A stretch of DNA of 53,502 nucleotides from NCBI GenBank assembly GCA_031276815.1, contig JAISMJ010000101.1, positions 1 to 53,502 of the forward strand, read 5' to 3'. The stretch's first letter is position 1; the number at the start of each line of letters is the position of its first letter. This DNA comes from Treponema sp. Its GTDB lineage: Bacteria > Spirochaetota > Spirochaetia > Treponematales > Breznakiellaceae. Shown here one piece after another: positions 1 to 53,502 of the stretch. Under the pieces are notes generated by a model. That model searched no databases and was not told the DNA's origin. It saw only the letters and a program-made list of their open reading frames with translations. The translations under genes were made by a program, and so were the position numbers.

Positions 1-288
1 CCATGCGCCAGACTGGACTATCCAATACCCATTTTCAACGGGTTCGTTCTGGTCTTTGAGCAATACCCGATCTCCGGCTGCCAGCGTAACACCATCTACG
101 CTTAAAAGTCCTCCCGTTACAGTATCTACGTTGGCGGTGGATGCGGCAATAGGGTCATCCGCGATAAAATCAAATGCCCCCAGCATACGGATACATTCTT
201 TTGCGCTTCTGTCCCGCCATTTCCCGTTTATAAACTCCATGTCAAGTATATCGCCCTGTACCAGCGCAATACTCTCATTCTCATCCAT
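1..288 (-). CDS. Phage tail-type protein, fragment (runs off the window edge)
   Basis: Open on the minus strand from an ATG at 288 to base 1 with no stop, so the C-terminus lies outside the window. Residues ~47-96 contain a pattern I recognise from prophage tail-fibre and tail-repeat proteins: an Ala/Thr-rich stretch, then VDGVTLAAGDRVLLKDQ and a following E-x-G-Y-W-I-V. No Shine-Dalgarno precedes the ATG, and a TAG lies in frame five codons upstream. An IS5-type element begins 45 bases upstream, so the true 5' part may have been lost or displaced by the insertion. No other phage gene is visible, so this is best read as a remnant or the edge of a prophage. The family is fairly clear; whether it is functional is unknown. 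Confidence 0.6.
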   Translation of the reverse strand, partial: MDENESIALVQGDILDMEFINGKWRDRSAKECIRMLGAFDFIADDPIAASTANVDTVTGGLLSVDGVTLAAGDRVLLKDQNEPVENGYWIVQSGAW

Positions 289-333
289 CAAAGTGGAACG
301 CTATCGGTTGAAAAGCGGAAAGGTATTCTATTA

Positions 334-1146
334 GGGCGTGTCGTTAAAAGGAGAGGGAGATAGATCTAACAGAGAGAGCGGCAAGAAAGGAATCAGCGCG
401 TTTAGCATAGCGAGTAGCACTACCTCTCCACTGTGTAAGCCACCGAAATACATGCTCAATAAGATGGTGTTCCTTATACAGCTCTGTGTCATAACTCCGT
501 GCCTCCGTCCGGCTACGCTTGGAAGGAATCACTACCTTACTACCTCCCGCATGGGCGATGTCCACTATCTGGTTCACGTCATACCCTCATCAGCAAACAA
601 GACCCGTATCGGCAAACCCCCAGTTAAGCGCATCGCATACGCGCAATCCGCCTCCTGCCCCGCCGAAACTATGATACGTACTATCTTGCCTCTCTTATCT
701 ATAGCAAGATGGACTTTCGTATTCAGCCCCCTTGGGTATGCCCTATCCCTTGATCCCCCCGACCGCTCCGCATCCATTCGCATGGACTTTGCTATACGTC
801 GCATCTATCATGAGCCTCTCGGTATCCACTTCCCCGATAACTTCAGCGGCTATGCTTTTCCACACACCCCGATCCCGTCGGCGGCAAAAGCGTCGGTGTG
901 TATTTTTCCAGCCGCCGTATTCAGGGGGTACATCTCTCCAGAGAGCGCCGGTTCTGATACTCCAGGATACCGGGTTGATAAACCGTTGATTGTCATGAGC
1001 CGTCCGACCCTGTTTCCCCGCCCCTCCCGGCAGTAATGTTTTATCTTTTCCCACAGCCTATCACTGATGTTGTGTCTGTGCAGTGCTTTTCCGTTTTCTT
1101 TCATCTTGTTATCTTACTTTATTTCCTTCCTTTTGACGACACGCCC
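334..1146 (-). mobile_element. IS5-family insertion sequence (IS427-like), decayed
   Basis: The ends are inverted repeats: GGGCGTGTCGTTAAAAGGA at 334 mirrors the complement of the right end finishing at 1146 (GGGCGTGTCGTCAAAAGGA). TA flanks both sides (332-333 and 1147-1148), consistent with a 2-bp target duplication. The 813-bp length fits small IS5-group elements. It carries one transposase reading, broken by frame changes. It sits between a phage-type fragment and pyrE. Confidence 0.85.
344..1104 (-). pseudogene. IS5-family DDE transposase, frameshifted
   Basis: The transposase reads in four pieces that alternate between two frames: 1104-~1045 (N-terminal MKENGKALHRHNISDRLW), ~1054-743 (FINPV..LRTGALWRDVPPEYGGW and the first catalytic Asp in MIDATYSKVHANG), 804-574 (GLNTKVHLAIDKRG to the second Asp in LFADEG) and 577-344 (VIPSKRSR, then the Glu in LIEHVFRWL and TRYAKRADSFLA). 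The middle junction lies at a G6 run near 752 and could be programmed slippage, which some IS427-group elements use. The junction near 583 looks like a one-base loss inside the ADEGYD motif. At least one real frameshift is therefore likely and the copy is probably inactive. Confidence 0.82.
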
Positions 1147-1148
1147 TA

Positions 1149-1232
1149 ACTTGAATCTGCATGACTCCAACTTGAATCTGCAAGAATCTGAATTAAATCC
1201 GCATGAATCTGGATTAGAACTACGGAAGTGTA
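1149..1232. repeat. Short degenerate 21-bp tandem repeat, about four units
   Basis: Units begin at 1149, 1170, 1191 and 1212. The first three share the pattern (A)CTTGAATCTGC followed by ATGA(A/C)TC; the fourth is badly decayed. The period is exactly 21 bp, so it reads as a 7-residue repeat in open frames. It begins two bases after the IS element ends and finishes just before the pyrE promoter. Confidence 0.7.
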
Positions 1233-1260
1233 AGGTCGTCGCCGTTTTGTGCGTCATGCG

Positions 1261-1289
1261 TAGACATTCCCGCATATTAGTACTATACT
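1261..1289 (+). promoter_or_regulatory. pyrE promoter, leaderless arrangement
   Basis: TAGACA at 1261-1266, a 17-bp spacer and TATACT at 1284-1289. The pyrE ATG begins only 7 nt after the -10 box and no Shine-Dalgarno sequence is present, so transcription should start at or within a base or two of the start codon. Confidence 0.7.
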
Positions 1290-1296
1290 GATTGTT

Positions 1297-1884
1297 ATGA
1301 TTAACGTTGTTACTCTCTTAAAAGAGTCGGGCGCGATACTTGAGGGGCATTTTCTCCTATCATCGGGACGCCATTCCAATCGCTATATTCAATGCGCGAA
1401 AGCGCTGCAATATCCTGATAAAGCCGCCCGCGTCCTTGCGCCGGTTGCCGGACAGCTCCGCGAAGCCATGCAAGCCGGCGCCATTGCCATTGACGCCGTA
1501 GCCGGTCCCGCGCTTGGCGGCATCATCGTCGCGTACGAGTTGGGGCGGCAGCTTGGGCTGCCAGCTTTTTTCACGGAACGGGACGATTCAGGTACCATGA
1601 CGCTTCGGCGCGGCTTTGAGATATGGGACGGCATGAACGTCCTCATTGCGGAAGACGTGATCACAACCGCAAAGTCTTCGCTTGAAACCGCCACAGTCCT
1701 TGAACGCCTCGGCGCACGCATTACCGCCCTTGCCTGTATCGTAGACCGCCGCGCCGAAGACGTGCACATCGCCCTGCCGCTGTACGCCGCCGCAAAGATA
1801 GAAGCCGCAAACTGGGATGAAGCGGACTGCGCGTTGTGCAGACAAGGCATACCGGCGGTTAAACCCGGGTCAAGAAAGCAGTAG
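1297..1884 (+). CDS. pyrE: Orotate phosphoribosyltransferase
   Basis: Transfers the phosphoribosyl group of PRPP to orotate to give orotidine 5'-phosphate, the fifth step of pyrimidine synthesis, in the cytoplasm. The 195-aa length is normal. Visible marks are the N-terminal GHFLLSSGRHSNRYIQCAKAL substrate loop and the PRPP-binding motif near residue 115, VLIAEDVITTAKSS, in which the usual glycine-rich end (TTGGS) is replaced by TTAKS. The C-terminal tail carries CALCRQGIP, typical of this PyrE subfamily. No other pyrimidine gene is adjacent. The ATG lies directly behind a promoter without a ribosome-binding site. Identification is secure. Confidence 0.95.
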   Translation: MINVVTLLKESGAILEGHFLLSSGRHSNRYIQCAKALQYPDKAARVLAPVAGQLREAMQAGAIAIDAVAGPALGGIIVAYELGRQLGLPAFFTERDDSGTMTLRRGFEIWDGMNVLIAEDVITTAKSSLETATVLERLGARITALACIVDRRAEDVHIALPLYAAAKIEAANWDEADCALCRQGIPAVKPGSRKQ

Positions 1885-1963
1885 ATATACTCCTGTATAA
1901 CGGCTACCTGCGTTCTATACAAAGGGCGTCTATAGAGCGGAACGCATCGCTCAAGGGAAGGTC

Positions 1964-2001
1964 GAAAAAGAAAAACCCCCGCTTCGCTTAAAACGGGGGT
2001 T
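1964..2001 (-). terminator. Rho-independent terminator between pyrE and the sugar-binding protein gene
   Basis: AACCCCCG at 1974-1981 pairs with CGGGGGTT at 1994-2001. Read on the minus strand the stem is followed by TTTTTCTTTTT, so it ends the sugar-binding protein transcript; it may also slow pyrE read-through. Confidence 0.85.
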
Positions 2002-2035
2002 GCACGATTAGCTCATGACAAAAGAAGAGACCGCA

Positions 2036-3400
2036 TTAGGGGTTCTCTTTTTTCCATTGATCAAAGGCTTGCTGCGTTGCGGCTGCAACTTGTTCGGGAG
2101 TCTGAGAGCCCATACCGATTGCCTGAAGACCATCGTTAAGCGGGGTGTAGACAGGACCTGCGAACACGCCGTCAATAACGGCGGTTGAATAGGTATACTG
2201 ACTAGACAGCGCCGCCATAGCTTTCTGCATGGGTTCAAGCGGAAGGCTGGATATATTCAAATTTTTCCACGAGGGAGTTGAAATACCGCCTACGCTGACC
2301 TGATACCGTTGGACATCTTCGCCAGAAAGCCATTTGACCAGTTCCCACGCCGCTGCTTCCTCCGGCGAACCCGAGGGAATAGCCGCGCTTATACCCCAGC
2401 CGGTTCCAAGGATACCGGAGGTGGATTTGTTGATCTTCGTGCCCGGAATGTCCGGAAACACCGTAATTTGGATCTTGCTCTGCCGGGCAGGACTAATCAG
2501 CGCCTGACCGGTACTCTTGTCCGTGATAAATGCGCCGACACGCCAATCGCCGTCAACCAAGTATGCGCCTTTGTTGTTGGCAAAAAGACCGACTACCGTA
2601 CCATAATCGGTACTAAGACTGCCCTTGCTCAGAACGCCGTCATCATACAGTTGTTTCACAAATTTAAGCGCGTTGACAAACTCGGCGTCCGTGAATTTCG
2701 CCTGACCCTTGGCTATTTTCTGATCCCAACCTACTCCGCCGAAGCGCCCTGCAATCATTGAAAAAAGACAGGACTGCATAACCCATGTGTCTTGATTAGC
2801 CATGAGTACCGTCTCGTACCCTTTTTCTTTGAGAATGGGAACCTGCGCCGCAAGTTCGGCATAGGTCTTAGCCGGCGTGAGACCAGCAGCCTCCAGTACT
2901 TCGGTATTAACATAGAAAGCGTGTGAAGAGGTTACGCCCAGCGTGAGAATACCGACACGTCCCGCCGCAAACTGGGACGGATCAGTTGCAAGCGGAAGAT
3001 ATTTGCTTGCGAGACCGTCTTTCTGAATAAGCGGGGTCAGATCTTTGAGCAATCCATTTGTGTAAAGAGTCGTTGATCTTCCTGACGGCCATGCATACAG
3101 TACAGCTGGAAGCTGACCGGACGCAGCGTAGGCTTCAACCTTGTTGTGAAAGGGATCATTAAACAGGTCTTCCCGTTCAATGACGATGGTAGGATGGGCG
3201 GCTTGATATTTGTCCCAAATCTGCGCGATACCGTCAACCGCATTTGCGGAAGTCATGTCATAATAGTTAAGAACCTTTAAGGTCTTACCATCCCATGTTC
3301 GGGGGGGGGGGGGGGCTTTCCCCTTATCTCCCTTACCCGTAGCAAAAACCATAGCTGCGGCGATTACCGACAGCAACACGAAAGAAATAACTTTCTTCAT
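2036..3400 (-). CDS. ABC transporter sugar-binding protein (family 1), orphan, with in-frame C15/G15 tract
   Basis: Extracytoplasmic solute-binding protein of the carbohydrate-uptake type, 454 aa. The start is the ATG at 3400, which has an AGGAG site; an upstream in-frame codon lacks one. Residues 1-~20 form a signal peptide (MKKVISFVLLSVIAAAMVFA) without a lipobox Cys. The mature part has the family pattern: LKVLNYYD, IWDKYQAAHPTIVIERED, AYAASGQLPAVLYAWPSG, YVNTEVLEAAGL, WGISAAIPSGSPEEAAAWELVKWLSG. No permease or ATPase gene is adjacent, so the partner must be elsewhere. Just after the signal peptide a run of 15 C residues on the coding strand encodes PPPP; a slip there would shift the frame and end translation early. 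The sugar is unknown. Confidence 0.88.
   Translation of the reverse strand: MKKVISFVLLSVIAAAMVFATGKGDKGKAPPPPRTWDGKTLKVLNYYDMTSANAVDGIAQIWDKYQAAHPTIVIEREDLFNDPFHNKVEAYAASGQLPAVLYAWPSGRSTTLYTNGLLKDLTPLIQKDGLASKYLPLATDPSQFAAGRVGILTLGVTSSHAFYVNTEVLEAAGLTPAKTYAELAAQVPILKEKGYETVLMANQDTWVMQSCLFSMIAGRFGGVGWDQKIAKGQAKFTDAEFVNALKFVKQLYDDGVLSKGSLSTDYGTVVGLFANNKGAYLVDGDWRVGAFITDKSTGQALISPARQSKIQITVFPDIPGTKINKSTSGILGTGWGISAAIPSGSPEEAAAWELVKWLSGEDVQRYQVSVGGISTPSWKNLNISSLPLEPMQKAMAALSSQYTYSTAVIDGVFAGPVYTPLNDGLQAIGMGSQTPEQVAAATQQAFDQWKKENP
3301..3315. repeat. G15 homopolymer inside the sugar-binding protein gene
   Basis: Fifteen consecutive G on the plus strand (15 C on the coding strand), located just after the signal-peptide region. 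At the length seen the gene is in frame. Confidence 0.9.
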
Positions 3401-3420
3401 AGAAATTCTCCTTGCTATAT

Positions 3421-3448
3421 AGAATAACCTATTTGCTATAAAAGTCAA
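3421..3448 (-). promoter_or_regulatory. Promoter of the sugar-binding protein gene
   Basis: On the minus strand TTGACT (3443-3448), a 16-bp spacer and TATTCT (3421-3426), about 20 nt before the ATG, with a clear AGGAG site between. This is a conventional leader, in contrast to several other genes here. Confidence 0.55.
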
Positions 3449-3493
3449 TACAAAAAATAAAAAATAATGTTTGAAGACGGTTCCTTCCCCTCT

Positions 3494-4855
3494 TCATGGG
3501 CGCTCTCTTCGTACCAAGTCATTCAGCCGTTTCAACTCAACACTCATCACCAGCGCGGAAAGCAGGGTTGAAAGCATGTCCGCGATAGGCATGGCGAAAA
3601 AGACGCCGTTGATGCCCCAGAACGCGGGAAACAGGAAAAGCAGCGGAATATAGAACAGAATCTGACGCGACAGGCTCAAGAGCGTACCTTGCCCGGGTTT
3701 TCCCACAGCCTGAAAATAGTTTGCCGTGATGATCTGAAAGCCGATTGCCGGAAACAGTAACACGCTTATACGCAGGCACCGGACGCCGAGGTTGAGGAGT
3801 TCGCCGGTATCCTTGCTGAAGATGCCGATGAAAAAGGCGGGAAAAAGCTCCGCAATGATAAAACCGGCGGAGGCGAAGATCGTACCGGAAACCACCGCCC
3901 ATTTGTACGTCTTTCTGACGCGGCTGAACTTCTTCGCGCCGAAATTGTAGCCCATGATGGGCTGGGCGCCTTGGTTCAGTCCTTGCAAGGGCATGAAAAT
4001 CACGATCAGAATACTGTACACGATACCCATGGCGGCTACAGCGGCGTCTCCGCCGTACGCCGAGAGCCGTTGGTTCAGCAAGATATTGACGAGGCTCATG
4101 GCGAGTTGCATGGCAAACGGCGCAAAGCCTATGGCAATGATGTCTACGGTGAGTTTCAGTCCAAGCCGCATTTCCGTAAGGCGGAAGCGCAGCGCGGTGT
4201 ACTTCGAGTTAAAATAGTAGATGACCCACACAAAAGAGACGAATTGGGAGATGATTGTAGCCCATGCGGCGCCCGCAATGCCCCAGCCGAACCCGAAAAT
4301 AAAGATGGGGTCCAGAATGATATTGAGGAGAGCGCCGATGATCTGGGTAAGCATGGACGTGCGGGGATGCCCGTCGGAGCGGATGAAGTGGTTGATGCCC
4401 GGTCCCATGGCGCTGAAAAAGCCGCCGTACAGGATGATCCGCAAATAGGTCTTTGCAAAGGGAAAAACCGCTTCGCTTGCCCCAAGAAGGCGGATGACGT
4501 CGTCCATGAATATAAAAAGAAACGCGATCACTACGCCGGGAACCAGAAAGAGCAGGGCAAAGGCGTGTCCCATGATCTTTTCAACCTGATCCCGTCTGCC
4601 TTCACCCAGCCGTATTGAGAAGAGCGAATTTGCCCCGACGCCTATGAGCATAGACGCGGCTTGCAGCGCCAGCATCGCCGGCATAACAATGGTAATGCCG
4701 GCGATGCCTAGCGGGTTGACCCCTTGTCCAACATAGATGCGGTCTACGATATTGTAGATCGCATTTACCAGCATCCCAATGATTGCCGGCATAGAGAATT
4801 CAAACAGCAGCTTCCCTATTCGACCGCTGCCTAATCTGTCAGTTTGTTCCACCAT
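3494..4855 (-). CDS. MATE-family multidrug/cation exporter
   Basis: Inner-membrane antiporter of 453 aa with about twelve hydrophobic segments, the usual MATE size. The N-terminus (GKLLFEFSMPAIIGMLVNAIYNIVDRIYVGQG) is diagnostic, and the second half repeats the pattern (NQGAQPIMGYNFGA..R). It probably exchanges Na+ or H+ for organic cations; the substrate cannot be read from sequence. It starts at 4855 after a weak AAGGG site. It lies 80 bases from the murA stop and has the same orientation, so co-transcription with murA and the activase is possible but not shown. Confidence 0.92.
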   Translation of the reverse strand: MVEQTDRLGSGRIGKLLFEFSMPAIIGMLVNAIYNIVDRIYVGQGVNPLGIAGITIVMPAMLALQAASMLIGVGANSLFSIRLGEGRRDQVEKIMGHAFALLFLVPGVVIAFLFIFMDDVIRLLGASEAVFPFAKTYLRIILYGGFFSAMGPGINHFIRSDGHPRTSMLTQIIGALLNIILDPIFIFGFGWGIAGAAWATIISQFVSFVWVIYYFNSKYTALRFRLTEMRLGLKLTVDIIAIGFAPFAMQLAMSLVNILLNQRLSAYGGDAAVAAMGIVYSILIVIFMPLQGLNQGAQPIMGYNFGAKKFSRVRKTYKWAVVSGTIFASAGFIIAELFPAFFIGIFSKDTGELLNLGVRCLRISVLLFPAIGFQIITANYFQAVGKPGQGTLLSLSRQILFYIPLLFLFPAFWGINGVFFAMPIADMLSTLLSALVMSVELKRLNDLVRRERP

Positions 4856-4933
4856 GGACCCTTACTGTGTGTAGTCTTTGATACTAGCGCGGGATGTGAG
4901 CGGGGCGTTTGAAACTAGGTTCACGCCCGATGG

Positions 4934-6214
4934 TTACACATCTTCTTCCCGCAGCGCCGCGCCCAGCGCGGCAAGCCGCCCCGTAAGATTTTCGTACCCG
5001 CGTTCTATTTGATACACGTTGCGGATGACGCTTTTACCGTTCGCCGCCAGCGCCGCTATTACAAGCGCCATGCCCGCGCGTACATCGGGACTGTGCAGTT
5101 CCGATCCGGTCAGCTCGGTCGGACCGGAAACAACGGCGCGGTGCGGGTCGCATAACACGATACGCGCGCCCATGCCGATGAGTTTATCCACAAAAAACAT
5201 GCGGGACTCGAACAGCTTTTCATGCACCAGTACGGTACCGCTTACTTGAGTCGCCGCAACGGTGATGATGCTCATAAGATCAGGGGGGAAGCCGGGCCAC
5301 GGCGCATCATCAATCTTAGGAATCATGCCGCCCATGTCGCAGTTTACCGTCATGGTTTGGCGTTCCGGCACGTGCAGTATGTCTCCTTCGTGTTCCCAGG
5401 TAACGCCGAGTTTGCGGAACGCGATTTTCGCGGGGCGTATATCCTGTATTCGCGCGCCCGTAATGAACATATCTCCCCGCGTCGCAGCCGCAAGCCCGAT
5501 GAAAGAACCGATCTCCATGAAGTCCGCGCCTATCTCAAAGGTACAGCCGGAGAGCTTTTGTACGCCGCTGATGGTGAGAATATTTGAACCGACGCCCTCA
5601 ATGCGCGCGCCCATACGCACAAGCATACGGCACAAGTCCTGTACATGCGGCTCGCTTGCCGCGTTGGTGAAAACCGTTCGCCCCTCGGCAAGAGCCGCCG
5701 CCATGACGCCGTTTTCCGTAGCGGTTACTGACGCCTCATCAAGAAAAATGTCGTTTCCGGTCAGCCTGCTCGCGGTAAAGGTAAACGTGTCGCCCTGTTC
5801 GACCGCCGCGCCGAGTTCGGCGAGCGCCAGAAAGTGCGTATCAAGCCGCCGCCTGCCGATGACGTCCCCGCCCGGCGGCGGCAGCGAGGCGCGTCCGGTA
5901 CGGGCGAGCAGAGGACCCGCAAACAAAATAGACGCGCGTATTTTCTTTGCGTGTTCAAGCGGAATATCGGATGATACGATATTCCGCGTACACAAACGGT
6001 ACTCGTTGGCGGACAGCGGCGTTACGTCCCCGCCCAGGGCGCGGTACACGTCAAGCATGACGTGTACGTCCTCAATATTGGGAATGTTGCGTAATATAAC
6101 CGGCTCATCCGTGAGAATAGCCGCGGCGATACAGGGCAGCGCGGCGTTTTTGTTGCCGCTTGCCCTGATGGTACCGCGTATCGGATGCCCGCCTTCAATG
6201 TGGTATTCTTTCAT
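4934..6214 (-). CDS. murA: UDP-N-acetylglucosamine 1-carboxyvinyltransferase with Asp at the fosfomycin position
   Basis: First committed step of peptidoglycan synthesis: adds enolpyruvate from PEP to UDP-GlcNAc in the cytoplasm. The 426-aa length is normal. Visible: N-terminal ASGNKNAALP with the substrate-binding Lys-Asn, the loop GPLLARTGRASLPPPGGDVIG, and MEIGSFIGLAA. In most MurA enzymes the loop reads PGGC-x-IG and the Cys (115 in E. coli) is alkylated by fosfomycin. Here residue 117 is Asp, a natural variant known from some bacteria, including Borrelia, that predicts intrinsic fosfomycin resistance. The start overlaps the activase stop by four bases (ATGA), implying translational coupling to an unrelated protein. 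Confidence 0.95.
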   Translation of the reverse strand: MKEYHIEGGHPIRGTIRASGNKNAALPCIAAAILTDEPVILRNIPNIEDVHVMLDVYRALGGDVTPLSANEYRLCTRNIVSSDIPLEHAKKIRASILFAGPLLARTGRASLPPPGGDVIGRRRLDTHFLALAELGAAVEQGDTFTFTASRLTGNDIFLDEASVTATENGVMAAALAEGRTVFTNAASEPHVQDLCRMLVRMGARIEGVGSNILTISGVQKLSGCTFEIGADFMEIGSFIGLAAATRGDMFITGARIQDIRPAKIAFRKLGVTWEHEGDILHVPERQTMTVNCDMGGMIPKIDDAPWPGFPPDLMSIITVAATQVSGTVLVHEKLFESRMFFVDKLIGMGARIVLCDPHRAVVSGPTELTGSELHSPDVRAGMALVIAALAANGKSVIRNVYQIERGYENLTGRLAALGAALREEDV

Positions 6215-9200
6215 ACCGCTATTTTATCGATATGCGTATGCTGATCCGGCGCGAGCGGGAGCGGCTGCGGCGCGTCAACCAAGCCGGACAAATCGTTGTT
6301 TCCTTTGAAACGCAGCACGTTGACCATAAAGATATTGAGCTTGTTCACGATGTTCGGCGGCAGGAGGTTGCCGTCAACCTCGACGGAGAGGATCGGGAAA
6401 TTGCGTTCCCGCGCCCACGGCGTGAACAACCCTTCGATAACCCGTCCGATGAGACAGGCGAAAGGCGAAATGTTGACGATGCCGGAGAACCCGTCTTTCA
6501 TCATCATAGCTGTCGCCGCAACGCCGGAAGAGACCGCTATTTCTGAATTAAGCTCAAGATTCACGAAGTGTTCCTGCGATACCTTCATGATTTCGCGCAT
6601 ATCATGCGGAGACTGGGTGAGCAGACCGGTCGGCTTTAGTATCTTGAGAACCTTGTCCTCGACCGATTTTTTCCACCATTCCTCAAGCTCCAATTTTTTC
6701 AGATCCATCCACGGTTTTGAGAAGAGCCGTCTGCCCGCGGGCTGTAACGCGATGAGTTTTTTGAAGGAATACTCACGCACAAAATCGAGGTAGTGTATCC
6801 ACTCGGAGACGCTGGCGACTTTCACCACGATACCCCGTTCGCTCATCAGATCAATGAGTTCGCCAACCGCAAAGTCATCGCGGCGCACGTAGATTTCGCC
6901 CACAATCATCACCTTGGGACACTCGGCAAGGGGGCGTTTAAGCGGTATGTTCCGCACGTCCGCGGCGACCTGCTTCAATTCTTTCCACACCTCTTTCGGT
7001 TTATATTCAACGGCGCGCATGACTTTCCGCCATGACGCTTCAAAATCATGAACCGCCTGTTTCGGATTCTTCGCCGTGGCTTGCAGCGCGGTCTGTATAT
7101 CTTTGAGATAATCCGCGATGAGCAGCCCCTTCCACATTTCCCTGGCGAAGGCGGGACCAAGCTCGGTATAGGAATTATCAGCGGAGAGGGTAAATACGAC
7201 CACGTTTTCAAGCCGCATATCGCGGAACAGGTTCTCGTAATACACAAAGTACTGCCCCGTACGGCAGGGGCCCGTGGTTATCGGCACAAAGATAAGGTAC
7301 AATTCGTCTTTCCGGTACCGAGGACCGTTGATAAACTGGAGCGCGCTTCCCAGCACAAGATGGCTTGGCACACATTCCTTGCCGGACGCATGAGCGCGCG
7401 CTATCTGAATGGTCTTGCCCGTTGCGACCGGCAGGGCTTCCGCATGAAACCCGAGACTGCGGATGGCGGCAGCCATGTATTCAGTGGAAATCAAGCCCAT
7501 GTTGGAAAGCAGTATCTTGATCCGCGCATCGCCCCGTATGCGGCGCGTATCGCCGGTGATGTCGTTATCGACGCGCAAATCAAATTCGCCGTTCGGCATT
7601 TTTTCACTGACAAAGCGCCATCCGTTGCTGTACCGTTCCGCTTCAAGCTCGGTTTTCTTTGCGCGGTACCCGTCTATAATATCGAGAAAGGCTTCCACGC
7701 GGGTATCGATGCCGGCGTCCGCCGAGTGCGAATCCAATTCCAGCACGAGGAAGGGTTTTTGTCCCATAGCCCATTTGAGGTAGTGGAGAATGAAGGAATC
7801 CGGCGCGCACGAGAAGTTCGTGATATAGGTAACGTAGATATTGTCTTCTTTTTTGAGGAAATTCGCGGCTTTCACGTCCTGCTGTCCATAATACCAGTAC
7901 ATATTCGGGAAAATCCGCTCATTTTTGAAGGGCAGAATATCAAACGGCACGACCGAATAGCCGCGTGTGGTGAATTTGCGGGGGATACCCATGTTTGCCT
8001 CAACGGTAAAGGCGTTATACGGACGCCCCAGCACAGCGATAACCGGTCTATCCGCCTTACGCGCATCCGCCAGCGCGTCTTCTCCGAGTTTTTGGCAGGC
8101 GGCGAAGTACTCCTGTTGTTTGGCAAGCGCCTTGTTAAAGGCGGCTCTGGTTTCTCCCTCGCGGATGCCGAGTTTTTCCTCCGCCATCCTGTTGAAGAGT
8201 TCAAACGCCTTGGCTTCCCCGAACTTGAAGCTCACCACAACGGGCAGCCATTTCTTTTTATCAACATCAGGGAACGCCTTTTCAATATAATAGGGAAGGC
8301 TCTGGGTAATGGGGCAGAAATTCGCGTGAACATCCGCCTCATAAGACGGCATGTCCCGAAAATGGGGCAGCAGCACAAAATCGGCGCCCTTGTCAAGACA
8401 ATCCTGTACCGCGCCGTGCGCGATTTCCGCGGGAAAACAGTAGGTAGACTCGGCGCGCGCCACGCCGCCGTGAGCCACCTCGGTGGAAAGGAAGGTTTTG
8501 ACGCCCAATTCGTAGAAGAACCACGAGTAGAACGGGTACAGCGAGTGAACCGAGAAGCAGCGGGGTATGCCCACCGTGTAACCGCGTTTCGGCGCGTTTT
8601 CTTTCCACTCCGGCGCGGCAAACGTCTCAAACAGCATTTTTTGCCGTTTTTCCACATAGTCGAAGACCGGCACGTCTTTCACGGCTTTCCGCATATTCGT
8701 GTATTTGTTGCAGCGCCCGCCGAACATGTACGGGTGGCTGTTCACCTTCAACACCTGAATAGGGCAGCGGTTATCGCACGCCTGACAGGTAAAGACCCGC
8801 TCATAGATGATGTCCCGCGCCAAAAGCCCGTCAATATCAACGGACTGTTCCGCGAGAAGCCCGCCGGCGTTTTTGCGTTTGGCAAGCACGGCGACGCCGA
8901 AACAGCCCATGAGTTCCGGCGAAGGAGGCACAAGGATTTCCTTGTCAAGCAGCATGGCAAACGCCTGCGGCACCGCCGGATTTTTGGCGACCCCGCCCTG
9001 CAAAAATATTTTTTTGCCGATGGTGCGGTTGCCGACCACGCGGTTCAGGTAGTTCGCCACAATGGAGCATACGATGCCCGCGGTGATGTTTTCCTTGCTT
9101 GCGCCCTGCTGAACCGCCTTGCGTATGTCCGAGTTGATGAACGCGGAGCAATGCTCGCCGAATTTGCACGGGGCGTCCGCGTGAAGCGCGATTGGTCCAA

Positions 9201-10554
9201 TATCCCGCGCATCCCGAATATTGAGGTCACCTGATGCGGATTCCTCAAGGAAGGAGCCGGTGCCCGCGGAACACGCCTCGTTCATCGCGTAGTCTATGGG
9301 TACGCCGTTCTTGAGCAATACGTATTTCGCGTCCTGCCCCCCGATTTCAAAAATCGTTTCCACGTCCGGATCGAAGTACGTGGTTCCCACCGCATGGGCG
9401 ATGATTTCATTATAAACGCCCGGGGTCTCCAAAAACACGCCCAATATTTCCCGTGAAGAGCCGGTCGTTGACACAAGGCGTATATCGATCTCTTTGCCGC
9501 CCGTATCGGCGATTATTTTTTTCTGTATGATACTCAGGCACTCCTTGAGCGCCTTGACCGGGTCCCCATGCGTACGCCCGTAGTGGCTTGCGACAATTTC
9601 ATCCGTTTCCATATCCACAAGGCACGCCTTGGTCGTGGTAGAGCCGCCGTCAACACCCAATACGTACGGTCTCCCCTTTTGAACCGCGCCGTCCTGCTTC
9701 TCGAAGACCCGCACTTTTTGCGCCCAATCCTTGAGCGCGTTGAGCGTACCGAACCGCACGGCGTGAGATTTGAGGAGTTTATCACGGCGCGGGAAGCGGC
9801 TCCCCGATATGGGGGCAAGAACAGCCGCGCCCAGCGCCTCGAACACCGGCGCGGTATCAGGAATGATAAACTCGATATGCGGGGCTTTTTCCCGTATAAA
9901 CCGGATGATGTGCCTGTTCAGCGTAATGCCGCCGGTGAGGACCACCCGCCCGCTTGTTATTTTCGCGCGGTTCAAGAAGTCGATGACTTTCGTCGCCATC
10001 ACATCCGAGAGCGAAAGCACGATGTCGTCTTTGGTCGCTTCCCGCTTGTTAAGCCGGTGGGTGCAGTCGCTTTTCATAAACACGGAGCAGCGGGTTGAAA
10101 GCGTATACACCTTTGCGGTATCGGGAACATGCTCGATATCGTCAAGCGTCATGTCCATGCGGGCGAGCTGCTGCTTTAAGAATTCGCCCGTACCGGACGC
10201 GCACTTATTGCCTGAAAAATTGTTGATTATTTTGCCGCTTGCATCAAGCGAATAGACGATGAGGTCTTCGCCGCCCATACTGACGACGGCGTTAGCGTTA
10301 ATAGCAAGCTCTTTCAGCGCCGCTTCCACGCACAGCGGCTCAAGCGTACCCGCAACGTCAAACATAAACCGCCCTTCATTGCCGGTTACGAGCGCGGGAA
10401 TACCTTCCTGAACCGCGCCGTCATTAAAAAGTTTCTGTGCCGCCGCGCTTACGTCTCCGTCGTGAGAAACCGCCGCGCTCCACAACACCTGTTTATCTTC
10501 ATACACCACCATTTTAAGGCTGGTTGAGCCAATATTTATACCTAAAGATCGCAT
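6211..10554 (-). CDS. Giant acyl-CoA dehydratase activase with two ATPase modules (BadF/BadG/BcrA/BcrD type)
   Basis: A 1447-aa protein. It has two ASKHA ATPase modules: residues 1-~260 (LGINIGSTSLKMV, NKCASGTGEFL, STRCSVFMKSDC) and ~300-~560 (VLGVDGGSTTTKACLVD, NEACSAGTGSFLEES, GEHCSAFINSD). The conserved Cys of these motifs are the ones that hold the dimer-bridging [4Fe-4S] cluster in 2-hydroxyacyl-CoA dehydratase activators. A Cys cluster follows near residue 600 (CQACDNRCPIQVLKV..GGRCNKY), then a DUF2229-like part (GIPRCFSVHSLYPFYSWFFYELGVKTF) and a C-terminal HgdB-like part. Known activators drive ATP-dependent low-potential electron transfer; the role of this long form is not established. 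The gene has an extended -10 promoter six bases before the ATG and is coupled to murA. Confidence 0.85.
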   Translation of the reverse strand: MRSLGINIGSTSLKMVVYEDKQVLWSAAVSHDGDVSAAAQKLFNDGAVQEGIPALVTGNEGRFMFDVAGTLEPLCVEAALKELAINANAVVSMGGEDLIVYSLDASGKIINNFSGNKCASGTGEFLKQQLARMDMTLDDIEHVPDTAKVYTLSTRCSVFMKSDCTHRLNKREATKDDIVLSLSDVMATKVIDFLNRAKITSGRVVLTGGITLNRHIIRFIREKAPHIEFIIPDTAPVFEALGAAVLAPISGSRFPRRDKLLKSHAVRFGTLNALKDWAQKVRVFEKQDGAVQKGRPYVLGVDGGSTTTKACLVDMETDEIVASHYGRTHGDPVKALKECLSIIQKKIIADTGGKEIDIRLVSTTGSSREILGVFLETPGVYNEIIAHAVGTTYFDPDVETIFEIGGQDAKYVLLKNGVPIDYAMNEACSAGTGSFLEESASGDLNIRDARDIGPIALHADAPCKFGEHCSAFINSDIRKAVQQGASKENITAGIVCSIVANYLNRVVGNRTIGKKIFLQGGVAKNPAVPQAFAMLLDKEILVPPSPELMGCFGVAVLAKRKNAGGLLAEQSVDIDGLLARDIIYERVFTCQACDNRCPIQVLKVNSHPYMFGGRCNKYTNMRKAVKDVPVFDYVEKRQKMLFETFAAPEWKENAPKRGYTVGIPRCFSVHSLYPFYSWFFYELGVKTFLSTEVAHGGVARAESTYCFPAEIAHGAVQDCLDKGADFVLLPHFRDMPSYEADVHANFCPITQSLPYYIEKAFPDVDKKKWLPVVVSFKFGEAKAFELFNRMAEEKLGIREGETRAAFNKALAKQQEYFAACQKLGEDALADARKADRPVIAVLGRPYNAFTVEANMGIPRKFTTRGYSVVPFDILPFKNERIFPNMYWYYGQQDVKAANFLKKEDNIYVTYITNFSCAPDSFILHYLKWAMGQKPFLVLELDSHSADAGIDTRVEAFLDIIDGYRAKKTELEAERYSNGWRFVSEKMPNGEFDLRVDNDITGDTRRIRGDARIKILLSNMGLISTEYMAAAIRSLGFHAEALPVATGKTIQIARAHASGKECVPSHLVLGSALQFINGPRYRKDELYLIFVPITTGPCRTGQYFVYYENLFRDMRLENVVVFTLSADNSYTELGPAFAREMWKGLLIADYLKDIQTALQATAKNPKQAVHDFEASWRKVMRAVEYKPKEVWKELKQVAADVRNIPLKRPLAECPKVMIVGEIYVRRDDFAVGELIDLMSERGIVVKVASVSEWIHYLDFVREYSFKKLIALQPAGRRLFSKPWMDLKKLELEEWWKKSVEDKVLKILKPTGLLTQSPHDMREIMKVSQEHFVNLELNSEIAVSSGVAATAMMMKDGFSGIVNISPFACLIGRVIEGLFTPWARERNFPILSVEVDGNLLPPNIVNKLNIFMVNVLRFKGNNDLSGLVDAPQPLPLAPDQHTHIDKIAV

Positions 10555-10560
10555 GACGGG

Positions 10561-10589
10561 AGTATAGCACGCCTATTTTTTTATTACAA
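10561..10589 (-). promoter_or_regulatory. Activase promoter, leaderless arrangement
   Basis: Minus strand: TTGTAA (10584-10589), 17-bp spacer, TATACT (10561-10566) with an extended TGC in front. Only 6 nt separate the -10 box from the ATG and there is no Shine-Dalgarno sequence, so the mRNA should begin at about the start codon. Confidence 0.75.
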
Positions 10590-10637
10590 GGGAGAAAAAG
10601 GCGGGAGGCGGACTCACGGCGCCGCGCTTCCGCATCC

Positions 10638-10673
10638 CCAAAAAAAACGGGCGGTTCCGGTGAAACCGCCCGT
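10638..10673 (-). terminator. Rho-independent terminator of the 224-aa unknown gene
   Basis: ACGGGCGGTT pairs with AACCGCCCGT across a short loop (10647-10673); on the minus strand the stem is followed by a run of T. Strong and correctly placed downstream of the gene ending at 10728. Confidence 0.9.
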
Positions 10674-10727
10674 CAGCGCAGCGCGTTGGTCTTCCCATTT
10701 ATACAAGCGGGCGAGTCCCGCCTCGTT

Positions 10728-11402
10728 TCATGCGATGACAACGTGTTGAATATCCCCTTTCGCCCCCAAGACGCCTGTTTCGCTCTGCCAGCGGGCGGCG
10801 CAGGACAGGAATTTGCCCTCCGCTTCAGTTGGCAGCTCCAGCGTCCACGGATTGCGGGTCATCAGATGCGTCTGCGTCAGCGCGGCGTGGTCCGCGGTCT
10901 TTTCCGGTCCCCACGTGTAATTCAACAGGCAGCCGTTGCAGCCATAGGGAATTGCGCGGCTCTTCGGCGTCGCCTCGTCCCGGTAGCGAATTTCCACCCG
11001 AAAGCCTCCCAGCGGCTTCAGGCTGGTGATCACGGCTCTGGTCGCGGGTTTTCCGATGGGGGTGTGGGTAACGTCACGGTTGTGCAGGCGCATAGCGATT
11101 CGATCCTCGTTGGTTACGGGATCGAACATGAGGAACTGAGCCACAAACGGGCGGATGAAGGCGACGGCGGACTTTCGCGCATCGTTCTTTGCTTCGGTAT
11201 CAACCGGCGTATGAGGCCCGGTGGTTTTTTCGTAGGCGGTATGCCATGCGTTGTAGTGTCCGGTTAATCCGGTTACTTTGGCGGCGGGGATGTGGGTCCA
11301 CTCGCCGGCGGCGGTTTTTGCGGTTACGTAGGCGTTGAGGTTTTCGAACCAGCCGTCGAAATCGGCGTTCCGGTTGGGAATGTAATCTTGTTTACGAGAC
11401 AT
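10728..11402 (-). CDS. Unknown 224-aa protein next to a 21-bp repeat array
   Basis: I do not recognise a named family. The ATG at 11402 has a good AGGGAG site; the frame stays open much further upstream only because it runs through the 21-bp repeats, so the longer version is not a plausible protein. The N-terminus (MSRKQDYIPNRNADFDGWFENLNAYV) recalls multi-copy hypothetical proteins I associate with gut Bacteroidetes and treponemes. The C-terminal ~70 residues, ending LSCAARWQSETGVLGAKGD, resemble a beta-sandwich (Fn3-like) module. No signal peptide or membrane segment is seen. It contains GCNGC at about residues 153-157. A strong terminator follows. Function unknown. Confidence 0.75.
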   Translation of the reverse strand: MSRKQDYIPNRNADFDGWFENLNAYVTAKTAAGEWTHIPAAKVTGLTGHYNAWHTAYEKTTGPHTPVDTEAKNDARKSAVAFIRPFVAQFLMFDPVTNEDRIAMRLHNRDVTHTPIGKPATRAVITSLKPLGGFRVEIRYRDEATPKSRAIPYGCNGCLLNYTWGPEKTADHAALTQTHLMTRNPWTLELPTEAEGKFLSCAARWQSETGVLGAKGDIQHVVIA

Positions 11403-11417
11403 AATATCTCCCTGTGT

Positions 11418-11434
11418 ATGGGGGATGTTCCCCC
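11418..11434 (-). promoter_or_regulatory. Leader hairpin before the 224-aa gene
   Basis: TGGGGGA-TGT-TCCCCCA forms a perfect 7-bp stem about 15 bases upstream of the start codon at 11402, close to its ribosome-binding site. It could affect translation or mark the end of the repeat array; no T run follows. Confidence 0.45.
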
Positions 11435-11435
11435 A

Positions 11436-11905
11436 AGTAGTTATAAGCGGCTTCCCTGTGTTTGTGAGCCGCTTGCAAGTAGTTATGAGCGGCTTATATG
11501 CGTTTGTAAGCCGTTCCCAAGGAGGTATGAGCGGCTTCCGCGTGTGCGCGGAGGCGTTTGCGCGCGCGCGCGGAGCCGCCGCCCTCTCCGTGTTGGTCGC
11601 TCCCAAGCGTTTGTGAGAGACTCCCAAGCGTTTGTGAGAGACTCCCAAGCGTTTGTGAGCCGCTCCCATGTGTTTGTAAGAGGCTCCCAAGCGTTTGTGA
11701 GCCTCTTACAAATGTTTGTGAATCTTTCCGAAGCGTTTTATGAGCGGCTTCCGCGGGTTTATAGCGGTTCGGATGTAGTTGGAAGCCGCTCGCATGGGCG
11801 TATGAGCGGCTTCCGCGGGTTTATGAACCGTTCTTACGTGTGGTATGAGCGATTCCGGTGTTGTTGCGAACCGTTTCCCTGTGTTTGTAAAGCCGTTCAT
11901 ACGCC
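11436..11905. repeat. Degenerate 21-bp tandem repeat array, about 22 units
   Basis: The centre (about 11605-11700) has near-identical units containing GAGACTCCCAAGCGTTTG at 21-bp steps; outward the units drift to forms such as GAGCGGCTTCCGCGGGTTTA and AGCCGTTCCCAAGG, with occasional 1-2 base slips. It fills nearly all the space between two minus-strand genes. Because 21 is a multiple of three, open frames with a 7-residue period run through it on both strands; I treat these as by-products. Many units contain the imperfect inverted halves AGCG and CGCT. Confidence 0.9.
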
Positions 11906-11918
11906 GGCAAAGAGCCGA

Positions 11919-11946
11919 ACAGCCGCCCCCAGAGGGCGGCTGTTTT
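11919..11946. terminator. Strong hairpin at the 3' end of the lipoprotein gene
   Basis: ACAGCCGCCC at 11919-11928 pairs perfectly with GGGCGGCTGT at 11934-11943. A short T run follows on the plus strand only (11943-11946), while the neighbouring gene is on the minus strand, so the direction of action is uncertain. Confidence 0.6.
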
Positions 11947-11961
11947 ACCTGCAGAAAGATG

Positions 11962-12438
11962 TTAGTCGTTGCTTGCTTCTATGTCGGGATTTTTCACAGT
12001 AGCGCTGCCGTTGGTAAACGATACGGTAGCCTCACCGCCGGCGATGACGGAGTCAAACGCCTCTGGGCCGAACTCTAGGTCTTCCGCTTCAAAAATACCG
12101 AGCTTTATCTCGACTCCTGCGGCGTCTCCGGTGTAGGGAGTAAGATCCATGTCTTCACCCTCTCCCTCTACAGAAAACACAGAAAGCGTAACCGAGCCGT
12201 TCTTGATTTGCTTTGCCTTCTTGTTGTTAGCAAGAGCGACGACTATCGTGGACGCCTCTCCTTCTTCAATTTCACCATACACCGCCGCATACTTGTCGTT
12301 GTAGTCCTCGGATATACCGGTAATGGTAAGCGTGCTGGCGGGCTCGTCATCGTCATCGCCGCCGCATCCCGCGAATGTAAAAATCGCCGCTGTCAATAAG
12401 ACGGCGAAACCGAAAAGAATACCATGTTTTTTATTCAT
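11962..12438 (-). CDS. Small acidic lipoprotein, unknown function
   Basis: A 158-aa predicted lipoprotein. The ATG at 12438 follows an AAGGAG site; upstream in-frame codons lack one. Residues 1-~22 are a lipoprotein signal peptide ending in the lipobox FAGC, followed by GGDDDDEP, a charged linker typical of exported lipoproteins. The rest is Glu/Asp/Thr/Val-rich (LTITGISEDYNDKYAAVYGEI, GEATVSFTNGSATVKN) and looks like a small beta-sandwich domain. It has no recognised catalytic motif. It should be membrane-anchored in the envelope. A small AGTCC/GGACT hairpin and a bidirectional terminator lie upstream. Confidence 0.8.
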   Translation of the reverse strand: MNKKHGILFGFAVLLTAAIFTFAGCGGDDDDEPASTLTITGISEDYNDKYAAVYGEIEEGEASTIVVALANNKKAKQIKNGSVTLSVFSVEGEGEDMDLTPYTGDAAGVEIKLGIFEAEDLEFGPEAFDSVIAGGEATVSFTNGSATVKNPDIEASND

Positions 12439-12477
12439 AGTATGCTCCTTGTTTAAAGTCCAAAGGACTATATATAT

Positions 12478-12515
12478 AAAAAAAACGGCGAGACGAAAGC
12501 TCACCGGATTTTTTT
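12478..12515. terminator. Bidirectional terminator upstream of the lipoprotein gene
   Basis: CGGCGAG (12486-12492) pairs with CTCACCG (12500-12506); an A run precedes and a T run follows, so it works in both directions. It lies about 40 bases upstream of the minus-strand lipoprotein gene, and could stop transcripts from azlD or act as an attenuator in the lipoprotein leader. Confidence 0.7.
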
Positions 12516-13037
12516 ACCAAAGTATGAGAAAAAGAGGGTGTTGAGGCGTGTAGATAGGGGACAAAGCGAAAACCAGCGTAACGATTGACCGCAGACCGCG
12601 CATGTGTAAGGAACACGCAGCCGGATGCGCCCGCCGGATTGCCTAGAGAGAACGTAGTAGTCTTTACACGGGAAGTTATTTCAGAGCATACGGGGGGGGG
12701 GGGGGGATTGTGGTCCGGTTGCGCTTATAATAAAGCATGTTCATTTTTATGTATTAATACTCCTTTTGAAGGTTGCGGTTGCATTAAAAAAAATGCAAAA
12801 CATGGCAAAAGTGTAACGCTTTTCTGAACGGCTGTCAATATGTTTTTTGAACAATGAAGGCGAATTCGCGTAATTTTTTTATAAATTGTTACTACGCGTG
12901 AAGGAGGCGCGTTGCCCCGTATTGTCTGTGAACGCGGAGGGACTGAGACGATGCTGATGAGGGATGTATGGGAAGCGTAGCGTTATGTGAACGTTAGGCG
13001 AAACAGTCACGGCGCGTAACGCGGCGCGTAACGCGCT
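12516..13037. other. Gene-free stretch with a G15 tract
   Basis: No credible gene. A plus-strand open frame at 12585-12827 has no ribosome-binding site, no recognised motif and runs through the G tract. Near 13007-13030 the 12-bp sequence CGGCGCGTAACG occurs twice in tandem just outside azlD. The 12720-12880 part is noticeably richer in A+T than its surroundings. Confidence 0.6.
12692..12706. repeat. G15 homopolymer in an intergenic region
   Basis: Fifteen consecutive G on the plus strand, the same length as the tract in the sugar-binding protein gene. It lies about 250 bases upstream of the minus-strand lipoprotein start and beyond the terminator at 12478-12515. Confidence 0.9.
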
Positions 13038-13457
13038 TCATCCGGTTATGTTCCTGATCGCCATGTACAGAATGGTTCCGCCGAATATGCTGATGAGCGT
13101 GTTACGTTTCCACACGTAGGAGACGGCGGTAAAACCCGCGCCCGCAACAAGCGGCGCACACGCGGCAAGGACGCCGGCGATGCCGGGGCTTTCCAATACC
13201 GCGTCTTTGACCGGCGCGGCAAGGGCGTTGAAGGCGAGCGCGGTCATGGCAACCGGCGGCGCTACTTTTTCAACAAAGGTAAGCAATGCGGCAAACGGCG
13301 AATTGTTCCGCATTGCGCCGTTTTTCTCTTTGGTACGGAAGAGCAGAAAGGGAAACGCCCGGCAGAAAAAAATGACGGCGCCCATGATACCGGTTGCAAC
13401 AAGGGCTTTTTGTACGCTTATAGCGCCGCTTATAGCGCCGCCGTTTAGACTATCCAT
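13038..13457 (-). CDS. azlD: Branched-chain amino acid export subunit, AzlD type
   Basis: Small membrane protein of 139 aa, slightly longer than usual AzlD (~105 aa) because of an N-terminal extension. Typical features are the CRAFPFLLF segment near residue 33, VEKVAPPVAMTALAFNAL in the middle, and the C-terminal KRNTLISIFGGTILYMAI. AzlD works with AzlC as a two-subunit exporter of branched-chain amino acids. Here azlC is about 17 kb away at 30260-30988 rather than adjacent. The ATG at 13457 has an AAGGAG site. A tandem 12-bp repeat lies just downstream of the stop. Confidence 0.88.
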   Translation of the reverse strand: MDSLNGGAISGAISVQKALVATGIMGAVIFFCRAFPFLLFRTKEKNGAMRNNSPFAALLTFVEKVAPPVAMTALAFNALAAPVKDAVLESPGIAGVLAACAPLVAGAGFTAVSYVWKRNTLISIFGGTILYMAIRNITG

Positions 13458-13653
13458 GACGTTCTCTCCTTGTATGTTTCAAGCGCAAGGTTCCTGTATG
13501 TACAAGCGGCGGAGACGAACCACGCGCCGCGCCGCCTGCCGCATCAAGGGCGGACGCCCCGCCCCTGTTCCGGTTGCCAATACCGCCGTATGCCATGCCC
13601 GCCATTGATGATCATACATAACCGTCTTTGGCGCTTGCCATTGGAGAAACCCG

Positions 13654-15180
13654 TTACCTGTCATCTTCACAGCTTCTGAACGGCATTGCCGCAAGCCCGT
13701 TTTTCGCATAGAGCGGAGCGGGTCCCCATGCGCTCCACGCATAGCGCACCCGTACCGGAACCGCTACTTTATCCGAGAAGACACGCGCGGTTCCGCCCTC
13801 GATCTCCGCATCAGCCTTGTAGTACGCGCCGTCTTCGCCGGCAACTTCAAAGCCTTCGAGCGGACCCCTGCTTTCAAGCCCGATTTCGGCGTTGGCAAAA
13901 TATACGCGGATAGCTCCGCCTTCATTTACCGCTTTGCGGAACACGGGACCGTCCGCGGGAACGTCCCTGCCGTATGTCTTTTTGAGCGCCTGCAATGCAA
14001 GCCTGAACCCTACGGTCTGTTTGTCAAGCGGATGAATGTTATCGAATTCGCCGCAGTCAATGATGACCGCCATGCCCGTATTGGCGACAAATTTTGACGC
14101 TTTGTATTGATTTTCTTGAAGCACGCACCACTGCGCGTTGTTTGCAAGCCCCGCCTCAAGCTCGCGCTTGGACGCATACATGGGGAGCTGCACAAAGAAG
14201 AACGGCATATCTTTATCGCCCCAATCCCCGCGCCATTGATCGATGAGATACCACATCAGCCCGGCGTAGTCTTCGGCGCGGTTCCAGTCCTCTTCCCCCT
14301 GATAGTAGAGGAAGCCTTTCATGGTAAAGGGCGCGATACGGCGTATCATGGAATGATAGAGATTGGTTGGACAATAGGGGCTTTTCCTTCCGGCGGGCTG
14401 GGGCCAGGGACACTCGCCGCACTCGGCGTTCAGCGTTTCCCACGTAACGGCGGGATCGAGCTTCCGCCGCGCCTGTACGCGGGCGTCCCACGCGCGCCAT
14501 TCCGCAAAATAGGCGTCCATCTCAGCGTTCCACTGTTCACCGGTTTTATCGCCGATACGCGCGGCGTAATCATCAAGACATTTTTGACCGGCTTTGCTCC
14601 GCCGGAGCTGTTCTTCGCTCATCCAGCAGCTTATGGACGTACCGCCCCAGTTGCAGCCGATGATCCCGATAGGCACATTGGTCTCGGCGGCAACCTTGCG
14701 GGCGAAGAAGTAGGCGACCGCGCTCATTGCGGCAGCCGTATCCGGAGCGCACACCTTCCAGCCGTTGTGTTGTTCGGCTTTCAAAAGGGCGTCGCCGTCA
14801 ACGGCTTGTTTGACGGCTTGATAGATGCGGATACGGGGATTCGCGCATGAGGCAAGCTCTTTTTCGCCGTTCAGACAGTGTTGTAGTTCCAATTCCATAT
14901 TGCTCTGCCCGCCCGCAAGCCAAATATCGCCCGCGATGACGTTGTTGAAACAGAGTTCCGCGTTTCCATCGGACACGCGCAGGCTGCCTGTAACGCCCGC
15001 GTTTTGCGGCGGAAGAAAACACCGCCATTTCCCGTTACGCACAACCGCTTCGGCTGTACTTGCGCCGAAACGTACTGTAACGGTCGTCCCTTCAACGCCC
15101 GTTCCCCACACCCGAACCTCCGTATCCCGTTGCAGAACCATATTATCTGAGAACAGCGGGGCGGTTTGTAACATAGCCAT
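13654..15180 (-). CDS. Sialate O-acetylesterase-like SGNH hydrolase
   Basis: 508 aa. The N-terminal ~95 residues form a beta-sandwich (LFSDNMVLQRDTEVRVWGTGVEGTTVTVRF) that starts most members of this family. The catalytic Ser lies in GDIWLAGGQSNME near residue 93, and PIGIIGCNWGGTSISCW and FLYYQGEEDW are further family blocks. The family removes O-acetyl groups from sialic acids or other acetylated sugars. No signal peptide is seen, so this copy is predicted cytoplasmic and may act on imported acetylated sugars. A ribosome-binding site (AGAGG) precedes the ATG. No sialic-acid catabolic gene is nearby, so the substrate is open. Confidence 0.88.
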   Translation of the reverse strand: MAMLQTAPLFSDNMVLQRDTEVRVWGTGVEGTTVTVRFGASTAEAVVRNGKWRCFLPPQNAGVTGSLRVSDGNAELCFNNVIAGDIWLAGGQSNMELELQHCLNGEKELASCANPRIRIYQAVKQAVDGDALLKAEQHNGWKVCAPDTAAAMSAVAYFFARKVAAETNVPIGIIGCNWGGTSISCWMSEEQLRRSKAGQKCLDDYAARIGDKTGEQWNAEMDAYFAEWRAWDARVQARRKLDPAVTWETLNAECGECPWPQPAGRKSPYCPTNLYHSMIRRIAPFTMKGFLYYQGEEDWNRAEDYAGLMWYLIDQWRGDWGDKDMPFFFVQLPMYASKRELEAGLANNAQWCVLQENQYKASKFVANTGMAVIIDCGEFDNIHPLDKQTVGFRLALQALKKTYGRDVPADGPVFRKAVNEGGAIRVYFANAEIGLESRGPLEGFEVAGEDGAYYKADAEIEGGTARVFSDKVAVPVRVRYAWSAWGPAPLYAKNGLAAMPFRSCEDDR

Positions 15181-15402
15181 ACCTATACCTCTTGAATAGT
15201 GAGCTACCCGTCGCTTGACCTCAAACGCGCTACAGCGATGGGCTTCTGTGTTTCACAGACCGCACGGCGGATTACAACGAATCTCTATGCGGCGTATTGA
15301 TTATTATAATACAAAACAACATAAAACATATAAAAAAGAAAGAAGCTCGCTGCGGAGCGATGGGGTATTAAACCCTCTGCAAAGAATATATGAAGAAGCC
15401 CC

Positions 15403-15431
15403 TTGACTAGAAATTCCTTTCTTGATAGTAT
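15403..15431 (+). promoter_or_regulatory. tRNA-Leu promoter
   Basis: TTGACT (15403-15408), 17-bp spacer, TAGTAT (15426-15431), ten bases before the mature tRNA start. Confidence 0.7.
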
Positions 15432-15440
15432 TGCGCCATT

Positions 15441-15524
15441 GCCGAGGTGGTGGAATGGTAGACACCGGGGACTTAAAATCCCCTCCTTGTAACGAGGGTA
15501 CGGGTTCAACTCCCGTTCTCGGCA
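15441..15524 (+). tRNA. tRNA-Leu (anticodon TAA)
   Basis: 84-nt class II tRNA. The acceptor arm GCCGAGG pairs with TCTCGGC. The anticodon loop CTTAAAA gives TAA. A long variable arm and the T-arm loop GTTCAAC are visible. No CCA is encoded. It has its own promoter and converges on the GYF-repeat lipoprotein gene. Confidence 0.95.
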
Positions 15525-15588
15525 TATATACCGCCATGTATATAAGACGATCCTGCCGTTTGCGGCGCTCTTGCACAAGAGCGCCAGT

Positions 15589-17355
15589 CTATTTCGCCTT
15601 TTCTTCATTAAATAACGATTGCAACTCCGTAAAGGTTTCGGCGGGCGCCCATTGCGTCATACCTGATTTCCATACAAGGGTGTTTTTTGTCAACTGCCCT
15701 GACTGCACCTTTTGTTTGAGTTCTTCAATGATAAAAGGACCGGTTGAAAAACCGTTTACGGCAATGTGATACCGGTCCGGCGTTACCGGCTGCGGAGCGG
15801 CTTCCTGCGCCGTTTGAGATGTCGCAGCCGCCGGCGTAGCAGCCGAAGCGGTAAACAGGAAGCTAAGTTCCGGTATCGTACTTATAGGCGCCCATTGGGG
15901 CATATCTTCTTTCCATACTAACGCGCTTTGGTTTATCTGTCCGCTTTGAAATTTTTGTCTAACTTCGTCTGTAGTGAATGGTCCGTCAGGATAGCCGTTC
16001 ACCGCAATATAGTACGATTTGGGGGACTGCGCCGCTTGAGGCGGCGGGGGCGGCGGTATAACCGGAAATATGCCCGTTAATTCCGGTATGGTTTCTGCCG
16101 CTGCCCATTGCCGCATCCCTTCCTTCCATACGAGGCTGCTGCGGATGATCTGTCTTTTCTCTATTTGTTGCGTGATATTGTCAATGGACAGCGGTCCGGA
16201 TGGCTGTCCGTCTACTATAATGAAGAATTTATCGGCGGGGGAGTCTGCCGCCGGCTCCTGCGCTTTTGCGGTCTGCGGAATTAACGCGGCGATTTCGGGT
16301 ACGGCGCTTGCGACAACCCATTGAAAAGCGCCTTCCTTCCAGATCAATGTTTCTTTGGTCAACCGCCCGTTCTCGATGAATGGTTTAAGTTCTTCTAGTG
16401 TATAAGGACCGGACGAAATGCCATTGAGCGCCACATTGTACTGGGGCTGTGTTTGAGCGATGTTTGGAGGCGCTGAAACCGTTTGAAAGAGAGACGCGAG
16501 TTCCTGTATATTTCCGGCAGCTTCCCATTGCTGCATGCCTTCTTTCCACACAAGAGTTTGCTTGGATAACTGTTCCGTTTGTACTATGTGTAAGAGTTCG
16601 TTCATATCAAACGGACCCGCCGGCTGATCCCCTATGGCGACATGGTATCGTGGCGTGGCTTGTTGTACGCCGGACGCCGCTTCCCCTTGCTCACCGGACT
16701 GAAGCTGCTGTACTTGAGAGACCTCTACAGCCGCTTGAGCCGGTTCCGCTCCGGAGCGGGATGCGGTCTCACGTCCGGAAATCACGTCTTTTCGGACGTT
16801 CACAGGATACCAGTCCATACCCGCGTCTATCACCTCTATAAATATCATGTTATCCTGTGGATGCGTTACAACGGTCGTTCCTGTTATTGTATTATTTTCC
16901 AGAGTAATCGGCACGAGCTTTGTTGTTGATACATTTTCTTTTGTATGTTCCACAGCTTTCCATGTGTTGTCCCGAACATCGTACATACTCTCGGAAAAAT
17001 GCAGGACGGCTACCCCATTTTTTACGATGATTCTTTCTGATTTTCCTATATCGATCTGAGCCGCAAGCCGTCCTTTCTCTCCGGTTCCCGCTTTCATCGC
17101 GTCATCGGACTCGTACCAATCCGTAATAACCGCAAGCGGATACGGCGTTTTATTCGTATCGGCGTTGCCGCTCCATGTTATGCGTATTTCGGACTCTCCC
17201 TCGCCTGCAGAGAGTGACGTCGAGCTTACTAGCTTAGTTCCAGATATTGTCGTGGTGTTTTTTGTGGATACACAAGAAGCGTAGGTAAAAGAAACAAGAC
17301 ATATAGCGCACGCCAGCCATAAAAGAAAAGGAACTGGTCTTTTCAGAATGTTCAT
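15589..17355 (-). CDS. Lipoprotein with five C-terminal GYF_2-type repeats
   Basis: 588 aa from the ATG at 17355, which has an AGGAG site; a TTG five codons upstream overlaps the previous stop and is less likely. The signal peptide ends in a lipobox with Cys at residue 28. Residues ~30-200 are a beta-rich region of unknown type. From about residue 235 to the end, five ~55-residue repeats follow the GYF_2/DUF4339 pattern: Y-x-I-A-V-x-G, GPF, L, a stretch ending in T-L-V-W-K-x-G-M-x-Q-W, then E-L-x-x-L-F. Pro/Ala/Gln linkers join them. Such domains usually mediate protein contacts. It should be tethered in the envelope. It is the last gene of a minus-strand cluster. Confidence 0.82.
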   Translation of the reverse strand: MNILKRPVPFLLWLACAICLVSFTYASCVSTKNTTTISGTKLVSSTSLSAGEGESEIRITWSGNADTNKTPYPLAVITDWYESDDAMKAGTGEKGRLAAQIDIGKSERIIVKNGVAVLHFSESMYDVRDNTWKAVEHTKENVSTTKLVPITLENNTITGTTVVTHPQDNMIFIEVIDAGMDWYPVNVRKDVISGRETASRSGAEPAQAAVEVSQVQQLQSGEQGEAASGVQQATPRYHVAIGDQPAGPFDMNELLHIVQTEQLSKQTLVWKEGMQQWEAAGNIQELASLFQTVSAPPNIAQTQPQYNVALNGISSGPYTLEELKPFIENGRLTKETLIWKEGAFQWVVASAVPEIAALIPQTAKAQEPAADSPADKFFIIVDGQPSGPLSIDNITQQIEKRQIIRSSLVWKEGMRQWAAAETIPELTGIFPVIPPPPPPQAAQSPKSYYIAVNGYPDGPFTTDEVRQKFQSGQINQSALVWKEDMPQWAPISTIPELSFLFTASAATPAAATSQTAQEAAPQPVTPDRYHIAVNGFSTGPFIIEELKQKVQSGQLTKNTLVWKSGMTQWAPAETFTELQSLFNEEKAK

Positions 17356-17366
17356 ACGATTCTCCT

Positions 17367-17732
17367 TCAATGAGTCGTATCCGCTTCAATTATTGACACA
17401 ACGCTTTTTTTTGTACTAAACGTATATGAAACATGGGGTATAAAATCAAATGTAATATCAATGATTTTTTTATCTTTTTTTACAGACAATGTATGCAAGC
17501 CTGAAGGAATGGTAACTCTGGTTTCGATGTTGTTCCAATTCCATTGCACCGTATCGCCGTCTATAGCATCAATGGTTATCTGACGCGGAATGATCAAAAG
17601 AGATTGTTGCGAGTCTGGATATGAGAGATCATACGCGCCTATATTGTTGACCGTTCTACTGGCACACCTTGTAAAGAACATCATCATGGTAACGCCCATA
17701 AGAAAAAAGAAAAACGACCTCTGTTTTTTCAT
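17367..17732 (-). CDS. Small lipoprotein of unknown function
   Basis: 121 aa. The hydrophobic N-terminus MKKQRSFFFFLMGVTMMMFF runs into a lipobox-like FTRC at residues 20-23, so it is probably a lipoprotein. The rest is a short beta-rich domain with no recognised motif (QITIDAIDGDTVQWNW, VTIPSGLHTLSVKKD). The latter stretch resembles the small beta modules that report a cell-surface load or bind a polymer, but I cannot name a family. The start overlaps the preceding stop by four bases, and the next gene starts 11 bases after its stop, so it belongs to the same transcript and may pair with the GYF-repeat lipoprotein. Confidence 0.75.
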   Translation of the reverse strand: MKKQRSFFFFLMGVTMMMFFTRCASRTVNNIGAYDLSYPDSQQSLLIIPRQITIDAIDGDTVQWNWNNIETRVTIPSGLHTLSVKKDKKIIDITFDFIPHVSYTFSTKKSVVSIIEADTTH

Positions 17733-18187
17733 ACTATCCTCTTCAAAGAAATTGTTACCATTCTATCAAAATTATCAGCAAAGGTTTTGAGTTCTTTCTT
17801 CCCATACTGTGCAATACGTTTTATACCAAGCCCGTTTCTGGCAAGCGTCATCATAAAATTCCGCATGGAAAGTTGCTGTCCAATGTTTTCACTGGTGTAG
17901 GTTCTACCGCGGTCATCCAGCACCGCAATACCACGTTCAACGAGCCGTGCGGCGAGTGGAATATCGCGCGTTATGGCGAGATCGCCTTGTCGCGCCAGTT
18001 CCACAATTCGGTCGTCTGCAGCATCGTCTCCGCGTGGACACACTTCCATGACGGCATAATCGCCTTTGATGTCCGATATCCGTCTATTTGCCGCAAATAC
18101 CGCCTCTATCTGCCGCCTTTTCGCAGCTCTCAGTACCAATTCCCGTACAACTTTGGGGCAGGAATCCGCATCCACAAAAATTTTCAT
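17729..18187 (-). CDS. YaiI/YqxD family protein (DUF188)
   Basis: 152 aa, normal for the family. It starts MKIFVDADSCPKVVRELVLRAA, a hallmark of the family, with conserved VCPRGDDAADDRIVELA and DLAITRDIPLAARLVERG blocks that supply clustered Asp residues. The fold is considered PIN-like, suggesting a metal-dependent nuclease, but the biochemical role of the family is not settled. It lies downstream of manA after a 49-base gap and overlaps the next lipoprotein start by four bases. The ribosome-binding site is weak (AACTAAAAG). Confidence 0.88.
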   Translation of the reverse strand: MKIFVDADSCPKVVRELVLRAAKRRQIEAVFAANRRISDIKGDYAVMEVCPRGDDAADDRIVELARQGDLAITRDIPLAARLVERGIAVLDDRGRTYTSENIGQQLSMRNFMMTLARNGLGIKRIAQYGKKELKTFADNFDRMVTISLKRIV

Positions 18188-18236
18188 CTTTTAGTTTCCG
18201 TTGAAGCGTTTTACAAGATATTTAATGGGAACTATA

Positions 18237-19412
18237 TCACATAAAACCAATTCCTGCAATATACAACGTAAAATTTCCGATTAGAGAGAGTCTTCCCGCG
18301 TTTCCGGCGGCAATAAAGGCGCTTTCTCCTTGTTTCAACCTTTCCCTGCTTTTCTCATTGTCTTCTTCATCTAAAGAAACAACCGCGACTTCACCGCGTG
18401 TAACAATAATGATTGCGGGTCCGTCTTCCATCCACGTACCGGAATATTTCATAACAGACAGCGAAAATTCTTTGCATGTTACAGGATATTTTGACGGATT
18501 AGGACGCAGAATCTTTGGCTTAAATGCTGAAAAGGTAAGGATATGAAACAATTCCCGCTGATCGATATACTTTGATGTGAGACCTCCACGCAGTACATTA
18601 TCCGAATTTGCCATAAGTTCCACTCCAAGCCCATGAAGGTACGCGTGTAGTATTCCGGCGGGCAGGAATACGGCATCGCCTTTTTCAAGAAACATAAGGT
18701 TTAGATACAAAGGTGAAAGCACTGCCGGATCCGACGGGTACTCTTCCGCAAAAGAAGCTACTGTTTCCCAAACGTCACGGTATTGGGAGTACTGTTCATT
18801 GAGTCGTTCTTTTTGTGTCACGGCATACTCGTGTATGCGTTGCGTGATGATGGAAGGAAGGGCAAATAACACGTGTAAAAACTTTTTAAGCCCCGCATCA
18901 AGCGCCGATTTCAAATCGACGAGGTCTTCCATGCCGAAGGCGTCAAGCAAAGCGCGGATTTCACCGGTTTCCCGAAAACCCGCCATTGCCTTAAAGGGCG
19001 TGAGCGCACACATAATTTCCGGTTTGTGATTAGTGTCTTTGTAATTTCGATTAGGTGCGGTAAGCGGGATTCCGGCGCGGTTTTCCCATTCAAAACCCGC
19101 TTGCGCCTGTGTAAGGCTGGGATGGGCTTGTATGGAAAGCGGCTTGTCTGCGGCAAGTACTTTGAACAAGAAGGGTAGAGTGGCATTACCTTTGCCGAGA
19201 TACCGTTCTGTATCTTGTTCAATAAGCTCTGCAAGGCTTATTATTTTTCCTTCATATTCAATGTGAGACGGTCCTTCTCTATGAACGCCCATCCATAATT
19301 CGGCGAAGGGCTTTTTATCGGGATTGTTTTCTCCTAGTAATTCAGGAATCCAATTGGGGGAACCCCAGATATAGTGTTTTACCTGATTTTTAAGCTTAAA
19401 GACCGGAAACAT
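18237..19412 (-). CDS. manA: Mannose-6-phosphate isomerase, class I
   Basis: Zn-dependent isomerase interconverting mannose 6-phosphate and fructose 6-phosphate, 391 aa. Visible are FKLKNQVKHYIWGSPNWIPELLG at the N-terminus, the metal-site motifs LSIQAHPSLTQAQAGFEWEN and NHKPEIMCALTPFKAMAGFRE, and GDAVFLPAGILHAYLHGLGVELMANSDNVLRGGLTSKYID. It provides mannose units for glycan precursors or mannose use. The ATG is two bases after the zapA stop, with GGGG as ribosome-binding site, so it is coupled to the cell-division genes upstream. Confidence 0.95.
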   Translation of the reverse strand: MFPVFKLKNQVKHYIWGSPNWIPELLGENNPDKKPFAELWMGVHREGPSHIEYEGKIISLAELIEQDTERYLGKGNATLPFLFKVLAADKPLSIQAHPSLTQAQAGFEWENRAGIPLTAPNRNYKDTNHKPEIMCALTPFKAMAGFRETGEIRALLDAFGMEDLVDLKSALDAGLKKFLHVLFALPSIITQRIHEYAVTQKERLNEQYSQYRDVWETVASFAEEYPSDPAVLSPLYLNLMFLEKGDAVFLPAGILHAYLHGLGVELMANSDNVLRGGLTSKYIDQRELFHILTFSAFKPKILRPNPSKYPVTCKEFSLSVMKYSGTWMEDGPAIIIVTRGEVAVVSLDEEDNEKSRERLKQGESAFIAAGNAGRLSLIGNFTLYIAGIGFM

Positions 19413-19414
19413 TA

Positions 19415-19729
19415 TTATGCCCCGTTTTCTAGTATTTCATCCATACATTTGATTAAATGACGAGTTATTTTTTCAGTTTCTTGCTCTTCATGGATGATGA
19501 GTTCCTGTTCTGCTGCATGCCGATCGCATACTCTCAGATATTTATCGTACGCAAGAAAACCAGTTAAAATAGCTATTTTAAGCGGGTCTTTGAGACCCGT
19601 TGAATTTTGGGTTTCCTCAACCGCTAATTGGTAACGTTCCAGTAAACGGTTGAGGTATTCAGAATCTTCCTCCGCTGCAATGGAAAGCGAGGTTCCCAAT
19701 ACTTCAATACGGAGATTGGTTTTTGTCAT
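19415..19729 (-). CDS. zapA: Cell-division protein ZapA
   Basis: ZapA stabilises FtsZ polymers at the division site. The chosen start is the ATG at 19729 (104 aa), because the ZapA domain begins there (TNLRIEVLGTSLSIAAEEDSEYLNRLLERY) and it falls four bases after the stop of the upstream gene; an upstream in-frame ATG at 19777 would lengthen the protein without adding family sequence. A helical C-terminal half (QTENSTGL-like region, then ILTGFLAYDKYLRV and a charged helix) fits the ZapA tetramer coiled coil. The ribosome-binding site is weak. It sits between a coiled-coil protein and manA. Confidence 0.82.
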   Translation of the reverse strand: MTKTNLRIEVLGTSLSIAAEEDSEYLNRLLERYQLAVEETQNSTGLKDPLKIAILTGFLAYDKYLRVCDRHAAEQELIIHEEQETEKITRHLIKCMDEILENGA

Positions 19730-19733
19730 GTCT

Positions 19734-20150
19734 TCACGGATGGTAATAGACGTTATTACCTTGATATCCCTGCTCATGGAATATATCACTGTTATTGAAA
19801 GAAGAGTGAACAGGGGGATTCTGAACAGACTGTTCATGCTGTGCTGTAGGTACCGGAGCGACATCCGTATGCTGCTCTACAGCCGTACTTTTGCTTTCTA
19901 AAGAATCTTCAACTTGATTGAGCCTATTCAGCACCGAAAGTATGCCGCTCTCAATACTCTGTTGATCTTCTTTGTAGCTAAGTATTGAAAACTCAAGTTC
20001 GTTTACCTGATTTTGAAACGTATCAATTTTTTTCTTGAGCTGCTTGTTTTCTTCCTTAAGCGCCGCATTGGCTCCTGTGAGTTGTTTTACCATCTCCACA
20101 GCTTTGGCAACCTTCGACTCCAATAATTTTATATTCTCAATCGTTGCCAT
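19734..20150 (-). CDS. Coiled-coil protein upstream of zapA (ZapB-like in position and shape)
   Basis: 138 aa. Residues ~5-90 form a continuous coiled coil (KLLESKVAKAVEMVKQLTGANAALKEENKQLKKK) followed by a disordered Pro/His/Gln/Asn-rich tail. In other bacteria small coiled-coil proteins such as ZapB link ZapA to other partners; the gene order here, directly before zapA and after rplT, suggests a division role, but no specific family motif proves it. Its start is one base after the rplT stop region, so it is translated from the ribosomal-protein transcript. Confidence 0.75.
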   Translation of the reverse strand: MATIENIKLLESKVAKAVEMVKQLTGANAALKEENKQLKKKIDTFQNQVNELEFSILSYKEDQQSIESGILSVLNRLNQVEDSLESKSTAVEQHTDVAPVPTAQHEQSVQNPPVHSSFNNSDIFHEQGYQGNNVYYHP

Positions 20151-20151
20151 A

Positions 20152-20511
20152 TTACGCCCCCAAGGCGGCTTTCGCCTTTTCCGTAACAGCCTTAAAAGCT
20201 ACGACATCTTCAAGTGCGAGATTCGCAAGCGCCTTGCGGTTGATGACAATGCCGGATTTATGAAGCCCTTCTATAAGACGGGAATAACTGATACCCTCAT
20301 CGCGGCATGCCGCATTAATACGTATAATCCAAATCCGGCGAAAATCACCTTTTCGATCTTTTCTATCACGGTATGCGTAAGAAAGACCTTTCGTAACAGC
20401 GTCTTTTGCGGTTTTGAAATTCGAATGTCGTCTTCCCCAATACCCTTTTGCGAGTTTTAATATCTTTTTACGGTGATTCTTTCGCTTCGTACCATCTACT
20501 GCTCTCGGCAT
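20152..20511 (-). CDS. rplT: 50S ribosomal protein L20
   Basis: 119 aa, standard length; binds 23S rRNA early in 50S assembly. The sequence MPRAVDGTKRKNHRKKILKLAKGYWGRRHSNFKTAKDAVTKGL is typical, with YAYRDRKDRKGDFRRIWIIRINAACR following. In many bacteria L20 represses its own operon by binding the leader; a structured leader is present before infC here. Order infC-rpmI-rplT is the usual one. Confidence 0.98.
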   Translation of the reverse strand: MPRAVDGTKRKNHRKKILKLAKGYWGRRHSNFKTAKDAVTKGLSYAYRDRKDRKGDFRRIWIIRINAACRDEGISYSRLIEGLHKSGIVINRKALANLALEDVVAFKAVTEKAKAALGA

Positions 20512-20533
20512 TTTCTCTCCTTAACCTCTTTGT

Positions 20534-20734
20534 TTACCCGTTGGGTAGAAGCTGTTTTTTAATAACAGCAACATTATCATGCGACAAGATACCGATATGG
20601 CGGAGATTCCGCTTCCGTTTAGTCGATTTCTTGGTTAAAATATGACGAAGGTTTTGTTTTTTGTACTTAACCTTGCCTGTTCCAGTAAAAGAAAATCGTT
20701 TTGCTGCGCTCTTCTTTGTCTTCATTTTCGGCAT
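20534..20734 (-). CDS. rpmI: 50S ribosomal protein L35
   Basis: 66 aa, normal length, very basic. The sequence [33 protein letters not shown] with a following [12 protein letters not shown] is the L35 signature. Lies between infC and rplT with short gaps on both sides. Confidence 0.98.
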
Positions 20735-20747
20735 ACTGCTATCCTTA

Positions 20748-21266
20748 TTATTTTTTAGCCTTCGGGCTTAGTATCATAGACATGTTTCGCCCCTCCATTG
20801 CCGGAGGTTTGTCCATTATATATTCGCCTTCAATGCGTTTTAGCATATCGTTCATAACGCCAAACCCCAATTCCGTATGGGCAAGCTCCCTGCCGCGGAA
20901 TCTGATAGTAACTTTAACTTTATTACCTTCCGCAAGAAATTCTTTAACATGCTTTGATTTGAATTCCATGTCATGATCGTCGATCTTAGGCTGCATACGA
21001 ATTTCTTTTAATTTTAGCAATTTTTGCTTTTTCTTTGAATCGCGAACTTTTTTTTCGTTTTCAAATTTAAACTTACCGTAATCAAGAATTTTTACTACGG
21101 GCGGAACAGCATGAGGCGCAATTTCCACAAGATCAAGCCCTGTGGAGCGAGCAATCTCAAGCGCCGACTGGGTCGGCATGATTCCTTGTTGCTCTCCCTC
21201 GTCTCGAATGAGACGAACTTCCCTTACCCTGATTTGTTCGTTGATCCGTAAATCTTTTTCTGACAC
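20748..21266 (-). CDS. infC: Translation initiation factor IF-3
   Basis: 172 aa. It begins at a GTG (21266) behind a GGAAG site; unusual IF-3 start codons are part of autoregulation in some bacteria, where AUU is used. N-domain: [32 protein letters not shown]; linker [36 protein letters not shown]-domain [23 protein letters not shown]-3 binds the 30S subunit, checks start-codon pairing and blocks early 50S joining. It is relevant here because many genes in the window appear to use leaderless mRNAs, whose initiation is known to be sensitive to IF-3. A tRNA-Glu and a structured spacer lie upstream. Confidence 0.97.
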
Positions 21267-21298
21267 TGCACTTCCTTAAGGTGTTTACATGTATTAGC

Positions 21299-21341
21299 CT
21301 GCGCGTTACACCGGTACTGCCACCGCTCAAGTACCGCGCAG
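21299..21341 (-). promoter_or_regulatory. Structured spacer between tRNA-Glu and infC
   Basis: CTGCGC (21299-21304) pairs with GCGCAG (21336-21341), and inside it GGTACT (21313-21318) pairs with AGTACC (21330-21335), leaving an eight-base bulge on one side. It could be the L20 autoregulatory leader or a tRNA-processing site; no consensus was checked. Confidence 0.5.
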
Positions 21342-21344
21342 TTA

Positions 21345-21416
21345 TATCTCCTAGGGGAGTCGAACCCCTGTTGTCGGGATGAAAACCCGATGTCCTGACC
21401 GCTAGACGAAGGAGAC
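21345..21416 (-). tRNA. tRNA-Glu (anticodon TTC)
   Basis: 72 nt. Starts GTCTCCT, which pairs with AGGAGAT at the 3' end (one G-U pair at the end of the stem); anticodon loop TTTTCAT gives TTC; T-loop GTTCGACTC. No encoded CCA. It lies 78 bases upstream of infC in the same direction, so the two may share a transcript. Confidence 0.93.
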
Positions 21417-21780
21417 TTTCATTATAATAAACATCAAACTCCATTGTTTTACATTATATCTATAAATAAGCTACCCAGAACACTTACCGCTACGAGCTTT
21501 TTGTTCCACAGACTACAGTTAGTATTGTATAGAACAAATTATAACACTCCAATGGAGTTAGTCTCTGCAAGAATTATAAGTTCTTCTTTGGAGTATACTT
21601 AAGATTTATAGTTCTTGCCAATCATTATTTCTCATAGTGTTGTTACATATCTTTATCATTGTGCCTTATTTCCCAACTTAAAGACTCGAATTTACATCAA
21701 TGACTTGTAATCTACCTGATTTTCTATTTTGTGTCAAGTAGGTTATTGATAAATAATCATGTTTTTTCTTAGAGGAGTGT
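21417..21780. other. Gene-free A+T-rich stretch with an inverted repeat
   Basis: No gene seen. GCAAGAATTATAA at 21567-21579 is mirrored by TTATAGTTCTTGC at 21606-21618, and ACTCCA/TGGAGT form a palindrome near 21546. Close to 21470 a motif AGCTACCC, then CGCTAC and later CACAGAC, resembles one at 15201-15270. These could be relics of a small non-coding mobile element. Confidence 0.45.
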
Positions 21781-21985
21781 TCATGCAAACAGGAAGCTAA
21801 AAAAGAAACAAGGATAAGGCATAAAGTGAGATAGATAAAGTATGGAAAACATCAGATCGAGTTTGTCATAGCGGGTGGTTTTTCCCCTGAAAATCTTTAA
21901 CCAGCGACACAATCGTTCTTCTCATTCCGTCGCTTGTACGCTCTTTTATTATAGACCACGGATTTCTTCGGTGGAAATATTGGAC
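21781..21985 (-). pseudogene. C-terminal remnant of an IS5-type transposase
   Basis: Minus-strand reading of about 65 residues in two frames: PPKKSVVYNKRAYKRRNEKND, then after a frame change GKTTRYDKLDLMFSILYLSHF and a stop at 21781. The arrangement KRxNExE...TRYDKLD...YL is the last part of IS5-family DDE transposases, here without the N-terminal two thirds. It is a different lineage from the element at 334-1146. Confidence 0.65.
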
Positions 21986-22093
21986 TATACCCCTACTCAT
22001 TTTAGCCCTTTAGACCAATCAATCCCATACCTGCTCATAAGCACATTCCTTTTGCTTATATACCCCACGCAGTGACAGATTTGTATTTATACG

Positions 22094-22388
22094 TCAAGGG
22101 ACTATTGCGTTATATTTTACTGATTTGAGTGTTTTTAAGACTTTGGTGATACTGATTTTCAGTACGGCACTCGTCTCCCGTATGCCCATTCCCCGGATGG
22201 AGTACACGTTTGACCATGTCAACAGCCCAGAAACGGCATCTTTGATAAGTTCTTTCATGGATACCGATGAATCGGCGTTCACAACAAGTACAAAAGAGGT
22301 AATTTTGTTTGCCATGCTTTTTCCCGTTTCGGGTTATGTTCGAGTTATGGCAATGGCGAACTGTGAATTCTATGATGATTAGCATCAT
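22094..22388 (-). pseudogene. IS1-family InsA-like remnant, frameshifted
   Basis: One frame reads VRHCHNSNITRNGKKHGKQNYLFCTCC, a damaged zinc-ribbon with the NGK-x-xGKQxY spacing of IS1 InsA proteins. After a frame change near 22250 the second frame reads SIRGMGIRETSAVLKISITKVLKTLK, the helix-turn-helix part. The catalytic InsB portion is missing. It is a relic rather than a working element. Confidence 0.65.
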
Positions 22389-22695
22389 TCCATACTATAT
22401 CATCTTTTTGTGTCCCTCTTGTCTTTACCCTTCCTTCATACTTTGTAGATCACCTCCTATTTTTTATCACAATATGTCGTTACACAATTATTTCCTAATC
22501 TAATTGTAACTTTACATACGAAGCTGGAAACATATACCTGTAAATCTGGAATTTTAGCCTGTTTTAGGGTGTTTTCTCTGTTTTTTTTGCACAGCACAAA
22601 AAGCTGAAAAAATTATCAATAATTTTTGCCCTGTATTGTTCATTAATCGTATAAATTACCTTTAATAATCTACGGTACTGTGCTATCATGCTTCC
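22389..22695. other. Gene-free stretch upstream of proC
   Basis: About 300 bases of A+T-rich sequence with T-rich pyrimidine runs. No gene or repeat seen apart from the proC promoter at its end. Confidence 0.5.
22661..22689 (+). promoter_or_regulatory. proC promoter, leaderless arrangement
   Basis: Extended -10 TGCTATCAT with TATCAT at 22684-22689, preceded at 17 bp by a weak TTTAAT. Six bases separate it from the proC ATG and there is no Shine-Dalgarno sequence. Confidence 0.55.
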
Positions 22696-23502
22696 ATGAA
22701 TATGATTATTGCGTGTATAGGCAGCGGAAATATGGGTTCCGCTCTGATGAATGGCGCTATGAAAGTAGCTGCCCGCATTGGGGTTACGGATACGGATAAA
22801 GGCAAAGCGGAACGACTTGCAGAACGGATTGGTGCATGCGTGTATGGTTCAAATACAGAAGTCGTTCAGAAAGCAGATATTGTTTTTCTCGCGATAAAAC
22901 CGCAGAAGCTTCAAGTACTGCTTGAAGAAATTGCTCCAATCATAAAAAAACGGAGCGAATCCGTGTATCCGGTAACTCTTATATCAATGGCTGCTGGCTG
23001 GTCAATAGTAAGAATTCAGGGCATTGTGGGGAAAGCGCCGGTTATCCGTATCATGCCGAATATGCCGGCACTCATCGGGAAAGGAGTCATAGCCTTTACC
23101 CCCTCTCCAGAAGTATCTGATGAAACGCTTGAAGAAAGCCGGTGTATTCTTTCCCAGTCTGGCATTGTCGAGCGGCTTGAGGAGCAATATCTCAATGCGG
23201 TTACCGGTTTGTCCGGCTCCGGTCCCGCATTTGTCTATCTTTTTATTGAGGCTCTCGCAGACGGAGGTGTGCGAGCGGGACTGACGCGGGAAAAGGCGCT
23301 ATACTATGCCGCACAAACCGTCATGGGTTCCGCCGCTATGGTTCTGGAAACTGGTAAGCATCCCGCAGAACTCAAGGATATGGTTACATCTCCCGCAGGC
23401 ACAACTATTGCCGGTATCACCGTTCTGGAAAGCGGCGCATTCCGTGGCAGCGTGATAAATGCCGTACATGAGGCGTTCAAAATAGCAGAGGAGTTGGATT
23501 GA
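22696..23502 (+). CDS. proC: Pyrroline-5-carboxylate reductase
   Basis: Last step of proline synthesis: reduces 1-pyrroline-5-carboxylate to proline with NAD(P)H. 268 aa, normal length. Rossmann motif IACIGSGNMGSALMNG at the N-terminus; DIVFLAIKPQKL, VIRIMPNMPALIGKG, and the signature TGLSGSGPAFVYLFIEALADGGVRAGL followed by the C-terminal DMVTSPAGTTIAGITVLESGAFRG. Starts at the first of two ATG codons; an equally placed second ATG is two codons on. No other proline gene is nearby. Confidence 0.96.
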   Translation: MNMIIACIGSGNMGSALMNGAMKVAARIGVTDTDKGKAERLAERIGACVYGSNTEVVQKADIVFLAIKPQKLQVLLEEIAPIIKKRSESVYPVTLISMAAGWSIVRIQGIVGKAPVIRIMPNMPALIGKGVIAFTPSPEVSDETLEESRCILSQSGIVERLEEQYLNAVTGLSGSGPAFVYLFIEALADGGVRAGLTREKALYYAAQTVMGSAAMVLETGKHPAELKDMVTSPAGTTIAGITVLESGAFRGSVINAVHEAFKIAEELD

Positions 23503-23558
23503 AAGGAAGGCTTTGAGAGGCTACTTGCGAAAGACTATTCACTATGTTACAGTAAAAT

Positions 23559-24413
23559 ATGAATTGTTCAATATATTCAAGAACATGTCTTGTGTTTTTT
23601 TTACTGCTTTTCTCTTTTATCGTTTCATGCTGTTTGGGATTAGTAGAGAAAGCGGGGCATGTCGCTGATGGTTCGACGTTTGTCGAAAAAACGATTGTGC
23701 GTTACCGGGGTAACGTCATTGAAGTATGTGAAATCCGGTTCAAGAATCACGATAAACAGATAGACCAGGGATTGCTTATCACGCTGGAGGAATTTCCGTT
23801 TCTCCAATTTAGGACTACAGCACCCGATCAAGATGGCTTATTTTTCTTTACCTCCCTGCATTATATAGGTGGAACTTATTCTGGCTGGAATGAATGGTCC
23901 CAAGAGTTAGTCGGTTCCGGTTCATTCCGTATAAGTGGAAATGTCGCCTATATGAACATAAGTAGCCTGATTGAGACCGGTACATTCATCTCGGCAAAAA
24001 TCCTCCATAATGGTAGTAAACACACAGGTGAAGAAGCTATCGTGAGTATCCGTGCCCGTGCAGGACGTATCACAGCCCTTATCGAATGGATGTACGCATT
24101 TTCCAGTAATCAGCGATTTTCGGATATCAAAACTTTTAAGGCGTACTGGAAACCCATCTTTTTTCCCGAACTCGTGAACGCAGAGCAACGTCCGTCGGAC
24201 TATATTGATACTGATGTTGAATGGGTGCAGGTGGAGGATATCAAGTGGAATACGGCATATACTCGTGAGATCTTTCCCGAAGAACTCCGTCCTGTCCGTG
24301 ACTCTGGTGCACTGCTTAGAGATTTTGAAGAAGCGAGTGCGTGGCTCTATTGCGTGTATGAGTGGCAGAATATTAAAGCTGTATTGAAAGAAAATAATTT
24401 GGTGAAACGATAA
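23559..24413 (+). CDS. Predicted lipoprotein, unknown function
   Basis: 284 aa. The N-terminus MNCSIYSRTCLVFFLLLFSFIVSCC is a lipoprotein-type signal peptide with a lipobox around VSCC (Cys 24 or 25). The rest has alternating beta patterns (VRYRGNVIEVCEIRFKN; GGTYSGWNEWSQELVGSGSFRISGN) and a helical C-terminus (LLRDFEEASAWLYCVYEWQNIK). I recognise no domain. It is probably a treponemal envelope protein. It lies 55 bases after proC and 52 before a TPR-type gene that has its own promoter. Confidence 0.72.
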   Translation: MNCSIYSRTCLVFFLLLFSFIVSCCLGLVEKAGHVADGSTFVEKTIVRYRGNVIEVCEIRFKNHDKQIDQGLLITLEEFPFLQFRTTAPDQDGLFFFTSLHYIGGTYSGWNEWSQELVGSGSFRISGNVAYMNISSLIETGTFISAKILHNGSKHTGEEAIVSIRARAGRITALIEWMYAFSSNQRFSDIKTFKAYWKPIFFPELVNAEQRPSDYIDTDVEWVQVEDIKWNTAYTREIFPEELRPVRDSGALLRDFEEASAWLYCVYEWQNIKAVLKENNLVKR

Positions 24414-24424
24414 TATCCGCCCTC

Positions 24425-24453
24425 TTGTAAAAACAACTTTTTTGCTATATACT
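24425..24453 (+). promoter_or_regulatory. Promoter of the TPR-greA operon
   Basis: TTGTAA (24425-24430), 17-bp spacer, TATACT (24448-24453); the ATG is at 24466, leaving a 5' leader of about five bases with no Shine-Dalgarno sequence. The two hexamers are identical to those of the activase promoter. Confidence 0.7.
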
Positions 24454-24465
24454 GAATAAGTATCT

Positions 24466-25398
24466 ATGAATAATTCCGTAGAAAGGCTCATTCAAGAAGC
24501 CTATGACAGTTTGAAGGCATCCAATGCGACATCAGCCGCCGTAGCATTAGACGAAGCGATAAAAGTTGATTATGAACATCCTGAAGTAGTGTATGCCTTA
24601 AAATGCTTGAACTGGTGGGCAGAGAGAATAAAACGAACTGATGAGCTTTCAAGCGCATACGAAAAAGGGGAGTTTATTTTGTCGCAATGGAAGCCGTTTT
24701 ATGTTTTTCTGGATCGGATTGGACAGAATTACGAGAGGTGCCTTTATGCGATACGACGTTTTGTTTTTGCGACCGCTCTGTATCATTTTCAGGAAGTTGT
24801 AGAAAAAGAAAAAAACCAACAGGAGCCAGTGCTATTACTTCAGATCGGGCGTTGTTACAAGGGATGCGGCAATTATGAATTGGCGATTAAGTTCCTTGAA
24901 CAGGCGGCCCACTTTAAGCGGGATGATGCGGAAACCATCTCTGAACTTGCCGATGTAAACGCCTTACTTGAAGAGACCCGTTATGCGAAGGTGTTGTTTA
25001 GAGAAGCCTTCTTTCTTGATCCTCAAGCCATTGATTTGCGGTTCATGGAATCAGAACTCATCATACGTTTACGTGATAAGGTAAAAAGTTTAGGCTATAG
25101 TACTATAGAAGCGCCGGAATGGATACCGATTTACGGAAATTTGCTGGGAGTGTTTTCGGTTAAACGTGAATTGAAACAAATAGAATTAGGAAGGTTGAAG
25201 CAGTCTATTTTTTCTTTGGAAAATGACTTAAAAAACCGTCCTGAAAACATCAGGTTTTCAAAACCTCGTCTTATTAACCGATATTTTTGGCTCATAGATC
25301 ACTACGAGAATGTGCGGGAAGAATCCGCGCTAATAGAAGAAACCATGCTTAAAATAAGGGTCATTGATCCTGCTATTTACGAACTGTATCGAAATTAA
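24466..25398 (+). CDS. TPR-like helical protein upstream of the GreA fusion
   Basis: 310 aa, no signal peptide. Residues ~5-45 (ERLIQEAYDSLKASNATSAAVALDEAIKVDYEHPEVVYALKCL) and ~110-190 (LLQIGRCYKGCGNYELAIKFLEQAAHFKRDD; FREAFFLDPQAIDLR) fit degenerate tetratricopeptide repeats, which mediate protein contacts. No catalytic motif is visible. The stop is 11 bases before the GreA-fusion start, which has its own AAGGAG site, so the two are co-transcribed and may act together. Confidence 0.75.
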   Translation: MNNSVERLIQEAYDSLKASNATSAAVALDEAIKVDYEHPEVVYALKCLNWWAERIKRTDELSSAYEKGEFILSQWKPFYVFLDRIGQNYERCLYAIRRFVFATALYHFQEVVEKEKNQQEPVLLLQIGRCYKGCGNYELAIKFLEQAAHFKRDDAETISELADVNALLEETRYAKVLFREAFFLDPQAIDLRFMESELIIRLRDKVKSLGYSTIEAPEWIPIYGNLLGVFSVKRELKQIELGRLKQSIFSLENDLKNRPENIRFSKPRLINRYFWLIDHYENVREESALIEETMLKIRVIDPAIYELYRN

Positions 25399-25409
25399 GG
25401 AGTGAAGCA

Positions 25410-28097
25410 ATGTCAGAAGCGCTGCTGAAAAATGTGCAGGAAATGTTGAACGAGGAAAAATGGACTCGTTCTACATTGAGTAATTATTCTACAAATCAAT
25501 TCAAAGATATGGATGTCCTCTTGAAAGAAGCGCAGGAAAAAAAAGCCTGTGATGTGCTCAAAGAACTGTGTGATGACCACCTTATTCATACAAAGACCAG
25601 TATTATCGCTCTGTACCTTTCCGGCATGATAGCCCTCTCCCGCCAGCTTATTGATGATGTCGCGCTCACCAACCTTGTTACCATATTTGCGGATAACCAC
25701 AAGTGGAACATTGTGCAGTACCTGTGCGAACGGATTTTGGACTATGGTGAGTCCAAGTTTGCGCTCCGTACCCTTGCCGAGTGTTACAAAAACGATAATG
25801 ATGAAGAAAGAGTCTTTGCTATGTGGGAGCGACTCGTCAAGGTCGATTTTGATGAAGCCGATATTGTAAAATTGCTTGCCGAACACTATGAAGCGGAAGG
25901 AGATGCTGATACCGCCGTTGATTACTACAAAAAAAGTCTACACCGATACATTAATAAGCAACTTTTCGCAAATGCCCGGGAAATTTGCGAAAAACTCCTT
26001 GGCTATTGTCCGGAAGATATTGAATTCTTCCTGCATGTTTCAAGAAAGACAGCGAAAGCTATCAGTGAAGACAAGGCTATCCTGCTCCTGCAACAGGTGT
26101 ACGATTCCTGCAAGAAGCGCGGTGATATTGATACTGCTATCAATATCCTGAAACTCATACTTGCATATGATGAGCGGGATAATCAAGCGCGAAAAGAGAT
26201 CGTCGAATGTTACCAAAAGAAATACGAGAAACACAGTCAGCTCAACGAATGTATCCGCATCTCGGATCTGATGCATAATTACCGGAACGTACATGAAGCC
26301 ATCATGGATTTTGAAAAACATATCGCCTTTGACAAGGGTAATTTCGTGTTCCACCGGACATGGGGTGTGGGACGCATCGCATGTATCAAGGACGATGAGA
26401 TTGTTATTGATTTTGCCAAACAGCGAGGACACACCATGTCATTGAAAATGGCAGTCAATGCCTTGCAAACCCTGTCGAAGAACCATATTTGGGTACTAAA
26501 AGCTACATGGAAAAAGGAAAAGCTCTATGAAAAAGTGAAGACCGAGGTCGAGTGGGCATTGAAAATCGTAATAAAGAGCTTTGACAACGCCTGTTCCTTG
26601 AAGAAAATAAAAGAAGAGCTTTCTCCCTCCGTGCTTTCCACTAGTGAATGGGTAAGCTGGAGTAACAAGGCGAAACAGCTTCTGAACGCGGATCCGTCTT
26701 TCGGTGTTTCGCTGGATAACGTGGATGTGTACACGGTACGGGAGCGTCCGATCTCCATTGAAGAGAAGCTGTACAACAAGTTCAAAGCCGAGAAATCGTT
26801 CTTTGACCGTGCGAAAACCTTGATGGAGTTTACATTACAAAAGAATTTCGAGACAGATTCCGACTATTTTTCCGAAATATTCTCGTACTTTATGGGTTAT
26901 TTGAAGTCATGGTCACAGGCAAACGAGCAGGTTGTGGCTTCTTACCTTATTGTGAAGGCTTTAGCCGTAAGATTTCCCCAACTGGGAATGAAGATTGACC
27001 TCAATTTTGCCGAGGTGTTTGATAGTATCAGTAATGTACCAGAGCTATTTTTCAATCTGAAAGACGCAGCGCTTCGAGAAGATTTTCTCAGGCATATCAA
27101 GCTATTCGTACCTAACTGGGCTGATATATATATCAAGATTTTTCCCACTGCTCTATTGCATTCCATACTTGACGCGCTTGAACAAGCGGGATTTGAGGAC
27201 AAACTCGTAACCCTCGTTGTTTTCTGCTTTGAAAATTATCGTGAATACCGCGAGGCGGTTGTATGGTTTTTTAAAAACAGTAGCGAAACTTTATGGTTCA
27301 AGAAAGCTAATATCTCTTTTGAAAGACAGCTTATCACGCTTATCCGTATTCTTGATGTAACGTACCGTGAAATTGAGAACCACCATGATACGATTGAGAA
27401 TCGCAAGACAAACAAGCAGGTATACGCGATTTTGTTCAAAGACAGCATCCTGTATTCGTTTATTGATGCGGCGGATACCGATACCATTATCAGGATATAC
27501 ACGTTTCTCAACGATGTGAAAAATCTTGATCCAGCGGATAAACTCGCCTTGCGTTTCCATATCGTCAGCAAATATCCGGACTTCAAATTTCTGGGCAGTG
27601 AGGAAAAGACTGTCGTTACGCGAGGTCTTTTCGTTACCGCCGCAAAGTACATGAAAAAACAGAAGCTGCTTGAGCATATTCAAACTGTGGAAGTACCTGC
27701 CAACTCCAAAGAAATCGAATATGCGCTTTCTCTGGGTGATCTGCGTGAGAATGCGGAGTACAAGGCTGCAAAGGAAAAACAGGAGATTCTGAATGCTACG
27801 GTCGCCAAACTGAAAGAAGAAATCGATCGCGCTCAGATATTCGATCCAAAATCTGTGAATACAAAACGCGTATCATTCGGTACCAAGGTAACGCTCAAGA
27901 ATAATACTACCAATAAGGAAGAGATATTTACGATTTTAGGTCCCTGGGAATCTGATCCTGAAAACAAAACCATCTCCTATCTTTCACCATTTGGCGGTTC
28001 CATACTGAATAAGGCGGTTGGAGATACGTTTGAATTTGCGATAAACGATGATAAAGTATCGTATACGGTGGAGCTTATTTCCGCTGCAGACCTATAG
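25410..28097 (+). CDS. greA: Transcript-cleavage factor GreA fused to a long helical N-terminal region
   Basis: 895 aa against ~158 for ordinary GreA. The last ~150 residues are GreA: the coiled-coil tip LGDLRENAEYKAAKEKQEILNATVAKLKEEIDRA, with the acidic residues needed for RNA cleavage by stalled RNA polymerase, then the globular domain (VSFGTKVTLKN; ILGPWESDPENKTISYLSPFGGSILNKAVGDTFEF). Residues 1-~320 carry TPR-like helical repeats (YLCERILDYGESKFALRTLAECYKNDNDEERVFAMWERLVKVDF). The middle (FVFHRTWGVGRIACIKDDEIVIDFAKQRGHTMSLKMAVNAL) looks like a CarD/RapA-type SH3 or Tudor-like fold. This long form is known from spirochaetes. Gene symbol by domain. Confidence 0.88.
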   Translation: MSEALLKNVQEMLNEEKWTRSTLSNYSTNQFKDMDVLLKEAQEKKACDVLKELCDDHLIHTKTSIIALYLSGMIALSRQLIDDVALTNLVTIFADNHKWNIVQYLCERILDYGESKFALRTLAECYKNDNDEERVFAMWERLVKVDFDEADIVKLLAEHYEAEGDADTAVDYYKKSLHRYINKQLFANAREICEKLLGYCPEDIEFFLHVSRKTAKAISEDKAILLLQQVYDSCKKRGDIDTAINILKLILAYDERDNQARKEIVECYQKKYEKHSQLNECIRISDLMHNYRNVHEAIMDFEKHIAFDKGNFVFHRTWGVGRIACIKDDEIVIDFAKQRGHTMSLKMAVNALQTLSKNHIWVLKATWKKEKLYEKVKTEVEWALKIVIKSFDNACSLKKIKEELSPSVLSTSEWVSWSNKAKQLLNADPSFGVSLDNVDVYTVRERPISIEEKLYNKFKAEKSFFDRAKTLMEFTLQKNFETDSDYFSEIFSYFMGYLKSWSQANEQVVASYLIVKALAVRFPQLGMKIDLNFAEVFDSISNVPELFFNLKDAALREDFLRHIKLFVPNWADIYIKIFPTALLHSILDALEQAGFEDKLVTLVVFCFENYREYREAVVWFFKNSSETLWFKKANISFERQLITLIRILDVTYREIENHHDTIENRKTNKQVYAILFKDSILYSFIDAADTDTIIRIYTFLNDVKNLDPADKLALRFHIVSKYPDFKFLGSEEKTVVTRGLFVTAAKYMKKQKLLEHIQTVEVPANSKEIEYALSLGDLRENAEYKAAKEKQEILNATVAKLKEEIDRAQIFDPKSVNTKRVSFGTKVTLKNNTTNKEEIFTILGPWESDPENKTISYLSPFGGSILNKAVGDTFEFAINDDKVSYTVELISAADL

Positions 28098-28108
28098 TCT
28101 TGTTTAGA

Positions 28109-28134
28109 GACCGCTTCGATGAAAGTGGTCTTTT
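28109..28134 (+). terminator. Terminator after the GreA fusion
   Basis: GACCGCTT (28109-28116) pairs with AAGTGGTC (28123-28130, one G-U pair), followed by TTTT. Confidence 0.7.
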
Positions 28135-28303
28135 GCGTGTTCTGTTTGTAACATGGATGTTAGGGAAGAAAAGCAAGTGAAACATAGCATATAGATTATG
28201 AAGTACGTAAAACAAGAAAAATACGTGTTTTCTAGTGAAAATGCCTCTATATCCGGTTTTTATTTCTTTTCATTTCCTATTTTTGTAAGAAATTTGCGAA
28301 ACT

Positions 28304-29584
28304 TTGAAGAAACTCTGGGGACTGATATTTTTCTTATACACATTCTCTCCGTGCTATGGACAAGTGCGAGGTCCTCAAGATGTCGTATTAGTGTTAGATA
28401 CAACCCAGGTAAACGATGAAGTTACGTCTTTTATTACGGGAACATTCATACGGAATTACCTTAAATTCGGCGATACCTTTCATTTAATAAGCTTTAACGA
28501 CACGGCTTCAATAGCCATGATCCGCAGGATCATGGGCAATGACGACTTGAACGCCATTTCGGCTGCGTTGCCGCCATATCGGATGTCCTCCGCCGCGTCC
28601 AATCCCCTAGGTGCTCTCGCATTTGCTGCAACCTACATTGCGTCTCTTACCAACGCCCGCTCCAAAAAAGCCCTTCTCCTTACCAATGCACCGAATACAC
28701 AGAGCATCGTATCGGAAGCAAAAACGCGGTTTTCCGCGATGCATGTCTCGCTTGAGTGGATAAACCTGCTGGCTGCGCTGCAGTCGATTCCCATAGCGGA
28801 GCAAAGTGAGCCGCCCACACGGAATGTTCCACAACCTCCGGCGCAGCAGCTGGAGCTGGAACCGCCAGAGCAAAACGAGCCTGAACCGCCGCAGTCCGCT
28901 GCGCCTGATACCGTGTGGAGTCAGCCGACAGTGATCGTTCCGCAAGCGCCGGATGATATCCAAAGCATTACCATCCAGCCGTCAAAACAAAAAAGCGGTG
29001 GACAAAGCAACTCGGATTCCCGATATCCCCAGACGACACGCCCGAAAATCGCTTTTCGCATAATACCACACGTCTCAACGAAAATAGGGGCGATTGTTCT
29101 GGCGATCTTTTTCTTTATGGCTCTCCTTCTATTGTTCCTGTTCAGACATGTATTGTATTCACTCGACCGCACGTTTTTTCTTATTTGTTCACAAAAGGCG
29201 GTTGAACCAGCGTTTCTATCGCTCTTTGTTGAGGATCAAAACACCAATATAGGAAGAAGAAATACACATACCATCGGCACAGGCTATGCGCTCACCCTCG
29301 GAGGGGGCAATTCGGATTTTCTCATTTTCCTTGTTCCTCTCCCCCAAAACATCGCCACTATTCGCTTTGATGGAAATGAATGCGTCTTTATCCCGCAAAA
29401 GAGACAGTTCTTTCCAGAACTCAATGGAAACATGCTGCCGAATTGTACTGGAAAGACCATCAAGATCAGATCAAAACGGAATTATGATCTCTTCATACGG
29501 ATCATGCGACATGAAGCGCCGTATAAGAAGTTACGATCCCTCTTTCAATCAATAAGACTACCCGCACAATTCGCAAGAGGCTGA
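28304..29584 (+). CDS. Membrane protein with VWA-like exported domain
   Basis: 426 aa from a TTG start chosen because it begins a signal peptide (MKKLWGLIFFLYTFSPCYGQ) and a TAA lies six codons upstream in frame; the ribosome-binding site is poor. Residues ~25-170 resemble a von Willebrand A-type fold (DVVLVLDTTQVNDEV, FHLISFNDTAS, ARSKKALLLTNAP), although the metal-site DxSxS is altered to DTTQV. Residues ~175-255 are Pro/Gln/Glu-rich. A membrane segment follows (IGAIVLAIFFFMALLLLFLF), and the C-terminal ~140 residues are a beta-rich domain on the other side of the membrane. Function unknown. Confidence 0.72.
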   Translation: MKKLWGLIFFLYTFSPCYGQVRGPQDVVLVLDTTQVNDEVTSFITGTFIRNYLKFGDTFHLISFNDTASIAMIRRIMGNDDLNAISAALPPYRMSSAASNPLGALAFAATYIASLTNARSKKALLLTNAPNTQSIVSEAKTRFSAMHVSLEWINLLAALQSIPIAEQSEPPTRNVPQPPAQQLELEPPEQNEPEPPQSAAPDTVWSQPTVIVPQAPDDIQSITIQPSKQKSGGQSNSDSRYPQTTRPKIAFRIIPHVSTKIGAIVLAIFFFMALLLLFLFRHVLYSLDRTFFLICSQKAVEPAFLSLFVEDQNTNIGRRNTHTIGTGYALTLGGGNSDFLIFLVPLPQNIATIRFDGNECVFIPQKRQFFPELNGNMLPNCTGKTIKIRSKRNYDLFIRIMRHEAPYKKLRSLFQSIRLPAQFARG

Positions 29585-29596
29585 AGTACTCCCGCT

Positions 29597-30073
29597 TTAC
29601 GCCGGATAGTGAACATTCTCGTACGCGGGTTTTTTCAGCAGTGCGGCATACCGCGCCGCCTCCCACTGTGCCATAGGGAGGTTCTGTTCAAGGTAATTGC
29701 CGCATTCCGCAGGAGACGCCCCCGGAATGGCGCCTTCAAAAGCCAAAATCCAGTCAAACATTTCTCGCAGCACTGGCAGAATGTCCGTTGATTCAAGCGT
29801 TCCCTCAAAAATGACATAAAAACCGGTTCGGCACCCCATGGGACCAAAGTACGCGGTGCGAGCCGCCCATTCCGCATGGGAACGGAGGAAGGTTGCGCCA
29901 AGGTGCTCAAGGGTATGCAGCGCGCCCAGATCTATAACCGGCTCTTTATTCGGCTCTTTGAAACGAAGATCAAAGGTGGTAAGCACCGCATCTCCGAATC
30001 GATCCCGACGGGACACATATACGCCCGGCTTTAGACGCAAGTGATCAACTTGAAAACTCGCTATCTTTTCCAT
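29597..30073 (-). CDS. luxS: S-ribosylhomocysteine lyase
   Basis: Splits S-ribosylhomocysteine into homocysteine and the AI-2 precursor DPD, recycling methyl-transfer by-products. 158 aa, normal length. Metal ligands are visible in HTLEHL (two His, residues ~53-57) and ECGNYLEQN (Cys ~122); the block FGPMGCRTGFY follows. The ATG has an AAAGGAG site. No pfs/mtnN gene, needed for the previous step, is in the window. The leader contains a long nested hairpin and, upstream of that, a short 23-bp repeat tract, so expression may be controlled at the RNA or DNA level. Confidence 0.96.
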   Translation of the reverse strand: MEKIASFQVDHLRLKPGVYVSRRDRFGDAVLTTFDLRFKEPNKEPVIDLGALHTLEHLGATFLRSHAEWAARTAYFGPMGCRTGFYVIFEGTLESTDILPVLREMFDWILAFEGAIPGASPAECGNYLEQNLPMAQWEAARYAALLKKPAYENVHYPA

Positions 30074-30094
30074 AATTTTACTCCTTTATAGTGA

Positions 30095-30141
30095 GCTTTC
30101 CACCACGCAAACCTTCAAAGTGAAGGCGGCGTCAGGAAAGC
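30095..30141 (-). promoter_or_regulatory. Extended hairpin in the luxS leader
   Basis: Three stacked helices: GCTTTCC (30095-30101) with GGAAAGC (30135-30141), ACGC (30105-30108) with GCGT (30129-30132), and CCTTC (30112-30116) with GAAGG (30122-30126). Small internal loops separate them. It ends about 20 nt before the luxS start, so it would lie in the mRNA leader. It does not match SAM or SAH riboswitch cores as I remember them. Confidence 0.6.
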
Positions 30142-30175
30142 CTCTCTACCACACTATACCGGCATAACCGGCGCA

Positions 30176-30252
30176 GATCACAATGGTGAAATCGGCTTAT
30201 ATCACGACCATGAACAGGATTAGTTCACGACTATGAAATCGCTTAATTCACT
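30176..30252. repeat. Short degenerate 23-bp tandem repeat, three to four units
   Basis: TCAC occurs at 30178, 30202, 30225 and 30248, followed at fixed distance by (G/C/T)TGAA(A/C) in the first three. Unit core TTCACGACTATGAAATCGC. It lies between the azlC stop and the luxS leader. Confidence 0.6.
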
Positions 30253-30259
30253 CGACTGA

Positions 30260-30988
30260 TCAAGATCGGTATTGTATACATTGGACAACAGCCAACGAAA
30301 TCACCATACCAGCAAGCAATGAAAGCCTGCTTGGAAACACAATGACCGCAAGTATCGCAATAAGGGCGGATATAACAAAAACCAGAGGCTTCTTTATCCT
30401 GTGTATCTGTTCTATCGCCAGTACGATGAAAAGCGCGGTCAAGGCAAACCCTATGCCTTCCAAGTTAAAGGGAATGAGAGAGCCTACTACCGCCCCAATA
30501 ACCGAACCCGCAACCCAGTAGCCCTGATCCATCAGCGACACAAAGAACATAAACCATGCGCGCTCCTCGCCGGAAAAAAACGCGAGTTTATCCGCATCCT
30601 GCGTCTCTTGCTCCCCCTGCTGCGGGTCGGGTAAGGAGGAAAGCAAGGCGAAGGTCTCATCGGTCAATGCAAATATAAGGTAATATTTTAATGCGCCGGT
30701 TACGGTGAAGCGCTTCAGCATGGTTAAACCGTAGGCCATGTGTCGCGCATTTACTACAAATTGCACCAGCACCGCTTCCATGAGTCCCGCGCCCGCGGCA
30801 AACAGTCCCACCGCAATATACTGACCTGCGCCGGCGTACATCACGGTACTCATCACAAGAGAAAGCCACCACGGATATCCCGCATCGACCAAAAGGAGCC
30901 CAAAGGCAATGCCGATAGCCAGATACCCCAGCAATACCGGTATGGAATAACGAAGCGCATGGACAATTAACTTCTTTTTATTCGGCAT
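30260..30988 (-). CDS. azlC: Branched-chain amino acid exporter, AzlC subunit
   Basis: 242 aa, about seven membrane segments. Recognised by IPVLLGYLAIGIAFGLLLVDAGYPWWLSLVMS, YAGAGQYIAVGLFAAGA, VNARHMAYGLTMLKRF and FALTDETFALL, all typical of AzlC. Forms an exporter with AzlD, whose gene is about 17 kb away at 13038. A Glu/Gln/Asp-rich insertion near residue 125 (DPQQGEQETQDADK) is unusual. The start is 14 bases after the stop of the upstream nuclease-fold gene and lacks a strong ribosome-binding site, suggesting a shared transcript. Confidence 0.92.
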   Translation of the reverse strand: MPNKKKLIVHALRYSIPVLLGYLAIGIAFGLLLVDAGYPWWLSLVMSTVMYAGAGQYIAVGLFAAGAGLMEAVLVQFVVNARHMAYGLTMLKRFTVTGALKYYLIFALTDETFALLSSLPDPQQGEQETQDADKLAFFSGEERAWFMFFVSLMDQGYWVAGSVIGAVVGSLIPFNLEGIGFALTALFIVLAIEQIHRIKKPLVFVISALIAILAVIVFPSRLSLLAGMVISLAVVQCIQYRS

Positions 30989-31002
30989 GAGCGGCGTTTT
31001 AC

Positions 31003-32052
31003 CTAATCCGTATCCCGATTAGTATAAAATTCAGCCCATATCGGAAAATGATCGCTTACATCTTTCGGTTCTATACCCAGAGACGGAAAGTCGTACATAG
31101 TATCGTAGTACACAACCCCGAAAGCGCCGGTAAAATCTTCTTGTACGGATGCGGTGATTATGAACCGGTCATAGGTGTTATCACTTTCAGCCACCGTCGT
31201 GTTGTACTCATTTGTAATAATGATCTGGTAATCAGAATCCGGAAACACGGCTGCGAGTTTGTTTTCGTTGTAGTAACTGCCGTCCGCATTGAAGTCGCCC
31301 ATGACGAGTACATCGGTTTCGCGCCACATATTCTGGAAATACCCGGTTACTTCGGGTAAGACGGCTATCTCTCTATCCGCATCCGACGGCTGAATGTGGT
31401 TATCTATCAGGATAAAGTCGAACTGATCGTTAGTCTTAAAGTAAACCGCCATAGGGCTGCGCTGAAACCGGTCCGCCGAGTCGTCATAGGTCGCACTATC
31501 CACTACACTGAGTTTCTCCGTATCATAAATGACCCAATACTGTTCTTTCGATGCGGTTCTTCCTTCACGCGGTCCAAGAATATAATCGTACTTTGAGGGC
31601 AAAAGATTCATAAACTGCTGAACAGGCTCATCGCTTGTTGAACGCACTTCCTGTACGGCAACTACATCTCCATGAGAAATAATATCAACCAGCACGTCAA
31701 CAACCGCAGGCTTCTTCATTTTCGATGCGCCGAATATTTGTATATTAAAAGAATACACCCTGATTTTACCCGGTTCTGAATCGCCGGGCGGCGCGGCGAT
31801 TCCCGTAGACGGCGGCGTTTGTGAAAGGCTCTCCCCGCTTTGTTCGGGCGCATCCGGTATCTCAATACCAATCGTGTCCGCTATCATATCCCCATAATTC
31901 TGCCAAATATAATACAATACCGCCAGTAAAATAATTATAACGGTAAACGCCCATATTGGTTTAGGCAATTCTTTGGATGATGTTGCGTTTTTTTTAGCCT
32001 TTGTTGTCTTTTTTTCGGTTCTTGCGGATACTGTTGTTTTTTTCGCAGCCAT
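31003..32052 (-). CDS. Membrane-anchored endonuclease/exonuclease/phosphatase-fold protein
   Basis: 349 aa. Residues 1-~32 are Lys/Thr-rich and basic, ~33-50 form a single membrane segment (IWAFTVIIILLAVLYYIW), then a Pro/Ser linker. From ~95 on it is a DNase I-like domain: IRVYSFNIQIFG (Asn), VVAVQEVRS (catalytic Glu), YWVIYDTEKLSVVD, ILIDNHIQPSDA, VLVMGDFNADGSY (Asp-x-Asn) and SDHFPIWAEF (terminal Asp-His). All key residues are present. The topology suggests an envelope-facing nuclease or phosphodiesterase, possibly for nutrient scavenging or host DNA. Promoter TTGAAA/TATAAT lies 10 bases before the ATG. Confidence 0.88.
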   Translation of the reverse strand: MAAKKTTVSARTEKKTTKAKKNATSSKELPKPIWAFTVIIILLAVLYYIWQNYGDMIADTIGIEIPDAPEQSGESLSQTPPSTGIAAPPGDSEPGKIRVYSFNIQIFGASKMKKPAVVDVLVDIISHGDVVAVQEVRSTSDEPVQQFMNLLPSKYDYILGPREGRTASKEQYWVIYDTEKLSVVDSATYDDSADRFQRSPMAVYFKTNDQFDFILIDNHIQPSDADREIAVLPEVTGYFQNMWRETDVLVMGDFNADGSYYNENKLAAVFPDSDYQIIITNEYNTTVAESDNTYDRFIITASVQEDFTGAFGVVYYDTMYDFPSLGIEPKDVSDHFPIWAEFYTNRDTD

Positions 32053-32062
32053 AATACGTCCT

Positions 32063-32090
32063 ATTATAATCAGGTATGAAACTTTTTCAA
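32063..32090 (-). promoter_or_regulatory. Promoter of the nuclease-fold gene
   Basis: Minus strand TTGAAA (32085-32090), 16-bp spacer, TATAAT (32063-32068), then 10 bases to the ATG. An AGGA in the gap lies upstream of the expected transcription start, so it would not be in the mRNA. Confidence 0.65.
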
Positions 32091-32149
32091 GAGACTGAAT
32101 CGACTGCTTTCATTCCGGTTCATTTTTAGAGAAATCGCTCCGAGCATAC

Positions 32150-32178
32150 TTGACAAAAAATATAGTTTCCGTTATGAT
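32150..32178 (+). promoter_or_regulatory. Promoter of the Ser-Ser-Arg tRNA cluster
   Basis: TTGACA (32150-32155), 17-bp spacer, TATGAT (32173-32178), 13 bases before the first tRNA. Confidence 0.75.
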
Positions 32179-32191
32179 GCCTATCAATCTT

Positions 32192-32276
32192 GGAGAGATG
32201 TCCGAGTGGTTGAAGGAGGCGGTCTTGAAAACCGTTGTGCTGCAAGGTACCGGGGGTTCGAATCCCTCTCTCTCCG
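32192..32276 (+). tRNA. tRNA-Ser (anticodon TGA)
   Basis: 85-nt class II tRNA. GGAGAGA pairs with TCTCTCC, discriminator G; loop CTTGAAA gives TGA; long variable arm; T-loop GTTCGAATC. No encoded CCA. Confidence 0.95.
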
Positions 32277-32330
32277 CTTTGGGCAACTAAAAGCGTCGAT
32301 TTCTTTTTTGATAGAAAGGTGGCGTCTATT

Positions 32331-32418
32331 GGAGCGGTGACCGAGTGGCCGAAGGTGGCTCCCTGCTAAGGAGTTTTACCCCTAAAGGGTAACGGAGGTT
32401 CGAATCCTCTCTGCTCCG
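32331..32418 (+). tRNA. tRNA-Ser (anticodon GCT)
   Basis: 88-nt class II tRNA. GGAGCGG pairs with CTGCTCC, discriminator G; loop CTGCTAA gives GCT; long variable arm; T-loop GTTCGAATC. 54 bases after the previous tRNA with no clear promoter between. Confidence 0.95.
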
Positions 32419-32432
32419 TGTCTTTTTTGTAT

Positions 32433-32506
32433 GAGGTTGTAGCTCAGCTGGATAGAGCATCAGATTGCGGATCTGAAGGTCGCACGTTCAAATCGTGTCA
32501 GCCTCA
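32433..32506 (+). tRNA. tRNA-Arg (anticodon GCG)
   Basis: 74 nt. GAGGTTG pairs with CAGCCTC; anticodon stem TCAGA/TCTGA closes the loop TTGCGGA, giving anticodon GCG at 32467-32469; A in the D-loop as in arginine tRNAs. Most bacteria use ACG (read as inosine) here. 14 bases after tRNA-Ser(GCT). Confidence 0.9.
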
Positions 32507-32846
32507 TTGATGTTTTATGGTAAGAAAGTTTCCTGCCTGCAAAATAGGATCGATGTTTGTGGATCAAGTAGTTAATCTAAATTATAGAAGTAACATCAAC
32601 CATCTGCCTGTGGAAACTGGAGTATTCAGGTGCGGAGCTATAGTGAGCGTTAACCGTTTGGATAGCATCTATTACTTCTTTAAATTTCCTTGAATGTCAA
32701 AACCTGTTAATAAGAATATATATTCTCGTTTTTCTATGGTATATCATCAGAGTTGTCCGTTGGTTTTTTCGTACATAGACCATGCTTTCCAAGAACATTC
32801 TTAGCCCCCATATTGGCGGTATGGGGACGGTTTCCCCTACAAGGGG
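32507..32846. other. Gene-free stretch between tRNA-Arg and tkt, with two hairpins
   Basis: No gene seen. Near tkt, CCCC/GGGG at 32834-32846 and CCCCATA/TATGGGG-type pairing around 32805-32826 form two stems directly after the tkt stop (minus strand). No T run follows, so they may protect or loosely terminate the tkt mRNA. Confidence 0.45.
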
Positions 32847-34844
32847 TTATTCCGCACAGAGCGCAGCAAGCGCGTCCGAAGTGAAACCAAGATACGCCGC
32901 GACTTTTTCAGCAGGACCCGATTCACCAAAACGATCTATGGCCAGAATGGTTTTTGGTTCTGTCCATCGTTCCCAGCCTGCGCGAACGCCTGCTTCCGCG
33001 ACAACGATTTTCACACAGCCACATTCACAGTGTCCGCCCGGAATGATCGTATCCTGAAGCTCCGTGGGTTGTTCCTCAAATAATTCACGGCTTATCATGG
33101 ACACAACCTGTACTTTCTTCTTACTCTTTGCCTCCGTTTTCTTTGCAGCATCAAGTGCTAAACCCACTTCAGAACCGGTAGCGATGATAATCACATTTGG
33201 GTTATCTTCCTTTTTGACAACGTAAGCGCCGGTACGAATGGTATCCCGCCAATCCGGATCGGCCTTCTCAAACACCGTGAGATTCTGCCGAGAAAGAGCG
33301 AGTACTGTAGGACCCGCAGTATTTTCCAGAGCCATTTCCCACGCAACTGCGGTTTCTTCCGCATCGGCAGGGCGCAGTACGCGTACATTGGGAATAATGC
33401 GGAGAGACGCAAGATGTTCTATTGGTTGATGAGTGGGACCGTCCTCACCCACATAAATGGAATCGTGGGTAAGCACATAGATGACGGGCTGTTTCATCAG
33501 GGCGGAAAGCCGGAGCGCGGGGCGCAGATAGTCGGCAAAAACCATAAATGTAGCGCAGTACGCCCGCAATCCTCCGTGCAGCGTAATGCCATTCGAGATT
33601 GCCGCCATAGCGAACTCACGGATACCAAAGTGAATGTAGCGTCCCGCCCTGTTTGCAACTGAGTAGTCCGCTGCATTTGGCACAGTCGCGGGCAAACCGA
33701 CCGCGTTCGGTCCTTTAAGGTCAGCCGAACCACCCACAAGGAAAGGATTGGCTGCAGCAATCGCCCCAAGCGCCTTGTTGCCAGCAGTGCGAGTAGCGAG
33801 CTTGTCTCCGGCGTTAAAAACAGGAAGCACTGCCGGAAGAGAGGTATCTGAAAAAAATAAATCCCATTCGGCTTTTTTTTCAGGATTTTCTTTTGCCCAC
33901 GCCTCAAAACTCGCTTCCCATGTGGTGCGCATTTTTTCCCACTCATCCTGTTTTTTCTTGAAATAGGCAACGGCTTCCGGCGCAATAAAGAAGTCTCCGT
34001 GTATGCCTAACGCTGCTTTTGCCGCCGCTAGTTCTTCGGTGCCGAGTGGAGCTCCGTGAACATCAGCGGTATTTTGCTTGTGGGGCGCTCCCTTCCCGAT
34101 GATGGATTTCAGTATGATGATGCTCGGCTTTGCTGTTTCTGCCTTTGCTTTTTCAATCAAAGAAGCAATCTCCGCAAAGTCATACATGGAGCCGTTCAGT
34201 ACCTGCCAGCCGTAGGCTTCGTAGCGTTTAGCGACGTCTTCGGTAAAAGTCAAATCTGTACTTCCGTCTATGGTGATTTTGTTGGAATCGTAGAACACGA
34301 TGAGCTTTCCAAGCTGAAAATGACCGGCAAAGGAGCTTGCCTCTGCGGAAACGCCTTCCATAAGACAACCGTCGCCCACAAGCACATAGGTGTAATGATC
34401 CACAACCGCATAGTTATCGGTGTTGAATCGCGCCGCCAACATGGTTTCCGCTACTGCCATGCCAACGGCAGTAGCGAAACCCTGACCCAACGGACCGGTT
34501 GTGGTTTCTATACCGCCCGCAAGTCCGTATTCGGGATGACCTGCGGCACGGGAGCCTATCTGCCTGAAGGTTTTAATATCCTCAAGGCTGATGTCCTTGT
34601 AGCCTGCAAGGTGTAAAAGACCGTATAAGAACAGAGAACCGTGTCCAGCGGACAAGACAAAACGATCACGGTTGCGCCATGAAGGACACGAGGGATCATG
34701 CTTGAGTATATCCCCATAGAGAACGGCGCCTAATTCGGCGGCTCCAAGTGGAAGACCAGGATGTCCTGAATTCGCTTTTTGAATGGCATCCATGCTTAAC
34801 GAGCGTACGCTTAATGCGATTTTTTCTAACGCTTTTGTATCCAT
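32847..34844 (-). CDS. tkt: Transketolase
   Basis: Thiamine-diphosphate enzyme of the pentose phosphate pathway, 665 aa, normal length. N-terminal AIQKANSGHPGLPLGAAELGAVLYG; ThDP-binding GDGCLMEGVSAEASSFAGHFQLGKLIVFYDSNKI; middle domain FGIREFAMAAISNGITLHGGLRAYCATFMVFADY and LTHDSIYVGEDGPTHQPIEHLASLR; C-terminal VVSMISRELFEEQ. It moves two-carbon units between sugar phosphates. A GAGGT ribosome-binding site precedes the ATG. A single CRISPR-type repeat lies 19 bases upstream of the start codon in the leader. Confidence 0.97.
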   Translation of the reverse strand: MDTKALEKIALSVRSLSMDAIQKANSGHPGLPLGAAELGAVLYGDILKHDPSCPSWRNRDRFVLSAGHGSLFLYGLLHLAGYKDISLEDIKTFRQIGSRAAGHPEYGLAGGIETTTGPLGQGFATAVGMAVAETMLAARFNTDNYAVVDHYTYVLVGDGCLMEGVSAEASSFAGHFQLGKLIVFYDSNKITIDGSTDLTFTEDVAKRYEAYGWQVLNGSMYDFAEIASLIEKAKAETAKPSIIILKSIIGKGAPHKQNTADVHGAPLGTEELAAAKAALGIHGDFFIAPEAVAYFKKKQDEWEKMRTTWEASFEAWAKENPEKKAEWDLFFSDTSLPAVLPVFNAGDKLATRTAGNKALGAIAAANPFLVGGSADLKGPNAVGLPATVPNAADYSVANRAGRYIHFGIREFAMAAISNGITLHGGLRAYCATFMVFADYLRPALRLSALMKQPVIYVLTHDSIYVGEDGPTHQPIEHLASLRIIPNVRVLRPADAEETAVAWEMALENTAGPTVLALSRQNLTVFEKADPDWRDTIRTGAYVVKKEDNPNVIIIATGSEVGLALDAAKKTEAKSKKKVQVVSMISRELFEEQPTELQDTIIPGGHCECGCVKIVVAEAGVRAGWERWTEPKTILAIDRFGESGPAEKVAAYLGFTSDALAALCAE

Positions 34845-34863
34845 AACAGTACCTCTTTACAAT

Positions 34864-34896
34864 ATTTCAATCCACACGCGCCACGAAGAGCGCGAC
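34864..34896 (-). CRISPR. Solitary type I-C-like CRISPR repeat in the tkt leader
   Basis: Read on the minus strand the 33-nt element starts GTCGCGCTCTTCG, continues TGGCGCG and ends TGTGGATTGAAAT. It has a perfect CGCGC/GCGCG stem and the GATTGAAAT 3' handle of type I-C repeats. Only one copy is present, no second repeat, spacer series or cas gene is seen in the window. It could be a relic, or a stray repeat used as a leader structure for tkt. Confidence 0.65.
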
Positions 34897-35137
34897 TATT
34901 ATTATTTAAGCCAATCTCATATCGGTTTTGAGACGGACTTGATATCATAAGTTTACATTTTAATATTCTTTTACGCAATATGGCAATGGAAGAAGTGCAA
35001 AATATGGGATCTCCGTCTTATCTCCTCAATTAGACTGCTTACCTCTAATCCGCGTATTAGCTTTTTTCCTTTTATATTTTGCAAGTAAATCGGCGGGTCT
35101 CCCGATAGTTTGTATTTTTGCTTTTTGTATGCACCTC
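34897..35137. other. Gene-free A+T-rich stretch between tkt and nadE
   Basis: No gene. A TCTCA/TGAGA inverted pair lies near 34910-34931. A plus-strand terminator-like hairpin is at 35045-35067 although no plus-strand gene lies upstream of it, hinting that something was lost here. Confidence 0.45.
35045..35067 (+). terminator. Terminator-like hairpin without an upstream gene
   Basis: CTAAT (35045-35049) pairs with ATTAG (35056-35060), followed by CTTTTTT on the plus strand. The nearest upstream gene, tkt, runs the other way. Confidence 0.4.
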
Positions 35138-35167
35138 TTGTCAAGCTGAATAATTATAGTATATTAT
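35138..35167 (+). promoter_or_regulatory. nadE promoter, leaderless arrangement
   Basis: TTGTCA (35138-35143) with TATATT at 16 bp (35160-35165) or TATTAT at 18 bp (35162-35167); the nadE ATG is 7-9 bases on. No Shine-Dalgarno sequence. Confidence 0.6.
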
Positions 35168-35174
35168 AATTACT

Positions 35175-36863
35175 ATGAAAGTAGCGATTGCACAGATCAA
35201 TTCTTTTATCGGCGATTTCGCTGGTAATAGAGAGAAAATACGTACATGGACGGAAAAAGCCCAGTCGCAACAGGCGGATATAGTACTTTTTCCGGAACTT
35301 GCCGTATGCGGGTACCCGCCAATGGATCTGCTCGATCAGGATTGTTTTGTTGAGAAGAATATACAGGTTATTCATAACCTTCAACGTATATTACCCAGAA
35401 ATATAGCTTGCGGAGTTGGCTTTGTGGGACGAAGCTCGTACTCGCTTGGAAAATCACTGGTAAATACCTATGGCATTATTTTAGATGGAAAACTCGTGTT
35501 TGAGCAGATCAAAACTCTGCTTCCCACCTACGATGTGTTTGACGAAGCCCGTAATTTCGAAAGTGCCCGCGAATGGAACGTCTTTGAGTACAAGGGAGAG
35601 CGCATAGGCGTTGCGATTTGTGAAGACGTGTGGCGGGAAACCGATATTCCCGGTACGCAGTATGTCCATGATCCGGTGAAGGAACTTTTCGATCAGGGTG
35701 TTAGCCTGCTCTGCGTGCCGTCAGCTTCGCCGTATGTGGCGGAAAAACTTTCGGTGCGGTACAATTTGGCGAGACGCATCGGTGCGCGGGGCAATGCGGC
35801 GCTCGCCTACGTCAATGCGGTAGGCGCGAATGATTCCATTATCTTTGACGGAAGGTCATTCGCCATCCTCCCTGCTGGCAGGAATTTGCTCTTCCATGGA
35901 GCGGCTTTTAACGAGGATATGTTCATGTTTGATACTGCCGGAGGTACGGATGAGCCGTCGACGGCAGCCGTAGCATGGGAGGATGTAACCGCCGAACATG
36001 AGCTTGACGCCGTTGAAGAAGCTCTCATCATGGGCATACGGGACTACATGGCGAAATGCGGCTTTACCTGCGCCCACCTTGGACTTTCAGGCGGCATTGA
36101 TTCCGCGCTAGTGGCGTACTTGGCGGTCAAAGCGGCAGGACAAGACAAAACCGTGTGCTTCAGTATGCCGTCACGGTTCTCTTCGCAGGGGTCAAAGGAC
36201 GATGCGGCGGAGCTTGCCGCCCGTCTCGGCTGCCGGTACGTGTCGCTACCTATAGAGCCGGTGTTCACGAGTTTTCTTGACGCGCTGGAGCCAGTGTTCG
36301 GGAAAAAGCCTTTTGATAGTACCGAGGAAAATCTGCAAGCCCGCATACGGGGAACCTTGCTCATGGCGTATGCCAACAAATTTTCCTCAATATTGCTCGC
36401 CACAGGCAATAAGAGCGAACTGGCGATGGGATACTGCACCTTGTATGGGGACACAAACGGGGCGTTGTGCCCGATAGGCGATCTTTTCAAGACCGAAGTA
36501 TTTGCGCTGTGCCGGCGCATCAACGAAAAGGCGGTTAAGCAAGAAGGGAACATCATCATACCGGAGGCGATTCTTACCAAACCCCCGTCGGCGGAACTCC
36601 GTCCGAATCAGAAAGATCAGGACAGTCTGCCGCCTTACGAAACTTTAGATGAGATCCTCAGGCTGTACCTGTTTGATAACCTTTCAAAAGAAGAGATTGC
36701 GGACAAGGGGTGGGATGCGGGGCTTGCTGAACAGATCATCAAGACTGTAGCGCGGGCGGAATTCAAACGCCGTCAGGCGCCGCCGGTGCTTAAGGTGTCG
36801 AAGCGGGCTTTTGGTATGGGGCGACGTATGCCCATCGCCCGGGATATATATGAAGCGCTATAG
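35175..36863 (+). CDS. nadE: Glutamine-dependent NAD+ synthetase
   Basis: 562 aa. The N-terminal ~260 residues are a nitrilase-type glutaminase (MKVAIAQINSFIGDFAGN; catalytic Glu in VLFPELAVCGYPP, Lys in EQIKTLLPTYDVFDE, Cys in GVAICEDVW) and residues ~285-562 are the NAD synthetase (HLGLSGGIDSALVAYLAVKAAG P-loop; NKSELAMGYCTLYGDTNGALCPIGDLFKTEVF). It amidates deamido-NAD with ammonia from glutamine and ATP, the last step of NAD synthesis. The gene stands alone between tkt and the cell-shape operon. Confidence 0.96.
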   Translation: MKVAIAQINSFIGDFAGNREKIRTWTEKAQSQQADIVLFPELAVCGYPPMDLLDQDCFVEKNIQVIHNLQRILPRNIACGVGFVGRSSYSLGKSLVNTYGIILDGKLVFEQIKTLLPTYDVFDEARNFESAREWNVFEYKGERIGVAICEDVWRETDIPGTQYVHDPVKELFDQGVSLLCVPSASPYVAEKLSVRYNLARRIGARGNAALAYVNAVGANDSIIFDGRSFAILPAGRNLLFHGAAFNEDMFMFDTAGGTDEPSTAAVAWEDVTAEHELDAVEEALIMGIRDYMAKCGFTCAHLGLSGGIDSALVAYLAVKAAGQDKTVCFSMPSRFSSQGSKDDAAELAARLGCRYVSLPIEPVFTSFLDALEPVFGKKPFDSTEENLQARIRGTLLMAYANKFSSILLATGNKSELAMGYCTLYGDTNGALCPIGDLFKTEVFALCRRINEKAVKQEGNIIIPEAILTKPPSAELRPNQKDQDSLPPYETLDEILRLYLFDNLSKEEIADKGWDAGLAEQIIKTVARAEFKRRQAPPVLKVSKRAFGMGRRMPIARDIYEAL

Positions 36864-36989
36864 CACTTCACAGGATCCATCGTTGTTGTTTTAGCCATTC
36901 GGTGTAGACATAAGACCGCTGAAACAACGCATAATTGATAGGAAAAGCCATGCAAAAACCTAAAAGCGTATTTATTATGAAATTAATGG

Positions 36990-37019
36990 TTGACTTTTCA
37001 TGTATAAATATTCTATCAT
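36990..37019 (+). promoter_or_regulatory. Promoter of the cell-shape operon
   Basis: TTGACT (36990-36995), 18-bp spacer, TATCAT (37014-37019). The first ATG is 16 bases on, giving a leader of about nine bases without a Shine-Dalgarno sequence. Confidence 0.55.
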
Positions 37020-37035
37020 ACACTAAATCTATTTT

Positions 37036-37992
37036 ATGAATCTGTTTATGAAAAAAAAGCTATCGGACTATGAATACCGTCTTCGGTGGAAGCGATTGCT
37101 TCAAGCAACCGTAGCCGGTGTGTGTATAGTTATTTTATTTTTGGGTGGTGGATTTCTTATATGGCATATACGGGAGAAATTTGTTAATGATAGGATATCG
37201 GCGCAGGAACTGTGGGAAAGCGGTGCTTATAAAGATATATTCGATATAAGCGGGACTATACTGGAAGAAACGCCGCTTGATTATGAGATGCTTATTCTGC
37301 GTGGCTTTTCGGCGTATCAGCTCGCGTTGGCTCAGATTACGATTTCAGATAAGGCTGTCTATATTGAAAAAAGTATACAATATCTTCGTAAGGCATTGCT
37401 TGTTAAGACTACGATCATGGATGGAGCTATCCAATATGTGCTGGGAAAGGCGTATTACGGTAAAGGTGCGGAATACGCTGGTTTGGCGGTGCAATCGCTG
37501 GAATTCGCGAAACAAATGGGCTTTTCCGGCGATGACATGAACGAGTACCTGGGAATAGCCTATGCGGCACTGCGCGACTACCGTATGAGTGTCGCCGCTC
37601 TGACGGAAGCGCTGAATTCGCCGAGAGGAGAAGGACATTTTTCGGATGCGCTTTTGTTGTCAATAGCGAATTCGTATATCGCTTTGGATGATTTTAATAT
37701 GGCAATCGCGTATCTTATGCGCTGTCTGGATATCTCCAAAGACGATAATGCCAAAAGACTGGTGAGATTTAAGCTTGGAGATATTTATTTCAAGCAAGAA
37801 GATTATTCGGCAGCTGAAAATCAATATACCGCGATTTTGAAGGATTTCGGCGAGAATGCCGATTCTCATTACTGGTTGGGTGAAATTAACGCGGCGAGAA
37901 ACAATCAGATACAGGCACGCGCTGAATGGCGCAAAGCCGTTCAGATTGATCCTACGCATAGATCAGCGCGTTCACGGCTTACCTTACGGTAA
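37036..37992 (+). CDS. Membrane-anchored TPR protein at the head of the mre operon
   Basis: 318 aa. A short basic cytoplasmic start, one membrane segment (residues ~27-49, LLQATVAGVCIVILFLGGGFLIW), then tetratricopeptide repeats to the end, e.g. IQYVLGKAYYGKGAEYAGLAVQSLEFAKQMG, MNEYLGIAYAALRDYRMSVAALTEALNS, LLSIANSYIALDDFNMAIAYLMRCLDIS and FKLGDIYFKQEDYSAAENQYTAILKDFGENADSHYWLGEI. It should display a TPR scaffold on the outer face of the membrane. Located 30 bases before mreB, it is likely part of the elongation machinery, perhaps a docking partner for MreC, PBP2 or RodA; this is inferred from position only. Confidence 0.82.
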   Translation: MNLFMKKKLSDYEYRLRWKRLLQATVAGVCIVILFLGGGFLIWHIREKFVNDRISAQELWESGAYKDIFDISGTILEETPLDYEMLILRGFSAYQLALAQITISDKAVYIEKSIQYLRKALLVKTTIMDGAIQYVLGKAYYGKGAEYAGLAVQSLEFAKQMGFSGDDMNEYLGIAYAALRDYRMSVAALTEALNSPRGEGHFSDALLLSIANSYIALDDFNMAIAYLMRCLDISKDDNAKRLVRFKLGDIYFKQEDYSAAENQYTAILKDFGENADSHYWLGEINAARNNQIQARAEWRKAVQIDPTHRSARSRLTLR

Positions 37993-38022
37993 GCCGTTTG
38001 CAATATATTTTGTGGAGGCTTT

Positions 38023-39054
38023 ATGTTTGGTGCCGTTTTAGAACTTGGAATTGATTTAGGGACATGTAATACCCTTATCTATATAAAGGGAAAAGGAATC
38101 GTCCTTGATGAACCTTCGGTTGTCGCCTACGAGAAGGGAACCAAGCGGATCTTTGCCGTCGGGAAAGACGCAAGGACTATGCTGTGGAGAACCCCGGAAA
38201 AATACATCGCCACGCGTCCTTTGCGGGATGGGGTGATTGCTGACCTTGATTCATGCGAAAAGATGATGCGTTACTTTATCTACAAGGTGTTGCCACGTTA
38301 CCGGTTGGTAAAGCCTCGTATGGTCATCGGAATCCCATCTTGTATTACCGAAGTTGAACGCCGTGCAGTTGAGGAAAGCGCGTTAAAAGCCGGCGCTAAA
38401 GACGTCATCGTCATTGAGGAAAGTCTTGTCGCAGCAATAGGCGCTGATATCCCGATCTTCGAACCTGCCGGACATATGGTCTGCGATATAGGCGGTGGTA
38501 CGACGGAAGTTTCGGTTATCTCCCTGGGAGGCATGGTAAAAACTAACGCGATTCGTGTGGGTGGTGATGAATTTGACGAGGCTATTGTCAAGAAGGTACG
38601 TACGGTGCATGATCTTATTATCGGCGAACACATGGCGGAACGGATCAAGATCGAGATAGGCAATGCGGCAACGGATGAAATGAGCGCCATTATGAGCATG
38701 GAAGTCAAGGGCATTAATGCGAATACAGGTCTGCCTCATAAGATAAATCTTGAATCCGATCAGGTACGCGAAGCCCTGCAAAACCCTATCTCCCAGATCA
38801 TAGATGAAATCAAAAAAACATTAAGCGAAACCCCGCCTGAATTGGCGGCGGATATTGCGGAACGTGGCATCGTGATGACGGGAGGAGGTTCGCTTCTTAA
38901 AGGACTTGCCCAGCTTATTTCAAAAGAGGCTAAGGTTCCTGTTTTTGTTGCTGAAAATCCGCTTCACTGTGTAGCGCTAGGCGCCGGTAAATACTTTGAA
39001 TACGCTAGGAAGTTCGAGATTTCCCGTGGTGCCTATGCTAAATTGAATAATTAG
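38023..39054 (+). CDS. mreB: Rod-shape actin homologue MreB
   Basis: 343 aa bacterial actin that guides sidewall peptidoglycan synthesis. Phosphate motifs: [28 protein letters not shown] at the N-terminus, connect and phosphate-2 region [22 protein letters not shown], and [16 protein letters not shown] near the end. GTGGAGG ribosome-binding site before the ATG. Its stop overlaps the mreC start by one base. Spirochaetes are helical, so MreB here probably sets cell width. Confidence 0.98.
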
Positions 39055-39941
39055 TGAGCATTATGCAAAAAATAGAGGGAAAAAAGTCATCGTTTTCCTT
39101 TCATACGCCAGGCACCGTATTCGGGATTTTGGTTTTAGTTTCTTTCCTATTGCTCTTTTTCTCAACTAATAGCCTTGTATTTCGCTTTCAAGATATAGGA
39201 CTATCCTTTTTTTCAGGGCTGCGAAATGGTATCCATACGGTAGTTTCAGCGGTATCGGGAACAGTTGCAGCGGTTCAGGAACTGGCGGTGCTACGTGAAG
39301 AATACACTGAACTTACCAGCCGCATAGCTCGCTATGAACAGTTAGAGCGAAGCGCGGCGGATATTTTAATGGAAAACAAACGCCTGCGAGAGCAGCTTGG
39401 TTTTCTGGATACAGTAACATATAAATCCATTCCCGCGCATATTATCGGGAGAGATCCCGATAACCTTTTTTCAGTCATCGTAATCAATAGGGGAGAATAT
39501 CACGGCGTTACTGTGGATATGCCTATTGTTGCCTATCAAAATGGCGTAGAAGGCTTGGTCGGCAAGGTGATTCAAACCGCTCAATTCGAAAGTCTTATCA
39601 TGCCCCTATATGATGCCCGTTCTTTCGTTGCAGCACGACTTGCTTCCTCCCGCTATGAAGGTATCGTGGAGGGACAAGGTTCTCAAGATGCGCCGCTTAT
39701 CATGCGCTTCATACAAAAACGTGCGGTTGATGAAATAAATAACGGTGATGTCGTGATATCAAGTGGTCTGGGCATGGTGTATCCCGCAGAAATCAGTATA
39801 GGCAGAGTTACCAATGTCAGCTATCAGGAATACGAAATTTCAATAGAAATAATGCTGGAACCGGTTATTGATTACTCACGGTTGGAATATGTTTTTGTGC
39901 TTGATAAAGAAATTATTCGTACAGAAAAGGAAACCTTATGA
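39054..39941 (+). CDS. mreC: Rod-shape protein MreC
   Basis: 295 aa, starting at GTG (39054). One N-terminal membrane helix (FGILVLVSFLLLFFSTNSLVF), a coiled coil near residues 80-115 (LREEYTELTSRIARYEQLERSAADILMENKRLREQLGF), then two beta-barrel domains (IPAHIIGRDPDNLFSVIVINRGEYHGVTVDMPIVAYQNGVEGLVGKV). It links MreB to PBP2 on the outer face of the membrane. Its stop overlaps the mreD start by four bases. Confidence 0.95.
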   Translation: MSIMQKIEGKKSSFSFHTPGTVFGILVLVSFLLLFFSTNSLVFRFQDIGLSFFSGLRNGIHTVVSAVSGTVAAVQELAVLREEYTELTSRIARYEQLERSAADILMENKRLREQLGFLDTVTYKSIPAHIIGRDPDNLFSVIVINRGEYHGVTVDMPIVAYQNGVEGLVGKVIQTAQFESLIMPLYDARSFVAARLASSRYEGIVEGQGSQDAPLIMRFIQKRAVDEINNGDVVISSGLGMVYPAEISIGRVTNVSYQEYEISIEIMLEPVIDYSRLEYVFVLDKEIIRTEKETL

Positions 39942-40441
39942 TAAAGAACATCATGTGGACTGTTACGTTTATCGTTGTTGCAATTCTCCTCCAATCGACA
40001 CTTTTATCGCACCTTGCCCTTTACCATGCGGTTCCCGATCTTGCGCTGGGAATTTTGGTGTTTTCATCGTACTTTAACGGTGTTATGACCGGACAACTCA
40101 CCGGTTTCTTTTCAGGATTGATGCTTGATTTTTTATCCGCCGCTCCGCTCGGACTTAATGCGCTCATCCGTACTATTGTTGGCGCACTTTCTGGGCTTAT
40201 CAAGGGCATCTTTGTCTTTGATGAGATTTTTCTCCCTATGTTGCTCTGCGGCGTGGCTACCGTGTTGAAAGCCATGATTCTCTTGCTGCTACACATCCTA
40301 TTTGTCGAAAGTATACACATCTATCCACTTAGAGAACCGCTGTTTTGGGTAGAACTTGCCCTTAATACATTTATTGCGCCGTTTTTATTTGCACTGTTGA
40401 GGTGCTTTAACGCGCTTCTTGTAAACAAGAAGGATATCTAA
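39938..40441 (+). CDS. mreD: Rod-shape protein MreD
   Basis: 167 aa, almost entirely membrane segments (MWTVTFIVVAILLQSTLLSHLALY; GVMTGQLTGFFSGLMLDFLSAAPLGLNALIRTIVGALSGLIKG). Small integral partner of MreC. Four-base overlap with mreC and one-base overlap with the PBP2 gene. Confidence 0.92.
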   Translation: MIKNIMWTVTFIVVAILLQSTLLSHLALYHAVPDLALGILVFSSYFNGVMTGQLTGFFSGLMLDFLSAAPLGLNALIRTIVGALSGLIKGIFVFDEIFLPMLLCGVATVLKAMILLLLHILFVESIHIYPLREPLFWVELALNTFIAPFLFALLRCFNALLVNKKDI

Positions 40442-42318
40442 TGGGTTTATCGTTGCTTCCTTCAGAAGAACCGCAATCGGCAATGAGGATCAATATTATA
40501 GCCGGAATCTTTATCGTTATTTTCTTTGTTTACATTTTTACACTCTTTAGAATACAAATTGTTCGAGGGGAAGAATACCGTTCAAAGGCTCAAAATATCG
40601 CAAAAAGCATCATCACCATTCCATCCCAGCGCGGCGAAATTTATGCTCGCGATTTTAAGCAGCCACTGGCTATCAATGTCGATTCCTTTGCCATTACTAT
40701 TACGCCGGCGGAAATTGAGAGGAGTAAGGTGCCGACGGTCATAGAAAAGGTCGCCGCTATAACCGGTATACCGAAAGAACAGATTAACCGAAAACTCCCA
40801 TCATCAATCTACTACCTCTATCAACCAGTGGAAATAGCGTCAAATGTGCCGTTCGAAACCATTACAACGCTTGCGGAACAGGCTAACACTCTGCCGGGCG
40901 TTTCATGGCAGTCAAAACCGATCCGCAGTTATGTAACTGGTATCGGCAGCCTTTCCCATGTCATAGGCTATGTTGGCGATATTACTCGTGAAGAGCTTAC
41001 TATGTTCTACAATCAGGGGTACCAAAGTAATGACATTATTGGTAAGGCCGGCATAGAACGGCAATACGATGAACTTTTGCGGGGAAAGAACGGACATGAA
41101 ATCCGCACGGTTGATGTAAGCGGCAGACGTATTTCCAATGAAGGAACAGAACGGGAAACGCCAGCAGCGGGAAAGAACCTTGTGCTGACCATAGACCGGA
41201 ACATTCAAACATTAGCTGAGAAAGCATTGGGCCCACGTATAGGCGCAGTTGTTGTGATGCGTCCTACAACCGGAGAGATTCTCGCAATGGTTTCGTACCC
41301 GTGGTACGATCCGGGTATATTCAACCGAAGCGATGTAGGCAGAGAATTTAACTCGCTCATCAACGATCCCAATAAGCCGCTTCTGAACAGAGCTATACAA
41401 TCAAGTTATCCACCGGCATCCACCTTCAAAATCGTTATGACATCAGCCATTCTTGAAGAAAACGCCTTTCCGCCCGATCAAAACGTACTCTGTGAAGGCG
41501 AACTCGAATATGGCAGTAGAACATGGCGGTGCCATATTAGAAAGCCCGGGCACGGGTGGGTCAGTCTTTCAAGCGCAATGGCGCAATCCTGTGATATTTA
41601 TTATTGGGTAGTCGGCAGGGATGCGCTTGGTACGGAACGTATCGTTTCCTATGCCGAAGAATTCGGCTACGGTTCTCTTACCAACATTGATTTGCCCGGC
41701 GAGATTTCGGGATTTATACCGACGCCCCAATGGAAAGACCGCAGGTTTCACGAACGATGGCTCGGCGGCGATACTATGAATATGTCTATCGGGCAGGGGT
41801 ATACGCTGGTAACGCCCATACAGATGGCGAATATGGTTGCAATGACGGTTAATGAAGGCGTCATCTATACGCCGCACTTGCTCAAAGAGTCGCGTAACCC
41901 ACTGACCGGCACAGTGGAAGATACCGTTGAACGTACCATTTTGCACACAAGCGATATTAGTCCGAATGTTTTCAAGGCGGTGAAACGGGATATGCGCGGG
42001 GTTATTGTTCAGGGAACGGCTCAATATCCGCTCAATATACAGTCCGTTCAGATAGCGGGAAAAACCGGTACCGGCGAAGTAGGATTGCAGGATCAGTGGC
42101 ATTCATGGTTTGCTGCTTTCGCGCCGTACGAAACTGCCAAACCTGATGAGCGGATCGTGGTTTCCGTTATTGTGGAAGCCGTAAACAAGTGGGAATGGTG
42201 GGCGCCGTATGCCTCGGCGATCATTTTCCAGGGCATCTTCGCGAATCAGTCCTATGAGGACGCAGTACGCGCATTAGGATTCCAGTACCTCATGCCTGTT
42301 CAAGGACGCCGTGAATGA
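40441..42318 (+). CDS. mrdA: Penicillin-binding protein 2 (transpeptidase of the elongasome)
   Basis: 625 aa class B PBP. Membrane anchor near residues 15-38 (INIIAGIFIVIFFVYIFTLF), dimerisation region with RGEIYARDF, transpeptidase domain with SxxK as PASTFKIV (~residue 327), SxN-like SCDIYYWV (~380) and KTGTGE (~541). It crosslinks sidewall peptidoglycan and works with RodA. Sensitive to beta-lactams in principle. Fully overlapped by its neighbours' start and stop codons, so translation is coupled. Confidence 0.96.
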   Translation: MGLSLLPSEEPQSAMRINIIAGIFIVIFFVYIFTLFRIQIVRGEEYRSKAQNIAKSIITIPSQRGEIYARDFKQPLAINVDSFAITITPAEIERSKVPTVIEKVAAITGIPKEQINRKLPSSIYYLYQPVEIASNVPFETITTLAEQANTLPGVSWQSKPIRSYVTGIGSLSHVIGYVGDITREELTMFYNQGYQSNDIIGKAGIERQYDELLRGKNGHEIRTVDVSGRRISNEGTERETPAAGKNLVLTIDRNIQTLAEKALGPRIGAVVVMRPTTGEILAMVSYPWYDPGIFNRSDVGREFNSLINDPNKPLLNRAIQSSYPPASTFKIVMTSAILEENAFPPDQNVLCEGELEYGSRTWRCHIRKPGHGWVSLSSAMAQSCDIYYWVVGRDALGTERIVSYAEEFGYGSLTNIDLPGEISGFIPTPQWKDRRFHERWLGGDTMNMSIGQGYTLVTPIQMANMVAMTVNEGVIYTPHLLKESRNPLTGTVEDTVERTILHTSDISPNVFKAVKRDMRGVIVQGTAQYPLNIQSVQIAGKTGTGEVGLQDQWHSWFAAFAPYETAKPDERIVVSVIVEAVNKWEWWAPYASAIIFQGIFANQSYEDAVRALGFQYLMPVQGRRE

Positions 42319-43631
42319 GAGTTCGCGATATTCTTTCGATGGATTTTTTACTCCTGTTTGCGGTTGTTGTACTAACCATAATAGGTATTTTTTTTATCTA
42401 TTCATCCGGCATTTCATCAACCGGTGTGCAAACATCTGACGAATATATCAAACAGATCATCTGGGGAAGCATAGGGTTTATATGTATCATTATGTTTCCT
42501 TTTATTGATTACAGAAAATTCTATGGTATTTCACTCTACATCTATGCGGTAACTATACTCATGCTTCTTTATACCGTTTTATTTGGAAAGCTGGTAAACG
42601 GCGCGCGGGCATGGTTTGGAATCGGTCCGTTCGGCATACAGCCTTCGGAATTCACCAAAATAACCACCATCATTCTGCTTGCCCGGTATTTAGACGCATC
42701 AAAACGGAAGCCCGATTCTTTCGGACGTTTCTTTATCGCATGTATCATTGTGTTTATGCCGATGGGGCTTATTCTTATACAGCCTGACTTCGGAACCTCG
42801 CTTGTTTTCATCCCCATACTGCTGACAATGACCTTCATTGCTGGAGTCCGCATACGGTATGTTATTTTTTTGACCGTGTGGATAGGTCTTAGCGGAATTC
42901 TTATGGCGCTTCCGCTATGGCAAACCTATATCCTGAAAGATTCCTTTTCGCCCATCATGTTTCTCTTGAATATCAAATTTATCGCGCTTGTGTGCGCCGC
43001 CCTTGCCGTTATTGGAATTGTGGCGGTTACCGGCTATCTTTTATACAAAAAACCGTACTTCTTTTGGATCGTTTATGGTATCGCCGCATTAATTCTCTCG
43101 CTTGGCGTTTCATTTGCCGCTCGTAAAATCCTTAAAGAGTATCAAATCATGCGTTTAATCGTGTTTCTCAATCCTCAAATCGATCCGCAAGGCGCGGGCT
43201 GGAACATTATACAGTCGATGATTGCAATCGGTTCCGGCGGCGTTATGGGGCGCGGTTTCCTGCAAGGTACCCAGAGCCACTACCGGTACCTGCCCCAGCA
43301 AAGTACGGACTTTATTTTCTCGATCTTTGCGGAAGAAGCGGGTTTTGTCGGCGGTACCGCCCTTTTCGTGCTTTTTCTTGTCATAAGCCTGCGCCTCATA
43401 CGGATCATGCGTCTCTCTGCCGATTCTTTCGGCATATACATAACGGCGGGGTTGTCGAGCATTTTCGTATTTCACTTTCTCATCAATGTAGGCATGGCAA
43501 TGGGAATCATGCCCATAACTGGTATTCCCCTGATCTTTATGTCTTACGGCGGCTCTTCCCTGCTTTCCGCTATGATAGGCATAGGACTTGCCGAAAGCAT
43601 ATATGTAAGAAAGTTAAAATTTGAACATTAA
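42315..43631 (+). CDS. rodA: RodA peptidoglycan glycosyltransferase (SEDS family)
   Basis: 438 aa, about ten to twelve membrane segments, slightly longer than E. coli RodA. Recognisable: RAWFGIGPFGIQPSEFTKI, ILIQPDFGTSLVF, LPQQSTDFIFSIFAEEAGFVGG with the catalytic-region Asp/Glu, and ITGIPLIFMSYGGSSLLSAMIGIGLA. It polymerises lipid II with PBP2. An insert between residues ~205 and ~260 with two extra hydrophobic stretches is unusual for RodA. Four-base overlap with the PBP2 gene; last of the operon. Confidence 0.96.
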   Translation: MRVRDILSMDFLLLFAVVVLTIIGIFFIYSSGISSTGVQTSDEYIKQIIWGSIGFICIIMFPFIDYRKFYGISLYIYAVTILMLLYTVLFGKLVNGARAWFGIGPFGIQPSEFTKITTIILLARYLDASKRKPDSFGRFFIACIIVFMPMGLILIQPDFGTSLVFIPILLTMTFIAGVRIRYVIFLTVWIGLSGILMALPLWQTYILKDSFSPIMFLLNIKFIALVCAALAVIGIVAVTGYLLYKKPYFFWIVYGIAALILSLGVSFAARKILKEYQIMRLIVFLNPQIDPQGAGWNIIQSMIAIGSGGVMGRGFLQGTQSHYRYLPQQSTDFIFSIFAEEAGFVGGTALFVLFLVISLRLIRIMRLSADSFGIYITAGLSSIFVFHFLINVGMAMGIMPITGIPLIFMSYGGSSLLSAMIGIGLAESIYVRKLKFEH

Positions 43632-43710
43632 CTCAGTCGTGACTTTTAGGATAATAGGGGGCGATTCCACAAAGCCGCCATTGGCGGGAACCTGTAGATA
43701 GAGGAGAACA

Positions 43711-43716
43711 ATGTAA
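43711..43716 (+). promoter_or_regulatory. Start-stop codon pair (ATGTAA) overlapping the next start
   Basis: AGGAG at 43702-43706 is four bases from an ATG at 43711 that is followed at once by TAA; the last A of that stop is the first base of the real ATG at 43716. A ribosome could initiate, terminate and re-initiate here. Confidence 0.5.
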
Positions 43717-44402
43717 TGGAAGCTATAAATATGAGAAACTTATTTCTTTGCGGCATGGCGCTTGTACTCATAGGACTATTTTTTTCCTGTACAAGTAAAC
43801 CTGATGTTAAACGACCCGCGGTTGAACCGCCGTCCGCGATGCCGAAGCCGCCGCTTGAAGAGCTGGTAATACCGCCTGCGCCGGAAGCTATTTTGGGACA
43901 GGGATTGGTTACTCAGAAAGCCCTCGCGTCATTCTTAGTCGAACATAACGCCGGCATTAAACCGGATTATGCGCGGGAGCTTGCCGGTTACTATATCAAA
44001 GAGGCGGCAGCCGAGGGCGTGAATCACGATGTGGCGTTTGCCCAGATGTGTCTTGAAACAGGTTACCTACGTTTCGGCAACCTTGTTACGCCGGATATGA
44101 ACAACTTCTGCGGACTCGGCGCTATGGATGCGGCGCATCCCGGAGAGCGGTTTCCGGATACGCAGACCGGCGTACGCGCCCATATACAGCACCTCAAAGG
44201 CTATGCAACGGAAGCGCCGCTCAAACAGGAACTGGTCGATCCCCGTTATCAATGGGTAAAGAAAGGATCGGCTCCAACCATACGCGGTTTAACGGGCAAA
44301 TGGGCGGCTGATCCGGGCTATGACGTAAAAATCAGCGGCATACTCGTGCGGCTCTACGATTTCGCCGCCATGCAGGGAGACGGTTGGACGGCAACAGGCT
44401 GA
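43716..44402 (+). CDS. Glucosaminidase-domain lipoprotein
   Basis: 228 aa. Signal peptide with a lipobox ending in Cys near residue 25 (LIGLFFSCTSKP), a Pro-rich linker (residues ~28-60), then a LytG/FlgJ-type glucosaminidase domain: LASFLVEHNAGIKPDYARELAGYYIKEAAAEGVNHDVAFAQMCLETGYLRFG, with the catalytic Glu in CLETGY, followed by NNFCGLGAMDAAHPGERFPDTQTGVRAHIQHLKGYA. It should cut beta-1,4 bonds of peptidoglycan in the periplasm. Directly after the cell-shape operon it plausibly opens the wall for insertion or flagellar passage. The start could also be the in-frame ATG at 43731. Confidence 0.88.
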   Translation: MEAINMRNLFLCGMALVLIGLFFSCTSKPDVKRPAVEPPSAMPKPPLEELVIPPAPEAILGQGLVTQKALASFLVEHNAGIKPDYARELAGYYIKEAAAEGVNHDVAFAQMCLETGYLRFGNLVTPDMNNFCGLGAMDAAHPGERFPDTQTGVRAHIQHLKGYATEAPLKQELVDPRYQWVKKGSAPTIRGLTGKWAADPGYDVKISGILVRLYDFAAMQGDGWTATG

Positions 44403-44435
44403 CCTAAATTCAGAAAAATAAAACTCCTTTCCTCC

Positions 44436-44462
44436 TTGACAATCATTTTAATCTATTATAAG
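44436..44462 (+). promoter_or_regulatory. rny promoter
   Basis: TTGACA (44436-44441), 15-bp spacer, TATAAG (44457-44462), about 45 nt before the chosen start, which has a GAGG site. Confidence 0.55.
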
Positions 44463-44507
44463 CTTCTCTTGAAAATAGCATAAAAATTTATGGTAAGGGG
44501 TAGAGGT

Positions 44508-46046
44508 ATGGAACTATGGTATATAATACTCCCTCTTGCCGGGTTAGTCTTGGGCTGGATTTTAGGATGGACAATCAGATGGCTGTATGCCAGATATCAA
44601 GTAAAAGCGTCGGAACAGGAAGCTGTACGCATAAAACAAGATGCGATAAAGGAAGCTGAGGCAAAAAAGAAGGAAATACTTCTTGAAGCAAAAGATCAAA
44701 TTATTCGTGATAAGAACCAGCAGGAAAGGGAAACTCGGGAACGAAGGGCTGAATTGCAGCGGTACGAACGACGTGTCGTGCAAAAAGAAGAGTCTATAGA
44801 TAAAAAAACAAGTCAGATTGAAAAGATGGAACAGATGCTTGCCGAGAGAGAACGGACGTTTCGAGTAAGAGAATTGGTGCTTGAAAAAGAAGAAGAACGG
44901 TACCGCTTGGAACTTGAGCGAATATCGGGTTTGAGCAGTGAAACGGCAAAGGCTCTCATCATTCAAAATTTGGAGCATGAAGCGCGGCACGACGCGCAAG
45001 CCCTTATCAATAAGATTGAAAATGAGGCTGCTGTCGCCGGAGAAAAAAAAGCGCGGGATATTCTGCTTGCCACGATGCAACGTATCGCGGCTGATGTTAC
45101 CGGCGAAGTTACGGTTACGTCGGTAACGCTTCCCAATGACGAGATGAAGGGGCGGATCATAGGACGCGAAGGCAGAAATATCCGCGCCTTGGAAACGCTT
45201 ACGGGCGTTGATATCATCATTGATGACACGCCGGAAGCGGTGGTTATCTCCTGTTTTGATCCGGTACGCAGAGAAATCGCGAAAGTTGCAATGGAACGTC
45301 TCATCATGGACGGGAGGATACATCCAGCTCGTATTGAAGAAATTGTCGCCAAGGTAAGCAGGGAAATCTCACAGAAAATATTCGAGGAAGGCGAGCGTGT
45401 CCTCTTTGACCTCGGCATACACAATATTAAGCAGGACAGCATCCGCGCCTTGGGACGGTTGTATTTCCGCACGAGTTATGGGCAGAATGTGCTATACCAC
45501 TCCAAAGAGGTGGCTATCATCGCCGGCGTGCTTGCCGCGGAGATCGGCGCAAATCGTGAATTGGCAAAGCGCGCCGCACTGCTCCACGACATTGGTAAGG
45601 GCGTTGAATCAGACTCAGACTTGAACCATGCGGAAATCGGCATGGATATGGCGCGGAAAATGGGTGAAGATCCCCGTATTATCAATGCCATCGGCAGCCA
45701 TCACAACGACATAGAGCCGACCTGTATTGAATCTGTGATTGTGCAGGTTGCCGATGCTATTTCCGCATCCCGTCCGGGAGCGCGCCGCGAAACCATTGAT
45801 AACTACATCAAGCGGCTTGAAAATCTTGAAAACGTTGCGTCAAGTTTTGACGGGGTTGAAAAAGCCTACGCCATTCAAGCGGGCAGAGAACTGCGTATCA
45901 TCGTGGATCAACATGCGCTCAATGACGAACAATCCCGTACACTAGCCAAACAGATAGCGCGGAAAATAGAAACAGATCTCCGGTATCCCGGGCGTATCAA
46001 GGTAACGATCATCAGAGAAACAAGAATCATTGAATACGCACGATAG
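44508..46046 (+). CDS. rny: Ribonuclease Y
   Basis: 512 aa from the ATG at 44508, chosen because a GAGGT site precedes it and the membrane helix starts there; an ATG six codons upstream lacks a site. Membrane segment (LWYIILPLAGLVLGWILGWTI), long charged coiled coil (residues ~35-200), KH domain with GRIIGREGRNIRALETLTGVDIII, HD domain with ALLHDIGKGVESD and SHHNDIEP. Membrane-bound endonuclease that starts mRNA decay. Relevant to leaderless or structured mRNAs proposed here, because RNase Y acts near 5' ends. Confidence 0.97.
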   Translation: MELWYIILPLAGLVLGWILGWTIRWLYARYQVKASEQEAVRIKQDAIKEAEAKKKEILLEAKDQIIRDKNQQERETRERRAELQRYERRVVQKEESIDKKTSQIEKMEQMLAERERTFRVRELVLEKEEERYRLELERISGLSSETAKALIIQNLEHEARHDAQALINKIENEAAVAGEKKARDILLATMQRIAADVTGEVTVTSVTLPNDEMKGRIIGREGRNIRALETLTGVDIIIDDTPEAVVISCFDPVRREIAKVAMERLIMDGRIHPARIEEIVAKVSREISQKIFEEGERVLFDLGIHNIKQDSIRALGRLYFRTSYGQNVLYHSKEVAIIAGVLAAEIGANRELAKRAALLHDIGKGVESDSDLNHAEIGMDMARKMGEDPRIINAIGSHHNDIEPTCIESVIVQVADAISASRPGARRETIDNYIKRLENLENVASSFDGVEKAYAIQAGRELRIIVDQHALNDEQSRTLAKQIARKIETDLRYPGRIKVTIIRETRIIEYAR

Positions 46047-46059
46047 ATTTTTTTGAGGG

Positions 46060-46086
46060 AAGTATCGTACCTAGTCGGGACGATAC
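46060..46086. other. Hairpin downstream of rny
   Basis: GTATCGT and ACGATAC form a perfect 7-bp stem with an eleven-base loop, ending 40 bases after the rny stop. No T run follows, so it looks like a 3' end stabiliser or part of a former mobile element, not a terminator. Confidence 0.45.
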
Positions 46087-46167
46087 AGCGGCTGTTCTCC
46101 GACCGCAGGCGCGCCCGACTGTATCCCGCGTAACGGTCCCCATAATGGCGAACATACCCTTTCCGCC

Positions 46168-46335
46168 GCCTCCGTTTCCTTTTATACCGTGCGTTATATT
46201 TTTTGTAATGCACGGTATATTTTTTACAACCCAAGTTATACTTTTTATAACCCAAGTTATTTTTTCTATAACTCAAGTAATAATTCCTGTAACCCGCGTT
46301 ATAATCCTCGCAGTACTTGGAATAGTAATGTGAAA
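46168..46335. repeat. Degenerate 21-bp tandem repeat array, about eight units
   Basis: Units begin at 46189, 46210, 46231, 46252, 46273 and 46294, with decayed copies at 46168 and 46315. Consensus core CAAGTTATACTTTTTATAAC; most units contain the inverted pair GTTATA/TATAAC. Spacing is exactly 21 bp throughout. The sequence is unrelated to the arrays at 1149 and 11436. Confidence 0.85.
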
Positions 46336-46496
46336 AAGCGATATACCCGGAGAAAACGCTTCCCTACACCTTGTACGGCGGCATACTCATGGTTATAGAC
46401 GTCGGTAGGCGTAGGCGCGTTCAAGCATATCAAGCCGTTCTTTTCAAGTAACAAAAAGAGTAACCGGATATTCCAGAGCGGTTAAAAAGCAAACGA
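46336..46496. other. Remaining gene-free sequence between rny and lptG
   Basis: No gene, hairpin or repeat noticed before the terminator at 46497. Confidence 0.5.
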
Positions 46497-46529
46497 AATA
46501 CCCTGATGCAAACCCGCAAGGGTATTTTT
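46497..46529 (+). terminator. Terminator between rny and the convergent permease genes
   Basis: AATACCC (46497-46503) pairs with GGGTATT (46520-46526), followed by TTT. It lies at the convergent junction; the T run favours the plus strand. Confidence 0.75.
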
Positions 46530-46562
46530 ATGCGGAAACCAAGCCGACTTCTCCAAAGCGTA

Positions 46563-47630
46563 TTAGGTTTTCGCGCTTCTCACCAGAAAAAATCCGGCGA
46601 CCACAAAGAAAAACACCGGAAACCACGCGCCTGCAAAAGGGGGGATATACCCCAGTTTTGCCATCATCATGGTGATCATGTCCATCACGTAAAACACAGC
46701 CGCAACGGAAAGACTTGACAACAGAGTCATAAGGAGGATGTTTTTTCGGAAGCGTCCTCCCATGGAAATAGAGAGGATCATCACCACAAAAGAGGTGCAT
46801 GAGAATGAGTAGCGGTGATGATAATCCGTTTCCACCGTAATGAAGGGCAGTCCGGCAGCTTTGAGATCTTCCACCAGAAAAGCCGTCTCTTTTGCCGGCA
46901 GTTCTTCGGCTTTTACCGCATTCCGCCGGAACGTATCGGGGCTTTCGGTGTAGGCGTCTGTAACGGGGAGATTTTTTGCCCGTAGGAATTCGCCTTCCCA
47001 TTGGTACCCAACGGCGTTGGAAAGTTCCCAGTATGCGCCGTTCCACGTCGCGCTGGGCGCGCGCACCAGCGAAGAAAAAGAGCCGTCCTCGTTTTGTTCA
47101 ATGATGTTCACGCCGTTCAGAATTTGCGCGGCATAATCGTAATAATCAATCGAATAGATAATAGCCCCGCCCTTTGACTTAATAACAATGTCGGAATTGT
47201 TTTCCGATACATTTGATTGATGGAGCAGTTTTCGGGAAAGATCGTTCTTCATTTTTAAGGTGGGGATCACCACCGTATCGTCAAAATAGAACGCAAAAAA
47301 GGAGGACAGGACGCCTATGACGATGAGCGGCATACAGAAACGCCAGAACGGTATGCCCGATGAGAAGATAGAAGTCAATTCATTTCTTCCATACAGATCG
47401 CCGAGCGTATAGCCTGCGGAAAACAGCAGGGAAACCGGCAGGGCGTAGGAGAAACTCTTGGGAATATAGTAGTACGAAACCAAGAGTATCTGGCTGATCG
47501 GAACTTCATAGTTGAGATAGCGCCACAAGTTTGTAAATAGATCGAGCAGAATGACGATCATCACAAACATACAGCACGCGATAATAAAGATCGGCATGAA
47601 CTGCCGCACGAGATACCTGTCCAAAGTCAT
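46563..47630 (-). CDS. lptG: LptF/LptG-family permease, second copy
   Basis: 355 aa from the ATG at 47630, which overlaps the stop of the upstream gene by four bases. Family pattern: MTLDRYLVRQFMPIFIIACCMFVMIVILLDL, then NYEVPISQILLVSYYYIPKSFSYALPVSLLFSAGYTLGDLYGRNELTSIFSSGIPFWRF, a ~150-residue periplasmic jellyroll, and C-terminal helices. LptF and LptG, with LptB, pull lipopolysaccharide from the inner membrane. Many treponemes lack classical LPS, so the cargo here could be another glycolipid. Symbol assigned by position only. Confidence 0.85.
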   Translation of the reverse strand: MTLDRYLVRQFMPIFIIACCMFVMIVILLDLFTNLWRYLNYEVPISQILLVSYYYIPKSFSYALPVSLLFSAGYTLGDLYGRNELTSIFSSGIPFWRFCMPLIVIGVLSSFFAFYFDDTVVIPTLKMKNDLSRKLLHQSNVSENNSDIVIKSKGGAIIYSIDYYDYAAQILNGVNIIEQNEDGSFSSLVRAPSATWNGAYWELSNAVGYQWEGEFLRAKNLPVTDAYTESPDTFRRNAVKAEELPAKETAFLVEDLKAAGLPFITVETDYHHRYSFSCTSFVVMILSISMGGRFRKNILLMTLLSSLSVAAVFYVMDMITMMMAKLGYIPPFAGAWFPVFFFVVAGFFLVRSAKT

Positions 47631-48898
47631 TTGCGTATCCTCCGTATGCACATGAAAAGCCCTATACCCATAGTGAGCATATCGGGAAACCACATGGTCC
47701 AGAACGGCGAGAGACCGGCGCGCAGTCCCAGCGTCTGTCCGCCGAAAAGAAACACCCAATAGATAACCGAGATGACCACCCCCACCAGAAAGCCCACGGT
47801 CTGCCCGCTTCTTTTCGCAAACAGTCCCAGCGGGATAGCCAAAAATACGAAAGCCAGCGCCCCAAACGGCAGGGAAAACTTTTTATAAAATTCCAGAAGA
47901 TACCGCGATATATCTCTATTTCTTTTTATATCCGCGGCTATGGCGTATTCTCTCGACAAATCAGTCTCTATCGTCCCGCGCCGGTTCCATGCCGCAGCGG
48001 ACGGACCGTCCCGCAAACTCTCTTCTAAAGAAAGGGCGTGATCCAACACTTTGTTGTACTGTACATCAAGTTGCTCCTGTAGCGCGCGTCTCTTTGACAC
48101 GATTTCCTTATGGACGTCAAGGGAAGTCATTTCCCGCGGACCAATGGATACCGACGATTGTATCAGATCGTCTTGAGACACCAAATACCGCAGAAAGCCG
48201 CTTGACGCATAATCATAATCGAATTTGGCTATCTCTTTTGACGACTGAATAAACGCGCCGGTTAAATCAAGGCTTAACCCTTCTTTGCCCGCATCCCGCA
48301 ACTGGGCGTTTTCCGCCATGATGAGCCTGCGTTCCCCGTCCGCCGTTCTGTCGAGAATAAAAATGCTGTCAATGGAATTTCCTGAGACGTTTCCCGTTAC
48401 GATCACTGTATCCTTATACCGTTTTACGGAATTGGATGCCAGTTCCAGCGCCGGCGTCGATACGAGAATCTGCCGGTACAATTTGTTAAACTGTAAATTG
48501 CCCGCCGGCATGAGTACGTCGTTGGTAAAAAAAGACGCCAGCGAAATCACAATGCCCATAAAAAGACTCGGTATAAAGATGTTTTTATAGGAAAGCCCCG
48601 ATGAAAGCATAACCAGCACCTCATTATCCGAAGCGAGCCGCCCTATGGTCATCAAGACCCCGACGAGGGACGCAAACGGCGCGGACAGCGATAGGAGCTG
48701 CGGAATCACGTAGAGTATCAAAAGCGCCACCTGCTGAACAGGCACTTTTTTCGTGAGGATTTGCTGAGCCATGAGCAAGAGCTGGTTTACAAAAAAGATA
48801 AAAAAGAAAAAAAGAAACGAGACAAAGAAAGAAAAAAGAATTTCTCCCGTTATGTATCTGATTATCGTCCATGACAGAGACCTGCGGATCGTCCTCAT
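47627..48898 (-). CDS. lptF: LptF/LptG-family permease, first copy
   Basis: 423 aa from the ATG at 48898. The promoter layout supports this start rather than a TTG 16 codons upstream, which would overlap the -35 region. Pattern: TIIRYITGEILFSFFVSFLFFFFIFFVNQLLLMAQQIL, VPQLLSLSAPFASLVGVLMTIGRLASDNEVLVMLSSGLSYKN, periplasmic jellyroll, then FGALAFVFLAIPLGLFAKRSGQTVGFLVGVVISVIYWVFLF. Works with the adjacent second permease as a heterodimer. No lptB, lptA or lptC gene is in the window. Confidence 0.87.
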   Translation of the reverse strand: MRTIRRSLSWTIIRYITGEILFSFFVSFLFFFFIFFVNQLLLMAQQILTKKVPVQQVALLILYVIPQLLSLSAPFASLVGVLMTIGRLASDNEVLVMLSSGLSYKNIFIPSLFMGIVISLASFFTNDVLMPAGNLQFNKLYRQILVSTPALELASNSVKRYKDTVIVTGNVSGNSIDSIFILDRTADGERRLIMAENAQLRDAGKEGLSLDLTGAFIQSSKEIAKFDYDYASSGFLRYLVSQDDLIQSSVSIGPREMTSLDVHKEIVSKRRALQEQLDVQYNKVLDHALSLEESLRDGPSAAAWNRRGTIETDLSREYAIAADIKRNRDISRYLLEFYKKFSLPFGALAFVFLAIPLGLFAKRSGQTVGFLVGVVISVIYWVFLFGGQTLGLRAGLSPFWTMWFPDMLTMGIGLFMCIRRIRK

Positions 48899-48910
48899 AC
48901 TATGAAACGT

Positions 48911-48939
48911 AGTATAGGACAAAAAATAGGAAGTGTAAA
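48911..48939 (-). promoter_or_regulatory. lptFG promoter, near-leaderless
   Basis: Minus strand TTTACA (48934-48939), 17-bp spacer, TATACT (48911-48916). The ATG at 48898 is 12 bases on, leaving a leader of about five bases with no Shine-Dalgarno sequence. Confidence 0.7.
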
Positions 48940-48963
48940 GCGTCAAGCGGAATCGTAAGCCGC

Positions 48964-48990
48964 TTGAAAATCCTTCTTTCGTGCTATAGT
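48964..48990 (+). promoter_or_regulatory. Promoter of the restriction-modification gene
   Basis: TTGAAA (48964-48969), 15-bp spacer, TATAGT (48985-48990) with an extended TGC; followed by a GGAGG site before the GTG at 49022. Divergent from the lptFG promoter. Confidence 0.55.
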
Positions 48991-49021
48991 ATAGTAAAAA
49001 TTATTCTTTGGAGGCGAAACC

Positions 49022-51412
49022 GTGCCACGATACAGTGATATACAAAAAGAAGAAACCTTAAAAGGACTTGTCTATAACGATTATTTCTCCCGCTTCGGCT
49101 ATGAGCCGAATATTGACAATATAGATTTTGTCATTACCGACAAGAAAGCGCGGGACGACCTTTTTAGCGAGGGACCGGGAAGCTCGACACATTACCTGTG
49201 GGCGGAGGCGAAAAAGGGAACCCGCGATGTATTCGATATGTTCACGCAGCTTATACTCACATGCAAAAAAACCTACGAGAAGGGCGAACATTTAGCCCCT
49301 CCCTGGCTTGGCGTTTTTGACGAGGCGCGGATCGCCTTTGTTTCCTTTCACGATACGCTCCCCATTTTTACCGTAACCGATTTCAACTGGAATATCACAC
49401 CCAGCGGCCATGAAACAGAGGATTTCAGAAAAGCGCGGGAAAAGATAAAAAATTTAATCGGCGCAAAAATGGCCGTGTATAACTTTGGAGCTGATGATCG
49501 GGAAATACATGAGTTTATTAAAACCCATTTTACCGCCGATGGAGGGGCCTCGGTAAAAAGTCCGATAACCAAAGACAATTTTGTGCAGATTTTTATCAAA
49601 TGGATAAAAGAGGTGAAGCCCTGTATCAATATATCCAAAGAGGAATGGGTGGAATTTAAACAAAAGGGAATACTTGACTGTGATTTTTACCGCGCCGATA
49701 TGATGAGTTTGGACGGAAACACCATCACCGAAAAACTCAAAATCGTATTGAGAAATGACAATTACAAGTTTCAGGAAAATATCTCCGGACGGCTGTTTAC
49801 ATCGGACATAGGATTTACCGACCATGGCGGGGCATACACCCGTTTCTGGAATAAATATGAACGTCCGCCCGCTCCGGTGTATCAGCAGTTTATCATAGAC
49901 CGCCGCGATTTATTGGTCCCCCAAAATATCCGCGAAGTAAAAGGCAGCTTCTTTACGCCGAAAATTTGGGCGGATAAATCGAAAGAATATATCGCCAAAG
50001 TTTTTGGCGCCGATTGGCAGGAAGAATATGCGGTATGGGACTGCGCCGCCGGGACGGGAAACCTGCTTGCAGGGCTGACCAATAAATACAACCTGTGGGC
50101 AAGTGATATTGAACAGGGCAACGTTGAAACAATGCAAAGCCTGGTTGATATTGACGAAAACCTTAATTTACTCCCCGCCCATGTGTTCCAGTTTGATTTT
50201 CTGAACGACAGTTTTGACAAACTGCCGGAGGGCTTGCAAGCTATCATCAATGACCCGGAAAAGCGGAAAAAGTTGATCGTCTATATCAATCCGCCCTATG
50301 CGGAGGCGACAAGTACAGCAACAGCGGCAGGTACAGGACATAATAAGGAAAATGTAGCCACAGCGCATAAGACACGGGATACATATAAAGCCGCTATAGG
50401 CGCCGCCACAAACGAAATATACGCACAATTTATGGCGCGTATATTTCATGAAATACCGGAATGTAAGTTAGCTTTATTCTCAAAATTAAAATTTGTGAAT
50501 AGTCAACACTTCATACAGTTTCGGACTTTCTTTAAGGCCGAATTTAAACGGGGCTTTGTTGTCAGGGCGGATACCTTTGATAATGTATCAGGAAAATTTC
50601 CAATAGGTTTTACTGTTTGGGATTTGCAGGGCAAAAAGTTTCCCGCAAGTATTTCGCTGGATATTACTGAAAATCACGGGAAAAAGAAATTGTGGGCAGT
50701 ATCAGGAAAATCCATAAACCGCTGGATACTACAATTTAATAAAAATGTGAGCGGCGGCATCGCATATATGGCAAACCCGGCGCCGGATTTTCAACGTATC
50801 AATCAGCCATATTTGACATCAGAAAAAGGTACGCGGCATTTTCATTACTATGTATTTAACATGAATAACATTATCGAAGGCTGTATCTACTTTGCCGTCC
50901 GCCTTTGCGTCGAGCCAACATGGTTACACGACCGCGATCAATTTCTCTATCCCAACGACGGTTACAAAACGGATGCGGAATTTCAAAATGATTGCTTCAT
51001 CTTTACATTACTCCACGGGCAAAACCGCATATCCTGCGCGGATGGCGTCAATCACTGGATACCTTTTACGGAAAAAGAAGTAGACGCGCAGGAAAAGTTT
51101 GAATCCGCCTTTATGAGCGATTTTCTGAAAGACAGGCAATTAAGCCGTGAGGCTCAGGCGGTTCTTGACGCGGGACGGGAATTGTGGAAATACTATCATG
51201 CAAAAACCGGGGACAATAGAACGGCTTCCGTCAACGCCTCGTTTTACGACATCCGGGAATTTTTTCAGGGACGCAGCGACAAGGGAACCATGAAAACAAA
51301 GTCGGAGGATGAAACCTACAATGGGCTTATCAAAACGCTGCGGGAAAAATATACCGGACTCGCTCAAAAAATTGAGCCGAAAGTGTATGAATACGGCTTC
51401 TTGAAGGAGTGA
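49022..51412 (+). CDS. Single-chain restriction-modification protein (type IIG-like)
   Basis: 796 aa from a GTG behind GGAGG. Residues ~35-75 carry a PD-(D/E)xK-type nuclease pattern: an Asp in NIDFVITDKKARDD and the E-x-K pair in YLWAEAKKGTRD. Residues ~325-460 are an N6-adenine methyltransferase: SAM-binding VWDCAAGTGNLLAGL (the FxGxG position) and catalytic VYINPPYAEA. The C-terminal ~300 residues should hold target recognition. One protein would both cut and methylate, like type IIG enzymes. No separate specificity subunit or partner gene is seen. It sits between the lptFG pair and a stretch of foreign-looking composition. Recognition site unknown. Confidence 0.82.
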   Translation: MPRYSDIQKEETLKGLVYNDYFSRFGYEPNIDNIDFVITDKKARDDLFSEGPGSSTHYLWAEAKKGTRDVFDMFTQLILTCKKTYEKGEHLAPPWLGVFDEARIAFVSFHDTLPIFTVTDFNWNITPSGHETEDFRKAREKIKNLIGAKMAVYNFGADDREIHEFIKTHFTADGGASVKSPITKDNFVQIFIKWIKEVKPCINISKEEWVEFKQKGILDCDFYRADMMSLDGNTITEKLKIVLRNDNYKFQENISGRLFTSDIGFTDHGGAYTRFWNKYERPPAPVYQQFIIDRRDLLVPQNIREVKGSFFTPKIWADKSKEYIAKVFGADWQEEYAVWDCAAGTGNLLAGLTNKYNLWASDIEQGNVETMQSLVDIDENLNLLPAHVFQFDFLNDSFDKLPEGLQAIINDPEKRKKLIVYINPPYAEATSTATAAGTGHNKENVATAHKTRDTYKAAIGAATNEIYAQFMARIFHEIPECKLALFSKLKFVNSQHFIQFRTFFKAEFKRGFVVRADTFDNVSGKFPIGFTVWDLQGKKFPASISLDITENHGKKKLWAVSGKSINRWILQFNKNVSGGIAYMANPAPDFQRINQPYLTSEKGTRHFHYYVFNMNNIIEGCIYFAVRLCVEPTWLHDRDQFLYPNDGYKTDAEFQNDCFIFTLLHGQNRISCADGVNHWIPFTEKEVDAQEKFESAFMSDFLKDRQLSREAQAVLDAGRELWKYYHAKTGDNRTASVNASFYDIREFFQGRSDKGTMKTKSEDETYNGLIKTLREKYTGLAQKIEPKVYEYGFLKE

Positions 51413-51475
51413 GCGGGAAACTCCCATTGTCGCCGGGCGCCGTTTATGTTTTTTGCAGGATATGTAAAATTCCCC

Positions 51476-51504
51476 TTGACAGTTGTTCACAAATGGTATA
51501 TATA
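51476..51504 (+). promoter_or_regulatory. Promoter of the aldo/keto reductase gene, leaderless arrangement
   Basis: TTGACA (51476-51481), 17-bp spacer, TATATA (51499-51504). The chosen ATG at 51512 is 7 bases on, at the expected transcription start; no Shine-Dalgarno sequence. Confidence 0.72.
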
Positions 51505-51511
51505 CATGTAT

Positions 51512-52555
51512 ATGCATAAAGATAATCAAGAGATTCAATTAAGCCGTATCGGTATTGGCTGCTGGGCCTTTGGGGGCGGCGAATATTGGGGGGAGCAGAA
51601 TCAAAAGGACGTGGACGCGGTGGTTCACGCGGCGCTTGAAAAGGGCCTTAACGTTTTTGACACCGCCCGGATGTACAACGACGGGGCAAGCGAAGTTTCC
51701 CTGGGGAAGGCCCTCAAGGGGCGCCGGGACAAGGCCTTTGTCATTTCAAAGGTTTCGCCCGCCAGGGCCTACCGGAAAACCCTCAAGGAGGAATGTGAGA
51801 CCTCCCTCCGCAACCTGGGGATGGATTACCTGGACATGTATATGATGCACTGGCCCATCAACCCTCTGGGGATCAAGCACTTTACGAGCGATCCTGAGAT
51901 CATCGCCCGGCCCCCTTCCACGGAGGAGGCCTTTGCCGCCCTGGGGGAACTTAAGAACGAGGGCAAGATCCGCCATATCGGCGTGAGCAATTACGGCGTC
52001 AAACAGTTACAGGAAGCCGTTTCGTTTTGTTCTGAAATCGCGGTGAACGAAATGCCCTATAACATTATTTCCCGGGCGATTGAGGCGGAGATAATGCCCT
52101 ACTGCGCGGAACAGGGAATAAAGATAATTTCTTCCATGACCCTTCAGCAGGGAGTCCTCGCGGGAATCTACAAAACCGCGGATGACGTGCCGCCCCATCA
52201 GGCCCATTCCCGGCACTTTTCCCAGGAACGGGGGAAGGGCGTTTCCCGCCATTTCGAGGCCGGGGCGGAGGAAGAGGTCTTCCGGACCGTGGCGCTGCTC
52301 CGGGAGCTGGCCGCGGAGTTGGGGGTTTCGGTGGCCCAGTTGTCGGTGGCCTGGGTTCTGGCGAATCCCGGTATTGCCTGCGCCCTTATCGGTTCCCGCA
52401 GCGAAAAGGAACTGGATGAGAACATCCGGGCCATGGAGCTAAAGCTGCCTGATGAGGCGCTGGAAAAGATCAACCGGGTGAGCCTTGATGCGCTCAAAAA
52501 ACTGGGGAACAACCCGGATTATTACGAGAATTCAAAAGAAAGCCGAATTTATTGA
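51512..52555 (+). CDS. Aldo/keto reductase
   Basis: 347 aa from the ATG at 51512; earlier in-frame ATG codons lie in or before the -10 box. Family marks: LSRIGIGCWAFGGGEYWG, catalytic Asp-Tyr in NVFDTARMYNDGASE, Lys in FVISKVSPA, His in YLDMYMMHWPINP, then GKIRHIGVSNYGVKQL and the C-terminal LAWVLANPGIACALIGSRSEKEL-type NADP-binding end. It reduces sugar or carbonyl substrates with NADPH; the substrate is not predictable. Its base composition and codon choice (many GGCC, CCGG, GGG) differ sharply from genes upstream, and it is followed 33 bases on by a zinc dehydrogenase. Confidence 0.9.
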   Translation: MHKDNQEIQLSRIGIGCWAFGGGEYWGEQNQKDVDAVVHAALEKGLNVFDTARMYNDGASEVSLGKALKGRRDKAFVISKVSPARAYRKTLKEECETSLRNLGMDYLDMYMMHWPINPLGIKHFTSDPEIIARPPSTEEAFAALGELKNEGKIRHIGVSNYGVKQLQEAVSFCSEIAVNEMPYNIISRAIEAEIMPYCAEQGIKIISSMTLQQGVLAGIYKTADDVPPHQAHSRHFSQERGKGVSRHFEAGAEEEVFRTVALLRELAAELGVSVAQLSVAWVLANPGIACALIGSRSEKELDENIRAMELKLPDEALEKINRVSLDALKKLGNNPDYYENSKESRIY

Positions 52556-52588
52556 CTTTTGAGACGAAAAAACCAATGGAGGTAAAAG

Positions 52589-53502
52589 ATGAAAGCATTA
52601 TTAATGGAAGAATATAAAAAATTACAGTACACCGATGTGCCGGATCCGCAGATCACCGGGGGCCACGACATCCTGGTGCGGGTTAAGGCGGTGTCGATCT
52701 GCGGCTCCGATGTCCACGGCTTTGACGGTTCCACCGGCAGGAGGAAGCCCCCGATCATCATGGGCCACGAAGCCGCGGGGGATGTTGCCGCCCTGGGCAA
52801 GGAAGTGAAAAACTTCACAATCGGAGACCGGATCACCTTCGATTCTACCATTTATTGCGGCTCCTGCTTTTACTGTCAGAACGGCCAGGTCAACCTCTGC
52901 GACAACCGGATGGTTTTGGGGGTCTCCTGCGATGAATACCGGAGGCACGGGGCCTTTGCCGAATACGTGGTGGTCCCCGAACACATCTGCTGCCGCCTGC
53001 CCGATGGCCTCTCCTACGAGGAAGCGGCCATGACCGAGCCGGCGGGGGTAGCTGCCCACGCCTTCAGGATCACCCCCGTTGGCCTCAACGACACCGTGGC
53101 GATAGTCGGCGCGGGCCTCATCGGCCTCCTCCTCCTCGATGTTCTGCGGGCCTCCACCGCGGGGAAGATCATCGCCCTGGATACGGACCCTGCCCGGCGG
53201 GAGACCGCTCTGGAGCGCGGGGCCGACGCGGTTTTTGATCCCGCCGGCAAAGACCTGGATAAGCGGATAAAGGAATTCGTCCCCGGCAGGGGCATTGACC
53301 GGGTCTTCGAGGCCGTCGGGGCCACCGCCCCCATACAGACCGCCCTTTCCATTGTCCGCAAAGGAGGCTCGGTAACGCTTATCGGCAACGTGAGCCCCAA
53401 AATCGAACTCCCCCTGCAAAGCGTGGTCTCCCGCCAGATCAGCCTCTTTGGTTCCTGCGCCATCGCCGGGGAGTACCCCATCGTTTTGGACCTCATCGCC
53501 AG
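52589..53502 (+). CDS. Zinc-dependent alcohol/polyol dehydrogenase, 3' end outside window
   Basis: 304 residues visible, no stop. Medium-chain dehydrogenase: catalytic zinc ligands in VSICGSDVHGF (Cys) and MGHEAAGDV (His-Glu), structural zinc cluster in YCGSCFYCQNGQVNLC, Rossmann motif VAIVGAGLIGLLLLD near residue 172 and AVGA. Resembles sorbitol, threonine or 2,3-butanediol dehydrogenases; the substrate cannot be settled. GGAGG precedes the ATG. With the aldo/keto reductase it looks like a polyol or sugar-acid operon. Shares the unusual composition of its neighbour. Confidence 0.9.
   Translation, partial: MKALLMEEYKKLQYTDVPDPQITGGHDILVRVKAVSICGSDVHGFDGSTGRRKPPIIMGHEAAGDVAALGKEVKNFTIGDRITFDSTIYCGSCFYCQNGQVNLCDNRMVLGVSCDEYRRHGAFAEYVVVPEHICCRLPDGLSYEEAAMTEPAGVAAHAFRITPVGLNDTVAIVGAGLIGLLLLDVLRASTAGKIIALDTDPARRETALERGADAVFDPAGKDLDKRIKEFVPGRGIDRVFEAVGATAPIQTALSIVRKGGSVTLIGNVSPKIELPLQSVVSRQISLFGSCAIAGEYPIVLDLIA

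What the first reader, a model, noticed from the sequence alone, without database searches (positions are those of the whole stretch)
34864..34896. Single type I-C-like CRISPR repeat in the leader of tkt
A 33-nt sequence has the stem and the GATTGAAAT handle of type I-C repeats, yet stands alone. On the tkt strand it ends 19 nt before the ATG, just before the ribosome-binding site. If the cell has a I-C system, its Cas5 endonuclease could cut the tkt leader at this repeat, tying transketolase expression to CRISPR activity. Alternatively it is the last trace of a lost array; the plus-strand terminator at 35045 with no gene before it fits a deletion.
Basis: partly seen in the sequence, partly recalled or inferred. 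Interest (0 to 1): 0.75.

Follow-up and report, generated by a model that had tools for sequence, protein, structure and literature searches.

The report
Stray CRISPR repeat before tkt
A 33-letter sequence shaped like one unit of a bacterial immune memory (a type I-C CRISPR repeat) has been inserted just before the start of the transketolase gene of a Treponema-like bacterium that shows no CRISPR machinery, and it resembles a family of stray repeats, not described in the papers I could search, that is scattered through related genomes, often in the same spot just ahead of genes.

Summary
Observation confirmed: 34864-34896 (minus strand) is a lone 33-nt type I-C-like repeat, 19 nt before the tkt ATG. 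Aligned with tkt leaders of congeners, the gap in three of them is exactly these 33 nt: a clean insertion, not the stump of an array. The genome (80.6% complete) shows no Cas1, Cas5d or Cas7c, nor do 10 of its 11 congeners, so Cas5d cutting of this leader is unsupported. Following the repeat outward gave the real finding: four Treponema genera carry many scattered single I-C-like repeats. Many form the 3' end of a sharply bounded, hairpin-rich element of about 175 nt; others are little more than the ~32-nt unit. Of 110 copies chosen without regard to position, 38 lie in sense within 100 nt before a start codon and 4 in antisense. Ten of 15 copy-rich genomes show no Cas5d, so copies persist without it. 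Best reading: the tkt repeat is a minimal copy of this interspersed family, placed in a 5' UTR, where it acts here as a passive leader hairpin. Homology of this one copy is only moderate (21.5 bits; genome-wide E 0.027). Mechanism of spread and function are inferred.

The parts
34864..34896 (-). lone type I-C-like repeat unit, 33 nt, GTCGCGCTCTTCGTGGCGCGTGTGGATTGAAAT; inserted unit
   Evidence: sequence; covariance model 21.5 bits; exact 33-column gap in three congeners
34889..34894 (-). 5' arm of the repeat hairpin (CGCGCT)
   Evidence: fold
34877..34882 (-). 3' arm of the repeat hairpin (GGCGCG)
   Evidence: fold
34864..34874 (-). 11 nt that correspond to the I-C crRNA 5' handle (TGGATTGAAAT)
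   Evidence: sequence; handle length from own knowledge of type I-C
34852..34857 (-). ribosome-binding site AAGAGG of tkt
   Evidence: sequence; conserved in congeners
32847..34844 (-). tkt, transketolase, 665 aa
   Evidence: ORF; 87-88% identical homologues in congeners
34908..34940 (-). leader hairpin upstream of the inserted repeat; a hairpin at this place is also found in most congeners without the repeat
   Evidence: alignment and folds
34957..34986 (-). probable tkt promoter (TTGCCA-18-TAAAAT by scan; a TATAAACT-like box is conserved in congeners)
   Evidence: scan; alignment

Best explanation
The tkt repeat is a minimal copy of an interspersed DNA family of Treponema-like bacteria whose 3' terminal domain is a type I-C CRISPR repeat. 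The full element is about 175 nt, rich in hairpins, and ends in GTCGCG...CGCGTGGATTGAAAC followed by an A-rich stretch; many copies are shortened at the 5' side, some down to the ~32-nt unit. Shown: the 33-nt unit is a precise insertion in the tkt leader; the family exists in four genera; copies near gene starts lie in sense orientation just ahead of the ribosome-binding site far more often than in antisense. Inferred: the family spread as a small non-autonomous mobile element, and copies between promoter and ribosome-binding site in sense orientation are kept because the RNA hairpin plus A-rich linker is tolerated or mildly useful as a leader module (mRNA stability, ribosome loading). In hosts with a I-C system the hairpin should also be a Cas5d substrate; in this genome, where no I-C genes were found, it most likely acts only as a passive leader hairpin.
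For: Exact 33-nt insertion against three congeners, longer gap in two more, promoter, leader hairpin and RBS conserved. Scattered single copies in G005, G014, G007 and many family genomes, with a reversed-pattern control near zero. GTDB scan: 29 of 31 stretches are unclustered copies in Treponema MAGs. Element of fixed 3' end and about 175 nt in three genera. Sense against antisense before starts 38:4, p 6e-8. Start-codon distances of 13-36 nt are typical, tkt has 19. Five gene pairs carry copies in two species, one pair across genera. Repeat-only copies are commoner in leaders, 11/38 against 7/69.
Against: The tkt copy scores only 21.5 bits (genome-wide E 0.027), has two extra bases and none of the upstream element (nhmmer E 0.05 in the window). 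The own genome holds at most one other weak copy (C5:14177, 22.8 bits), so the family is not amplified in it. No transposase association, no target-site duplication shown. Copies are related by descent and ORF calls were simple, so the p values are optimistic. G066, G065 and G075 show weaker leader preference.
Confidence: 0.6

Rival explanations
1. Cas5d cleavage site: the I-C endoribonuclease cuts the tkt mRNA leader at this repeat and so ties transketolase expression to CRISPR activity.
For: Stem, handle and sense placement fit a I-C substrate. G005, G076, G077, G148 and G149 have Cas5d together with scattered copies; co-occurrence 5/15 against 15/185, p 0.009, not corrected for relatedness.
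Against: No Cas5d, Cas7c or Cas1 in this genome nor in 10 of 11 congeners. Ten of 15 copy-rich genomes have no Cas5d match, one of them 90% complete. The tkt copy has two extra bases at the stem base, which may spoil cleavage.
Confidence: 0.08
2. RNA decoy: the element carries a I-C repeat to titrate Cas5d/Cas7 and protect itself or other mobile DNA, like the phage RNA anti-CRISPRs (Racr); the tkt copy is a side product.
For: Solitary I-C repeats can inhibit I-C (RacrIC1, PMC10651486). Copies co-occur with Cas5d more than expected.
Against: The 31-mer has no match in 2.9 million viral contigs; most copies lie in chromosomal intergenic DNA next to housekeeping-like genes; many hosts lack Cas5d.
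Confidence: 0.12
3. Chance resemblance: a random leader hairpin next to GTGGATTGAAAT, unrelated to CRISPR repeats or to the scattered family.
Against: Joint expectation with a stem about 0.01 per genome; insertion boundaries coincide with the repeat unit; position before the RBS is that of the family.
Confidence: 0.17
4. Last trace of a lost type I-C array at the tkt locus.
For: A single repeat is what a collapsed array could leave.
Against: No second repeat nearby, no array at tkt in relatives, promoter, leader hairpin and RBS intact on both sides of a one-unit insertion; no cas genes.
Confidence: 0.03

Closest known systems
Type I-C CRISPR repeats (related example: the G076 array repeat GTCGCGCCCCGTGCGGGCGCGTGGATTGAAAC)
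   Same: Starts with GTCGC, GC-rich hairpin, ends with TGGATTGAAAY; same length within one base
   Different: Single, not in an array, no leader, no cas genes found in this genome
Solitary repeat units / RNA anti-CRISPRs (Racr; PMC10651486)
   Same: Lone CRISPR-like repeat downstream of a promoter and away from cas genes; a I-C example (RacrIC1) exists
   Different: Those are listed in phages, prophages and plasmids; here chromosomal, many copies per genome in relatives, often in 5' UTRs, and hosts often lack the matching Cas system
REP elements, GTAG- and CGTC-tagged (PMC3733652)
   Same: Short palindromic, extragenic, scattered repeats; CGTC families are reported in Spirochaetes and lack a known transposase
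   Different: No GTAG tag, CGTC only occasionally; unit is a CRISPR repeat; no link to RAYT genes
MITE-like non-autonomous elements
   Same: Small, multi-copy, non-coding, hairpin-rich, sharp ends; short inverted ends AATCC/GGATT can pair
   Different: No parent transposase and no target-site duplication found; one end is a CRISPR repeat

Membership tests
Type I-C CRISPR array | repeat with GTCGC start, stem and TGGATTGAAAY handle | tested here: met
   two extra bases at the stem base
Type I-C CRISPR array | several copies separated by spacers of regular length | tested here: not met
   one copy in the genome, no second model hit nearby
Type I-C CRISPR array | I-C cas genes in the genome | tested here: not met
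   no Cas1, Cas5d, Cas7c in G000, 80.6% complete
Scattered I-C-like repeat family of Treponema (this report) | terminal repeat unit recognised by the family model | tested here: met
   21.5 bits, E 0.0006 in the window, 0.027 in the genome; moderate
Scattered I-C-like repeat family of Treponema (this report) | sense orientation shortly before RBS and start codon (common, not universal) | tested here: met
   19 nt before the ATG; family 38 sense to 4 antisense
Scattered I-C-like repeat family of Treponema (this report) | upstream hairpin modules of the ~175-nt element | tested here: not met
   only the terminal unit matches in the window; 18 of 107 other copies also extend less than 50 nt
Solitary repeat unit / Racr | carried by a phage, prophage or plasmid | tested here: not met
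   tkt leader between tkt and nadE; family 31-mer absent from viral contigs
Solitary repeat unit / Racr | inhibits a CRISPR-Cas system | not testable with these tools
   needs an interference assay
REP element with RAYT | GTAG or CGTC tag at the hairpin foot | tested here: inconclusive
   family consensus TGTC or GGTC, CGTC in some copies
REP element with RAYT | RAYT gene flanked by the repeats | tested here: not met
   one Y1 transposase gene near a weak copy only
MITE | terminal inverted repeats and target-site duplication | tested here: inconclusive
   AATCC/GGATT ends pair; no duplication demonstrated

The most novel reading that the evidence does not exclude
A chromosomal interspersed element that ends in a type I-C CRISPR repeat has seeded the mRNA leaders of many genes in these treponemes, so that in I-C hosts Cas5d processes or is titrated by host mRNAs (a CRISPR-linked regulon or a resident RNA decoy); the tkt repeat is such a copy, kept as a leader module in a lineage without the Cas system.
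Probability: 0.18. Interest if true: 0.9.

Novelty: new variant of a known kind. Interest (0 to 1): 0.6.

Why it matters
If right, CRISPR repeats are not confined to arrays and phage decoys: a type I-C repeat forms the end of a chromosomal element that has multiplied and lies, strand-specifically, in front of housekeeping genes. That gives a natural test of how CRISPR repeats move outside arrays, of whether Cas5d cuts host mRNAs, and of links between repeats and the ends of mobile elements. It also warns that a lone I-C repeat in such a genome need not be the remnant of an array.

Tried and rejected
Array remnant: rejected by repeat-free leaders in congeners. Scattered element as CRISPR leader plus first repeat: the leader of the G076 array is not like the element. 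RAYT mobilisation: only one Y1 gene near a weak copy. Viral origin: no match of the 31-mer in viral contigs. Known RNA family: no Rfam match for the tkt leader or for loci with full elements. Second window hit at 25141-25183 (E 0.016): no ribosome-binding-site arrangement seen, judged chance. Stem covariation in the 17 seed copies: not beyond shuffles. Literature searches found papers on solitary repeat units and REPs but none on scattered chromosomal I-C repeats; only open-access papers are held.

Full report
What is there. The minus strand of 34896-34864 reads GTCGCGCTCTTCGTGGCGCGTGTGGATTGAAAT and ends 19 nt before the tkt ATG, directly ahead of AAAGAGG. It folds into a short hairpin whose stability is not unusual. 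GTGGATTGAAAY occurs once in the 2.37 Mb genome. That 12-mer alone is expected about 0.6 times per genome, with an adjacent perfect 5-bp stem about 0.01 times.

It is an insertion. The 200 nt before tkt in 29 relatives show no such repeat. A MAFFT alignment of the six closest leaders (tkt 87-88% identical) keeps a promoter box (TATAAACTT-like), a leader hairpin region and TGTAAAGAGG. In three congeners the only large gap after the promoter is exactly the 33 columns of the repeat; in two others it is longer. A collapsed array does not fit this.

No CRISPR machinery was found here. Cas7c, Cas5d and Cas1 gave no match in G000. Of its 11 congeners only G005 has Cas5d and Cas1; its contig C225 shows a Cas3-like ORF, Cas5d and a Cas8c-like ORF before the contig ends (Cas3 and Cas8c named by eye). 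The own genome is 80.6% complete, so one missing contig could hide an operon.

The repeat resembles a scattered family. The exact 12-mer occurs 17 times on 14 contigs of G005 and 6 times on 6 contigs of G014, with a reversed control of zero. A covariance model of 17 such copies (window copy not included) found 41 copies in G005, 24 in G014 and 3 in G007 at E<=0.1. Over 200 family genomes the genomes with many scattered copies fall in four genera, g1, g4, g11 and g58; other genomes with many hits have arrays and Cas5d, or were not read in detail. The 31-mer form was found in GTDB genomes in 29 stretches from 8 Treponema MAGs, never clustered, and otherwise only in an array of one Melioribacteraceae genome. 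From my own knowledge these MAG codes look like termite-gut samples; the records say only Treponema sp.

Element anatomy. BLAST extents show a fixed 3' end and left ends near -31, -42 to -60, -86 to -99 and -168 to -194. Eighteen long copies from g1, g4, g11 and g58 align over about 175 nt: AATAAARAATCCCCGCC...GGCGGGGTATTGAAG...CGGGGGAACAAATCCCCCG...CGCCCCAAGGGGCGGGGTATTAAACCCCACGGTAAGGGCGCTG, then the I-C repeat and AAAYAA. Seven predicted pairs have changes on both sides, but the covariation term is small; the ends AATCC and GGATT can pair. Neither loci with the element nor the tkt leader match Rfam. In G076 a genuine I-C array has the repeat GTCGCGCCCCGTGCGGGCGCGTGGATTGAAAC and an unlike leader.

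Placement. In 110 copies chosen without regard to position, 38 have a start codon within 100 nt downstream on the same strand and 4 face a start codon in antisense (p 6e-8); with pattern-selected copies added the numbers are 49 and 4. The commonest distance from GAAAC to the start codon is 13-36 nt; tkt has 19. Downstream genes look like rpmB, flgK, efp, nagB, mutL and hslV (by eye; only an HU-like DNA-binding protein was checked). Five gene pairs carry copies in two species, once across genera. Repeat-only copies are commoner in leaders (11/38 against 7/69, p 0.017, post hoc); the whole distribution of extents differs less (p 0.08). A pattern for repeat plus ribosome-binding site plus ATG hit 50 of 200 genomes with few control hits, though some hits are arrays or coding. 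Caveats: ORF calls are simple, copies share ancestry, and the model was seeded with intact handles.

Relation to Cas. Scattered copies and Cas5d co-occur (5/15 against 15/185, p 0.009, not corrected for relatedness), but 10 of 15 copy-rich genomes lack a Cas5d match, among them G066 at 90% completeness. So Cas5d is not needed for the copies to persist.

Reading. The tkt repeat is best read as a minimal member of this family, inserted in the tkt 5' UTR. Membership of this single copy is moderate (21.5 bits, genome-wide E 0.027) and rests also on the exact insertion boundaries and the typical position. How the family moves is unknown: no transposase association was found. The likeliest role here is a passive or mildly useful leader hairpin; Cas5d cutting or decoy action remain possible in I-C relatives. 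A solitary I-C repeat, RacrIC1, is known to inhibit I-C systems (PMC10651486), and CGTC-tagged REPs, reported in Spirochaetes among others, lack a known transposase (PMC3733652); neither describes this element as far as I read them.

Noticed in passing
window 34908-34940 (minus): The tkt leader holds a hairpin upstream of the repeat; most congeners have a hairpin at the same place with different sequence, so it may be a tkt leader element of its own.
   Followed up: partly
L176 (G000:C5:14177-14216): The only other model hit of note in the own genome (22.8 bits) also lies between a TATAAT-like box and an RBS plus ATG.
   Followed up: partly
L173 10389-10424 (G017:C18): A scattered-type repeat lies shortly upstream of the cas3 end of a I-C operon whose array has a different stem; possible autoregulation or decoy.
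   Followed up: no
L339, L342 (Melioribacteraceae CHB1): A genuine array with 38 and 3 listed matches on two contigs uses the same 31-mer form as the scattered Treponema copies.
   Followed up: no
L290, L308, L278, L300 and others: Downstream of GAAAC many copies have an A-rich tail such as (AAAC)n, with fixed 3' ends and varied 5' ends, as in target-primed retroelements; not tested.
   Followed up: no
L279 (G075:C123): Two scattered-type repeats lie about 44 nt apart, close to a repeat-spacer-repeat arrangement.
   Followed up: no
L075 216-737 / L175 7215-7736 (G014:C11): A Y1 (IS200/RAYT-like) transposase gene lies about 1.3 kb from a weak copy; no other copy has one nearby.
   Followed up: yes
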